Part shown: piece by piece, positions 1 to 38,019 of the stretch
How positions within the stretch are numbered: position 1 is the stretch's first letter
How the letters are laid out: every line of letters starts with the position of its first letter
DNA from: Bacteroidales bacterium
GTDB lineage: Bacteria; Bacteroidota; Bacteroidia; Bacteroidales; UBA932
Assembly (NCBI GenBank): GCA_021443515.1
Contig: JABUTT010000194.1
Coordinates: 1 to 38,019 of the forward strand
DNA: 38,019 nt
Direction of reading: 5' to 3'
The notes under the pieces: model-generated
The model's database searches: none
What the model was told of the DNA's origin: nothing
What the model saw: the letters and a program-made list of their open reading frames with translations, nothing else
Translations under genes and position numbers: made by a program

Positions 1-446
1 GCCGCCGACTTATTGTCGGGAACATCGAGAAGTTGAACCTTGAAAGGAAGACTCGCGCCATAAAGAACCACAGGGTGGAAGAAGCCGTCTGCCTCATAAT
101 TGTAGTTGAGTCCGAGACGGGAAACCACGCTCATCGCAAGGGCCGGGGATTTAATGACCACGAGCTCGTTATAGACATTGGAGTTGGACTTGAATATGTC
201 CATACCTATCATAGCCTCACCTCCGAGAGTAGGGGTACGGCGGTCATCCTTCACGAGCACAGTCGCGCTGCGAAGATACACAGGCGGCGTCTTCTTGATG
301 TAAAGAGCGCCACAAATCACGCAGACAATCACGCCTATTACGAACCAGTACCAATAGCGGAGGACTATTCCTACGAATTCCTTCAGGCTTATGGTCTGCT
401 GTTCTTCTCTGATAGAGTTTTGATTTGTAATGATTTCGTTTGTCAT
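1..446 (-). CDS. Wzc-like polysaccharide chain-length / tyrosine kinase protein, N-terminal part (partial)
   Basis: The gene begins at the ATG at 446-444 and runs off the left edge, leaving about 148 codons. The visible protein has a short cytoplasmic N-terminus (MTNEIITNQNSIREEQ), a membrane segment at about residues 27-45 (GIVLRYWYWFVIGVIVCVICG), and then a periplasmic stretch with the Wzz-type pattern of a chain-length determinant (YLRSATVLVKDD, VYNELVVIKSPALAMSVVSRLGL). In Bacteroidota such proteins usually carry a C-terminal cytoplasmic BY-kinase domain, which would lie outside the window, so the kinase part is inferred. It sits 19 bp downstream of the Wza-like gene on the same strand. 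This is the usual order for the inner-membrane partner of the outer-membrane polysaccharide channel in capsule or exopolysaccharide loci. The plus-strand reading frame over this region is its shadow. Confidence 0.85.
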   Translation of the reverse strand, partial: MTNEIITNQNSIREEQQTISLKEFVGIVLRYWYWFVIGVIVCVICGALYIKKTPPVYLRSATVLVKDDRRTPTLGGEAMIGMDIFKSNSNVYNELVVIKSPALAMSVVSRLGLNYNYEADGFFHPVVLYGASLPFKVQLLDVPDNKSA

Positions 447-465
447 AATACGGGAACTTGAGGTA

Positions 466-1287
466 CTATCTTGCACTCTGAAGCACTATGCTGATAATTG
501 TTGCGGTGAGAGAAGCGATTGAAACCCAGAAAGAGGCGCTCAGGACATTGTTTCCGTTGACGGTGGCCTGACGGGCGCGCATCTTATTAGGTTTCACATA
601 AATGACATCATTCTGCTGGAGATAGAAACCTTCAGATGAAGTCATTTCCTCTGCAGAGTTTATATTCAGATGATAGACCTTCTGAACGCCATTCTCGGTA
701 CGAATGACCTGAATGTCCTTGCGGATACCGTAGATGGTAAGGTCACCGGCCACGGCAATGGCATCGTAGATAGTGAAACTGTCGTGAGTAATGTTGTATA
801 CGCCCGGTTTTGTGACCTCTCCGAGCACAGAAACCTTGAGATTGAGAAACTCCACCGAAACCGTAGGGTCCTTGATAAGGTCCTCCCTGATGAGCCTGTC
901 CGATATCAATTCCGAAATCTCCGACCTCGTAAGGCCCGAAATATGAAGTTTTCCAAGCACCGGAAACATAATGTTGCCATCCACATCAATGGTGTAACTT
1001 GCCGACTGCTGGGATGAAGCGGAAATGCCCGGAACACCGACCTGGTTGGAATAAATCGGAAGATTGAACAAAGCTGCAAGCTCAGGGTCCTTGCTGCTTA
1101 CGATGATGGTGATTTTGTCCTCTGGTTTAACCTTTATGGCCTTGCCCGGAACAGATGAAATCTCGTTTACATTAGTCCCTTCCTGCTTTTCGGCATCCTG
1201 AAAATATGGGATTTCCTTCACGGAATTACAAGATGCAACCATGAAGATGGCAGCAGCGGCGCAAAGGAGTGTTTTGATTAACTTCAT
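466..1287 (-). CDS. Wza-like polysaccharide export lipoprotein
   Basis: A 273-aa outer-membrane polysaccharide export protein. The frame is open further upstream, but the start at 1287 is chosen because it gives a clean lipoprotein signal peptide (MKLIKTLLCAAAAIFMVASC) with the lipobox Cys at residue 20. The mature part has a polysaccharide biosynthesis/export domain at about 50-150 (DKITIIVSSKDPELAALFN, YTIDVDGNIMFPVLG) followed by an SLBB-type domain (KVSVLGEVTKPGVYNI, TIYDAIAVAGDL). A hydrophobic segment at the C-terminus (FWVSIASLTATIISIVL) probably spans the outer membrane, as in Wza. The Wzc-like gene follows 19 bp downstream on the same strand, so the pair likely begins a capsule or exopolysaccharide operon continuing beyond the window. 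A Bacteroides-type -7 box lies about 40 bp upstream of the start. Confidence 0.9.
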   Translation of the reverse strand: MKLIKTLLCAAAAIFMVASCNSVKEIPYFQDAEKQEGTNVNEISSVPGKAIKVKPEDKITIIVSSKDPELAALFNLPIYSNQVGVPGISASSQQSASYTIDVDGNIMFPVLGKLHISGLTRSEISELISDRLIREDLIKDPTVSVEFLNLKVSVLGEVTKPGVYNITHDSFTIYDAIAVAGDLTIYGIRKDIQVIRTENGVQKVYHLNINSAEEMTSSEGFYLQQNDVIYVKPNKMRARQATVNGNNVLSASFWVSIASLTATIISIVLQSAR

Positions 1288-1325
1288 ATCGTGTTTTCTC
1301 TTTTTCACAAAAACATATAATCGGG

Positions 1326-1333
1326 CAAATATA
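1326..1333 (-). promoter_or_regulatory. Probable -7 promoter box for the Wza-like gene
   Basis: On the minus strand this reads TATATTTG, matching the Bacteroides -7 consensus TAnnTTTG. It lies 38 bp upstream of the ATG at 1287, in the divergent gap between the export gene and the HExxH lipoprotein gene. No good -33 TTTG sits at the usual 19-21 bp spacing, so the call rests on the -7 box and its position. Confidence 0.45.
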
Positions 1334-1437
1334 GTAAAATAAAAGCAATTTTCCGCGTTATATGCCCCTAAAAACAACGATTTCGGAGGAGCAGAAAATT
1401 AAACGTTTAAAAAAACTGAAACGGTTGTTGCGGCCCT

Positions 1438-1445
1438 TATTTTTG
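1438..1445 (+). promoter_or_regulatory. Probable -7 promoter box for the HExxH lipoprotein group
   Basis: The plus strand reads TATTTTTG, a match to TAnnTTTG, 18 bp upstream of the ATG at 1464. This supports the start at 1464 over the longer open frame beginning at 1362, which would place the promoter inside the coding region. No -33 element is seen at the standard spacing. Confidence 0.45.
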
Positions 1446-1463
1446 CACCCAAAACACAGAGAT

Positions 1464-3071
1464 ATGAAAAAGAATATGAAAACCTTGAAAACGCTGACCT
1501 TGATTTGCTCAGTCCTTCTCTTGGGAGTCCCGGCTTCCTGCTCGAAAAACTACTTGGACTCCACGCCTTCATCCACCGACACTCCACTCTCACACGGGGA
1601 AATTGTCCTCGGAGGCAAGTTGAACAACCCTTATACAACAGAAAATATGACAAAGGCGCTCGAGGCTGTATGCACGCAGGATGTGCTTGAAGAGAATTTT
1701 CCAATCACAAAAGCCGGAGACAGGCTCTCTCCAACACATTATTATGTAAGATTCTTGCCCCTTAACAACAAGGAGGCGGAAGCGGTTTATGACCTTGGTT
1801 TGCCAATATATGACCATCCTCTCGACTATAAAATCGAACAGGACGGAGACTGGTATCATGACCCTGTAATACCCGAATACGACATCACCTATCTATATAC
1901 GGTGGCACCGGTGGATTTTGATTTCAAGGGCCTGAAACACGAAGTCCTGAGCAACTGCTACATCCCTGAGGAAGACACGAAAGGCAGTCCCGTGGACTGG
2001 GCGGAAGTTGAAAGGACGGCATTCATAATCACAGGCAACGAGGACTGTCTCACTAAAGCCTCCAGCCCAGCCTATACTCCAGAAGGACAAATACTTATGA
2101 GTGACCCGGACTTTAACGGAGGCAAGCCTTTCGGAGTGTCGGAGGTCAAAGTTATGTGCAATGTTTTCGTAAAGTTCTGCACCACTTTCACCGACAGGGA
2201 CGGTCGCTATAAAATGTCAAAAAGTTATGCAAAAAATCCGAGGTACAGGCTTGTTTTTGAGAACAACAAAGGTTTTTGCCAGGGGTTTAACCTCATCATT
2301 CTCAGGGCCTCGGTGTGCGCTCTCGGAACAGCTTCGCCACAAGGTCTCAACGCCACAATCACTCCTTCAAGCGACCCCACGATGTACCGCAGATGCGCGG
2401 TAAACAATGCCGCTTACGACTATTACTGCCGTTGCGACAAGGCTGATATGAATGTGTCGCTGCCACCTTCGGACCTGAGGATATGGACACTCACACCTTT
2501 CCAAGCCTCATCCGCCCCTATGGCCCACCACAACACCCTGACATCGATGACCGCAATCAAGACCGTACTCGGAGCATTTGCTCCTCTCGTGAATTTCTTT
2601 CTTCCGGACCTGATTCTCGGCATTTCCAACGGCACATCCTACAAATACATCTACAATACGGTCACGCACGAACTCTCGCACGCAAGCCATTTTTCCTCTG
2701 TGGGAGCAAGTTATTGGAACACCTACATCAACTACATCTTAGACTGTCTGATAAAGGACGGACTGGACTGCTACGGAGACGGCAATAGGGAAAATGCAGG
2801 CTATTGCGAGGTTGGGGAAATGTGGGCCTACTACCTTTCGAGCGAGATGTTCCGAGAGAGATATGCCTTGAGCGGACCGGACCAGGGAAGCCAATACTGG
2901 TTCAGACCGCAGATTCTCACCTATCTTTCAGAGAGAGGCTTCTCGAAACAGCAGATTTTCGCTGCACTCCAGGGCGGAGTAACATCTCGTGATGCCCTTT
3001 GGGACAAACTCCTCGACCTCTATCCATCTAAACGCACCCTGATCAACCAGGCATTCGAAAACTATAAATAG
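1464..3071 (+). CDS. Lipoprotein with HExxHxxH zinc-metallopeptidase-like motif, function unknown
   Basis: A 535-aa predicted outer-membrane or surface lipoprotein. The start at 1464 gives a signal peptide (MKKNMKTLKTLTLICSVLLL) ending in a lipobox (PASC); the longer frame from 1362 adds a lysine-rich leader without signal features. The mature N-terminus is Ser/Thr/Pro-rich (DSTPSSTDTPLS). At residues 402-409 it has HELSHASH, a zinc-binding HExxHxxH pattern, followed about 40 residues later by EVGEMWAYYLSSEMF, where E449 or E452 could be a third ligand or helper residue. That suggests a metallopeptidase-like fold, but I do not recognise the family and the substrate is unknown. It is followed after 6 bp by the DUF3575 gene and then a FimB/Mfa2-like gene, so it probably belongs to a surface-protein operon. 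Confidence is high that it is a gene and moderate for peptidase activity. Confidence 0.8.
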   Translation: MKKNMKTLKTLTLICSVLLLGVPASCSKNYLDSTPSSTDTPLSHGEIVLGGKLNNPYTTENMTKALEAVCTQDVLEENFPITKAGDRLSPTHYYVRFLPLNNKEAEAVYDLGLPIYDHPLDYKIEQDGDWYHDPVIPEYDITYLYTVAPVDFDFKGLKHEVLSNCYIPEEDTKGSPVDWAEVERTAFIITGNEDCLTKASSPAYTPEGQILMSDPDFNGGKPFGVSEVKVMCNVFVKFCTTFTDRDGRYKMSKSYAKNPRYRLVFENNKGFCQGFNLIILRASVCALGTASPQGLNATITPSSDPTMYRRCAVNNAAYDYYCRCDKADMNVSLPPSDLRIWTLTPFQASSAPMAHHNTLTSMTAIKTVLGAFAPLVNFFLPDLILGISNGTSYKYIYNTVTHELSHASHFSSVGASYWNTYINYILDCLIKDGLDCYGDGNRENAGYCEVGEMWAYYLSSEMFRERYALSGPDQGSQYWFRPQILTYLSERGFSKQQIFAALQGGVTSRDALWDKLLDLYPSKRTLINQAFENYK

Positions 3072-3077
3072 AACCCG

Positions 3078-3644
3078 ATGAAGACGCATATACTCAAAAG
3101 AAGTGTTGTTACACTTTTCTCATTGCTTGCTTATTTCACTGTCAACTCTCAAGAATTCTCTTGTTCGACAAACCTCGCCGATCTGGCATTTCTCGGTGGA
3201 ATCAACACTTCTTTTTCTTATGCGTTTTCGCGACACTGGAGCGCTGATGCCGGAGTCGTTTACCGCCCTTTTACCTTTCGACAAGGTCAGTCAAATCAGT
3301 TTCAAGTTAAAACAAGGTCGGTTTCTGTGGGGGCGAGATACTGGCTCTGGCATTGCTACAGTGGTTTTTATGTCAATTCAAGAATCAAAATTCAGGAATA
3401 CAACGAAGGTGGCATTGTATCCCCTGTTACCAATGAAGGAGAAAGGTATGGCCTCGGTATAGGCGTGGGCTATGCCTATATGCTCTCCTCCCACATAAAC
3501 ATAGAAGCGGGCTGGGGATTGTGGAGCGGTCTGGCAACCTACAAGAAATACTCATGTCCAAGGTGCGGGGATGTTCTCGAGCAGGGCAAGAAAGTATTTC
3601 TTCTTCCCGACACCTTAAATATCGCAATAAGTTACATATTCTAA
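3078..3644 (+). CDS. DUF3575-type small outer-membrane beta-barrel protein
   Basis: A 188-aa exported protein with an N-terminal signal peptide (MKTHILKRSVVTLFSLLAYF, cleavage probably after VNS). The rest consists of alternating hydrophobic, aromatic-rich strands and ends in Phe (NIAISYIF), the usual signature of an outer-membrane barrel. The pattern WHCYSGFYVNSRIKIQEYN..GG, RYGLGIGVGYAYMLSSHIN, IEAGWGLWSG and YSCPRCG fits the DUF3575 family of Bacteroidota, which commonly sits beside fimbrillin and Mfa2-type genes. The CPRC pair near the C-terminus is part of that family pattern as I know it. It lies 6 bp after the HExxH lipoprotein gene and 31 bp before the FimB/Mfa2-like gene, consistent with one transcript. 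Its molecular role is unknown. Confidence 0.8.
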   Translation: MKTHILKRSVVTLFSLLAYFTVNSQEFSCSTNLADLAFLGGINTSFSYAFSRHWSADAGVVYRPFTFRQGQSNQFQVKTRSVSVGARYWLWHCYSGFYVNSRIKIQEYNEGGIVSPVTNEGERYGLGIGVGYAYMLSSHINIEAGWGLWSGLATYKKYSCPRCGDVLEQGKKVFLLPDTLNIAISYIF

Positions 3645-3675
3645 GAAACTTATGATAAAACGCACATTTTCCAAT

Positions 3676-4446
3676 ATGAAGCATACTATTTTTATTATCA
3701 CAACGTTTTGGGCTCTGGCTGTTTCCTGCTCCGTGAAGGAAAACCGCGGGGACTGCCGTGGCACCTATATCCTCAATCTCTCAAAGGTAAGCGTTTCCGA
3801 CACGCTATACATAAACTTTTTGTCCTCAAGCGGAGATGCTCAGACCTTTGCCTTCGCTCCCGGAAAGCTGACCGAGGAGATAAAAGTCACCCTGCCCCAA
3901 GGGGAAACCTCGGTCACAGCCTACTGCGGAGATGAGGGAAAATGCAGTTTTGAGAGTTACACTATCGCACGAGGTAGCGACTATCCCCCTCTCTATGCTT
4001 CCAGAAAGGTGGTAAATATCATTGCAGGTGAAATCAGGGACACACTCAGCCTCTACAAGAAATACTCGAAAGTATCCGTTATGCTCACCTACGATGATCC
4101 TATCAATCCTTACAAGCTCCGAATACTCGGCTGTAATGACGGTTACAACTCGAGACTTGAGCCGCACGAGGGGCAGTTTCAAGTGGAAATGGATTCCTAT
4201 TCGGGAGCGCAAAGGATGTTCAATCTGCCACAGCAAACGGACGGAAGCCTCCTTCTCGAACTCTCGGATCCGACCTCAGGCCTTTTCAGACGCTTTGCCA
4301 TAGGACAGATGATACTGGAGAGCGGCTTTGACTGGAGCACACCCAACCTTGAAGATGTGATTCTGACTCTGAGTTATTCCACCACAGAATTGAGGCTCTC
4401 CATATCCGGATGGAAGGATGAATATGTCTTTGACATCAACATTTAA
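3676..4446 (+). CDS. FimB/Mfa2-like fimbrial anchor lipoprotein
   Basis: A 256-aa predicted lipoprotein. The start at 3676 gives a compact signal peptide with lipobox (MKHTIFIITTFWALAVSC); the in-frame ATG at 3652 adds eight residues and is less likely. Just after the lipidated Cys is the pattern SVKENRGDCRGTYILNLSKV, typical of FimB/Mfa2 family anchor or assembly subunits. These keep a second Cys near the N-terminus and then form two beta-sandwich domains; the remainder here is beta-rich and without membrane segments. In characterised systems such proteins anchor or limit the length of type V fimbriae at the outer membrane. DUF3575 lies immediately upstream, as in many fimbrial clusters, but no fimbrillin shaft gene follows: the next gene is yifB, 4 bp downstream. 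The family call is by pattern memory, so DUF5119-like proteins remain an alternative. Confidence 0.65.
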   Translation: MKHTIFIITTFWALAVSCSVKENRGDCRGTYILNLSKVSVSDTLYINFLSSSGDAQTFAFAPGKLTEEIKVTLPQGETSVTAYCGDEGKCSFESYTIARGSDYPPLYASRKVVNIIAGEIRDTLSLYKKYSKVSVMLTYDDPINPYKLRILGCNDGYNSRLEPHEGQFQVEMDSYSGAQRMFNLPQQTDGSLLLELSDPTSGLFRRFAIGQMILESGFDWSTPNLEDVILTLSYSTTELRLSISGWKDEYVFDINI

Positions 4447-4450
4447 GTCT

Positions 4451-6079
4451 ATGTTGGTCAATATAAACGGAGCCAAGTGCGTCGGGATTGACGCTATGCA
4501 CATTACTATTGAAATCGATGTTTCCATAGGCATCGGATTTCATCTCGTGGGACTTGGAGATGTGGCGGTGAAGGAAAGTCTGCTGAGGGTCACCACGGCA
4601 ATGACGACTCTCGGATATAAAATTCCCGGCAAGAAGATAGTTATCAACCTCGCCCCTGCGGACACCCACAAACAGGGCTCCGGCTTCGACCTTCCCATTG
4701 CCGCAGGAGTGCTTTTGGCTACAGAGCAGCTGGATGTGAGCGAAGAAGAAGCCAAAAATATCGCAAGCAACTGCCTCCTGATGGGAGAATTGGGACTTGA
4801 CGGAAGCGTGCGGCAAATCAGCGGAGCCCTGCCTATGCTCTCCCTCGCCCGCTCTTTGGGACTGAAAGAATTCATTTTGCCAAGGGAAAACGCCCTTGAA
4901 ATTCAGGACTATGCTGAGGGATTGAGGGTTTATGGAGTGGAAAGTCTGCCGGATGTGGTGGAAATACTCACAAAGAAAGATGGTTATGAGAAATTCAATA
5001 TAGATTCTTTCGCGAAAGAAGCCCAAAAGGAAAGGCCCGACCCGAGTCTCGGTTTTCCGGAACTGACACTCGCAGGGGTAATGGATATGAGCGAAATAAT
5101 AGGTCAGAATCAGGCAAAGAGAGGAATTGAGATTGCTGCCTCAGGAGGTCACAACATCATCCTTATCGGGAGTCCCGGTTCGGGAAAAAGTTCACTTGCC
5201 AAGGCGATGTGCGGCATTTTGCCTCCCCTTTCTCCCGAAGAGAACCTCGTAACAAGGAAAATCTATTCGGTGGCAGGAATAAGGCAGCCGATGAACTCGA
5301 TGCGTCCCTTCAGAAGTCCCCACTACAGCGCATCCCTTGCATCAATAATAGGAGGAGGATCTTCCTCAGTGGCACCAGGCGAAATTTCCCTCGCCCACAA
5401 CGGAATACTTTTCATAGATGAGTTTTGCGAGGCTTCCAAACAGGTGATAGAAGCGCTTAGGGCCCCTATGGAAGACGGCAAGGTCACTATATCCCGTCTG
5501 AAGGCAAAAATCGACTATCCAGCAAGATTCACCCTTGTTGCCGCCACAAATCCCTGTCCTTGCGGCTACTACGGAGAAGGCAACAGGTGCAAGTGTACAA
5601 GAACAAGGCGGGAACAATATCTCAATCGCCTTTCGGGCCCCCTTCTCGATAGAATTGACCTGCAAATCTGGGTGCACCCCGTTGATCCTAAGAAACTCTC
5701 GAAGAAAGCCCCGGGAGGAGAGACATCCGCAGAAATTGCCCGGAGAGTGAGAAAAGTCAGGGAAATCCAGCGGATGAGGTTCGCGGAAGAAGGCATAAAC
5801 TGCAATGCGGAAATGTCGAATTCACAGATTGGGAGGTTCTGCAACATGACAAATGCCGCCCGGGAAACCCTTGACGGCATTATGGAGAAAATGAAACTCT
5901 CTGTGAGAGCCTATTATAGAATCCAGAAACTCAGCCAGACCATAGCCGACATCGAGGCTGTGAGAAGGAGCGAAGCAGAGGCGGTAAAGAGAGGTGACCT
6001 GAATCCAAATGAGATTTTGGTTGAGCCTCAACACATTTTGGAAGCGGCAAGTTATCGCCTTATAGACGGACAGCCTTAA
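4451..6079 (+). CDS. yifB: YifB/ComM family AAA ATPase (Mg chelatase-like)
   Basis: A 542-aa protein of standard family length. The start at 4451 is chosen because the family begins with MLV followed by a short strand and GIDA; the open frame extends to 4418 inside the previous gene. Order of parts: an N-terminal Lon-S5-fold ChlI domain (about 1-165, FHLVGLGDVAVKES, PADTHKQGSGFDLPIA), a central AAA module with Walker A GSPGSGKSS (240-248) and Walker B GILFIDEF (318-325), a cysteine-rich insert NPCPCGYYGEGNRCKC that is characteristic of the family, and a C-terminal Mg chelatase-like domain. ComM of Haemophilus and Vibrio is a hexameric helicase for branch migration during natural transformation; the role in Bacteroidota is not established. 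It starts 4 bp after the fimbrial-type gene and ends convergent to deoC. Confidence 0.93.
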   Translation: MLVNINGAKCVGIDAMHITIEIDVSIGIGFHLVGLGDVAVKESLLRVTTAMTTLGYKIPGKKIVINLAPADTHKQGSGFDLPIAAGVLLATEQLDVSEEEAKNIASNCLLMGELGLDGSVRQISGALPMLSLARSLGLKEFILPRENALEIQDYAEGLRVYGVESLPDVVEILTKKDGYEKFNIDSFAKEAQKERPDPSLGFPELTLAGVMDMSEIIGQNQAKRGIEIAASGGHNIILIGSPGSGKSSLAKAMCGILPPLSPEENLVTRKIYSVAGIRQPMNSMRPFRSPHYSASLASIIGGGSSSVAPGEISLAHNGILFIDEFCEASKQVIEALRAPMEDGKVTISRLKAKIDYPARFTLVAATNPCPCGYYGEGNRCKCTRTRREQYLNRLSGPLLDRIDLQIWVHPVDPKKLSKKAPGGETSAEIARRVRKVREIQRMRFAEEGINCNAEMSNSQIGRFCNMTNAARETLDGIMEKMKLSVRAYYRIQKLSQTIADIEAVRRSEAEAVKRGDLNPNEILVEPQHILEAASYRLIDGQP

Positions 6080-6115
6080 AAAGCCATCGTGCCGGCTCGC
6101 CTATACGGCCTCCCT

Positions 6116-6151
6116 CAGCCTTAGAACTGCCTCACGCAGCCTTAGAACTGC
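6116..6151. repeat. Short tandem duplication covering the deoC stop codon
   Basis: The 15-mer CAGCCTTAGAACTGC occurs at 6116-6130 and again at 6137-6151, a 21-bp period. The right-hand copy contains the last codons and stop of deoC; the left-hand copy lies just beyond the stop, in the 62-bp convergent gap with yifB. The core octamer CAGCCTTA also forms the end of yifB at 6071-6078. No hairpin with a T-run is visible in this gap. Confidence 0.7.
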
Positions 6152-7029
6152 TTAAGTTCTTTGCCCTCAATTGCGCTGAGGAGGTTGTTTGCCATACGGC
6201 TGACTCCGAAACGAAGTGTCTTTGGAGAGAGCCAGATAGGGCCGAGTATTCTTGAAACTATGTTGTAGTAAAGAATTGCATCGTCCGCACTCGAGAGGCC
6301 TCCCGCCGGCTTGAAACCAACAATCTTGCCGGTAGTTGCGTGGAAAGCCTTGATGGCTGAACACATAAGGGCGGCTGCTATTGGGGTGGCATTCACAGAA
6401 ACCTTGCCTGTGGAAGTCTTAATGAAATCTGCACCTGCCTCCATTGCGAGGAAACTTGCAGAAAGAATGTGCTCTGCGTCAGGAAGAAGGCCGGTTTCGA
6501 GAATGACCTTGAGAATTACCTTGCGATCGGGAGCAGCATCCTCAATTGTGGCTTTCACTGCCTTGATTTCATCGAAGGCTCCGGCATAGTCGCCTGAGAG
6601 GAACTTGCAGAGATTGAGAACTATGTCCACCTCATCTGCACCATTTTCAACTGCCTTGCGAACCTCAAGAAGTTTCACGTCGAGGAAACTCTGAGATGAA
6701 GGGAAGCAGGCTGAAACCACTGTCGCGTGAAGAGCAGGATTGTTTCTGGTCTCTGCAACCACAGATGCAAAATTTGAGAACACACAAACGGAAGCAGGAA
6801 GAGGATAGTCGGGATATTTCCGGGCATAGTCGTTGACCTTGTTCACAAGGGCTGCCACGGAAGCCTCGGTATCATCGGTTTTCAGGGTTGTAAGATCCAT
6901 CAAAGAGAAGCAGGAAAGCAATGCCTCACGTGTCTTGAGAGTTGGAACTTCCGCCTTTACGGATTCAATCAGGGCTTCGAGAGCCGGAACATCGGCGCTA
7001 AGGCCGTACTTTTGCAGGAATTGTGTCAT
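6142..7029 (-). CDS. deoC: Deoxyribose-phosphate aldolase
   Basis: A 295-aa class I aldolase that interconverts 2-deoxyribose 5-phosphate with acetaldehyde plus glyceraldehyde 3-phosphate in deoxynucleoside catabolism. The TIM-barrel signatures are clear: the Schiff-base lysine in DFIKTSTGKV (K204), the second active-site lysine in IVGFKPAGGL, and the acidic NGADEVDIVLNL segment (130-141). The protein is longer than the Bacillus type (about 220 aa) because of an N-terminal extension of about 50 residues (MTQFLQKYGLSADVPALEAL). It is the last gene of the long minus-strand run, 9 bp downstream of the radical SAM gene, and ends opposite yifB. The start at 7029 is the first ATG of the frame and leaves a normal spacing to the upstream stop. 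Confidence 0.95.
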   Translation of the reverse strand: MTQFLQKYGLSADVPALEALIESVKAEVPTLKTREALLSCFSLMDLTTLKTDDTEASVAALVNKVNDYARKYPDYPLPASVCVFSNFASVVAETRNNPALHATVVSACFPSSQSFLDVKLLEVRKAVENGADEVDIVLNLCKFLSGDYAGAFDEIKAVKATIEDAAPDRKVILKVILETGLLPDAEHILSASFLAMEAGADFIKTSTGKVSVNATPIAAALMCSAIKAFHATTGKIVGFKPAGGLSSADDAILYYNIVSRILGPIWLSPKTLRFGVSRMANNLLSAIEGKELKQF

Positions 7030-7038
7030 AGTATCTGA

Positions 7039-7800
7039 TTAAGCGTTTATTTGTATGTTGAATCCCTCCTTTTTGAGAGGTTGGAGTAGAGTTTTTATAT
7101 AGCCTGCAGCAAGTGGGCGCAGGGATGTATCCGGACTTGGGCGGTCGAGAGTATAGACCATAACCTGACGTGGATGAAGCAGTCTGACAAGTTTCATCCA
7201 TTCAAATATCCAGCACTCAAGGTTGAGAAGGGGCTCATTCGGGGCATAGAGCATCATAGTCTGAAGAACAAAGTCCCCGTGGAATGATGCAAGATTTTCG
7301 ATGACCTCGTTGAGATTGTAACTGCCCTCGGGCTTGTTGATGAGAGAAATCACCTCCATCGAAGGACCGTCGAGTTTGAGTATGGGATTGTCGATTTTAA
7401 GCAGAGCGGACTTTACCGAAGACACGGAAAGCCTTGTGGAGTTGCTTAGAACCGATATTTTAGCCTCGGGATAATAGCGGTTCCGAAGAGCAATGGTCGC
7501 ATCTATCACAGCCTCAAAATCAGGATGAAGAGTAGGCTCTCCGTGGCCAGAGAAAGTGATTGAATCTATCGGAGTTCCCGCCTCGGAACAAAATTTCAGT
7601 TTGGTCTCAATGGCCTCAACCACCTCTTTCAACGAAGGAAGGATATGGTCTTCCCTGCCGTCAGCGTTCCAGCCGCACTCACAGTAGATGCAGTCAAAAT
7701 TGCATAACTTGCCACTCCGAGGGGAAATGTTAATTCCAAGCGAAGAACCGAGTCTCCTCGAATGTATCGGACCGTATGCTATGTCATCAAACCTCAGCAT
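7039..7800 (-). CDS. Radical SAM protein, COG0731 (TYW1-like) type
   Basis: A 253-aa radical SAM enzyme of unassigned substrate. The start at 7800 (MLRFDDIAYGPIHSRRLGSS) is preferred over the longer frame, which would run into the upstream gene; it leaves one base after the DUF4296 stop. The iron-sulfur motif is CNFDCIYC (C33, C37, C40), followed by SAM-binding features TFSGHGEPTLHPDF and ISVLSNSTRL. The PIHSRRLG..LGINISP opening is typical of the COG0731 group, which includes archaeal wyosine synthases, but bacterial members are largely uncharacterised and lack evidence for tRNA substrates. The C-terminus (QVMVYTLDRPSPDTSL) is conserved in this group as I know it. It lies between a lipoprotein gene and deoC in a tightly packed run, which does not identify its function. 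Confidence 0.85.
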   Translation of the reverse strand: MLRFDDIAYGPIHSRRLGSSLGINISPRSGKLCNFDCIYCECGWNADGREDHILPSLKEVVEAIETKLKFCSEAGTPIDSITFSGHGEPTLHPDFEAVIDATIALRNRYYPEAKISVLSNSTRLSVSSVKSALLKIDNPILKLDGPSMEVISLINKPEGSYNLNEVIENLASFHGDFVLQTMMLYAPNEPLLNLECWIFEWMKLVRLLHPRQVMVYTLDRPSPDTSLRPLAAGYIKTLLQPLKKEGFNIQINA

Positions 7801-7801
7801 G

Positions 7802-8689
7802 TCAATTTTCCGGTGTTGATTGTTGGAATCTGCCCCCACGTTTTGCGTTCTTCTGCTCTGTAGGTTGCTTGGATTCAGGAGCGGCAGGCTTTGCGGGCTC
7901 CGTAGCTACCGGCTTGGTGGCTTCGGTTGCGGCAGGCTTTGCGGGCTCCGTAGCTACCGGCTTGGTGGTTTCGGTTGCGGCAGGCTTTGCGGGCTCCGGT
8001 GCTGCAGGTGAAGCAAACGAAGCATAGCCCGGCTTCGCCTTGGCTGCTTCTGTGGCATCACCGGCATCCTTAACAGCCAATGTATCTGCCACGGCAAGCG
8101 AATCCACGGCAAATGCAAGGGTATCGACTATTATCATCGGACCGCGGAAAATTGTGTCCCTGCCTTTCTGAGGGTCAAAGTTCCACACGCCACATCCGGT
8201 AGAATCCACATAAACCTTTATGCTGTCGCAGATTGCAAACACCTTCGATGTGTCGCTCAGACCTACTAAGAAGTAATAATGCTCCGGAGCATAGAGGTGG
8301 ATTGCCTCAAGTTTATTTTCAAGAGCCCTCTGTTTTTGGAGTTCCGCCTCATATTCTTCCAATTCGACTGTGGCGGTTTTCAGTTTGGCATCAATGATTC
8401 TGCCTGAAGCCTTGATTACCCTCGTAAAGAGTATCGGGTCGCTCATATAGTTTTCTATCGAGGTCTGATAGTCCTTTGCTGAGTAACCATATTTTTCAAG
8501 TATGCTCTCATAGACCAGGGTGGTATCGAGAAAACGTTTCGAATTGTTGTATTCCTCAGAAATAATCTGGTCTGCAATGAAAATTTCGGCATATATCTTC
8601 TTAAACGTCTTCTTTGGGATGATCTTTCCTCGAGAACATCCCGCAAGGCATATAACCGCGCACAAGAAGAGTAGAAGACTGCGTTTCAT
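7802..8689 (-). CDS. DUF4296 lipoprotein with Pro/Ala/Lys repeat tail
   Basis: A 295-aa predicted lipoprotein: signal peptide MKRSLLLFLCAVICLAGC with the lipobox Cys at residue 18. Residues about 20-110 match the DUF4296 pattern (KIYAEIFIADQII, YESILEKYGYSAKDYQTSIENYMSDP), a short helical domain common in Bacteroidota lipoproteins. The middle holds a predicted coiled region (ATVELEEYEAELQKQRALENKLEA). The C-terminal third is a low-complexity Ala/Pro/Lys/Glu/Thr linker built from a 16-residue repeat, ending in basic residues (KRGGRFQQ). Such tails often cross or contact the cell wall, but that is inference. The ATG overlaps the pheT stop by one base (TAATG), so translation is probably coupled. 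Its function is unknown. Confidence 0.85.
   Translation of the reverse strand: MKRSLLLFLCAVICLAGCSRGKIIPKKTFKKIYAEIFIADQIISEEYNNSKRFLDTTLVYESILEKYGYSAKDYQTSIENYMSDPILFTRVIKASGRIIDAKLKTATVELEEYEAELQKQRALENKLEAIHLYAPEHYYFLVGLSDTSKVFAICDSIKVYVDSTGCGVWNFDPQKGRDTIFRGPMIIVDTLAFAVDSLAVADTLAVKDAGDATEAAKAKPGYASFASPAAPEPAKPAATETTKPVATEPAKPAATEATKPVATEPAKPAAPESKQPTEQKNAKRGGRFQQSTPEN
7881..7998. repeat. 48-bp in-frame tandem repeat inside the DUF4296 gene
   Basis: Units start at 7881, 7929 and 7977. The first two 48-bp units differ at one base; the third matches for about 22 bp and then diverges. On the coding strand each unit encodes 16 residues (consensus TEPAKPAATEATKPVA). The near-identity at DNA level points to recent expansion, and the copy number may vary between strains. 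Confidence 0.9.
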
Positions 8690-11145
8690 TATCTGAGAGT
8701 TACCTTGTATTGAGCCTGAAGCGATGAAAGGATTTTGTTCATGATGGAGTCAACTTCTGCGTCAGTAAGCGTCTTTTCTGCATCCTGAAGCACGAAACTG
8801 AGGGCATACTGCTTCTTGTCGCCCGGAATTTTATCTCCTCTGTAAACATCGAAGAGACCGACGCTCTTGACAACTTTCTTGCCCGCCTTTATGGCTGCAA
8901 TGCGAAGTTCGGAGTAAGTCACACTCTCATCCACGAGAAGGGCGAGGTCACGACGAACCTCAGGGAACTTAGGGAGTTCCTTGTACTTGACAGTAGTTCT
9001 CTTGAGCAATTTGTAAAGCACAGGCCAGGAAATCTCGGCTGCCACCACAGGTTGCTTGATACCGAATCTCTTGGCAAGTTTTGGAGCGATTGTGCCGAGG
9101 GTCACAACTACGTCGCCACTGCCCGGAAGAAGGTAAGAAAGACCTTCGGCAAATATATCTTCAGGAGCTGGTTGGGTCTGAAGAAGCTGGATGTCACTTC
9201 CCAGACGGCGCAGCAGGAGTTCGACATAGCCCTTGAGTATGTAGTAATTGCTCTTGCCGTCCTCTGCAGGCAGACGCCAGGACTTTTCCGACGGGCCGCA
9301 CAGGAAGAGGCTGAAGCAGGTATGCTCCTCGTATGAAGAGTGGTCGTTGATGTCCGAGTCCGGTTTTATGGCATAGACAGAACCGTATTCAAAGGTCTTG
9401 ATGAATGGAACCTGATGGTTGAGATTGTAGGCAATGACCTCGAGTCCGCTAAAAATCAGGCTCTGGCGCATAACATTGAGGTCGCTTGAGAGAGGATTGA
9501 GAATTTTCACGCACTTCTCGGCAGGAAAAGCCTTGCAATCGGTGTAGTAGTCGCCCTTTGTGAGGGAATTGTTCATCGTTTCGTTGAAGCCGTTTGAAGC
9601 GAGGAAGTCCGAAATGATGTTGCGCACATATTCAGGCTCGGGCTTTTCGCTCGGAGTGGCATTCAGACTGGTGTGAACCGCTGAAGGAAGTTCTATGTTG
9701 TTGTAGCCGTAGATACGTAGGATTTCCTCGACCACATCACACTCCCTATATACGTCAATCATATAGGAAGGTGCGGCCACAACTGCCCCTGTTGCAGTTC
9801 TTGAGATGAACTCGTACTGAAGGTAAGTGAGAATTTTCTCTATCACATCGTGACCGATTTTCTTTCCAATGAAGGCCTCAATGCGGTCGTAATCAAGTTC
9901 AATTGTCTTCTTTGAAGGTGCATCCGGAGCATAGGCTTTTTCAAAAGAGCCGACTACCTTTGCGCCTGCATATTCCTGCATAAGAATGGCTGCACGCTTG
10001 CCTGCCCATTCGGTGACGAGTGGGTCTGCCCCCCTTTCGTAGCGGAAGGAAGCGTCAGTCTTAAGGGTGTGGAGTTTCGATGTCTTGCGAATGGTCACAG
10101 GATTGAAATATGCGCTCTCGAGGAAAATCTCGGTCGAAGCCTCGGTTGTTCCGCTCTCAAGTCCTCCGAAAACGCCTGCAAGACACATCGGCGCTTCGGC
10201 ATTGGCAATCACAAGGTCGGTGTCGTAGAGTTTTCTTGCAACGCCGTCGAGAGTAGTGAATGGTTCATCTTTAACCGCCCTTCTGACTATAACCTTGCCT
10301 CCCTTTACCTTCGATGCATCGAAAGCGTGGAGCGGCTGACCGATTTCAAAGAGAACGAAATTGGTGATATCGACTATGTTGTTGATAGGCTTGTGACCTA
10401 TGGCCTGAAGTCTTTTTGCGATGAAATCAGGCGAAGGGCCGACTTTAACGTCCTTAAGTGTTATGCCGCTGTAACGTGGAGCGTCAGCAGGCGCGAGAAC
10501 CTCAATAGGCATAGCCTTGCCCGCTCCCTCTTTGAAGGCATCGACAGAAGGGATGTTCAGCGAACAAGGTATGTCGCGAAGTTTCAGATAGGCATAGAGG
10601 TCGCGGGCAACACCGATGTGTGAGGCCGCATCCACGCGGTTGGCTGTAAGTCCGATTTCAATTATGTAATCCTCGGCAAGATGGAGATAATCCTTTGCCG
10701 CAGTGCCAGGCACAGCATCGGGTGAAAGCACCATAATTCCTGCATGGTCCGTGCCTATGCCGAGCTCATCCTCCGCGCATATCATTCCGTTTGATTCGAC
10801 GCCACGGATTTTTGAGACCTTGATTTTGAAGTCTTCGCCAAGCACAGTTCCGACAGTTGCAAGAAGCACTTTCTGTCCTGCAGCCACATTCGGAGCGCCA
10901 CAAACGACCTGAAGAGGCTCGCCACTGCCTGTGTTAAGTTTGGTTACGTGGAGGTGGTCTGAGTCAGGATGTTCGACACATTCGAGAACCTCGGCTACAA
11001 TTACGCCTTTGAGGCCACCCGGAATTTCCTCGGTTTTCTCGAGTGAATCCACTTCAAGACCGATGGAAGTAAGAGCAGCACATACCTGCTCGGGAGTAAG
11101 ATCACAGCTGATATAATCTTTCAGCCAATTGTAAGAAATGGTCAT
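8689..11145 (-). CDS. pheT: Phenylalanine--tRNA ligase beta subunit
   Basis: An 818-aa beta subunit of the heterotetrameric Phe-tRNA synthetase, of typical bacterial length. Visible parts in order: the N-terminal strand MTISYNWLKDYI; the tRNA-binding EMAP-like domain at about 40-150 (VAEVLECVEHPDSDHLHVTK, QVVCGAPNV); the B3/B4 editing domain (FVLFEIGQPLHAFDASKV, SFRYERGADP); the B5 domain (RIEAFIGKKIG); the catalytic-core-like domain (EEILRIYGYNNI); and the C-terminal anticodon-binding FDX-ACB domain (FPEVRRDLALLVDESVTY, YALSFVLQDAEKTL). The alpha subunit gene pheS is not in the window. The start overlaps the ftsY stop by four bases (ATGA) and the stop overlaps the DUF4296 start by one, consistent with coupled translation in the long run. 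Confidence 0.97.
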   Translation of the reverse strand: MTISYNWLKDYISCDLTPEQVCAALTSIGLEVDSLEKTEEIPGGLKGVIVAEVLECVEHPDSDHLHVTKLNTGSGEPLQVVCGAPNVAAGQKVLLATVGTVLGEDFKIKVSKIRGVESNGMICAEDELGIGTDHAGIMVLSPDAVPGTAAKDYLHLAEDYIIEIGLTANRVDAASHIGVARDLYAYLKLRDIPCSLNIPSVDAFKEGAGKAMPIEVLAPADAPRYSGITLKDVKVGPSPDFIAKRLQAIGHKPINNIVDITNFVLFEIGQPLHAFDASKVKGGKVIVRRAVKDEPFTTLDGVARKLYDTDLVIANAEAPMCLAGVFGGLESGTTEASTEIFLESAYFNPVTIRKTSKLHTLKTDASFRYERGADPLVTEWAGKRAAILMQEYAGAKVVGSFEKAYAPDAPSKKTIELDYDRIEAFIGKKIGHDVIEKILTYLQYEFISRTATGAVVAAPSYMIDVYRECDVVEEILRIYGYNNIELPSAVHTSLNATPSEKPEPEYVRNIISDFLASNGFNETMNNSLTKGDYYTDCKAFPAEKCVKILNPLSSDLNVMRQSLIFSGLEVIAYNLNHQVPFIKTFEYGSVYAIKPDSDINDHSSYEEHTCFSLFLCGPSEKSWRLPAEDGKSNYYILKGYVELLLRRLGSDIQLLQTQPAPEDIFAEGLSYLLPGSGDVVVTLGTIAPKLAKRFGIKQPVVAAEISWPVLYKLLKRTTVKYKELPKFPEVRRDLALLVDESVTYSELRIAAIKAGKKVVKSVGLFDVYRGDKIPGDKKQYALSFVLQDAEKTLTDAEVDSIMNKILSSLQAQYKVTLR

Positions 11146-12071
11146 GATTCCAAATCCTCTTTGTTAAACAAATTATCTATATACTCTTTTTTGTCAAATA
11201 CTTTCAAATCATCGACACCCTCACCGATTCCTATGTAGCGGATAGGTATCCTGAACTGATCCACTATACCTATCACCACGCCGCCTTTTGCGCTTCCGTC
11301 AAGTTTCGTGACAGCAAGGGAAGTGACATCAGTTGCCTTTGAAAACTCGGTTGCCTGACGAAAGGCATTCTGGCCTGTAGAGCCGTCAAGCACGAGAAGA
11401 ACTTCGTGTGGGGCCTCCGGAACAACCCTGCGCATCACGTTGCGTATCTTGGTGAGTTCGTTCATCAAATCCACACGGTTATGGAGCCTGCCCGCCGTGT
11501 CGATAAGCACGACATCCGCCTTTCTTGCAACAGCCGCGCTAACCGTGTCAAATGCCACTGAAGCAGGATCCGAGCCCATCTTGTGGGAGATGATGTCCGC
11601 TCCGCTGCGTTCAGCCCATATTGAAAGTTGGTCTATCGCTGCGGCACGGAATGTATCTGCAGCGCCTATAACCACTTTTTTGCCCTGAGAAGCAAATTTT
11701 GAAGCAAGTTTTCCTATGGTGGTAGTCTTGCCCACGCCATTCACTCCGACGACCATAATCACGTATGGTTTTGCCGTAAGTTCATAGCCCACAGGCACCT
11801 GACAGTCATCTATCTCGAGAAGTTTTCCTATCTCATCGTGAAGAAGTTCGATAAGTTCGTCAAGGTTTATGTACTTGTCTCTCTCGACTCTGTCCTCAAG
11901 GTTTTCTATTATTTTTAGAGTGGTTTCAACTCCCATATCGGTTGAAATTAGAGCCTCTTCAATGGCGTCGAGAGTCTCTTCATCGACTACGCTCTTAGCC
12001 ACAAAAGCCCTGGAAAGTTTCTCGAAGAAACTCCTCTTGGTCTGTTGAACACCTTTATCGAATAATCCCAT
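11142..12071 (-). CDS. ftsY: Signal recognition particle receptor FtsY
   Basis: A 309-aa SRP-family GTPase with an N-terminal helical bundle (N domain, about 10-90) and a G domain: G1 GVNGVGKTT (109-117), DTFRAAA, G3 DTAGRL, G4 TKLDGSAKGG and the closing GIGEGVDDL. The last element and the short basic-amphipathic start ([19 protein letters not shown]) mark it as FtsY and not Ffh, which has a C-terminal methionine-rich M domain. The long acidic A domain of Escherichia coli FtsY is absent, as is usual in this phylum. The protein receives SRP-bound ribosomes at the inner membrane for co-translational insertion. The start shares one base with the lptB stop (TAATG), and the stop overlaps pheT by four bases. 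Confidence 0.96.
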   Translation of the reverse strand: MGLFDKGVQQTKRSFFEKLSRAFVAKSVVDEETLDAIEEALISTDMGVETTLKIIENLEDRVERDKYINLDELIELLHDEIGKLLEIDDCQVPVGYELTAKPYVIMVVGVNGVGKTTTIGKLASKFASQGKKVVIGAADTFRAAAIDQLSIWAERSGADIISHKMGSDPASVAFDTVSAAVARKADVVLIDTAGRLHNRVDLMNELTKIRNVMRRVVPEAPHEVLLVLDGSTGQNAFRQATEFSKATDVTSLAVTKLDGSAKGGVVIGIVDQFRIPIRYIGIGEGVDDLKVFDKKEYIDNLFNKEDLES

Positions 12072-12808
12072 TAGTTGAATTTATTGCGTTTAAGTACGAA
12101 ATTGCTTCCGAGATACTTTGTACGTACATCAGGGTCGGCAGCGAGTTCCTCCGGAGTGCCCGCCACAAGGATGTTGCCCTCGTAAAGCAGGTAGGCGCGG
12201 TCGATGATGGCAAGGGTCTCACCCACATTGTGGTCGGTGATGATGATACCGATGTTCTTGTATTTCAATTGGGCGATAATTCTCTGAATATCCTCCACCG
12301 CAATAGGGTCAACGCCTGCGAAAGGCTCATCGAGGAGGATGAACTTAGGGTCGATGGCAAGAGCGCGCGCAATCTCGCAACGACGGCGTTCTCCACCGGA
12401 AAGCTGGATGCCGAGACTCTTGCGCACCTTGTGGAGGTTGAACTCGTCAATCAGGCTTTCAAGACGCTCCTGACGCTCCTGCTTCGGGAAGTTTGCCATT
12501 TCCATAACGGAAAGAATGTTGTCTTCGACACTCATTTTCCTGAAAACGGATGCCTCCTGTGCAAGATAACCCACACCCTTCTGCGCCCTCTTGTACATAG
12601 GGAGGTCGGTAAGTTCTTCATCGTCAAGGAAAATTTTGCCGGCATTCTGCTTGATTAGGCCGGTTATCATATAGAAGGAAGTGGTTTTGCCTGCTCCGTT
12701 AGGACCGAGGAAGCCCACGATTTCCCCCTGTTCGACTTCCATCGAAACACCTTTTACGACTGTTCTGACGCCGTATTTCTTAACGAGGTTTTCGCAACGC
12801 AGTTTCAT
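12071..12808 (-). CDS. lptB: LPS export ABC transporter ATP-binding protein LptB
   Basis: A 245-aa ABC ATPase with Walker [10 protein letters not shown] (35-43), Q-loop in [18 protein letters not shown], signature LSGGERRR, Walker [14 protein letters not shown] and H-loop ITDHN. The segment [15 protein letters not shown] and the pattern [12 protein letters not shown] are characteristic of LptB, which powers extraction of lipopolysaccharide from the inner membrane with LptF, LptG and LptC. Those partners are not in the window. It sits between dnaX and ftsY with one-base overlaps on both sides, so it is likely co-translated with them. A general branched-chain amino acid transporter ATPase is the main alternative, but no permease or binding protein is nearby. 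Confidence 0.93.
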
Positions 12809-14571
12809 TATACCGTAAGTTCTAATTCATTAATTGCATATACCAGATTCTCGTTTTCTTTTGCCATGACCCTCGCCTGGTCGGAAGGCATATAGTGAAC
12901 CTCCTTCACCTCAATAGGATTCACTCCTATTTCGAATGATATCTTGAAGAATTTCAAGCTCTGACGGAAGGAATAAGTGAGTTCTTCAAGTACCTTGTCA
13001 ATTATCCAATCCTTCACGTTCTGGGCAGAAACATTAAAGTGGAACTTTATCTCTCCGTTATCAAGATGCTCGATGGATGTGGATGTTGAAGACAGGGATG
13101 CATACAGACGTGGCTTGGTCACCTCATATTGGGACACAAGAATGTGCCATGAAGCATTGATGTCTTCATCTGAAGGAATTTTTCCCTCCTCCGCCTGCGC
13201 TGCCTCCATTTGTTTTGCGGTTTCATCTATGGCCGTCTCAAGGAAAGACCTTGCCGCAGCCCTCTCCGCCCTGGTCTTGCGAACAGTTTCCGCAGGGGCT
13301 GACTCTGCTACCGGTGCAGGTTGAGGGGTCGGAGCAACAGGAGGTACTGCAACCGCCTGAGGTTCTGTTGCTGACGATGCCGGAGCCACCTGCTGAGGTG
13401 CCGAAGCGGCAGGTGCTGATGCAACAGGTGCCGCTGCAACCTGAGCTTGAGACGCCGCTGCCACCTGTCCTGCCGGGGCTTTTTCTATGAAACTGAGTTT
13501 CATGAGCGACATCTCGATATGAAGACGCTGATTGACTGCCGTGCGATAGCCCGCCTCACAAGCCGTAGTTATATCCATAGCCTTGTAGATAAATGCCAGA
13601 GAGCATTTTGAAGCCTGCTGAGCATATCTGCTTTTTATGGATTCGGGAACCTCGACAAGATTATCCGCGCCACCGACCTTCACGAGGGCAAGGTCCCTCA
13701 AATGACTCGTGATTGCATTAACAAATGCAAGGGAATTGTAGCCTTTTGATATTATCTCATCAAAACGTTTGAACACCGACACGAAGTCCCCTTTGAGAAA
13801 ATCGTCTATGGAATCGAAAGTGTAATCGTAATCTATGACATTGAGATTCTCGACAACATTCTTGTAGTGGATATCCGTGCCGCAGAATGCAACGCACTGG
13901 TCGAATATCGTAAGCGCATCCCTCATTGCTCCGTCTGCCTTTTGGGCTATTACGTGAAGGCTTTCCTCGTCAATCCTCACCCCTTCCTTAGAGGCAATCC
14001 CGCGAATGTTGGTCATTATATCCTCAATCTTTATCCTGTTGAAGTCGTAAGTCTGACAGCGGGAGAGAATGGTTGGAAGTATCTTGTGCTTTTCGGTTGT
14101 GGCAAGAATAAATATTGCGTGTGCAGGCGGTTCTTCAAGTGTCTTGAGGAAGGCATTGAAAGCAGCCTGCGACAACATGTGGACCTCGTCTATGATATAC
14201 ACGCTGTAGCGTCCGACCTGCGGAGGTATCATCACCTGCTCCATGAGGCTCTTGATGTCCTCCACGGAGTTGTTGGAAGCGGCATCAAGTTCATATATGC
14301 AATATGAGCGGTTTTCGGCAAAACTCCTGCAACTTTCGCACTCTCCGCAAGGCTCGAGATTCTCCTTTGGAGACGAGCAGTTTATCATCTTTGCAAAGAT
14401 TCGTGCGGTAGTGGTCTTGCCCACACCTCTCGGGCCGCAGAAAAGATAGGCGTGTGAGAGTTGGTTGCGAGCTATTGAGTTGCGCAAAGTCTGTGCAATG
14501 GTATCCTGGCCGAGAAGCGTCTCGAAGTTCTCCGGGCGATATTTTCTTGCTGATACGATATACTGGTCCAT
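12808..14571 (-). CDS. dnaX: DNA polymerase III subunit gamma/tau
   Basis: A 587-aa clamp-loader ATPase. It has Walker [10 protein letters not shown] (46-54), the zinc-binding cysteines C65, C75, C78 and C81 (NCSS..., PCGECESC), Walker [10 protein letters not shown], and sensor segments [16 protein letters not shown]. After the AAA core and collar domain comes an Ala/Pro/Gln-rich linker at about 365-430, then an acidic-basic helical stretch and a C-terminal domain that probably binds the replicase (tau-like). I looked at the A-run before the linker for a programmed -1 frameshift site and found no correct heptamer in frame, so only the long form is supported. A well-formed promoter lies directly upstream inside the end of the preceding gene, so dnaX can be expressed separately from the genes above it. 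Confidence 0.96.
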
Positions 14572-14588
14572 AATAACAATTAAACCTA

Positions 14589-14620
14589 CAAATATAACAA
14601 TATTTGTCGATTATTGCAAT
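14589..14620 (-). promoter_or_regulatory. Bacteroides-type promoter for dnaX
   Basis: Reading the minus strand: -33 ATTG at 14620-14617, 20-bp spacer, -7 box TATATTTG at 14596-14589. The ATG of dnaX follows 18 bp downstream. The -33 element lies within the last codons of the upstream gene (stop at 14611). The -7 box overlaps one arm of a 7-bp inverted repeat, CAAATAT-AACA-ATATTTG, at 14589-14606. Confidence 0.7.
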
Positions 14621-15348
14621 GATGAAAGGATGGAGTATATCTGCAGGTAATATTCTTTCTTTGCATGGGCGTTGAAACCAGCGACGGCTTCCATGGATTC
14701 TTCGGCCGCTGAGACCTTCAAAGGAGCAAGAGACATGGCGCCACCACCTATGCCGGTAAAGTAAAGTCCGGAAATTATGGAATAGGTCGCAACACCTATG
14801 ACAAGAAGTTCACACACAAGATGTTCAACTCCCTTGAGAGGCTCTCCCGAGTAGAAATGGCCGCAGCCCGGAATTATAGAAAGAAGCATTGCGGCGATTT
14901 CGCTTCTCTGACGCAGTTTTGTATTTGAGAGTATGGTTTGGATTGTGTTGGATTCCATCTCGGGTATGATGCCAAGTGACATAGCCTCAGAGAGTTGCGC
15001 TTCGAATTCCTCATATTGTCCGGAAAGATAGCCATAGCAGAGTTTTGATATCGTCAGGGCCTTTCTGTCTCTTTCGGACAGCCCGAACATAGGAGCCCTT
15101 TTTAGCGTTTCGTAAGCCTCCTTGTTCTTGCCTTCTTTGGAATAGCACTCACTCTTTCCGAGTATGGCGACAATGCTTTCCTCGGGGGTCGGGTTATCCC
15201 ACAATGCACGCTCAAACACAGCGGCGGCTACACCCCACTGACCCGCTCCCATCAAGGCATCCGCCCTAATGAGCCACTCCCTCGTTGAGCCGAAACTAAT
15301 TGAAGATATCGTGCAGAGGAATATGGATATTAAAAAGAATCGTCGCAT
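14611..15348 (-). CDS. Exported TPR-like membrane protein with C-terminal PG-x-G motif, function unknown
   Basis: A 245-aa protein with a signal peptide (MRRFFLISIFLCTISSISFG), a helical TPR-like region at about 20-140 (WLIRADALMGAGQWGVAAAVFERALWD, ILGKSECYSKEGKNKEAYETL) and a C-terminal hydrophobic part with the motif SIIPGCGHFYSGEPLKG (about 154-170) followed by one or two membrane segments (LVCELLVIGVATYSIISGLY). The upstream neighbour has the same architecture and motif, so the two are probably diverged tandem duplicates. Its start lies 53 bp inside that neighbour in another frame; this start is kept because it gives the signal peptide. The motif resembles the PG-G-Y-G signature of TM2 and DUF5683 membrane domains. 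I know no characterised function. Confidence 0.75.
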   Translation of the reverse strand: MRRFFLISIFLCTISSISFGSTREWLIRADALMGAGQWGVAAAVFERALWDNPTPEESIVAILGKSECYSKEGKNKEAYETLKRAPMFGLSERDRKALTISKLCYGYLSGQYEEFEAQLSEAMSLGIIPEMESNTIQTILSNTKLRQRSEIAAMLLSIIPGCGHFYSGEPLKGVEHLVCELLVIGVATYSIISGLYFTGIGGGAMSLAPLKVSAAEESMEAVAGFNAHAKKEYYLQIYSILSSLQ

Positions 15349-16327
15349 TGTGTGATTCGTTTATAGCCGTGTCAATTACCGACACGGAAACATAACTTCC
15401 GTATATGTTGCCTATGTAAAAAAGGCCTGTGAGTGTTGCGAGAACTATTGTTCTCCAGTCGCCGCCTCCCCTTTTAATCCAACTTTCCGCCGTAAATCCG
15501 GCAGTTGTTCCGACTATGAGAAATGAAGACAGGCCGCTCAAAAAATCCCCTGCATACATCTTTCCCGAGCCGGGAATTATCGCCGACATTATGGCCGCGC
15601 CCACTGGAGATTTCTTCTTGTATTTAAGTTTTGCGTCATATATAGTCTCAAGAGACTTCTCATACTCCCCGAGTTCCTTATGAGTAAAGTCCGAGGAGGC
15701 GTTTTTATAGCCCTCCAAATCATTCTCGAGCAGACAGAGACCGGCTTCCTGAAGACTCTGCAATTCGACAAGTTCACTCGGAGCACGGAGAGGTTTCAAT
15801 GCCTCACGAGCCTCCTGCGTCCTTCCGAGAGTGGCAAGCGAAGCTGCGCTGTACAGTATGCTCGGGGCGTAGATTGGAGAGAGTTCGGGGACTTTTGAGA
15901 ACCAGGTTATTGCGGTGTCGAGTTGGAGCACGCTATAAGCGGCAAAACCTTTCAGAAACGAAAGAGTGTCGCTCGGAGAATACAGGTTTTCGGCAAAAAG
16001 AAGGTTCACCGCATCAGCCTTCAAGTCACTCCTAACGAGGTATTTCACGAAATTGAAATCCTCTGAAGCAGACATTGTTCCGTAATTTTCCATATCCGAC
16101 GGAACTAACGCACAGGTCGGGATAGGGTAAATCGGGTCGAAGGAAATCTTCGTTCTGTTATGTGTCATTATGACTCCACGAGAAGCGATTCTGTTCGTGG
16201 ACATTGTGTAGTCAAAGAGAGAAAATGGTCCCCTTATCGATGGGTAAGGCTTTTGAGCAGAGAGCGACAAACAAAGAAAGACCGTCATTGCGGCGGTTAT
16301 TATTCTTTTATGTTCTCCCGTCCTCAT
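15296..16327 (-). CDS. Exported TPR-like membrane protein with PG-x-G motif, paralogue of the next gene
   Basis: A 343-aa protein with an N-terminal signal peptide (IITAAMTVFLCLSLSAQ), a domain rich in Pro and Ser (about 30-90), helical repeats of TPR type at about 90-230 (TLSFLKGFAAYSVLQLDTAITWF, SILYSAASLATLGRTQEAREAL, AGLCLLENDLEGYKNAS) and a membrane part with SAIIPGSGKMYAGDFLSG, then two to three hydrophobic segments (FLIVGTTAGFTAES, VLATLTGLFYIGNIYGSYVSV). The start at 16327 lies directly next to the stop of the LolA-like gene. Shared motif, shared order of parts and adjacency argue for duplication with the 245-aa protein downstream, with which it overlaps by 53 bp. Function is unknown; an envelope role is inferred from neighbours. 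Confidence 0.75.
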   Translation of the reverse strand: MRTGEHKRIITAAMTVFLCLSLSAQKPYPSIRGPFSLFDYTMSTNRIASRGVIMTHNRTKISFDPIYPIPTCALVPSDMENYGTMSASEDFNFVKYLVRSDLKADAVNLLFAENLYSPSDTLSFLKGFAAYSVLQLDTAITWFSKVPELSPIYAPSILYSAASLATLGRTQEAREALKPLRAPSELVELQSLQEAGLCLLENDLEGYKNASSDFTHKELGEYEKSLETIYDAKLKYKKKSPVGAAIMSAIIPGSGKMYAGDFLSGLSSFLIVGTTAGFTAESWIKRGGGDWRTIVLATLTGLFYIGNIYGSYVSVSVIDTAINESHNATILFNIHIPLHDIFN

Positions 16328-17092
16328 CTATTTTTTGGAATTCTTCAACGCTTTTTGAATCTCTTTGATGTCTATAGGCTTGGCATCAGCGGGAACCACA
16401 AAATCAAACTCCGGAGCAGGCTCGTTCACCTTGATGTTCGAATACAGGTCCAGACGCACCGTAGAGTCACCCTTTTCCATAAAATAGGTAATTTCCGTCA
16501 CCCTCCTCGGGAAAATGAAATTGCCTGTCGCCTCATAGTTTGAGAGGTAGGTTTTTGTAAGCACCCTGCCCTTTTTATCGTAGTAGATTGCGCAGATTGG
16601 CAGGTAATCCTTGTACACAACCTCTACTTTGGCGCATTTGTTTGAGGATATTTTTGAAATGAAGGTCCTCTTAAGGTAGCCATCCTCCTTCTTTGAATCC
16701 GAAATCACGAATTCATATTGCGAAATCCCGAGATCCTCACCCATACCGTTGGCAAAAATGTAGAGAAGTTCATCCTTTGCCTCCATTATGCCCTGAACAT
16801 CGTTCAAGACCTCATTCGTCGCAGGAGAATACAGTTTTACCACACCGAGGCGGGACACGAGAAAATACATATCCGCATCATCATAATAAGAATGTACCAC
16901 AAGGCTTCCATCCGACTTGCAGAACACGTCTTTTTTGGATATGGTTTTCTTTCCCTTGGCAAGGACCTTGGATTCCACCGAGGCACTCACCTGTCTTTGA
17001 GCGGAACACAGGCTCTCGCTCAAGAAAAACAACGCTATAAGAAAAAACAAAGGGCGGACAATTAAGGCCGCCCTTATTCTGTTATCAGTCAT
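16328..17092 (-). CDS. LolA-like periplasmic protein
   Basis: A 254-aa exported protein with a signal peptide (ALIVRPLFFLIALFFLSESLCSA) and no other membrane segment. The body is beta-rich and ends with the pattern YLSNYEATGNFIFPRRVTEI...VRLDLYSNIKVNEPAPEFDF, which resembles the outer-membrane lipoprotein-sorting (LolA/LolB) fold family as seen in Bacteroidota (COG2834). In that family a half-barrel carries lipid-modified substrates across the periplasm. It may instead be one of several uncharacterised family members and not the general lipoprotein carrier. It begins 3 bp after the TM2 gene and abuts the first PG-x-G protein gene, so the four form one envelope block upstream of dnaX. Confidence 0.6.
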   Translation of the reverse strand: MTDNRIRAALIVRPLFFLIALFFLSESLCSAQRQVSASVESKVLAKGKKTISKKDVFCKSDGSLVVHSYYDDADMYFLVSRLGVVKLYSPATNEVLNDVQGIMEAKDELLYIFANGMGEDLGISQYEFVISDSKKEDGYLKRTFISKISSNKCAKVEVVYKDYLPICAIYYDKKGRVLTKTYLSNYEATGNFIFPRRVTEITYFMEKGDSTVRLDLYSNIKVNEPAPEFDFVVPADAKPIDIKEIQKALKNSKK

Positions 17093-17095
17093 GGA

Positions 17096-17479
17096 TTAAG
17101 CCCACATGATGAATTTAGGGTTTCCCATATACTTTGAACCGCCACCCTGAGCAATGTCAATGATGTACATGATAAGGTCAACGAGCGGAATGATACCGAA
17201 GATACCACCGACTGTAAGGATGTACCAAAGGATGTTAAGGTTGTTTGTACCGAGAACAACACGATGGATAGCAGCCCATCCAAGGAAAATGTTGCAAATG
17301 ATAGTAACCACCTTTCTTCCTGTTGCATCAAGTGCAGGAAGTGCTGCAGGAGCCTCTACAACGAGTTCTGCCTCCTCAAAAAGAGAGTCAATTGAAGCAT
17401 CGTTAACCTCATAAGAAGCAGCGTTGGCTGCGAATGAGAATGCTGCCAGCGAAACGATAAATGTAATAAACTTTTTCAT
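17096..17479 (-). CDS. TM2-domain membrane protein
   Basis: A 127-aa protein. The start at 17479 is chosen because it begins a signal peptide (MKKFITFIVSLAAFSFAANA) and lies just behind a strong promoter; the open frame extends upstream without such features. A short acidic linker (NDASIDSLFEEAELVVEAP) is followed by two membrane segments of TM2 type at about 58-110: ICNIFLGWAAIHRVVLG, then LNILWYILTVGGIFGIIPLVDLIMYI. The TM2 signature here is G-x3-H-R-x2-L-G and the final Asp before the second helix end. The C-terminus is short (KYMGNPKFIMWA). TM2 proteins are common but mostly uncharacterised. It is the first gene of the run leading to dnaX. Confidence 0.85.
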   Translation of the reverse strand: MKKFITFIVSLAAFSFAANAASYEVNDASIDSLFEEAELVVEAPAALPALDATGRKVVTIICNIFLGWAAIHRVVLGTNNLNILWYILTVGGIFGIIPLVDLIMYIIDIAQGGGSKYMGNPKFIMWA

Positions 17480-17506
17480 TATAGTCTTTGTAATTTTAAA
17501 AACACG

Positions 17507-17537
17507 CAAAGTTATAACATTTTTGATACCTGACAAT
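17507..17537 (-). promoter_or_regulatory. Bacteroides-type promoter for the TM2 gene operon
   Basis: On the minus strand: -33 ATTG at 17537-17534, a 19-bp spacer, and the -7 box TAACTTTG at 17514-17507. The ATG at 17479 lies 27 bp downstream. Both boxes and the spacing fit the known consensus TTTG-N19-TAnnTTTG, making this one of the clearest promoters in the window. It separates the upstream methyltransferase group from the TM2 group. Confidence 0.8.
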
Positions 17538-17557
17538 AATATTTGGATGTTTTTTTA

Positions 17558-18181
17558 TCAAAGTTTGGTAATCAGATACAGGCCGTCACGCAAAGGCAAA
17601 AGTTCCGCTTTGACTCTCGCGTCATTCTCCACAAGGGCATTGAAATTCTTGATTCCTTTTGTCTGAGGGTCGAGTTTCGAGTTCGGATCCAGGGCTTTTC
17701 CCGACCAGAGAACATTGTCCGCCACTATCATTCCACCCTGCCTCAAAAGAGGAAGCACAGCCGTATAATAATCAGTGTAATATCTCTTGTTGGCATCTAT
17801 ATAAACGAGGTCGTATAAAGGCTGCAAACCATTGTCAATACGCAACTTGAGTTCGGGGATCAGTTTCATTGCATCGCCTATGCTAAGATTGATCTGAGAG
17901 TTCACTCCGGCTCGCTTCCAACCCTCTAAAATAAGGTCGGTGAGTTCGTCATTTATCTCGAGGGAGTCCAGTCTCACATCAGGCGAAGCGGAGGCTAAAC
18001 AGATGGAACTGTAACCGGTAAAAACGCCTATCTCAAGTATGTTCCTGTATCCGTTTTTTTGTATAATAGCCGAGAGAAGTTCCCCTACTTCAGCGCCGCA
18101 AAGCATCCTCGCATGATTGGTGCGTATATGCGTCTGACGGGTAAGCCAGTAAAGCGTTTCTGATATTTGGGGACTGAACAT
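17558..18181 (-). CDS. SAM-dependent O-methyltransferase (COG4122, catechol OMT-like)
   Basis: A 207-aa class I methyltransferase. The SAM-binding motif ILEIGVFTGYSS is at 48-59, the acidic motif II at SLEIND (73-78), and the divalent-metal site residues of the family appear as YIDANKRYY (D129) and ADNVLWSG (D155, N156). This set defines the cation-dependent O-methyltransferases that act on catechol-like hydroxyls; the physiological substrate in Bacteroidota is not known. It begins 3 bp after the M16 peptidase gene and ends before the TM2 promoter, so it is the last gene of a three-gene unit. Length and order are normal for the family. Confidence 0.9.
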   Translation of the reverse strand: MFSPQISETLYWLTRQTHIRTNHARMLCGAEVGELLSAIIQKNGYRNILEIGVFTGYSSICLASASPDVRLDSLEINDELTDLILEGWKRAGVNSQINLSIGDAMKLIPELKLRIDNGLQPLYDLVYIDANKRYYTDYYTAVLPLLRQGGMIVADNVLWSGKALDPNSKLDPQTKGIKNFNALVENDARVKAELLPLRDGLYLITKL

Positions 18182-18184
18182 CGG

Positions 18185-19438
18185 TTACAAATAGATTAGC
18201 GTTGACATATTTGAAAAAACCTCGTTTGCCACACTCTGAACCTCTTCAGCTGTGACTGCTCCCACCTTGAGTGCCGCCACATTGTCGCTCGGGACACGAC
18301 CATAGCAGGTAAGACTCTTCGCCATACTCAGGGCCTGAGCCTCGCCACTGTCCTCCGCCACGGCAAGTTGGCCGAGAAGTTGCTTCTTTGCAGCTTTAAG
18401 AGCTTTCTCACTCAACGGTTTTCTTTGAAGTTTTGCTATTTCCCTGTGAACCGCCTTTATGCATTTTGAGAGATGTTCTTCCTCGCAACCGAGAATAATG
18501 GACACGATGCCCGTGTCGGCATATTGGGTGTAGTTGCATTCCACATTATACACCCATCCATATCTCTCCCTCAGGGATGAATTCAGTCTGGAGTTCATTG
18601 CAGGACCTCCAAGAATGTTGAAAAGAAGCGTGGCAGCAATACGTTTTCTCTCCTCGTAGAGCGAAGGAGCGTATGAGCCTATAATGCAATTCACGAGATT
18701 ATTGTCCTTGTTGACCTTCTCGAAAAAAGGCTTGTAGTACTTGAAAATATGGACGTCCTTAACCTTTGGGAGAGCTTCTGCAACAGGATCACAACCCTCC
18801 GGATGCGCCGTAGAATAATACTTTCGGGTGAGTCTCAACACCAGCCTCTCAAGATATTCCTCCTTGTAAGGAGCCACGATGACAAAGGCCGTGTTTGCCG
18901 GCACGAAAAACTCTTTCCTGAAAGCTACGAGCTGTTCCGAAGTGATTGACCTCACGCTTTCCTCAGTTCCGAGAATGCGCTTTGATAGAGGGTGGCCAGC
19001 AAAAAGTTTTTCTTCAAAAACATCATATATGTCCTCCGAAGGCGAATCCCTATATGTGTCGATTTCGTCTATCACCACGCCTTTTTCCTTCTCCACCTCA
19101 GCAGAAGGGAAGGTTGCATCGGTTGCAAGTTCAAAGAGAAGGTCTGCCGCCTTGAGTATATCATCCTTGAGAACTGTGGCATGGAAGGTAATGTCTTCCT
19201 TGCTTGTGTAGGCATTGAGTTCTCCCCCAAGCGAATCGAGGTAAGAACTTATTTTTGAGGCGGATTTGCGGGTAGTTCCCTTGAATATGGTATGTTCCAC
19301 AAAGTGCGCAAGGCCCTCGGGATATTTGCCATCTTCAACAACCGTTCCCGACCTTACGCTCAATGCAGTGTAGGCAACTTTGCCATAACTCTGTCTGACC
19401 GCGTATTTTATTCCCTCGGGGGAAATTCCTGATTTCAT
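18185..19438 (-). CDS. M16 family zinc peptidase (processing-peptidase type)
   Basis: A 417-aa protein of two M16 half-domains. The inverted zinc motif HFVEH is at 45-49, with the third ligand Glu expected at E125 in VVIDEIDTYRDSP, 76 residues later, the spacing seen in pitrilysin. The second half (about 230-417) lacks a zinc site, as usual, and contains the substrate-side pattern SSLREREYG-like (NSSLRERYGWVYNVECNY). It has no signal peptide, so it is probably cytoplasmic, or exported in an unrecognised way. Bacterial single-copy M16B peptidases of this size resemble the mitochondrial processing peptidase beta subunit; substrates are unknown. It overlaps the upstream 239-aa gene by four bases and precedes the O-methyltransferase gene by 3 bp. 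Confidence 0.92.
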   Translation of the reverse strand: MKSGISPEGIKYAVRQSYGKVAYTALSVRSGTVVEDGKYPEGLAHFVEHTIFKGTTRKSASKISSYLDSLGGELNAYTSKEDITFHATVLKDDILKAADLLFELATDATFPSAEVEKEKGVVIDEIDTYRDSPSEDIYDVFEEKLFAGHPLSKRILGTEESVRSITSEQLVAFRKEFFVPANTAFVIVAPYKEEYLERLVLRLTRKYYSTAHPEGCDPVAEALPKVKDVHIFKYYKPFFEKVNKDNNLVNCIIGSYAPSLYEERKRIAATLLFNILGGPAMNSRLNSSLRERYGWVYNVECNYTQYADTGIVSIILGCEEEHLSKCIKAVHREIAKLQRKPLSEKALKAAKKQLLGQLAVAEDSGEAQALSMAKSLTCYGRVPSDNVAALKVGAVTAEEVQSVANEVFSNMSTLIYL

Positions 19439-20154
19439 TTCTTTTTCGGAATCTTCTTATCCTTATACATATAGAGAGTATGGTCGGAGCATCCTATGTA
19501 CATCTTGTAGGAATGTGAAACTCCATAAGTGGGGTTTGACGGACAGATATCATAGACGACCACCTTGTCGGGGTCAGCCGATTCCATTGCCTCGATAATT
19601 TTACTACTGTCGGTGATGATCTCGGCAGTTCTCGGAATTTTGTTGAACGATGCAAGGGTGGCGAGATTTCCGTAGGCATAACTATCCCTTTCAGTGGCCT
19701 TGCGAATAAATTCCTGCATAAATTCCACAAGAATTGGGAAGAAATAGACATTCTGCTCTGAAAGTTCCTCGGCATTGCCCACGGGAACGGTCACTATATT
19801 TATATTATGGTCCGTGCCCGTCTTGAAAGCATCCAGAACTCTGATACCGCTTCCTTCCTCGCCGGGATATTTCGATATGTTCGTCACAACAAAATAGTAT
19901 TCCGGCTTGCCTTTCAAGGTTTGATACTCTCCGTATGTACAGAATTCATAGGGAGAAATCTCCCACCTCGTATCCACCGCATCACGAAGTACCTTGTCGT
20001 AGAAAATATTGCCTGTAAGTACGAATTTCGTGGTTTTCTCCATAAAATCCGCAATCTCGTGGCGCTTTGTATAAACCTTTGCAGCAGTCTGTCCAAAAGC
20101 CGACAAATCTATCATTGCACATGCAACGCAAAGTGCGAATAAGGTCTTTTTCAT
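19435..20154 (-). CDS. Exported protein of unknown function
   Basis: A 239-aa protein with a signal peptide (MKKTLFALCVACAMIDLSAF, cleavage probably at AFG-QTA). The mature part mixes strands and helices (TTKFVLTGNIFYDKVLRDAVDTRWEI, YYFVVTNISKYP, VYFFPILVEFMQEFIRKATERDSYAYGNL) with no further membrane segment, and ends in a lysine-rich tail (KDKKIPKKK). I do not recognise the family. The pattern of a W-x-I-S-x-Y-E-F strand is often seen in Bacteroidota exported proteins of unknown role. It is the first gene of a unit with the M16 peptidase (4-bp ATGA overlap) and has its own promoter 56 bp upstream. Confidence 0.8.
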   Translation of the reverse strand: MKKTLFALCVACAMIDLSAFGQTAAKVYTKRHEIADFMEKTTKFVLTGNIFYDKVLRDAVDTRWEISPYEFCTYGEYQTLKGKPEYYFVVTNISKYPGEEGSGIRVLDAFKTGTDHNINIVTVPVGNAEELSEQNVYFFPILVEFMQEFIRKATERDSYAYGNLATLASFNKIPRTAEIITDSSKIIEAMESADPDKVVVYDICPSNPTYGVSHSYKMYIGCSDHTLYMYKDKKIPKKK

Positions 20155-20209
20155 ATATCGATAAATTTTATCGTTATCACTAAGATATTACCCAACAAAT
20201 AGTAACACG

Positions 20210-20240
20210 CAAATATATAGTATATATCTGAAATAAGCAA
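20210..20240 (-). promoter_or_regulatory. Bacteroides-type promoter for the unknown exported protein, M16 and OMT unit
   Basis: On the minus strand: -33 TTG at 20240-20238, a 20-bp spacer, and the -7 box TATATTTG at 20217-20210. The ATG at 20154 lies 55 bp downstream in an AT-rich leader. Confidence 0.65.
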
Positions 20241-20542
20241 GTTTAGAGAGATAAACTCTCAATTTCAGGAAATTCTGTGGCACTTCTTAGTTGCCTCCAA
20301 GCTTTGTTGGCAGCTCTCCTCCGGAGGACTTCCGCTCCGCTCCATTCCTCCCACTGCGCTACGCTTGCGGGTCCATCCCTCTAACGGTCCGAGGGTGGAC
20401 ACGGTCCCCGGAGAAGACTGCCAAACGCTTCTACGGCAACAAGCTCCCATCGCAACCGACTCAGCGAGGATAGCCGTTCCTTCGTGCTCCCCGTAGCTGA
20501 GATGGTAGTAGCCGAATCGCATATATTGAGAGACTCCGTCGC

Positions 20543-20579
20543 GACCTCGGACGAAAAACGGCTAAAATCGTCCGAGCCT
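20543..20579. repeat. Palindromic element, copy 1
   Basis: A 37-bp element with a perfect 9-bp stem: CTCGGACGA (20546-20554) and TCGTCCGAG (20568-20576), with a 13-nt A-rich loop. It is preceded by GAC and followed by CCT, both shared with copy 2, which starts 83 bp to the right. Two loop positions differ between the copies. Confidence 0.85.
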
Positions 20580-20625
20580 AAAACCACACCCCCACTGCAG
20601 GGCCTTCTATGGCACATCGTAAACT

Positions 20626-20662
20626 GACCTCGGACGAAAAACGCCCAAAATCGTCCGAGCCT
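20626..20662. repeat. Palindromic element, copy 2
   Basis: Same element as copy 1: stem CTCGGACGA (20629-20637) and TCGTCCGAG (20651-20659), A-rich 13-nt loop, identical at 35 of 37 positions. It does not have a following T-run on either strand, so a simple terminator role is not evident. Confidence 0.85.
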
Positions 20663-20686
20663 ATGTTACGCTTCGGTGAAAAGAAC

Positions 20687-20721
20687 AAAAAAACAGCAAG
20701 TACCGCAAATGATACTTGCTG
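20687..20721 (-). terminator. Rho-independent terminator of ppdK
   Basis: On the minus strand a 9-bp stem (CAGCAAGTA, 20721-20713, with TACTTGCTG, 20702-20694) and 10-nt loop are followed at once by a run of seven T (20693-20687). It lies 62 bp beyond the ppdK stop and points in the ppdK direction. Confidence 0.8.
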
Positions 20722-20743
20722 AATTTTATTTGGAGAGGCGAGC

Positions 20744-20806
20744 AGGCCTCAATAGCGACCTGCACCGCGAAAATATATGCGATTAGGCCTCGATTGCAGC
20801 CTGCGC
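20744..20806. repeat. Degenerate duplicate of the ppdK 3' end
   Basis: The last ppdK codons (AGGCCT... at 20785-20806) are echoed at 20744-20765, a 41-bp offset, with 17 of 22 positions equal. Translated in the ppdK direction the copy reads VQVAIEA against AAQAAIEA at the true C-terminus. It lies between the ppdK stop and its terminator. Confidence 0.55.
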
Positions 20807-23506
20807 GGCAGCGAGACGTGCGATTGGAACGCGGAATGGTGAGCAAGAAACGTAGTTCAGGCCGATTGAAGCGCAGAACTTAACGGATGCAGGGTCACCA
20901 CCATGCTCACCGCAAATGCCACATTTGAGGTTGTTGCGTGTTGCACGACCATTTGTCACTGCATAGTCAACGAGTTTACCCACGCTCTTGGTGTCGAGAG
21001 TCTTGAATGGGTCAGCGTCGAGAATCTTGTTGCCAAGATAGTCGCCCATGAAGGTGCTGACGTCATCACGTGAGAAACCGAATGTCATCTGGGTAAGGTC
21101 GTTTGTACCGAATGAGAAGAACTCTGCGGTACGAGCCATTCTGTCGGCTGTAAGGGCAGCACGAGGTATTTCAATCATAGTACCGAACTTGTAGTCGATA
21201 TTCTCGAGAGTCTTGCTCTCAACCTCTGCCTTGACTTTCTCGCAGATAGCCTTCTGGAAACGAAGCTCGCGCTCGGAAATTGTCACAGGAATCATAATCT
21301 CAGGCTGTGGGTTGAAACCTTCTTTCTTAAGTTCTGCCGCAGCGGTGAAAATAGCCCTGAACTGAGTTTCTGAAATCATTGGGTAAGTGACGTGGAGACG
21401 CACTCCGCGGTGTCCCATCATAGGATTGACCTCATGGAGAGCCTCGCCCCTCTTGTCGATATCTGCCTCTGAAATGTGGAGTTCCTTAGCAAGTTCCTGT
21501 TTCTTGTCGTGAGTCTGAGGAACGAACTCGTGAAGAGGTGGGTCGAGAAGACGGAAGGTAACAGGCTTGCCGTCCATAACCTTCATTGTGCCCTTGACTG
21601 AAGCCTTGATATATGGCTCAAGCTCTGCAAGCGCGCTGCGACGCTCATCATCAGTCTTCGAAAGAATCATCTTGCGGAGTTTTGAAAGCGGAGTCTCTGA
21701 ATTGCTGCCGTAGAACATGTGCTCGATACGGAAGAGGCCGATACCTTCTGCTCCGAATGAGAGAGCGCGTGCAGCATCCTCAGGAGTATCTGCGTTTGTG
21801 CGAACACCCATCTTGCGGAACTTGTCGGCGATTTCCATAAACTTCACGAAACGTGGGTTGTTGGAAGCATCCATTGTAGCGATGCCCTCAGCATAAACGG
21901 CACCCTTTGCACCATTGAGTGAGAATGTATCGCCTTCGTGATATATCTTGTCTGAACCTGCGAAAGAAACTTCCTTCTTCTCAAGGTCAATCTTCATAGT
22001 CTCGCAACCTACGATGCAGCACTTACCCCATCCGCGAGCCACGAGAGCAGCGTGTGAAGTCATACCGCCCTTCTGAGTGAGGATACCTACGCAAGCACGC
22101 ATACCTTCAACATCCTCAGGAGAGGTTTCCTCACGAACAAGGATGACTGCTTTCTTTGCAGCTGCAGCGGCTACTGCGTCAGCATTTGTGAACACGATAG
22201 TTCCTACCGCGCCACCCGGAGAAGCAGGGAGACCGAGCGCAACAGCCTTTGCTTTCTTCTCTGAAGCAGGGTCAAGGATTGGGTGGAGAATTTCGTCGAG
22301 CTGAGAAGGAGAAACCCTCTTGACTGCTGTCTTCTCGTCAATCATACCTTCCTCAAGCATATCCATTGCCATATTGAGGGCTGCAAGACCTGTTCTCTTG
22401 CCCACACGGCACTGGAGCATCCAAAGTTTGCCTTCCTGGATAGTAAACTCGATGTCCTGCATATCGTTGAAGTGACCTTCGAGGTGAAGACGAATGTCGT
22501 CAAGTTCCTTGTAAACTGCAGGCATTGCCTCTTCGAGAGATGCAAGGTGCTTGTTCTGCTCGCTCTTTGTTGCGATGTTGAGCGGGTTCGGAGTGCGGAT
22601 ACCAGCAACGACATCCTCACCCTGTGCGTTGATGAGCCACTCGCCATAGAACTTGTTGTCACCATTGGCAGGGTTACGAGAGAAAGCCACACCTGTAGCT
22701 GAAGTCTCGCCCATATTTCCGAAGACCATTGACTGAACGTTTACTGCTGTGCCCCAATCATCAGGAATACCCTCAATCTGACGGTACTTGATTGCACGCT
22801 TTCCGTTCCAAGACTTGAATACGCCACCGATTGAACCCCAAAGCTGAGCCTCTGCATCATCAGGGAATTCTACTCCGAGAACTTCCTTGATACGAACTTT
22901 GAAAGCCTCAGCAAGAGTTTTGAGTTCTTCTGCAGTGATTTCCGTATCAAGTTTGTAGCCCTTAGCCTCTTTGAGTTCTTCCATCATCTTGTCGAGTTGC
23001 TGGCGGATAGCCTTGCCATCTTCAGGCTCGATACCCTCTGCCTTCTCCATTACGACGTCTGAGTACATCATGATGAGACGACGATATGCATCATATACGA
23101 AGCGTGGGTTGCCTGTTTTCTTGATGAGTCCCGGGATGGTCTTAGAGCAAAGACCGATGTTGAGGATGGTATCCATCATACCCGGCATTGAACTTCTTGC
23201 GCCTGAACGGCAGCTTACGAGAAGAGGATCATTCTCATCGCCGAATTTCTTGCCCATGATTGCCTCTGTAGCCTTGAGAGCCGCAGCGACATCCTTCTTG
23301 AGTTCTTTTGAATAGCCACCGCCGAGTTCATAATACTCTGTGCAGCAGGCAGTTGTAATTGTAAAACCTGCAGGAACAGGCATACCGAGAAGACTCATCT
23401 CAGCGAGGTTTGCACCCTTACCGCCGAGGAGTTCGCGCATTTTGCCATTGCCTTCAGCCTTCTTTCCGCCAAAGCAATAGACTCTTTTTACTGTTTCGTT
23501 TGCCAT
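20783..23506 (-). CDS. ppdK: Pyruvate, phosphate dikinase
   Basis: A 907-aa enzyme interconverting pyruvate, ATP and phosphate with phosphoenolpyruvate, AMP and pyrophosphate. In order: N-terminal nucleotide-binding domain (CFGGKKAEGNG, LLGGKGANLAEM, SCRSGARSSMPGMMDT), the swivelling phosphohistidine domain with the catalytic His at 485 (GGMTSHAALVARG), and the C-terminal PEP-binding barrel (GAEGIGLFRIEHMFYG) with the catalytic Cys at 865 in CGICGEHGGDPASV. All key residues are present and the length is normal for the family. It is monocistronic: its own promoter region lies upstream and a hairpin terminator downstream. In anaerobic Bacteroidota it can work in glycolysis or in PEP formation. 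Confidence 0.97.
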   Translation of the reverse strand: MANETVKRVYCFGGKKAEGNGKMRELLGGKGANLAEMSLLGMPVPAGFTITTACCTEYYELGGGYSKELKKDVAAALKATEAIMGKKFGDENDPLLVSCRSGARSSMPGMMDTILNIGLCSKTIPGLIKKTGNPRFVYDAYRRLIMMYSDVVMEKAEGIEPEDGKAIRQQLDKMMEELKEAKGYKLDTEITAEELKTLAEAFKVRIKEVLGVEFPDDAEAQLWGSIGGVFKSWNGKRAIKYRQIEGIPDDWGTAVNVQSMVFGNMGETSATGVAFSRNPANGDNKFYGEWLINAQGEDVVAGIRTPNPLNIATKSEQNKHLASLEEAMPAVYKELDDIRLHLEGHFNDMQDIEFTIQEGKLWMLQCRVGKRTGLAALNMAMDMLEEGMIDEKTAVKRVSPSQLDEILHPILDPASEKKAKAVALGLPASPGGAVGTIVFTNADAVAAAAAKKAVILVREETSPEDVEGMRACVGILTQKGGMTSHAALVARGWGKCCIVGCETMKIDLEKKEVSFAGSDKIYHEGDTFSLNGAKGAVYAEGIATMDASNNPRFVKFMEIADKFRKMGVRTNADTPEDAARALSFGAEGIGLFRIEHMFYGSNSETPLSKLRKMILSKTDDERRSALAELEPYIKASVKGTMKVMDGKPVTFRLLDPPLHEFVPQTHDKKQELAKELHISEADIDKRGEALHEVNPMMGHRGVRLHVTYPMISETQFRAIFTAAAELKKEGFNPQPEIMIPVTISERELRFQKAICEKVKAEVESKTLENIDYKFGTMIEIPRAALTADRMARTAEFFSFGTNDLTQMTFGFSRDDVSTFMGDYLGNKILDADPFKTLDTKSVGKLVDYAVTNGRATRNNLKCGICGEHGGDPASVKFCASIGLNYVSCSPFRVPIARLAAAQAAIEA

Positions 23507-23562
23507 AATTGTATTTTTTTGTTTGAATTAGCTAAAAAAACGCTCCTCAAGAGAAAAGCGCG

Positions 23563-23570
23563 CAAAGATA
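23563..23570 (-). promoter_or_regulatory. Probable -7 promoter box for ppdK
   Basis: Minus strand TATCTTTG, matching TAnnTTTG, 56 bp upstream of the ppdK ATG at 23506. No TTTG is found at the usual -33 position; that interval instead holds a 20-bp near-perfect palindrome. Confidence 0.5.
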
Positions 23571-23576
23571 GTAAAT

Positions 23577-23596
23577 TTTTGGGAATATTCCTAAAA
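23577..23596. promoter_or_regulatory. Palindrome at the ppdK promoter, possible operator
   Basis: GGAATATTCC (23582-23591) is flanked by TTTT on the left and AAAA on the right, with one mismatched pair between, giving a 20-bp inverted repeat. It lies directly upstream of the ppdK -7 box and just beyond the stop of the AIR-synthase-like gene. It could be an operator or simply AT-rich sequence acting as a weak terminator. Confidence 0.35.
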
Positions 23597-23600
23597 GGAA

Positions 23601-24725
23601 TCAATCCTCCCCTTCAGAAGTCTGGGTGGTGAGGAGCATATCAAGAATCTGAGCCACCGCTCCCCCGTTGCCGTTAAGGATTTTCAGCCCCTTGTGAGAA
23701 AGTGTAGGCTTGCCGACAGTGTAGTAGGCGACCTCCTGAAGAAGAAGCTCGGTGTCCACATAGTCCCTGTCGTATGATGAAACCTGCAAAAGCATGCCCG
23801 GAATCTCGCTGAAAAGGATTTCAACTATGTTTTTCGAAGGATTCTGGCTTTCAAGAGAACCGGTGGAAAGGTCAAGTCCACAACCTCCTTCAGTAAGACG
23901 TGAAGCCGCATAATAGAGACCTCCGCTACCCACCTGAGCGGCACTGAGGGCGATTCCGTCCTTGATGAACTCACGACATATCTGATAGCAGTCGCTGAAA
24001 TAGGCAGAGTCGCCAATGAGTGGCGCGCCCGAACCCACGTGAGAGATAAACGAAGAAAAGGCGCTTCCGGCAAGAGCAGGGGCCGACTGGTCGAACGGAA
24101 TGTAAATCACATAACTCTCCTCTTCCGGAACAAGAGCCTCGTCACATATCTTCTCCTGGGTGATATAGGCATCCTCATAATGCTGCTCGAAACCATCGTA
24201 GGCACTCGAAATAAAGTCCATAAAACCCCTGTCGGAATGCACCCCCGTACAAAAGGCCTCAAATGAACATTTGCCGTGCTTTTCGATGGCATATTCGCTG
24301 ATTTTCACCGAAAGACCGCTTAGAAATTCCGAGGCGGCGGCAACACTATTGTAGAGAGAGGCTGCATTTCCGATTTTTTCGATGTCCCAGTTCCATCTCA
24401 GGCCGATTTCAATCTCCTGCAAAGAAAAAATTCCCTCGCAGAACAAGGTCTCGAGAATTGCTGCCGAGAGGTCTCTGAGGGTGCAGAATTCACTGTGGGT
24501 AAGAGAGAAACTTTTACTTCCAGAATGGATTTTTGAGTTGAGTGCATTGCCATATTTTTCCACCCGGGATGTTTCATAATCCGGTTCCGCCAAGTCCTCG
24601 AGTATGCTTTCATCCACAATGGTCTGAGGAGATGGATATGCTTCGCAGGACTCGTCAAGCAATTCCCTGAGGGTAAGATCCTCGGGAACTCCGTCAATTA
24701 TGAATTTGGAATCAAGAATAGACAT
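23601..24725 (-). CDS. AIR synthase-like (PurM/PurL C-terminal type) protein, function unknown
   Basis: A 374-aa protein. The start at 24725 (MSILDSKFIIDG) is an ATG; the frame extends to a GTG at 24740, which is less likely. No signal peptide or membrane segment. The C-terminal half shows the PurM/PurL-type pattern: an exposed segment GSGAPLIGDSAYF, then DGIALSAAQVGSGGLYYAASRLTEGGCGLDL, then ILFSEIPGMLLQVSSYD, comparable with the SxxDxSxGGL and FSExPGR-like segments of phosphoribosylformylglycinamidine synthase. The N-terminal half is acidic and not recognisable. The protein is far shorter than PurL (about 1200 aa) and no purine gene is nearby. It stands alone between ppdK and the divergent folC. 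The catalytic identity is uncertain. Confidence 0.6.
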   Translation of the reverse strand: MSILDSKFIIDGVPEDLTLRELLDESCEAYPSPQTIVDESILEDLAEPDYETSRVEKYGNALNSKIHSGSKSFSLTHSEFCTLRDLSAAILETLFCEGIFSLQEIEIGLRWNWDIEKIGNAASLYNSVAAASEFLSGLSVKISEYAIEKHGKCSFEAFCTGVHSDRGFMDFISSAYDGFEQHYEDAYITQEKICDEALVPEEESYVIYIPFDQSAPALAGSAFSSFISHVGSGAPLIGDSAYFSDCYQICREFIKDGIALSAAQVGSGGLYYAASRLTEGGCGLDLSTGSLESQNPSKNIVEILFSEIPGMLLQVSSYDRDYVDTELLLQEVAYYTVGKPTLSHKGLKILNGNGGAVAQILDMLLTTQTSEGED

Positions 24726-24774
24726 TGCTTCAAAAATCACTCTTTCAACAAATCAAAAGTTGCATATCCAACTC

Positions 24775-24782
24775 CAAAGATA
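24775..24782 (-). promoter_or_regulatory. Probable -7 box for the AIR synthase-like gene
   Basis: Minus strand TATCTTTG, a match to TAnnTTTG, 49 bp upstream of the ATG at 24725, in the divergent gap with folC. No -33 box at standard spacing. Confidence 0.4.
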
Positions 24783-24793
24783 ATAGTTTTTCT

Positions 24794-24801
24794 TAAATTT
24801 G
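24794..24801 (+). promoter_or_regulatory. Probable -7 box for folC
   Basis: Plus strand TAAATTTG, a match to TAnnTTTG, 19 bp upstream of the ATG at 24821. It lies 11 bp from the minus-strand box of the divergent gene, so the two promoters are back to back. No -33 match at standard spacing. Confidence 0.4.
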
Positions 24802-24820
24802 CGACTGCGAAGAAGATATT

Positions 24821-26269
24821 ATGAAAGAAAGATATTCCGAGAAAGCATATAATGAACTGATTGAGGACCTGTTCAGTCGTCATCAGAGTTTTCAGACCGC
24901 TGGCAGTAAGGCCTACAAGCCGGGACTTGCAAGGGTGCTTCAATATGATGCTCGTCACGGAAAACCTCACGGCAAATATCCCTGCATCCACATCGCAGGC
25001 ACCAATGGAAAGGGTTCCACCGCTCATTTTCTCGCATCCATACTCCAGAAGGCGGGACTTCGCACAGGCCTTTACACCTCGCCCCACATCATCGACTTCA
25101 CCGAAAGAGCAAGAATCATAGAGAAAGACGAATGTCTAACCATACCTAAAAAGTGGGTTTTCAATTATTTATGCACACACAAGGAAGAATTTGACGATGC
25201 AGGATTTTCTTTCTTTGAAATAACCACGATGATGGCTTTCGAGTGGTTTGCCAAGGAAAAAGTGGATATTGCAGTAATTGAAACAGGACTCGGAGGAAGG
25301 CTCGACACTACCAACATAATCAATCCCCTCTTGAGCATAATCACATCCATAGGCCTCGACCACACGGATATACTCGGCCCGACTTTGGAAGACATAGCAA
25401 GGGAGAAGGCCGGCATTATCAAGGAGCGAGTTCCCGTTGTCGTGGGAGAGAATCTCAGAGGCACATTCGACATCTTCAAAAAGGCCGCAGAAGAGCGTGG
25501 AAGCAGGATATTCCCGGTTGGAGAAGGGTTTACGGGCTGCATTTTCCCGGAAATCAACGACAGCCTTCTCAACGAAATGGACCTGAAGGGAGGTTATCAG
25601 AAAATGAATCTGAGGACAGTAAGGACGGCTCTTGAGGTGATTGCCAAAAACCTCGTCCAAAATCCCGTTCAAACAAAAATCGCTCAGGCCCTGCAAATGC
25701 TCACAAAAGAGAAAGTCCGTGATGCCATTATCCATTGCGCAGAGGTTACGGACTTGAAGGGCAGATGGCAGATTCTTAGGCAAAATCCCCTCGTCATCGC
25801 CGATATGGGCCACAATGCAGCCGCCCTTGAAGGCAATTTTGAGCAACTCTGCGGGTTTTCGAAGGTTGAAAGCCCTATTATAATTTTTGCCAAAGCCCGC
25901 GACAAAGATTTGGTGCCGATAATACCTCTGTTTCCGAAAAATGCCCGCTTCATTTTCACGCAGGCAAAGGGAGCGAGGGCTCTACCGGCAGAGGAGTTGA
26001 AGGCGCAGGCGATTGCTCTTGACCCCGAGAGGGAGGCTTTTGCCACGGCGGTGGTAGAGCCCGAGCCCGCAAAGGCTCTCGAAATAGCGCTTGAAATGGC
26101 TACGAAACGTCCGACAGCCTCCGAAGAGCCAAGCGGCAAGCCCGAGGACGAAGCACACGACTGCGAAATGGCGACGGACAAAAATACCGCCACTGTAATC
26201 TACATAGGCGGTACTTCATTCATTCTCCAGGAACTTCCCGGAATTTCTATTTCTGACGGAAGTAAATAG
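24821..26269 (+). CDS. folC: Bifunctional dihydrofolate synthase / folylpolyglutamate synthase
   Basis: A 482-aa Mur-ligase-type enzyme that adds glutamate to dihydropteroate or folate. The N-terminal ATP-binding domain has the P-loop GTNGKGST (60-67), followed by YTSPHIIDFTERARI, the ETGLGGRLDTTNI motif and GLDHTDILGPTLEDIAREKAGIIK. The C-terminal ligand domain has DMGHNAAALEGNF and VIYIGGTSFILQELP. Between the last two strands it carries a hydrophilic insert of about 30 residues (KRPTASEEPSGKPEDEAHD) that is unusual for the family and looks unstructured. It has its own promoter, is divergent from the AIR synthase-like gene, and its last 23 bp overlap the end of der on the other strand. Confidence 0.95.
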   Translation: MKERYSEKAYNELIEDLFSRHQSFQTAGSKAYKPGLARVLQYDARHGKPHGKYPCIHIAGTNGKGSTAHFLASILQKAGLRTGLYTSPHIIDFTERARIIEKDECLTIPKKWVFNYLCTHKEEFDDAGFSFFEITTMMAFEWFAKEKVDIAVIETGLGGRLDTTNIINPLLSIITSIGLDHTDILGPTLEDIAREKAGIIKERVPVVVGENLRGTFDIFKKAAEERGSRIFPVGEGFTGCIFPEINDSLLNEMDLKGGYQKMNLRTVRTALEVIAKNLVQNPVQTKIAQALQMLTKEKVRDAIIHCAEVTDLKGRWQILRQNPLVIADMGHNAAALEGNFEQLCGFSKVESPIIIFAKARDKDLVPIIPLFPKNARFIFTQAKGARALPAEELKAQAIALDPEREAFATAVVEPEPAKALEIALEMATKRPTASEEPSGKPEDEAHDCEMATDKNTATVIYIGGTSFILQELPGISISDGSK

Positions 26270-27554
26270 TCAGCGGACAACCCGTAAACTCAAAATGCTC
26301 CCTCATCTTGTTTTCAAGGAACCTCTTGTATGGGTCCTTGAGGTATTGCGGAAGATTACAGAAGAAGGCAAATGACGGATTCTTCGTTGGAAGCTGAGTT
26401 ATATATTTGATTTTGATATACTTGCCCTTGTATGCAGGAGGTGGGTAGGCAGCGATTTCGGGGAGCATTCTGTCGTTGAGCACCGAAGTCGGAATCCTAC
26501 GTGAATAGTTCTCGTAAACCTTCTCTGCGGCATCCAGAACATCAAGCACCCTCTGATGGTTAATCACGGATGTAAAAATGACAGGAATGTCGTTGAAAGG
26601 CGCAAGACGCTCAAGAAGGGCCTCACGATATTTCTTCAGAGTGTTAGAATCCTTTTCATACAAGTCCCACTTGTTCACCACGAGCACGCACGCCTTGTTG
26701 TTCTTCTGTATGAGGTTGAATATGCTCATATCCTGACCTTCCATACCCGAAGTGGCGTCAATCATAAGCACGCATACATCGCTGTTCTCAATAGCCCTCA
26801 CCGAGCGCATGACGCTGTAAAACTCAATATCCTCGTGAACCTTGGTTTTCTTACGCATACCGGCAGTGTCCACAAGCATAAATTCATGCCCGAAGCGGTT
26901 GTAATATGTTTCAATTGAATCTCTCGTGGTGCCTGCAACAGGAGTTACAATGTTTCTATTTACGCCGAGAAGTTCATTTGTGAGAGAACTTTTTCCTACA
27001 TTAGGCTTGCCCACAATGGTAATTCGCGGAAGATTTTCGTACGGACGCTCGCTTCCCTCATCTTCAGGCAGGAGTTTCACTATGGCATCGAGAAGGTCTC
27101 CGGTACCCGAGCCTGTTGTGGAGGCAATGCTGAACACCTCGCCGAGACCGAGAGTATAGAACTGGTAGATATCGCACTGGTCGCTAAAATTATCCACCTT
27201 ATTGACTGCAAGAACAACTTTTTTGCCGCTTGAACGAAGCATTTCGGCAATGGTCTCATCATAATCCGTGACTCCGGTCGAAGCCTCGGTCATAAAAAGC
27301 ACTACATCGGCCTCCTCCACAGCCAACACCACCTGACGGCGTATTTCCTCCTCAAAGACGTCCTCGTCCGAAGAAGTGTAACCTCCGGTGTCAACTACTG
27401 AAAAAGTCCTTCCACACCATTCGCATCTGCCGTAATGGCGGTCTCTTGTTACGCCACTGACATCATCCACGATGGCTTTGCGCATGCCTACAAGTCGGTT
27501 GAAAAGAGTCGATTTTCCGACATTAGGTCTTCCTACTATTGCAAGTAAACTCAT
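26247..27554 (-). CDS. der: GTPase Der (EngA)
   Basis: A 435-aa essential ribosome-assembly GTPase with two tandem G domains and a C-terminal KH-like domain. First G domain: GRPNVGKST (8-16), VTRDRHYGRCEWC, DTGGY and NKVD. Second G domain: GKPNVGKSS, GTTRDSIETYY, DTAGMRKKTKV and NKWDLYEKD. The KH-like part contains PPAYKGKYIKIKYITQ and the PFAFF-like segment PSFAFFCNLP, typical for the phylum. It acts on the 50S subunit late in assembly. It begins one base after the stop of the 83-aa membrane protein gene and is the last gene of the engB-prs run; its 3' end overlaps folC by 23 bp on the opposite strand. Confidence 0.97.
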   Translation of the reverse strand: MSLLAIVGRPNVGKSTLFNRLVGMRKAIVDDVSGVTRDRHYGRCEWCGRTFSVVDTGGYTSSDEDVFEEEIRRQVVLAVEEADVVLFMTEASTGVTDYDETIAEMLRSSGKKVVLAVNKVDNFSDQCDIYQFYTLGLGEVFSIASTTGSGTGDLLDAIVKLLPEDEGSERPYENLPRITIVGKPNVGKSSLTNELLGVNRNIVTPVAGTTRDSIETYYNRFGHEFMLVDTAGMRKKTKVHEDIEFYSVMRSVRAIENSDVCVLMIDATSGMEGQDMSIFNLIQKNNKACVLVVNKWDLYEKDSNTLKKYREALLERLAPFNDIPVIFTSVINHQRVLDVLDAAEKVYENYSRRIPTSVLNDRMLPEIAAYPPPAYKGKYIKIKYITQLPTKNPSFAFFCNLPQYLKDPYKRFLENKMREHFEFTGCPLTIYFRQK

Positions 27555-27555
27555 T

Positions 27556-27807
27556 TTATTTCTGTTTTATTTCACATCCGATGCAATCGCTGCATCCTAG
27601 GTCAGAGCAAGTCGCATTCTTTTTATGCTTTTTGCCCCATAGGCGGAGTTCTTCCTCTTTTGCACACACTATACCTTTCTCTCTCAATGCCTTGCTGTGG
27701 CTTATTTCACCATCGGGAAACTTTCCGTTCTTCCGGAATATGATGTTGAAGCACAGACCTATGACACTCAGTGCGACAAGTGCAAGTATGGCGAGGAATA
27801 CCTCCAT
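27556..27807 (-). CDS. Small membrane protein with Cys-rich tail, conserved in Bacteroidota
   Basis: An 83-aa protein: one N-terminal membrane segment (FLAILALVALSVIGLCFNIIF), then a cytosolic or periplasmic part with the pattern FRKNGKFPDGEISHSKALREKGIVCAKEEE and a terminal cluster of cysteines (ATCSDLGCSDCIGCEIKQK). I have seen this KNG.FP.....NKAL...GI.C pattern in small proteins annotated only as membrane or secreted protein in Bacteroidota. The CxxxxCxxCxxC spacing suggests metal or iron-sulfur binding, but that is inference. It fits tightly between prs (2-bp gap) and der (1-bp gap), so it is certainly co-transcribed with them. Confidence 0.8.
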   Translation of the reverse strand: MEVFLAILALVALSVIGLCFNIIFRKNGKFPDGEISHSKALREKGIVCAKEEELRLWGKKHKKNATCSDLGCSDCIGCEIKQK

Positions 27808-27809
27808 AA

Positions 27810-28760
27810 TTAAAAGTCAAATTCTGCGCTTATCGGCTCGAGGTTATATACCCTGTCGATAATTGTAGCGAACATATCGGCAACAGAAAGCACCTTGATC
27901 TTTTCCTTAGGCTTTGAAGGGTCTGTGGTCAGAGGAATGGTGTCCGTGACGATGAGTTCGGTGAGCGCGCTCTTATCTATTCTTTCGTATGCGTCTCCGC
28001 TAAGCACAGGATGGGTACAGCAAGCCCTGACGCTCTTTGCGCCCATTTCTTTAAGCACATCGGCAGCCTTGCAGAGAGTTCCGGCAGTGTCAATCATATC
28101 GTCTATGATAACAATGTTCCTGTCCTTTACCTCGCCTATCGCGGTGATTGAATTCACGACATTAGCGCGAGCCCTTGTCTTGTGGCATATAATCACCGGG
28201 GCATTGAGGTAACGGGCATAGATATTTGCCCTCTTTGCACCTCCCATATCAGGGGCGGCGATGCTGAGGTCATCGATTTTGGCCTTCCTGAGATAAGGGA
28301 TAAAAACCTTCCTGCCGTAAAGATGGTCAACCGGAAAATCGAAGAAGCCCTGAATCTGGTCTGCGTGAAGGTCACAGGTCATAATTCGGTCGCAACCCGC
28401 CGCAGCAAGAAGATTTGCCACGAGTTTCGCGCCGATTGAAACCCTCGGACGGTCTTTGCGATCCTGACGAGCCCAGCCGAAATAAGGCATTACAGCGATT
28501 ACCTTGTGGGCAGAGGCCCTTCTTGCCGCATCAATCATCAGCAGAAGTTCCATAATGTTGTCGGTAGGTGGGATTGTAGATTGCACTATGAATACAGTGC
28601 AACCGCGTACGGACTCGATGTAAGCCGGCTGGAATTCTCCGTCACTGAAGTGGAGAATGTCGCTCTTGCCGAGTTCCAAATTAAGCACTTTTACGATTTT
28701 TTCTGCAAGAGGTTTGCTTTTCTCACAAGCGAAAACCTTGATAGGATGGTTACCGTGCAT
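27810..28760 (-). CDS. prs: Ribose-phosphate pyrophosphokinase
   Basis: A 316-aa PRPP synthase making phosphoribosyl pyrophosphate from ribose 5-phosphate and ATP for nucleotide, histidine and NAD synthesis. The start is the ATG at 28760 (MHGNHPIKVFACEKS); the frame extends to a TTG at 28781 that is less likely. Visible features: FSDGEFQPAYIESVRGCTVFIVQS, the substrate-binding YFGWARQDRKDRPRVSIGAKL, the Mg-binding CDLHADQIQGFFDFP, the flexible loop region CHKTRARANVV, and the PRPP motif VIIDDMIDTAGT. Length is normal. It overlaps the engB end by 11 bp and is followed after 2 bp by the small membrane protein gene. Confidence 0.96.
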   Translation of the reverse strand: MHGNHPIKVFACEKSKPLAEKIVKVLNLELGKSDILHFSDGEFQPAYIESVRGCTVFIVQSTIPPTDNIMELLLMIDAARRASAHKVIAVMPYFGWARQDRKDRPRVSIGAKLVANLLAAAGCDRIMTCDLHADQIQGFFDFPVDHLYGRKVFIPYLRKAKIDDLSIAAPDMGGAKRANIYARYLNAPVIICHKTRARANVVNSITAIGEVKDRNIVIIDDMIDTAGTLCKAADVLKEMGAKSVRACCTHPVLSGDAYERIDKSALTELIVTDTIPLTTDPSKPKEKIKVLSVADMFATIIDRVYNLEPISAEFDF

Positions 28761-29358
28761 AGTTTTGTAAAGTTTTTTCAATAAAGTCCAGTACTTCTTC
28801 CCTGCCCTTCTTCGACTCGGACGAGGTTATAAAAAACGGAGGCAGCTCTTTCAACTCCGGTACTGCGGCAAGTATCTGGGCGTTCATACCCTCCACCTGC
28901 CTTGCCACCGCTACAGGCCCCATCTTGTCGGCCTTGGTGTAGATAAAAGCGAAAGAAAGCGTGCTTCCGGCGACCTCCTTGATGAAATCCATATCCGCTT
29001 TCCCGACATTGTGGCGGCAGTCAATCAGGATGAAGAGCATTTCAAGTTCTTCGGAAAAATTCAGATAATTCCTGATTACAGCCTCTATAGCCTTGCGTTC
29101 GCTGTCACTGGCCTTTGCATAGCCATAGCCCGGCAAATCCACAAGATACCAACTGTTGTTGATTAGGAAATGGTTCACGAGACGCGTCTTGCCCGGAGCG
29201 GATGCAGTCTTTGCGAGCCTTGTCAGGGTAAGTGCATTTATCAGACTGCTTTTCCCGACATTGCTCCTGCCGATGAACGCAAATTCCGGAAGACGGACTT
29301 CCGGCTTCTGTGAAACAACGGTTGAACTGCCTGCAAACACGGCATTGGAGATCTTCAT
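28750..29358 (-). CDS. engB: Ribosome biogenesis GTP-binding protein YsxC/EngB
   Basis: A 202-aa TRAFAC GTPase: G1 GRSNVGKSS (30-38), the G2 region SAPGKTRLVNHF, G3 DLPGYGYAKA, and G4 TKADKMGP, followed by FFITSSESKKGREEVLDFI (G5-like SSE). It takes part in late 50S subunit assembly. It is the first gene of a unit with prs, the small membrane protein and der, so two assembly GTPases are in the same transcript. The gap to the divergent xseA is 108 bp and holds a promoter box for each direction. Confidence 0.96.
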   Translation of the reverse strand: MKISNAVFAGSSTVVSQKPEVRLPEFAFIGRSNVGKSSLINALTLTRLAKTASAPGKTRLVNHFLINNSWYLVDLPGYGYAKASDSERKAIEAVIRNYLNFSEELEMLFILIDCRHNVGKADMDFIKEVAGSTLSFAFIYTKADKMGPVAVARQVEGMNAQILAAVPELKELPPFFITSSESKKGREEVLDFIEKTLQNYAR

Positions 29359-29380
29359 AGCGCCCCTTTGTTTTGGTATG

Positions 29381-29388
29381 CAAAGATA
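29381..29388 (-). promoter_or_regulatory. Probable -7 box for the engB-prs-der unit
   Basis: Minus strand TATCTTTG, a match to TAnnTTTG, 22 bp upstream of the ATG at 29358. No -33 TTTG at the standard spacing. Confidence 0.5.
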
Positions 29389-29434
29389 ATGATTTTACTC
29401 GATACCTTCGGGCAGAAATGATAAAGTTTTTTGA

Positions 29435-29442
29435 TACCTTTG
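29435..29442 (+). promoter_or_regulatory. Probable -7 box for xseA-xseB
   Basis: Plus strand TACCTTTG, a match to TAnnTTTG, 24 bp upstream of the xseA ATG at 29467. No -33 TTTG at the standard spacing. Confidence 0.45.
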
Positions 29443-29466
29443 TGAGAATTTATTGGAAAACGCAAC

Positions 29467-30567
29467 ATGAAAGACGAAAGTGACATACTTGACCTATATG
29501 AACTGACCTCGAAAATCGGGGAATGTGTCAGCGAAGGGCTTCCTGAGAACTATCGCGTCAAGGCGGAAATTGCAAGCCTCGGCGTCAAAAACGGGCACTG
29601 CTACCTCGAACTTTCGCAGAACGACCCACTCGGTGGCACAATAGCAAAGTGCAGAGCCACAATCTGGGCCGGGAAATATGCCGTCATATCGAAAAAGTTC
29701 CGAGAAGCCACGGGAGATAACCTGAAAGCGGGCATAGAAATCCTCGCAACAGTGCAGGTAAGTTTCTCACCACTCTATTCCTTCAGCCTCAACATCCTTG
29801 ACATTGACCCCCAAACCACTCTCGGAGCGCTCGAGTTGCAGAAAAAGAAGACTTGGGAAAGGCTCGTCAAAGAAGGCCTCGCCGAAAGGCAGAAGAGCCT
29901 TGAAGTGAAAGACCTCCCCTACCACCTCGCCGTTATTTCAGCAGAAAGCGCCGCAGGTTTCGGGGACTTCTGCCACCATCTCGACGAGAACGAATTCGGG
30001 TTCAAGTTTGAAATAACTCTTTTTGAAGCCTCGATGCAAGGGGAAAATTCACCTGCAAGCATAGCCTCTGCTTTAAGCAAAATCAGCGATGAGGACTATG
30101 ACCTCGTACTCATACTCCGTGGCGGCGGAGGCGTTCTTGACCTGAGTTCATACGACGACTACAACCTTTGCAAAAGCATAGCCCTCTGTCCCGTTCCGGT
30201 GTTCACTGCAATAGGCCACGAAAGGGACCACCACCTGTGCGACGATGTGGCATTTTCGGCGGTGAAAACGCCTACCGCGCTGGCCGATGAACTCATCTCG
30301 ATTTATGCCGCCGAAGATGCCTCGATAGAGAGTTTCGAAGAGCGTCTCAAAAGAGCATTTATTTTGAAAATTTCAAAAATGGAGAATGATATTTCCGTGC
30401 TTGAAAGCCGCATTCACTCCGCAGACCCAAGAAACATATTGTCAAGAGGTTACATCCTCGCCACAGATGCCAAAGGAAAGATTGTGAGAAAGGCAGGAGA
30501 GGTTCATAAAGGAGACAAACTCAACATTCTTTTCAGCGACGGAAAAATCACCACAAAAGTAGAATAG
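29467..30567 (+). CDS. xseA: Exodeoxyribonuclease VII large subunit, short form
   Basis: A 366-aa catalytic subunit of the single-strand-specific exonuclease VII. It has the N-terminal OB-fold (YRVKAEIASLGVKNGHCYLEL, CRATIWAGKYAVIS), then the catalytic domain with LAVISAESAAGFGDF, LILRGGGGVLDLSSYDDYNL, and the GHERDHHLCDDVAFSAVKTPTALA motif. The C-terminal part keeps the DPRNILSRGY.LATDAKGKIV segment. Enzymes of E. coli type are about 450 aa; here the long coiled-coil that carries XseB subunits is much shortened (about 290-325). The xseB gene follows 4 bp after the stop. Confidence 0.93.
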   Translation: MKDESDILDLYELTSKIGECVSEGLPENYRVKAEIASLGVKNGHCYLELSQNDPLGGTIAKCRATIWAGKYAVISKKFREATGDNLKAGIEILATVQVSFSPLYSFSLNILDIDPQTTLGALELQKKKTWERLVKEGLAERQKSLEVKDLPYHLAVISAESAAGFGDFCHHLDENEFGFKFEITLFEASMQGENSPASIASALSKISDEDYDLVLILRGGGGVLDLSSYDDYNLCKSIALCPVPVFTAIGHERDHHLCDDVAFSAVKTPTALADELISIYAAEDASIESFEERLKRAFILKISKMENDISVLESRIHSADPRNILSRGYILATDAKGKIVRKAGEVHKGDKLNILFSDGKITTKVE

Positions 30568-30571
30568 GAAT

Positions 30572-30742
30572 ATGGAGAATTTTGACTATAAAAACGCCCT
30601 TGCCGAGTTGGAGAAAATCTTGAAGGAAGTGGAGAATCCCGAGACCTCCCTCGATAGTATCGACGAGTACATAAAAAAGGCTGACGGTCTCATCAGGCAA
30701 TGTCGCAACTACCTTCGCAGCGCCCGAGAGAAATTGGTGTAG
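30572..30742 (+). CDS. xseB: Exodeoxyribonuclease VII small subunit
   Basis: A 56-aa frame that starts 4 bp after the xseA stop: MENFDYKNALAELEKILKEV, then a helical hairpin (TSLDSIDEYIKKADGLIRQC) ending in REKLV. This matches the XseB pattern (ALAELE.I...LE....SLD....Y..G..L...C...L..A) and its usual place after xseA. It is shorter than the typical 70-80 aa, in keeping with the shortened coiled-coil of the large subunit. XseB wraps around the large-subunit stalk and is needed for activity. Confidence 0.9.
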   Translation: MENFDYKNALAELEKILKEVENPETSLDSIDEYIKKADGLIRQCRNYLRSAREKLV

Positions 30743-30747
30743 AAACC

Positions 30748-30779
30748 TTTGCTTATGCAGTAGATTTTTGCTATCTTTG
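30748..30779 (+). promoter_or_regulatory. Bacteroides-type promoter for the glycogen operon
   Basis: -33 TTTG at 30748-30751, a 20-bp spacer, and -7 TATCTTTG at 30772-30779. The first gene starts at 30828, leaving a leader of about 40 nt that contains a 6-bp inverted repeat GCGCAC / GTGCGC (30795-30812). Confidence 0.8.
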
Positions 30780-30827
30780 CGCCATTAAAATCAAGCGCAC
30801 GCTCGTGTGCGCACAAATACACGCGCA

Positions 30828-32846
30828 ATGCAGCAAGAAAACAAAATGATTTATGAGGAGGATGCCTTGCTCCTGCCCTTCAAGCCTATAATCGACTGTA
30901 GGCACGAAGATGTCATCAAGACAAGGAGATTTTTGGCAAAGGGTCACAATTCGAGCCTCTTCAAAAGTGCAAACAATTACCTCTACTATGGACTTCACCG
31001 CCAGAGCGACGGCAGTTGGATATTCCGCGAATGGGCTCCAAATGCCACAAGAATCTATCTGATTGGCGATTTCAACAACTTCAAAAGGACAGACCAGTAT
31101 GCCTTGACGCCCGTAGGGGAAGGCACTTGGGAAATCCACCTCCCTGAAGACGCCATCCACAATCACGACCTCTACAAACTGTTCATAGAATGGCCCGGAG
31201 GCGGCGGAGAAAGGATTCCTTCCTATTGTCGCAGAGCCGTACAGGACGACAATACCAAAATTTTCTGCGCACAGGTCTGGGAAAACGAAAAGCCTTACAA
31301 ATGGCGCTACAAACGTCCCGGAAAAGTTGAGCATCCCCTCATCTACGAGTGCCACATCGGTATGTCGGGAGAGGAAGAGAAGATTTCAACCTTCAACGAA
31401 TTCCGCTCAAACGTTCTTCCATACATAAAGGAACTCGGCTACAACGTCATCCAGATTATGGCGCTTCAGGAGCATCCTTACTATGGCTCTTTCGGCTATC
31501 AGGTAGCGAATTTCTATGCTCTAAGCAGCCGTTTCGGAACTCCTGACGATTTCAAACTTCTCGTCGATGAAGCCCATCGTCTCGGCATTACAGTCATTAT
31601 GGACCTCGTGCACTCCCACAGCGTCTCTAACGTAAACGAAGGTCTCAGTCATTTTGACGGACGCGACGACATCTACTTCCACACCGGAAGCCAGGGCTAT
31701 CATCCTGCATGGAACAGCCGCTGCTTCAATTACGGCAAGAGCGAGACCCAGATGTTCCTCCTTTCGAACATCAAGTTCTGGATGGAAGAATACCGAATCG
31801 ACGGTTTCCGCTTTGACGGAGTTACAAGCATGATATACTGGGATCACGGCCTCGGAAGAATATTTATGGGCTATGAACCATATTTCGATATGCAGGTAGA
31901 CAATGATGCCCTCATCTACCTCACCCTCGCAAACATCCTCATCCACGAAATCCACCACGACGCCCTCACAATCGCAGAAGACGTGAGCGGAATGCCGGGT
32001 ATGGCTGCCCCGTTCGAGTGCGGAGGTATAGGCTTCGACTTCAGAATGGCTATGGGCATTGCCGACAACTGGATAAAGTGGATAAAGGAACTCAGGGACG
32101 AGAACTGGAGCATGGGTGAAATCTGGTATCAGCTCACCAACAAGAGAAAGGACGAAAAGACCATATCCTACGCAGAGTGCCACGATCAGGCGATGGTGGG
32201 CGACAAAACCCTCATCTTCCGCCTCATGGACAAGGAGATGTACACATCGATGAACCTTGAAAGCAAGAGTTTCATCATCGACCGAGGAATGGCCCTCCAC
32301 AAGATGATAAGGCTCGCAACCCTTGCTACATCGGGAGGCGGCTACCTTACCTTTATGGGCAACGAATTCGGACATCCGGAATGGATAGACTTTCCTCGTG
32401 AAGGAAATAACTGGTCCTACAAATATGCCCGCAGGCAGTGGGATCTCATGAGGGCCGACTACCTCCGCTATCGTCCGCTGATGCTCTTTGATGCAGATAT
32501 GATAAAACTCATTGAGGAAAACGACATCCTTTCTTCAGAGGCTGAACTCCTCACACAGGACGAGCAGAAGAAGGTTCTCGTATTCCGCAGGGGCGATTAC
32601 ATCTTCGCATTCAACTTCAATCCTTCACAAAGTTTCACAGGCTACGGATTCTCTGCTCCTGACGGAAACTGGAAGGTGATTATGGATTCTGACGAAAAAC
32701 GATACAACGGCTACCAGAGACTGTCTCTTGGCGAAGAACACAATTCCATCGCCATCCGTTCATCCAATGGAAACCAAAACTACCGCAACACCCTCTATCT
32801 TTACCTTCCGAGCCGTGTGTGCGTAGTGCTTAAAAAAATAAAATAA
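30828..32846 (+). CDS. glgB: 1,4-alpha-glucan branching enzyme, GH13_8 (eukaryote-like) type
   Basis: A 672-aa enzyme forming alpha-1,6 branches in glycogen. The start is the ATG at 30828 (MQQENKMIYEEDALLL); the open frame reaches a GTG at 30807. An N-terminal CBM48 module (about 55-125: FREWAPNATRIYLIGDFNNF) is followed by the GH13 barrel with HPYYGSFGYQVANFYA, MDLVHSHSV, the nucleophile Asp in GFRFDGVTSM (D330), the acid/base Glu in TIAEDVSG (E384), and ECHDQAMVGD (H452, D453). The long loop FHTGSQGYHPAWNSRCFNYG and size place it with the eukaryote-like GH13_8 group and not the typical bacterial GlgB (GH13_9), as usual for Bacteroidota. First gene of the operon. Confidence 0.93.
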   Translation: MQQENKMIYEEDALLLPFKPIIDCRHEDVIKTRRFLAKGHNSSLFKSANNYLYYGLHRQSDGSWIFREWAPNATRIYLIGDFNNFKRTDQYALTPVGEGTWEIHLPEDAIHNHDLYKLFIEWPGGGGERIPSYCRRAVQDDNTKIFCAQVWENEKPYKWRYKRPGKVEHPLIYECHIGMSGEEEKISTFNEFRSNVLPYIKELGYNVIQIMALQEHPYYGSFGYQVANFYALSSRFGTPDDFKLLVDEAHRLGITVIMDLVHSHSVSNVNEGLSHFDGRDDIYFHTGSQGYHPAWNSRCFNYGKSETQMFLLSNIKFWMEEYRIDGFRFDGVTSMIYWDHGLGRIFMGYEPYFDMQVDNDALIYLTLANILIHEIHHDALTIAEDVSGMPGMAAPFECGGIGFDFRMAMGIADNWIKWIKELRDENWSMGEIWYQLTNKRKDEKTISYAECHDQAMVGDKTLIFRLMDKEMYTSMNLESKSFIIDRGMALHKMIRLATLATSGGGYLTFMGNEFGHPEWIDFPREGNNWSYKYARRQWDLMRADYLRYRPLMLFDADMIKLIEENDILSSEAELLTQDEQKKVLVFRRGDYIFAFNFNPSQSFTGYGFSAPDGNWKVIMDSDEKRYNGYQRLSLGEEHNSIAIRSSNGNQNYRNTLYLYLPSRVCVVLKKIK

Positions 32847-32858
32847 AACCGGTTTGAT

Positions 32859-34802
32859 ATGGCATTGCTCAAATTCAACAAAAAAGAGCTCGTGAACCTC
32901 TCCTATTCCACAAGAAGGGAAATCATTCTTGCGAACAGGACGGGAGCATATTGCAACACGAGCATCTCCCTATGCAATACCCGTAAATATCACGGACTGC
33001 TCGCAGTTCCAATTGACTGCTTTGGGGAGAACAAGTACATCCTGCTCTCATCTCTCGACGAGTCACTTGTGATAGGCGGACGCCAGTTCAACCTCGGCAT
33101 ACACTGTTATGGAGATGTCTATGAGCCGAGGGGACACAAGTACATCATCGACTTCAATGCCGATGTGACTCCCGAAATCACGTATAAAGTCGGAGATGTG
33201 GTTTTCAGAAAACGCCTTCTCATGGCTCCGGATGCTGAAGAGTTGCTCATTGAGTATGAACTCGTGAGCGCCCCTGAAGGAAGCAATGTATCCCTCATAC
33301 TCAAACCTTTCCTCAGTTTCAGGAAAATTCACGAGTTGACCCACGAGAACTCCGAGGCACGCACCGGCTATCGCGATGTGAACGGAGGTGTGGCATACAA
33401 TCTCTACAATGGTTTCCCTGACCTCTTCCTCCAGATTAACAGAAAAGCCGATTACCGCCATCTTCCGGACTGGTACAGGGGTATAACATATTCGGATGAA
33501 TATCGCCGCGGCTTCGACTGCAGGGAGGACCTTCTCGTTCCAGGCAATTTCGTAATAAAACTTTCCGTCGGAAAGGGCCTCATAGTTTCGGCCTCAACGA
33601 AAGAAATCGACCCTAAGAGCCTCACTAAAAAGTTCAAGAGTTACTACGAGCATCGCAGCACCGTGACCGACTATGAGTCTATGCTGAAGATGAATGCCGA
33701 AAACCTTAAATATGTCCGCGGAGGTCGTCACAAAATCACAGCAGGCTTCAGCTGGCTCTATGCCGGTCTTCTCCGCGAGACCATTGCAGCCCTTCCGGGT
33801 CTTACACTTTACGCCAACGGTTCGACCAAGGATTTCGAGCTCATCCTTGATGACCTCATCGCTGCCGAGCAGGAGCGTCTCTACCACCGCACAACCCAGG
33901 TCGAAGCGCCTCTCCAGCTCACCGACACCCTCCAGCAGTACATCCGGTTCGCCCACAATGAGAAGCACGTCTGGAACAAATACAAAGATGTTCTCAAGGG
34001 CATTCTGAGGAGTTATCTCCCAGGCCGCAGGAACGAAATCCAGATGGTCAGCAACGGTCTCCTTTGGGCAAGGCTTCCTCACAGGGCTCTTACCTGGATG
34101 AACGCTTATTGCAACGGAGAGCCTGTCACTGAGCGTCCGGGCTTCCAGGTCGAAGTCAATGCATTCTGGTACAACGCCATCTGCTTTGCACTCGAAATGG
34201 AGAAGAAATATGGCAATGACAGTGAATTCATCGCTCAATTCGAGCCTATCAGAGAGAAAGTTTTAGCAAACTACACCCCGACATTCTGGAATGAAAGGTG
34301 GGGATATCTTGCAGACTACGTGTATGACGGCTATGCCGACCCTGCCGTACGTCCAAACCAACTCTACGCTGCATACGTGGAATATTCTCCGATTAGCGAG
34401 GAAATCATTGCAAAAGTAATGAAGAGCGTTCGTGACGAACTTGTCACTGCAAGGGGACTTCGCACTCTCTCTCCACGCAATCCTGCATACAAGGGGGTAT
34501 ATGAAGGCAGCCAGATTGACCGTGACCTTGCATATCAGCAGGGCAGTTGCTGGACCTTCCTTCTCGCCCCATACGTAGTCGTAATCTTCAAGATGTTCGG
34601 TTCGGCTATGTACAAGAAAGTTGAACACCTGTCAGAAGGATTCCAGGAAGATTACGCAAAACACGGCGTGGGATGCTTCAGTGAACTTTACGATGGAGAC
34701 CCTCCTCACGAGCCTCACGGAGCAATCTCATCTGCAATGTCAACTGCCGCTCTCCTGAGAATCAACTATCTGATGAAACAATATAAGGAGGAAAAGTTAT
34801 GA
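32859..34802 (+). CDS. Glycogen debranching enzyme (GH133 type)
   Basis: A 647-aa amylo-alpha-1,6-glucosidase-like enzyme. The N-terminal GDE domain (about 1-230) starts with FNKKELVNLSYSTRREIILANRTGAY and NTRKYHGLLAVPI, both typical for the archaeal/bacterial GDE family. The C-terminal (alpha/alpha)6 barrel contains GRHKITAGFSWLYAGLLRETIAALPGL, GLLWARLPHRALTWMNAYCNG, VEVNAFWYNAICFALEM and, near the end, LAYQQGSCWTFLLAPYV. The family removes branch residues left after phosphorolysis or acts on limit dextrins. It lies 12 bp after glgB and overlaps the glycosyltransferase start by four bases (ATGA), which has a strong Shine-Dalgarno-like AAGGAGG just upstream. Confidence 0.9.
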   Translation: MALLKFNKKELVNLSYSTRREIILANRTGAYCNTSISLCNTRKYHGLLAVPIDCFGENKYILLSSLDESLVIGGRQFNLGIHCYGDVYEPRGHKYIIDFNADVTPEITYKVGDVVFRKRLLMAPDAEELLIEYELVSAPEGSNVSLILKPFLSFRKIHELTHENSEARTGYRDVNGGVAYNLYNGFPDLFLQINRKADYRHLPDWYRGITYSDEYRRGFDCREDLLVPGNFVIKLSVGKGLIVSASTKEIDPKSLTKKFKSYYEHRSTVTDYESMLKMNAENLKYVRGGRHKITAGFSWLYAGLLRETIAALPGLTLYANGSTKDFELILDDLIAAEQERLYHRTTQVEAPLQLTDTLQQYIRFAHNEKHVWNKYKDVLKGILRSYLPGRRNEIQMVSNGLLWARLPHRALTWMNAYCNGEPVTERPGFQVEVNAFWYNAICFALEMEKKYGNDSEFIAQFEPIREKVLANYTPTFWNERWGYLADYVYDGYADPAVRPNQLYAAYVEYSPISEEIIAKVMKSVRDELVTARGLRTLSPRNPAYKGVYEGSQIDRDLAYQQGSCWTFLLAPYVVVIFKMFGSAMYKKVEHLSEGFQEDYAKHGVGCFSELYDGDPPHEPHGAISSAMSTAALLRINYLMKQYKEEKL

Positions 34803-36100
34803 GAGTCTTGATGTTCGGTTGGGAGTTCCCTCCACACATTGCCGGAGGTCTCGGTACAGCCTGCTACGGTATGACCAAGGGTCTTGCCGAAAACGATGTT
34901 GACGTCCTTTTCGTAATGCCACACGCAAGCGGAGACGAGGACGAAAGCGCAGTCAAAATCATAAACGCTTCAGATGTGGTTCCTCTTACTACATCAGACA
35001 ATGTTGAAGAGTTCCTCGGAAAAGTCAAGTTCGTCCACATTGACTCAAACCTCATTCCATACGCAGACCCTTCAGAATTCAAGAAAATCGTGACAGAAGA
35101 AAGGAAGCGTCAGGTGAAGGATTTCAGGGTTCAGTTCGGCCAGAAATACAATTTTTCAGGCAAGTACGGTGCAAATCTTATGGAAGAGGTCGCACGCTAT
35201 GCCATCACAGGCGGCACCATTGCACTCGAGCATAAGGATGAGTTCGATGTTATTCACGCTCACGACTGGCTCACCTATCTTGCCGGCATCGCCGCAAAAG
35301 AACTCACCGGCAAGCCACTCGTGGTTCACGTTCACGCCACAAGTTTTGACCGCAGTAGCGAGGACAAAATTGACACCCGCGTCTATGCTCTCGAAAAGAA
35401 GGGTATGGATGCTGCAGACACAGTAATCACGGTTAGTGACCTTACCAAAAACATAGTTGTTAATAAATACGGCATCAACCCTGCGAAAGTCGTGACTCTC
35501 CACAATGCAGTGGATTTCTCAGGAAAGGAAACCATCCACGTGGAAAGAGGCGTACAGGACAAGGTTGTGACCTTCCTCGGCCGCGTAACCTTCCAGAAAG
35601 GTCCGGAGTACTTCATCGAGGCAGCTGCAAAGGTGCTCAAGAGGCTCGACAACGTGCGTTTCGTTATGGCAGGCAGCGGCGATATGCTCAACAGATGTAT
35701 CCTCCGTGCAGCCAAACTCGGTATCAGCGACCGCTTCCATTTCACAGGCTTCCTTCGCGGAAGAGAGGTGAGCGAAATGTTCGCCCTGAGCGATGTGTAT
35801 GTGATGCCTTCTATTTCGGAGCCATTCGGTATCTCCCCTCTCGAGGCCATGCAAATCAGCGTTCCAACTATTATTTCTAAGCAGAGCGGCGTGGCAGAAG
35901 TCCTCAAATATGCCATCAAGGTAGATTTCTGGGACATCGATGCAATGGCAGACGCAATCTACTCAATCCTCACACAGCCTGCGCTCAGCAAATTCTCCGC
36001 AGAGCAGGGCTACGAGGAAGTCAATACCCTTAAATGGGTAAATGCAGCGGCCAAACTCAAGGTCATTTATGAAAACACCGTCAACGCCGCACAAAAATAA
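34799..36100 (+). CDS. GT4 family glycosyltransferase, probable glycogen synthase
   Basis: A 433-aa retaining GT-B glycosyltransferase. It begins MRVLMFGWEFPPHIAGGLGT, with the glycine-rich nucleotide-sugar loop (A-GG-L-GT) at residues 15-20, and the starch/glycogen synthase-like HAHDWLTYLAGIAA. The second half has VTFLGRVTFQKGPEYFIEAA and the E-x7-E motif SEPFGISPLEAM (E341, E349) for the nucleotide-sugar. It is labelled here GT4 because it lacks the N-terminal KTGGL typical of GT5 GlgA. In its position among glycogen enzymes it is most likely the chain-elongating synthase; the donor (UDP-glucose or ADP-glucose) cannot be read from the sequence. Translation is coupled to the debranching gene. 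Confidence 0.85.
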   Translation: MRVLMFGWEFPPHIAGGLGTACYGMTKGLAENDVDVLFVMPHASGDEDESAVKIINASDVVPLTTSDNVEEFLGKVKFVHIDSNLIPYADPSEFKKIVTEERKRQVKDFRVQFGQKYNFSGKYGANLMEEVARYAITGGTIALEHKDEFDVIHAHDWLTYLAGIAAKELTGKPLVVHVHATSFDRSSEDKIDTRVYALEKKGMDAADTVITVSDLTKNIVVNKYGINPAKVVTLHNAVDFSGKETIHVERGVQDKVVTFLGRVTFQKGPEYFIEAAAKVLKRLDNVRFVMAGSGDMLNRCILRAAKLGISDRFHFTGFLRGREVSEMFALSDVYVMPSISEPFGISPLEAMQISVPTIISKQSGVAEVLKYAIKVDFWDIDAMADAIYSILTQPALSKFSAEQGYEEVNTLKWVNAAAKLKVIYENTVNAAQK

Positions 36101-36132
36101 CCACATCAACCACTAAAAAACTGACACACAAT

Positions 36133-37332
36133 ATGAAAAAGAGTATCTGTCTTTATTTCCAAGTCCATCAGCCACTGAGACTTAGACTCTACCGTTTCTT
36201 CGATATCGGAAAAGACTCTCATTATTACGACGATTTCACAAACCGCACCATACTCTCAAGAGTTGCAGAGAAGTGCTATCTTCCTGCCAACGCAATGCTT
36301 GAGGAACTCATAAAGGCAAACAAAGGACGCTTCAAGGTTGCCTTCAGCATTTCTGGTTCTGCCCTCGAGCAGTTCGACCGCTATGCACCCAAGGTAATCG
36401 CATCTTTCAAGAGACTTGCAGACACAGGATGCGTGGAATTCCTCAGCGAGACCTATTATCACTCTCTTGCAGCCCTCGGTAGCGAGCAGGAGTTCAAACA
36501 TCAGGTTGAGAAGCACGCTCAGGCCATCGAATATTATTTCGGAGTCAAGCCTGTAACCTTCCGCAACACTGAGTTGATTTACTCTGATTCCATCTCTGCC
36601 ATGGTATATGAACTCGGCTTCAAAACAATGCTTTCCGAAGGAGCAAGGCACATTCTCGCATGGAAGAGCCCTAACTTCGTTTACAACAGTTGCTTGCAGC
36701 CGAAACTCAAACTTCTCCTGAGAAACTACACTCTCAGCGACGACATTGCTTTCCGTTTCAGCGACAAGGGTTGGAACGAGCATCCACTCACAGCAGAGAA
36801 ATACATTTCCTGGGTTAAGAATGCCCTTTCAACAGACGACATCGTGAACATCTTTATGGACTATGAAACCTTTGGCGAACATCAGAAGGCTTCTTCAGGC
36901 ATCTTCGATTTCTTCAAGGCATTCGTAAATCAGGTGCTCTACGAGAACTCAATCGAGTTCGTAACTCCGGCTCAGGCTACCAAGAAACACTCTTCAGTCG
37001 GGGACATTGAGGCTACCGACCCTGTATCTTGGGCAGATGAGGAAAGGGATATTTCCGCTTGGCTCGGTAACGACCTCCAGAACGATGCCTTCGGCAAACT
37101 CTACGACCTTATCGAGAACCTTTCGATTGCAAATGACGAAGGACTATGGTCTGATTTCGGTCACCTCAGCGAGAGCGACCACCTTTATTACATGTGTACA
37201 AAATTCTTCTCTGATGGAGCAGTCCACTCATATTTCAACCCATACGACACTCCATACGAGGCATTTATAAACTATATGAACGTTTTGAGCGACTTCTCGC
37301 TCCGTGTGAAAGAAAAAGTTAAACTTAAATAA
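36133..37332 (+). CDS. Glycoside hydrolase family 57 alpha-amylase-like enzyme
   Basis: A 399-aa GH57 protein. Family motifs in order: FQVHQPLRLRLYRFF (HQP at 12-14), FSISGSALEQF, EFLSETYYHSLA, the nucleophile Glu in FRNTELIYSD (E147), and the acid/base Asp in FMDYETFGEH (D243). It has no signal peptide, so it acts in the cytoplasm, in line with a role on stored glycogen. GH57 includes 4-alpha-glucanotransferases, alpha-amylases and branching enzymes; which activity this one has is unclear. It lies 32 bp after the GT4 gene and 4 bp before the phosphorylase gene. Confidence 0.9.
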   Translation: MKKSICLYFQVHQPLRLRLYRFFDIGKDSHYYDDFTNRTILSRVAEKCYLPANAMLEELIKANKGRFKVAFSISGSALEQFDRYAPKVIASFKRLADTGCVEFLSETYYHSLAALGSEQEFKHQVEKHAQAIEYYFGVKPVTFRNTELIYSDSISAMVYELGFKTMLSEGARHILAWKSPNFVYNSCLQPKLKLLLRNYTLSDDIAFRFSDKGWNEHPLTAEKYISWVKNALSTDDIVNIFMDYETFGEHQKASSGIFDFFKAFVNQVLYENSIEFVTPAQATKKHSSVGDIEATDPVSWADEERDISAWLGNDLQNDAFGKLYDLIENLSIANDEGLWSDFGHLSESDHLYYMCTKFFSDGAVHSYFNPYDTPYEAFINYMNVLSDFSLRVKEKVKLK

Positions 37333-37336
37333 ATCT

Positions 37337-38019
37337 ATGTATTACAGACGAATCGATTTTAGCTACCCATCCTGGAGTAGTGTACTTGTATCCAGGGATC
37401 TTCCCGAAGCCCTAAAAGACCTTGAGACTCTTTCCAAGAATCTCTGGTGGTGTTGGAATGAGTCTGCAAAGGCGCTTTTCAAGGAAATAGACCCTGAAGG
37501 ATGGCACGATTTCAACCACAATCCCATTGCGGTTCTCAACAGTGTCAAATATAAAAAATTCAAACAACTCGCAGCGGACTCCAAGTTCATGGCCCGTCTT
37601 GGGAAAGTAATGAATGAGTTCAACGATTATATGGCTCTCAAAAGCCAAAGAACAAACCCGTCAATCGCCTACTTCTGTATGGAGTATGGTCTTGATGCTT
37701 CCCTGAAGATATACTCCGGCGGTCTCGGCATTCTTGCAGGCGACTACCTCAAGGAGTCTTCGGATATGAACACCAACATGGTGGCTGTCGGTCTGCTTTA
37801 CCGTTACGGCTATTTTACCCAGAAGATTTCATCTCAGGGCACACAGGTCTCAAACTATGACCCACAGGACTTCAACAACATTCCTGCAACTCCTGTAAGA
37901 GATGAGAATGGAGAATGGATGAAGATTGGGGTAGATTTCCCCGGAAGAACAGTTCTCGCACGCATCTGGAAGGTCGCTGTTGGTCGCACTGACCTCTATC
38001 TTCTCGATACAGACTTTGA
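37337..38019 (+). CDS. Alpha-glucan phosphorylase, N-terminal part (partial)
   Basis: The gene starts at the ATG at 37337 and is open to the right edge (227 codons plus two bases). The sequence MYYRRIDFSYPSWSSVLVSRDLP, then LSKNLWWCWNESAKALFKEID and the GT35 pattern AYFCMEYGLDASLKIYSGGLG...GDYLKESSDMN mark a glycogen/starch phosphorylase of the short bacterial alpha-glucan family type (the one lacking the long N-terminal extension of E. coli GlgP). It degrades glycogen to glucose 1-phosphate, and ends the visible operon. The catalytic pyridoxal-phosphate lysine lies beyond the window. Confidence 0.92.
   Translation, partial: MYYRRIDFSYPSWSSVLVSRDLPEALKDLETLSKNLWWCWNESAKALFKEIDPEGWHDFNHNPIAVLNSVKYKKFKQLAADSKFMARLGKVMNEFNDYMALKSQRTNPSIAYFCMEYGLDASLKIYSGGLGILAGDYLKESSDMNTNMVAVGLLYRYGYFTQKISSQGTQVSNYDPQDFNNIPATPVRDENGEWMKIGVDFPGRTVLARIWKVAVGRTDLYLLDTDF

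Follow-up and report, generated by a model that had tools for sequence, protein, structure and literature searches.

Many bacteria have YidD (PF01809), a little-understood protein with a reported role in membrane insertion in E. coli. TM2 (PF05154) and DUF5683 (PF18935) are families of membrane proteins with hairpins, the former with a glycine-rich turn carrying GxxxYxG between hydrophobic helices, the latter with an SAxxPGxGxxY turn followed by hydrophobic helices. On the carrier side, the LolA3 proteins of Porphyromonas gingivalis and F. johnsoniae are Bacteroidota LolA paralogues with no assigned cargo in the two reports that describe them (PMC13103446, PMC11885536). The P. gingivalis protein (28 kDa) is close in size to the LolA-like protein of the present locus, a likeness by description, and the accessible parts of these reports mention no YidD or TPR neighbour for Bacteroidota LolA3 (PMC11885536, PMC13103446). 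A study of lipocone proteins describes a cpCone-1 / LolA-like / 4TM operon, in which a LolA-like gene accompanies a lipid-enzyme-like membrane protein (PMC12419801). Its combination of a LolA-like carrier with a membrane protein for which a lipid role is proposed recalls the present locus by analogy only, and the membrane partner there is unlike those found here. A search of open-access literature turned up no paper on DUF5683, nor any on YidD with TPR or LolA proteins as a system.

The window, which is the whole stretch of 38,019 nucleotides that was analysed, contains two adjacent genes for the proteins P343 and P245, preceded by genes for a LolA-like and a TM2-domain protein (Table 1). Both reading frames of the twin genes and their overlap, noted in the initial annotation, were confirmed on the minus strand. 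That annotation knew no described function for the twins; none was found in the open-access literature either, and as far as could be found there the P343/P245 cassette is undescribed. With slightly less than even confidence, the cassette is read here as belonging to an undescribed envelope machine in which an exported YidD would sit on an overlap-tied TPR-hairpin heteromer, and in which YidD would have been absorbed stepwise, down to a single helix, in one Bacteroidales branch. The window alone reveals neither the YidD gene of the operon and its relic in P343 nor how widely the overlap is conserved.

Table 1. Features of the cassette in the window, from upstream to downstream.
Feature	Position	Strand	Remark
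Bacteroidota-type promoter-like site TTG-N19-TAACTTTG	17507-17536	-	27 bp before TM2 start codon
TM2-domain protein, 127 aa, signal peptide; cassette gene 1	17096-17479	-	PF05154
LolA-like periplasmic protein, 254 aa, PF17131-related	16328-17092	-	Directly abuts P343
P343: signal peptide, putative YidD-derived relic, TPR domain (~87-235), PGSG hairpin, TM helix 262-286, long helix 291-342	15296-16327	-	First copy of tandem
P343 residues 30-53 (SIRGPFSLFDYTMSTNRIASRGVI): putative relic of last helix of exported YidD, fused to P343	16169-16240	-	Profile comparison, graded series, tree
P343 motif SAIIPGSGKMYAGD, residues 248-261	15545-15586	-	S248, P252, G253, G255, Y258, G260 invariant (46 sequences)
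Dual-coding overlap, 53 bp: encodes ILFNIHIPLHDIFN (P343 tail) and MRRFFLISIFLCTISS (P245 signal peptide)	15296-15348	-	Frame relation shared by 56/56 measured related loci
P245: signal peptide, TPR domain (~22-142), PGCG hairpin, TM helix 170-192, long helix 196-244	14611-15348	-	Second copy of tandem
P245 motif SIIPGCGHFYSGEP, residues 157-170	14839-14880	-	Sequence and profile comparison

By sequence comparison, P343 and P245 are true paralogues, with a likeness above chance. They share 26% identity over 205 aa (BLASTP, E 6e-7), P245 as sole query recovers P343 in a whole-genome search (E 9.5e-4), and their full-length profiles match with Prob 98.7 and E 3e-16. The C-terminal parts, compared profile to profile on their own, also match (Prob 98, E 1.8e-13), in agreement with the tandem paralogy that had been proposed. 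The order of signal peptide, TPR helices and hairpin, likewise claimed for both proteins, is borne out by AlphaFold2 models of the single chains, which reach a pLDDT of 87.5 and a pTM of 0.76 for P343 (alignment of 46 sequences) and 93.4 and 0.81 for P245 (45 sequences). Common to both is a TPR solenoid leading through a short helix, a PGxG turn and a second short helix into the TM helix and a final helix of ~50 residues. The short helices span residues 241-250 and 254-258 around the PGSG turn of P343, and 150-156 and 162-166 around the PGCG turn of P245; the TM and long helices are those of Table 1. The long hydrophobic helix of each protein is probably transmembrane, as read from the sequence by eye. 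Assignment of the solenoids to the TPR class draws on Pfam and on structure matches of the models: TPR_19 is found in P245 (E 3.6e-5) and in 26 of 45 P245 orthologues, and the best Foldseek matches of both models in the PDB are TPR structures, but with E > 0.01. A PDB sequence search with P343, P245 and the P343 profile returned generic TPR matches or none, and the hairpin of the models had no convincing Foldseek match in the PDB, TPR folds alone being recovered.

The gene two places upstream of the twins is a TM2 protein, as the initial annotation had said (36 bits, E 8e-9, over the Pfam cut-off), and the further idea that its hairpin is kin to those of the twins and of DUF5683 found weak support. 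Pfam TM2 reaches 5/46 members of the P343 family (best E 3e-5) and 2/45 of the P245 family (best E 1e-5); a few members thus come near the family, and no PF05154 match is listed for the window proteins themselves (cut-off 27.9 bits). P343 and P245 share the glycine-rich turn of TM2, but have no HR motif, and set profile to profile against the TM2 proteins of the operon they give no significant match (Prob ~3), which leaves a common origin of the two kinds of hairpin unsupported. The likeness to DUF5683 is better (Prob 92-94, E ~1e-7), but is confined to 23-43 columns around PGxGxxY; the DUF5683 proteins compared are ~190-210 aa long without TPR, and the window genome holds a separate DUF5683 protein. 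Against the PF18935 cut-off of 26.7 bits, P343 scores 13.1 bits and P245 is not listed. Since both proteins fall below both cut-offs and the operon TM2 profiles go unmatched, they are filed under neither family. YidD, also named as a family in which the C-terminal regions might find a match, does not match there; its relevance is that of a lost neighbour gene.

The overlap between the twin genes is the largest between neighbouring genes of the window. It is present in all 56 related loci in which both gene starts could be set, with lengths of 32-80 bp (median 62) that are always 2 mod 3; starts were chosen by signal-peptide score, which may shift single lengths by a few codons and leaves the frame relation unaffected. 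The shared bases encode the P343 tail NIHIPLR (consensus ILYNIHIPLR) and the P245 signal-peptide segment SIFLC (consensus IFLC-A-FS). The window has TTTAATATCCATATTCCTCTG here, which gives FNIHIPL in one frame and, shifted by one base, LISIFLC in the next. If the P245 start were placed 3' of the P343 stop codon, P245 would be left without its signal peptide. As a stretch that encodes the tail of one protein and the secretion signal of another in several families, it is an example of overlapping coding that has been preserved unusually well.

Relatives of P343 were taken from 80 public-genome contigs as well as from the genus and family of the window genome, whose relatives are rumen and gut Bacteroidales MAGs, including Candidatus Cryptobacteroides and Rikenellaceae. 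The P343 family is patchy: it is found in 19/61 genomes of the genus and, at E < 1e-9, in ~43 of the 148 class genomes of good quality, where adjacent pairs are frequent. Nearly all of ~55 Bacteroidales-type loci (L035-L089) keep the order TM2, LolA-like, TPR-hairpin 1, TPR-hairpin 2, including those of Prolixibacteraceae (L080), Marinilabilia rubra (L081) and Marinifilaceae (L084). One cassette gene is missing in truncated contigs and in a few loci, such as TM2 in L085. Genes flanking the cassette vary, the widely recurrent neighbours being the operon's own families only. Conservation of the four-gene order in relatives, and with it the suggestion of an envelope operon shared with the LolA-like protein, received strong support, and TM2, LolA-like, P343 and P245 form a conserved cassette of what appears to be a widespread bacterial envelope operon. 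DnaX, LptB, FtsY, M16 and methyltransferase neighbours were rejected as parts of the system, not being kept in relatives. The promoter-like site in front of the cassette is a consensus match only, picked after the sequence was seen.

The LolA-like call itself is weak for the window protein alone, which scores 22.8 bits against PF17131 (LolA_like), under the cut-off of 30. It gains from the family, as 11/25 orthologues match PF17131 at E <= 0.01 (best E 1.7e-6) and 6 match DUF4292 at the same threshold. In the window genome, a 93.6% complete draft, the cassette gene is the only PF17131 match. The same draft has no match to PF03548 (LolA) or to PF16584 (LolA_2), a profile insensitive in the genus, where it matches in 22/61 genomes and mostly weakly.

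In many relatives, the LolA-like and TPR-hairpin 1 genes are ~350-480 bp apart, and the small gene between them, whose product has a signal peptide, is a clear YidD. Three intact examples score 61.7-66.1 bits against the PF01809 cut-off of 27 (E 6e-17 to 2e-18), and the stop codon overlaps the next start by 1-4 bp at many junctions. This partner is a full member of the family, with the PSCSxY core and YG..KG...DRLxRC, but differs from canonical YidD by its signal peptide and an extra tail. YidD with TPR-hairpin pairs extends beyond Bacteroidota, judging by the labels under which the MAGs were deposited: Poribacteria (L090), Chlorobi (L099), Deltaproteobacteria (L100, L109), Desulfuromonadales (L101) and Thermodesulfobacteriota (L102). 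In L090, a LolA-type protein lies in front, judged by position and size; next to the deltaproteobacterial pairs, LolA-like and TM2 genes are both lacking. Natural YidD-TPR-hairpin fusions occur in L097 and L108.

Closer to the window, this gene erodes. A YidD that has lost its N-terminal half and PSCS core is still a separate gene in 11 loci, is fused to the front of P343 in 7, and is down to its last helix in 17 rows, the window included; a few of these 17 were classed as relic or absent for want of a profile match and then read by eye. A separate YidD was sought at the window locus and is not there, the only copy found being intact, canonical-looking and elsewhere in the genome (C20). The C-x-Y-x-P-S-C-S-x-Y core is absent from residues 1-87 of window P343, which appears to keep the shrunken YidD as a fused piece of ~24 residues, the last helix only, without cysteines. 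The last helix can be followed from YGLFKGVLCTTDRLMRCNRVALAGK (L056, intact) through GFFPALFATADRITRSSGRIGIAGR (L036, fused) and VRGVFSFTDSLMRNSRIGMAGR (L054) to IRGPFSLFDYTMSTNRIASRG in the window. By profile, the relic aligns with the C-terminal YidD helix YG..KG...DRLxRC, its cysteine lost; the match to intact YidD is in register (Prob 85, E 7e-6, score 39), and an enlarged YidD set gives Prob 88, E 3e-6 and a score of 38. When the YidD-derived part is left out of the tree, the intact-YidD loci are split from all others at a branch supported at 100, and the window groups with L061 (Rikenellaceae), L062, L077, L079 and L082 (support 98). Because intact YidD is widespread outside the window's branch, loss rather than gain is the probable direction. 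Several transitions between the eroded, fused and relic states are required on the tree, which means that neither fusion nor shrinkage happened only once.

Descent of P343 residues 30-53 from YidD is supported by these comparisons, and membership of P343 in the YidD family is not claimed. The resemblance could instead be due to chance, with an N-terminal extension of independent origin in P343: only ~24 residues align, the cysteines are gone, and the nearest relics as single sequences match YidD weakly (E 0.04-0.6, the window protein not among the matches). With single sequences so weak, it is the profile and the graded series that carry the case for the relic, and both speak against coincidence. 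Against the enlarged YidD set, the score of 38 compares with at most 15 when the columns of the relic alignment are shuffled (199 shuffles), graded intermediates in this position match YidD with E 1e-15 to 1e-7, natural fusions exist and relics cluster on the tree, which makes an independent origin quite improbable. Another reading takes the cassette to be in decay in the lineage of the window, with its proteins left as remnants of little function. Consistent with this are the small draft genome (1.63 Mb), a window P245 without the TYxG part of the second motif present in the consensus, a window TM2 with HRVVLG where relatives have HRxYxG, and the lack of a separate YidD at the locus. Yet none of the four frames is broken, no invariant residue is missing from P343, and order, overlap and relic persist among relatives at 27-45% identity, so that decay is unlikely.

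As for function, P343 and P245 may be TPR-hairpin subunits of an inner-membrane-anchored, periplasm-facing complex that hands hydrophobic cargo to the LolA-like carrier, a full model that is tentative and rather less than even in probability. Computation shows the paralogy, the fold layout, the kept gene order and overlap, YidD as a partner in relatives, and its stepwise erosion and fusion into P343 in the window's branch. The cassette would comprise TM2, LolA-like, exported YidD, TPR-hairpin 1 and TPR-hairpin 2. Translation coupled by the overlap would yield a P343/P245 heteromer in fixed ratio, anchored in the inner membrane by the C-terminal TM helices, with the TPR domains as periplasmic docking surfaces. 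The exported YidD would dock on TPR-hairpin 1, and in the window the relic helix may still do so; the erosion series hints at the part of YidD on which this contact depends. A lipoprotein, a lipid or a newly exported membrane segment could then pass to the LolA-like protein. Nearly as likely as such cargo transfer, and doubtful in its own right, is a role on the periplasmic side in the assembly of membrane or outer-membrane proteins, comparable to YidD with YidC, in which the TPR-hairpin pair would take exported hydrophobic segments and aid their folding or insertion, the LolA-like protein being one substrate chaperone that carries no lipid. The lost partner is a YidD family member, and membrane insertion is the role reported for E. 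coli YidD; the structural neighbours of the TPR domains include the adaptors LapB, NlpI and BamD, at weak E-values. The deltaproteobacterial pairs without an adjoining LolA gene also fit an assembly role, and because neither LolA-like nor TM2 genes adjoin them, LolA cargo transfer cannot be the core function everywhere. The LolA-like gene is nearly constant in Bacteroidota loci, however, and the signal peptide implies that operon YidD should act on the membrane side opposite to that of canonical YidD, both of which weigh against assembly. An accessory role in type IX secretion or gliding, like that of LolA1/LolB1 in Flavobacterium johnsoniae, is suggested by a report in which LolA proteins of that species serve type IX lipoproteins (PMC11885536). 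SprA occurs in 142/148 class genomes against ~43/148 for the P343 family, the pair is also present in contigs filed under other phyla, and SprA (PF14349) was not found in the window genome, which disfavours this role, nor in G363, a strong P343 carrier; it is very improbable.

The cargo-transfer model, if the LolA-like partner indeed carries the cargo of the complex, would bear on additional lipoprotein or lipid routes in Bacteroidota. Exported YidD and its fixed partners offer a concrete, testable set of candidate proteins that YidD may act with.

Several further features were observed in and around these loci. In the window, positions 19435-20154 of the minus strand encode a 239-aa protein with a likely signal peptide that overlaps the M16 peptidase gene by 4 bp; no family scores above cut-off, and a La-domain match is weak (E 0.055). 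Two distinct TPR-hairpin systems adjoin on opposite strands of one Bacteroidales contig (L086:967-7456), and more than one pair is also present in the class genomes G397, G422, G426, G445 and G449. At the TM2 position upstream, L091 (5389-5832) and 12 other loci carry a different small protein with a signal peptide and two hydrophobic segments (WWGCVLGIIGILIVYLVTDKD); this type occurs in Bacteroidota loci outside Bacteroidales and in a Chlorobi contig, and L091 has two such genes in tandem. The TPR-hairpin proteins of the non-Bacteroidota contigs L100, L101, L102 and L109 end in tails of alternating hydrophobic residues (VTLNYDF, VTLEYPFW) that resemble DUF5683 tails (VGLSLNYKF) and may represent a shared terminal strand.
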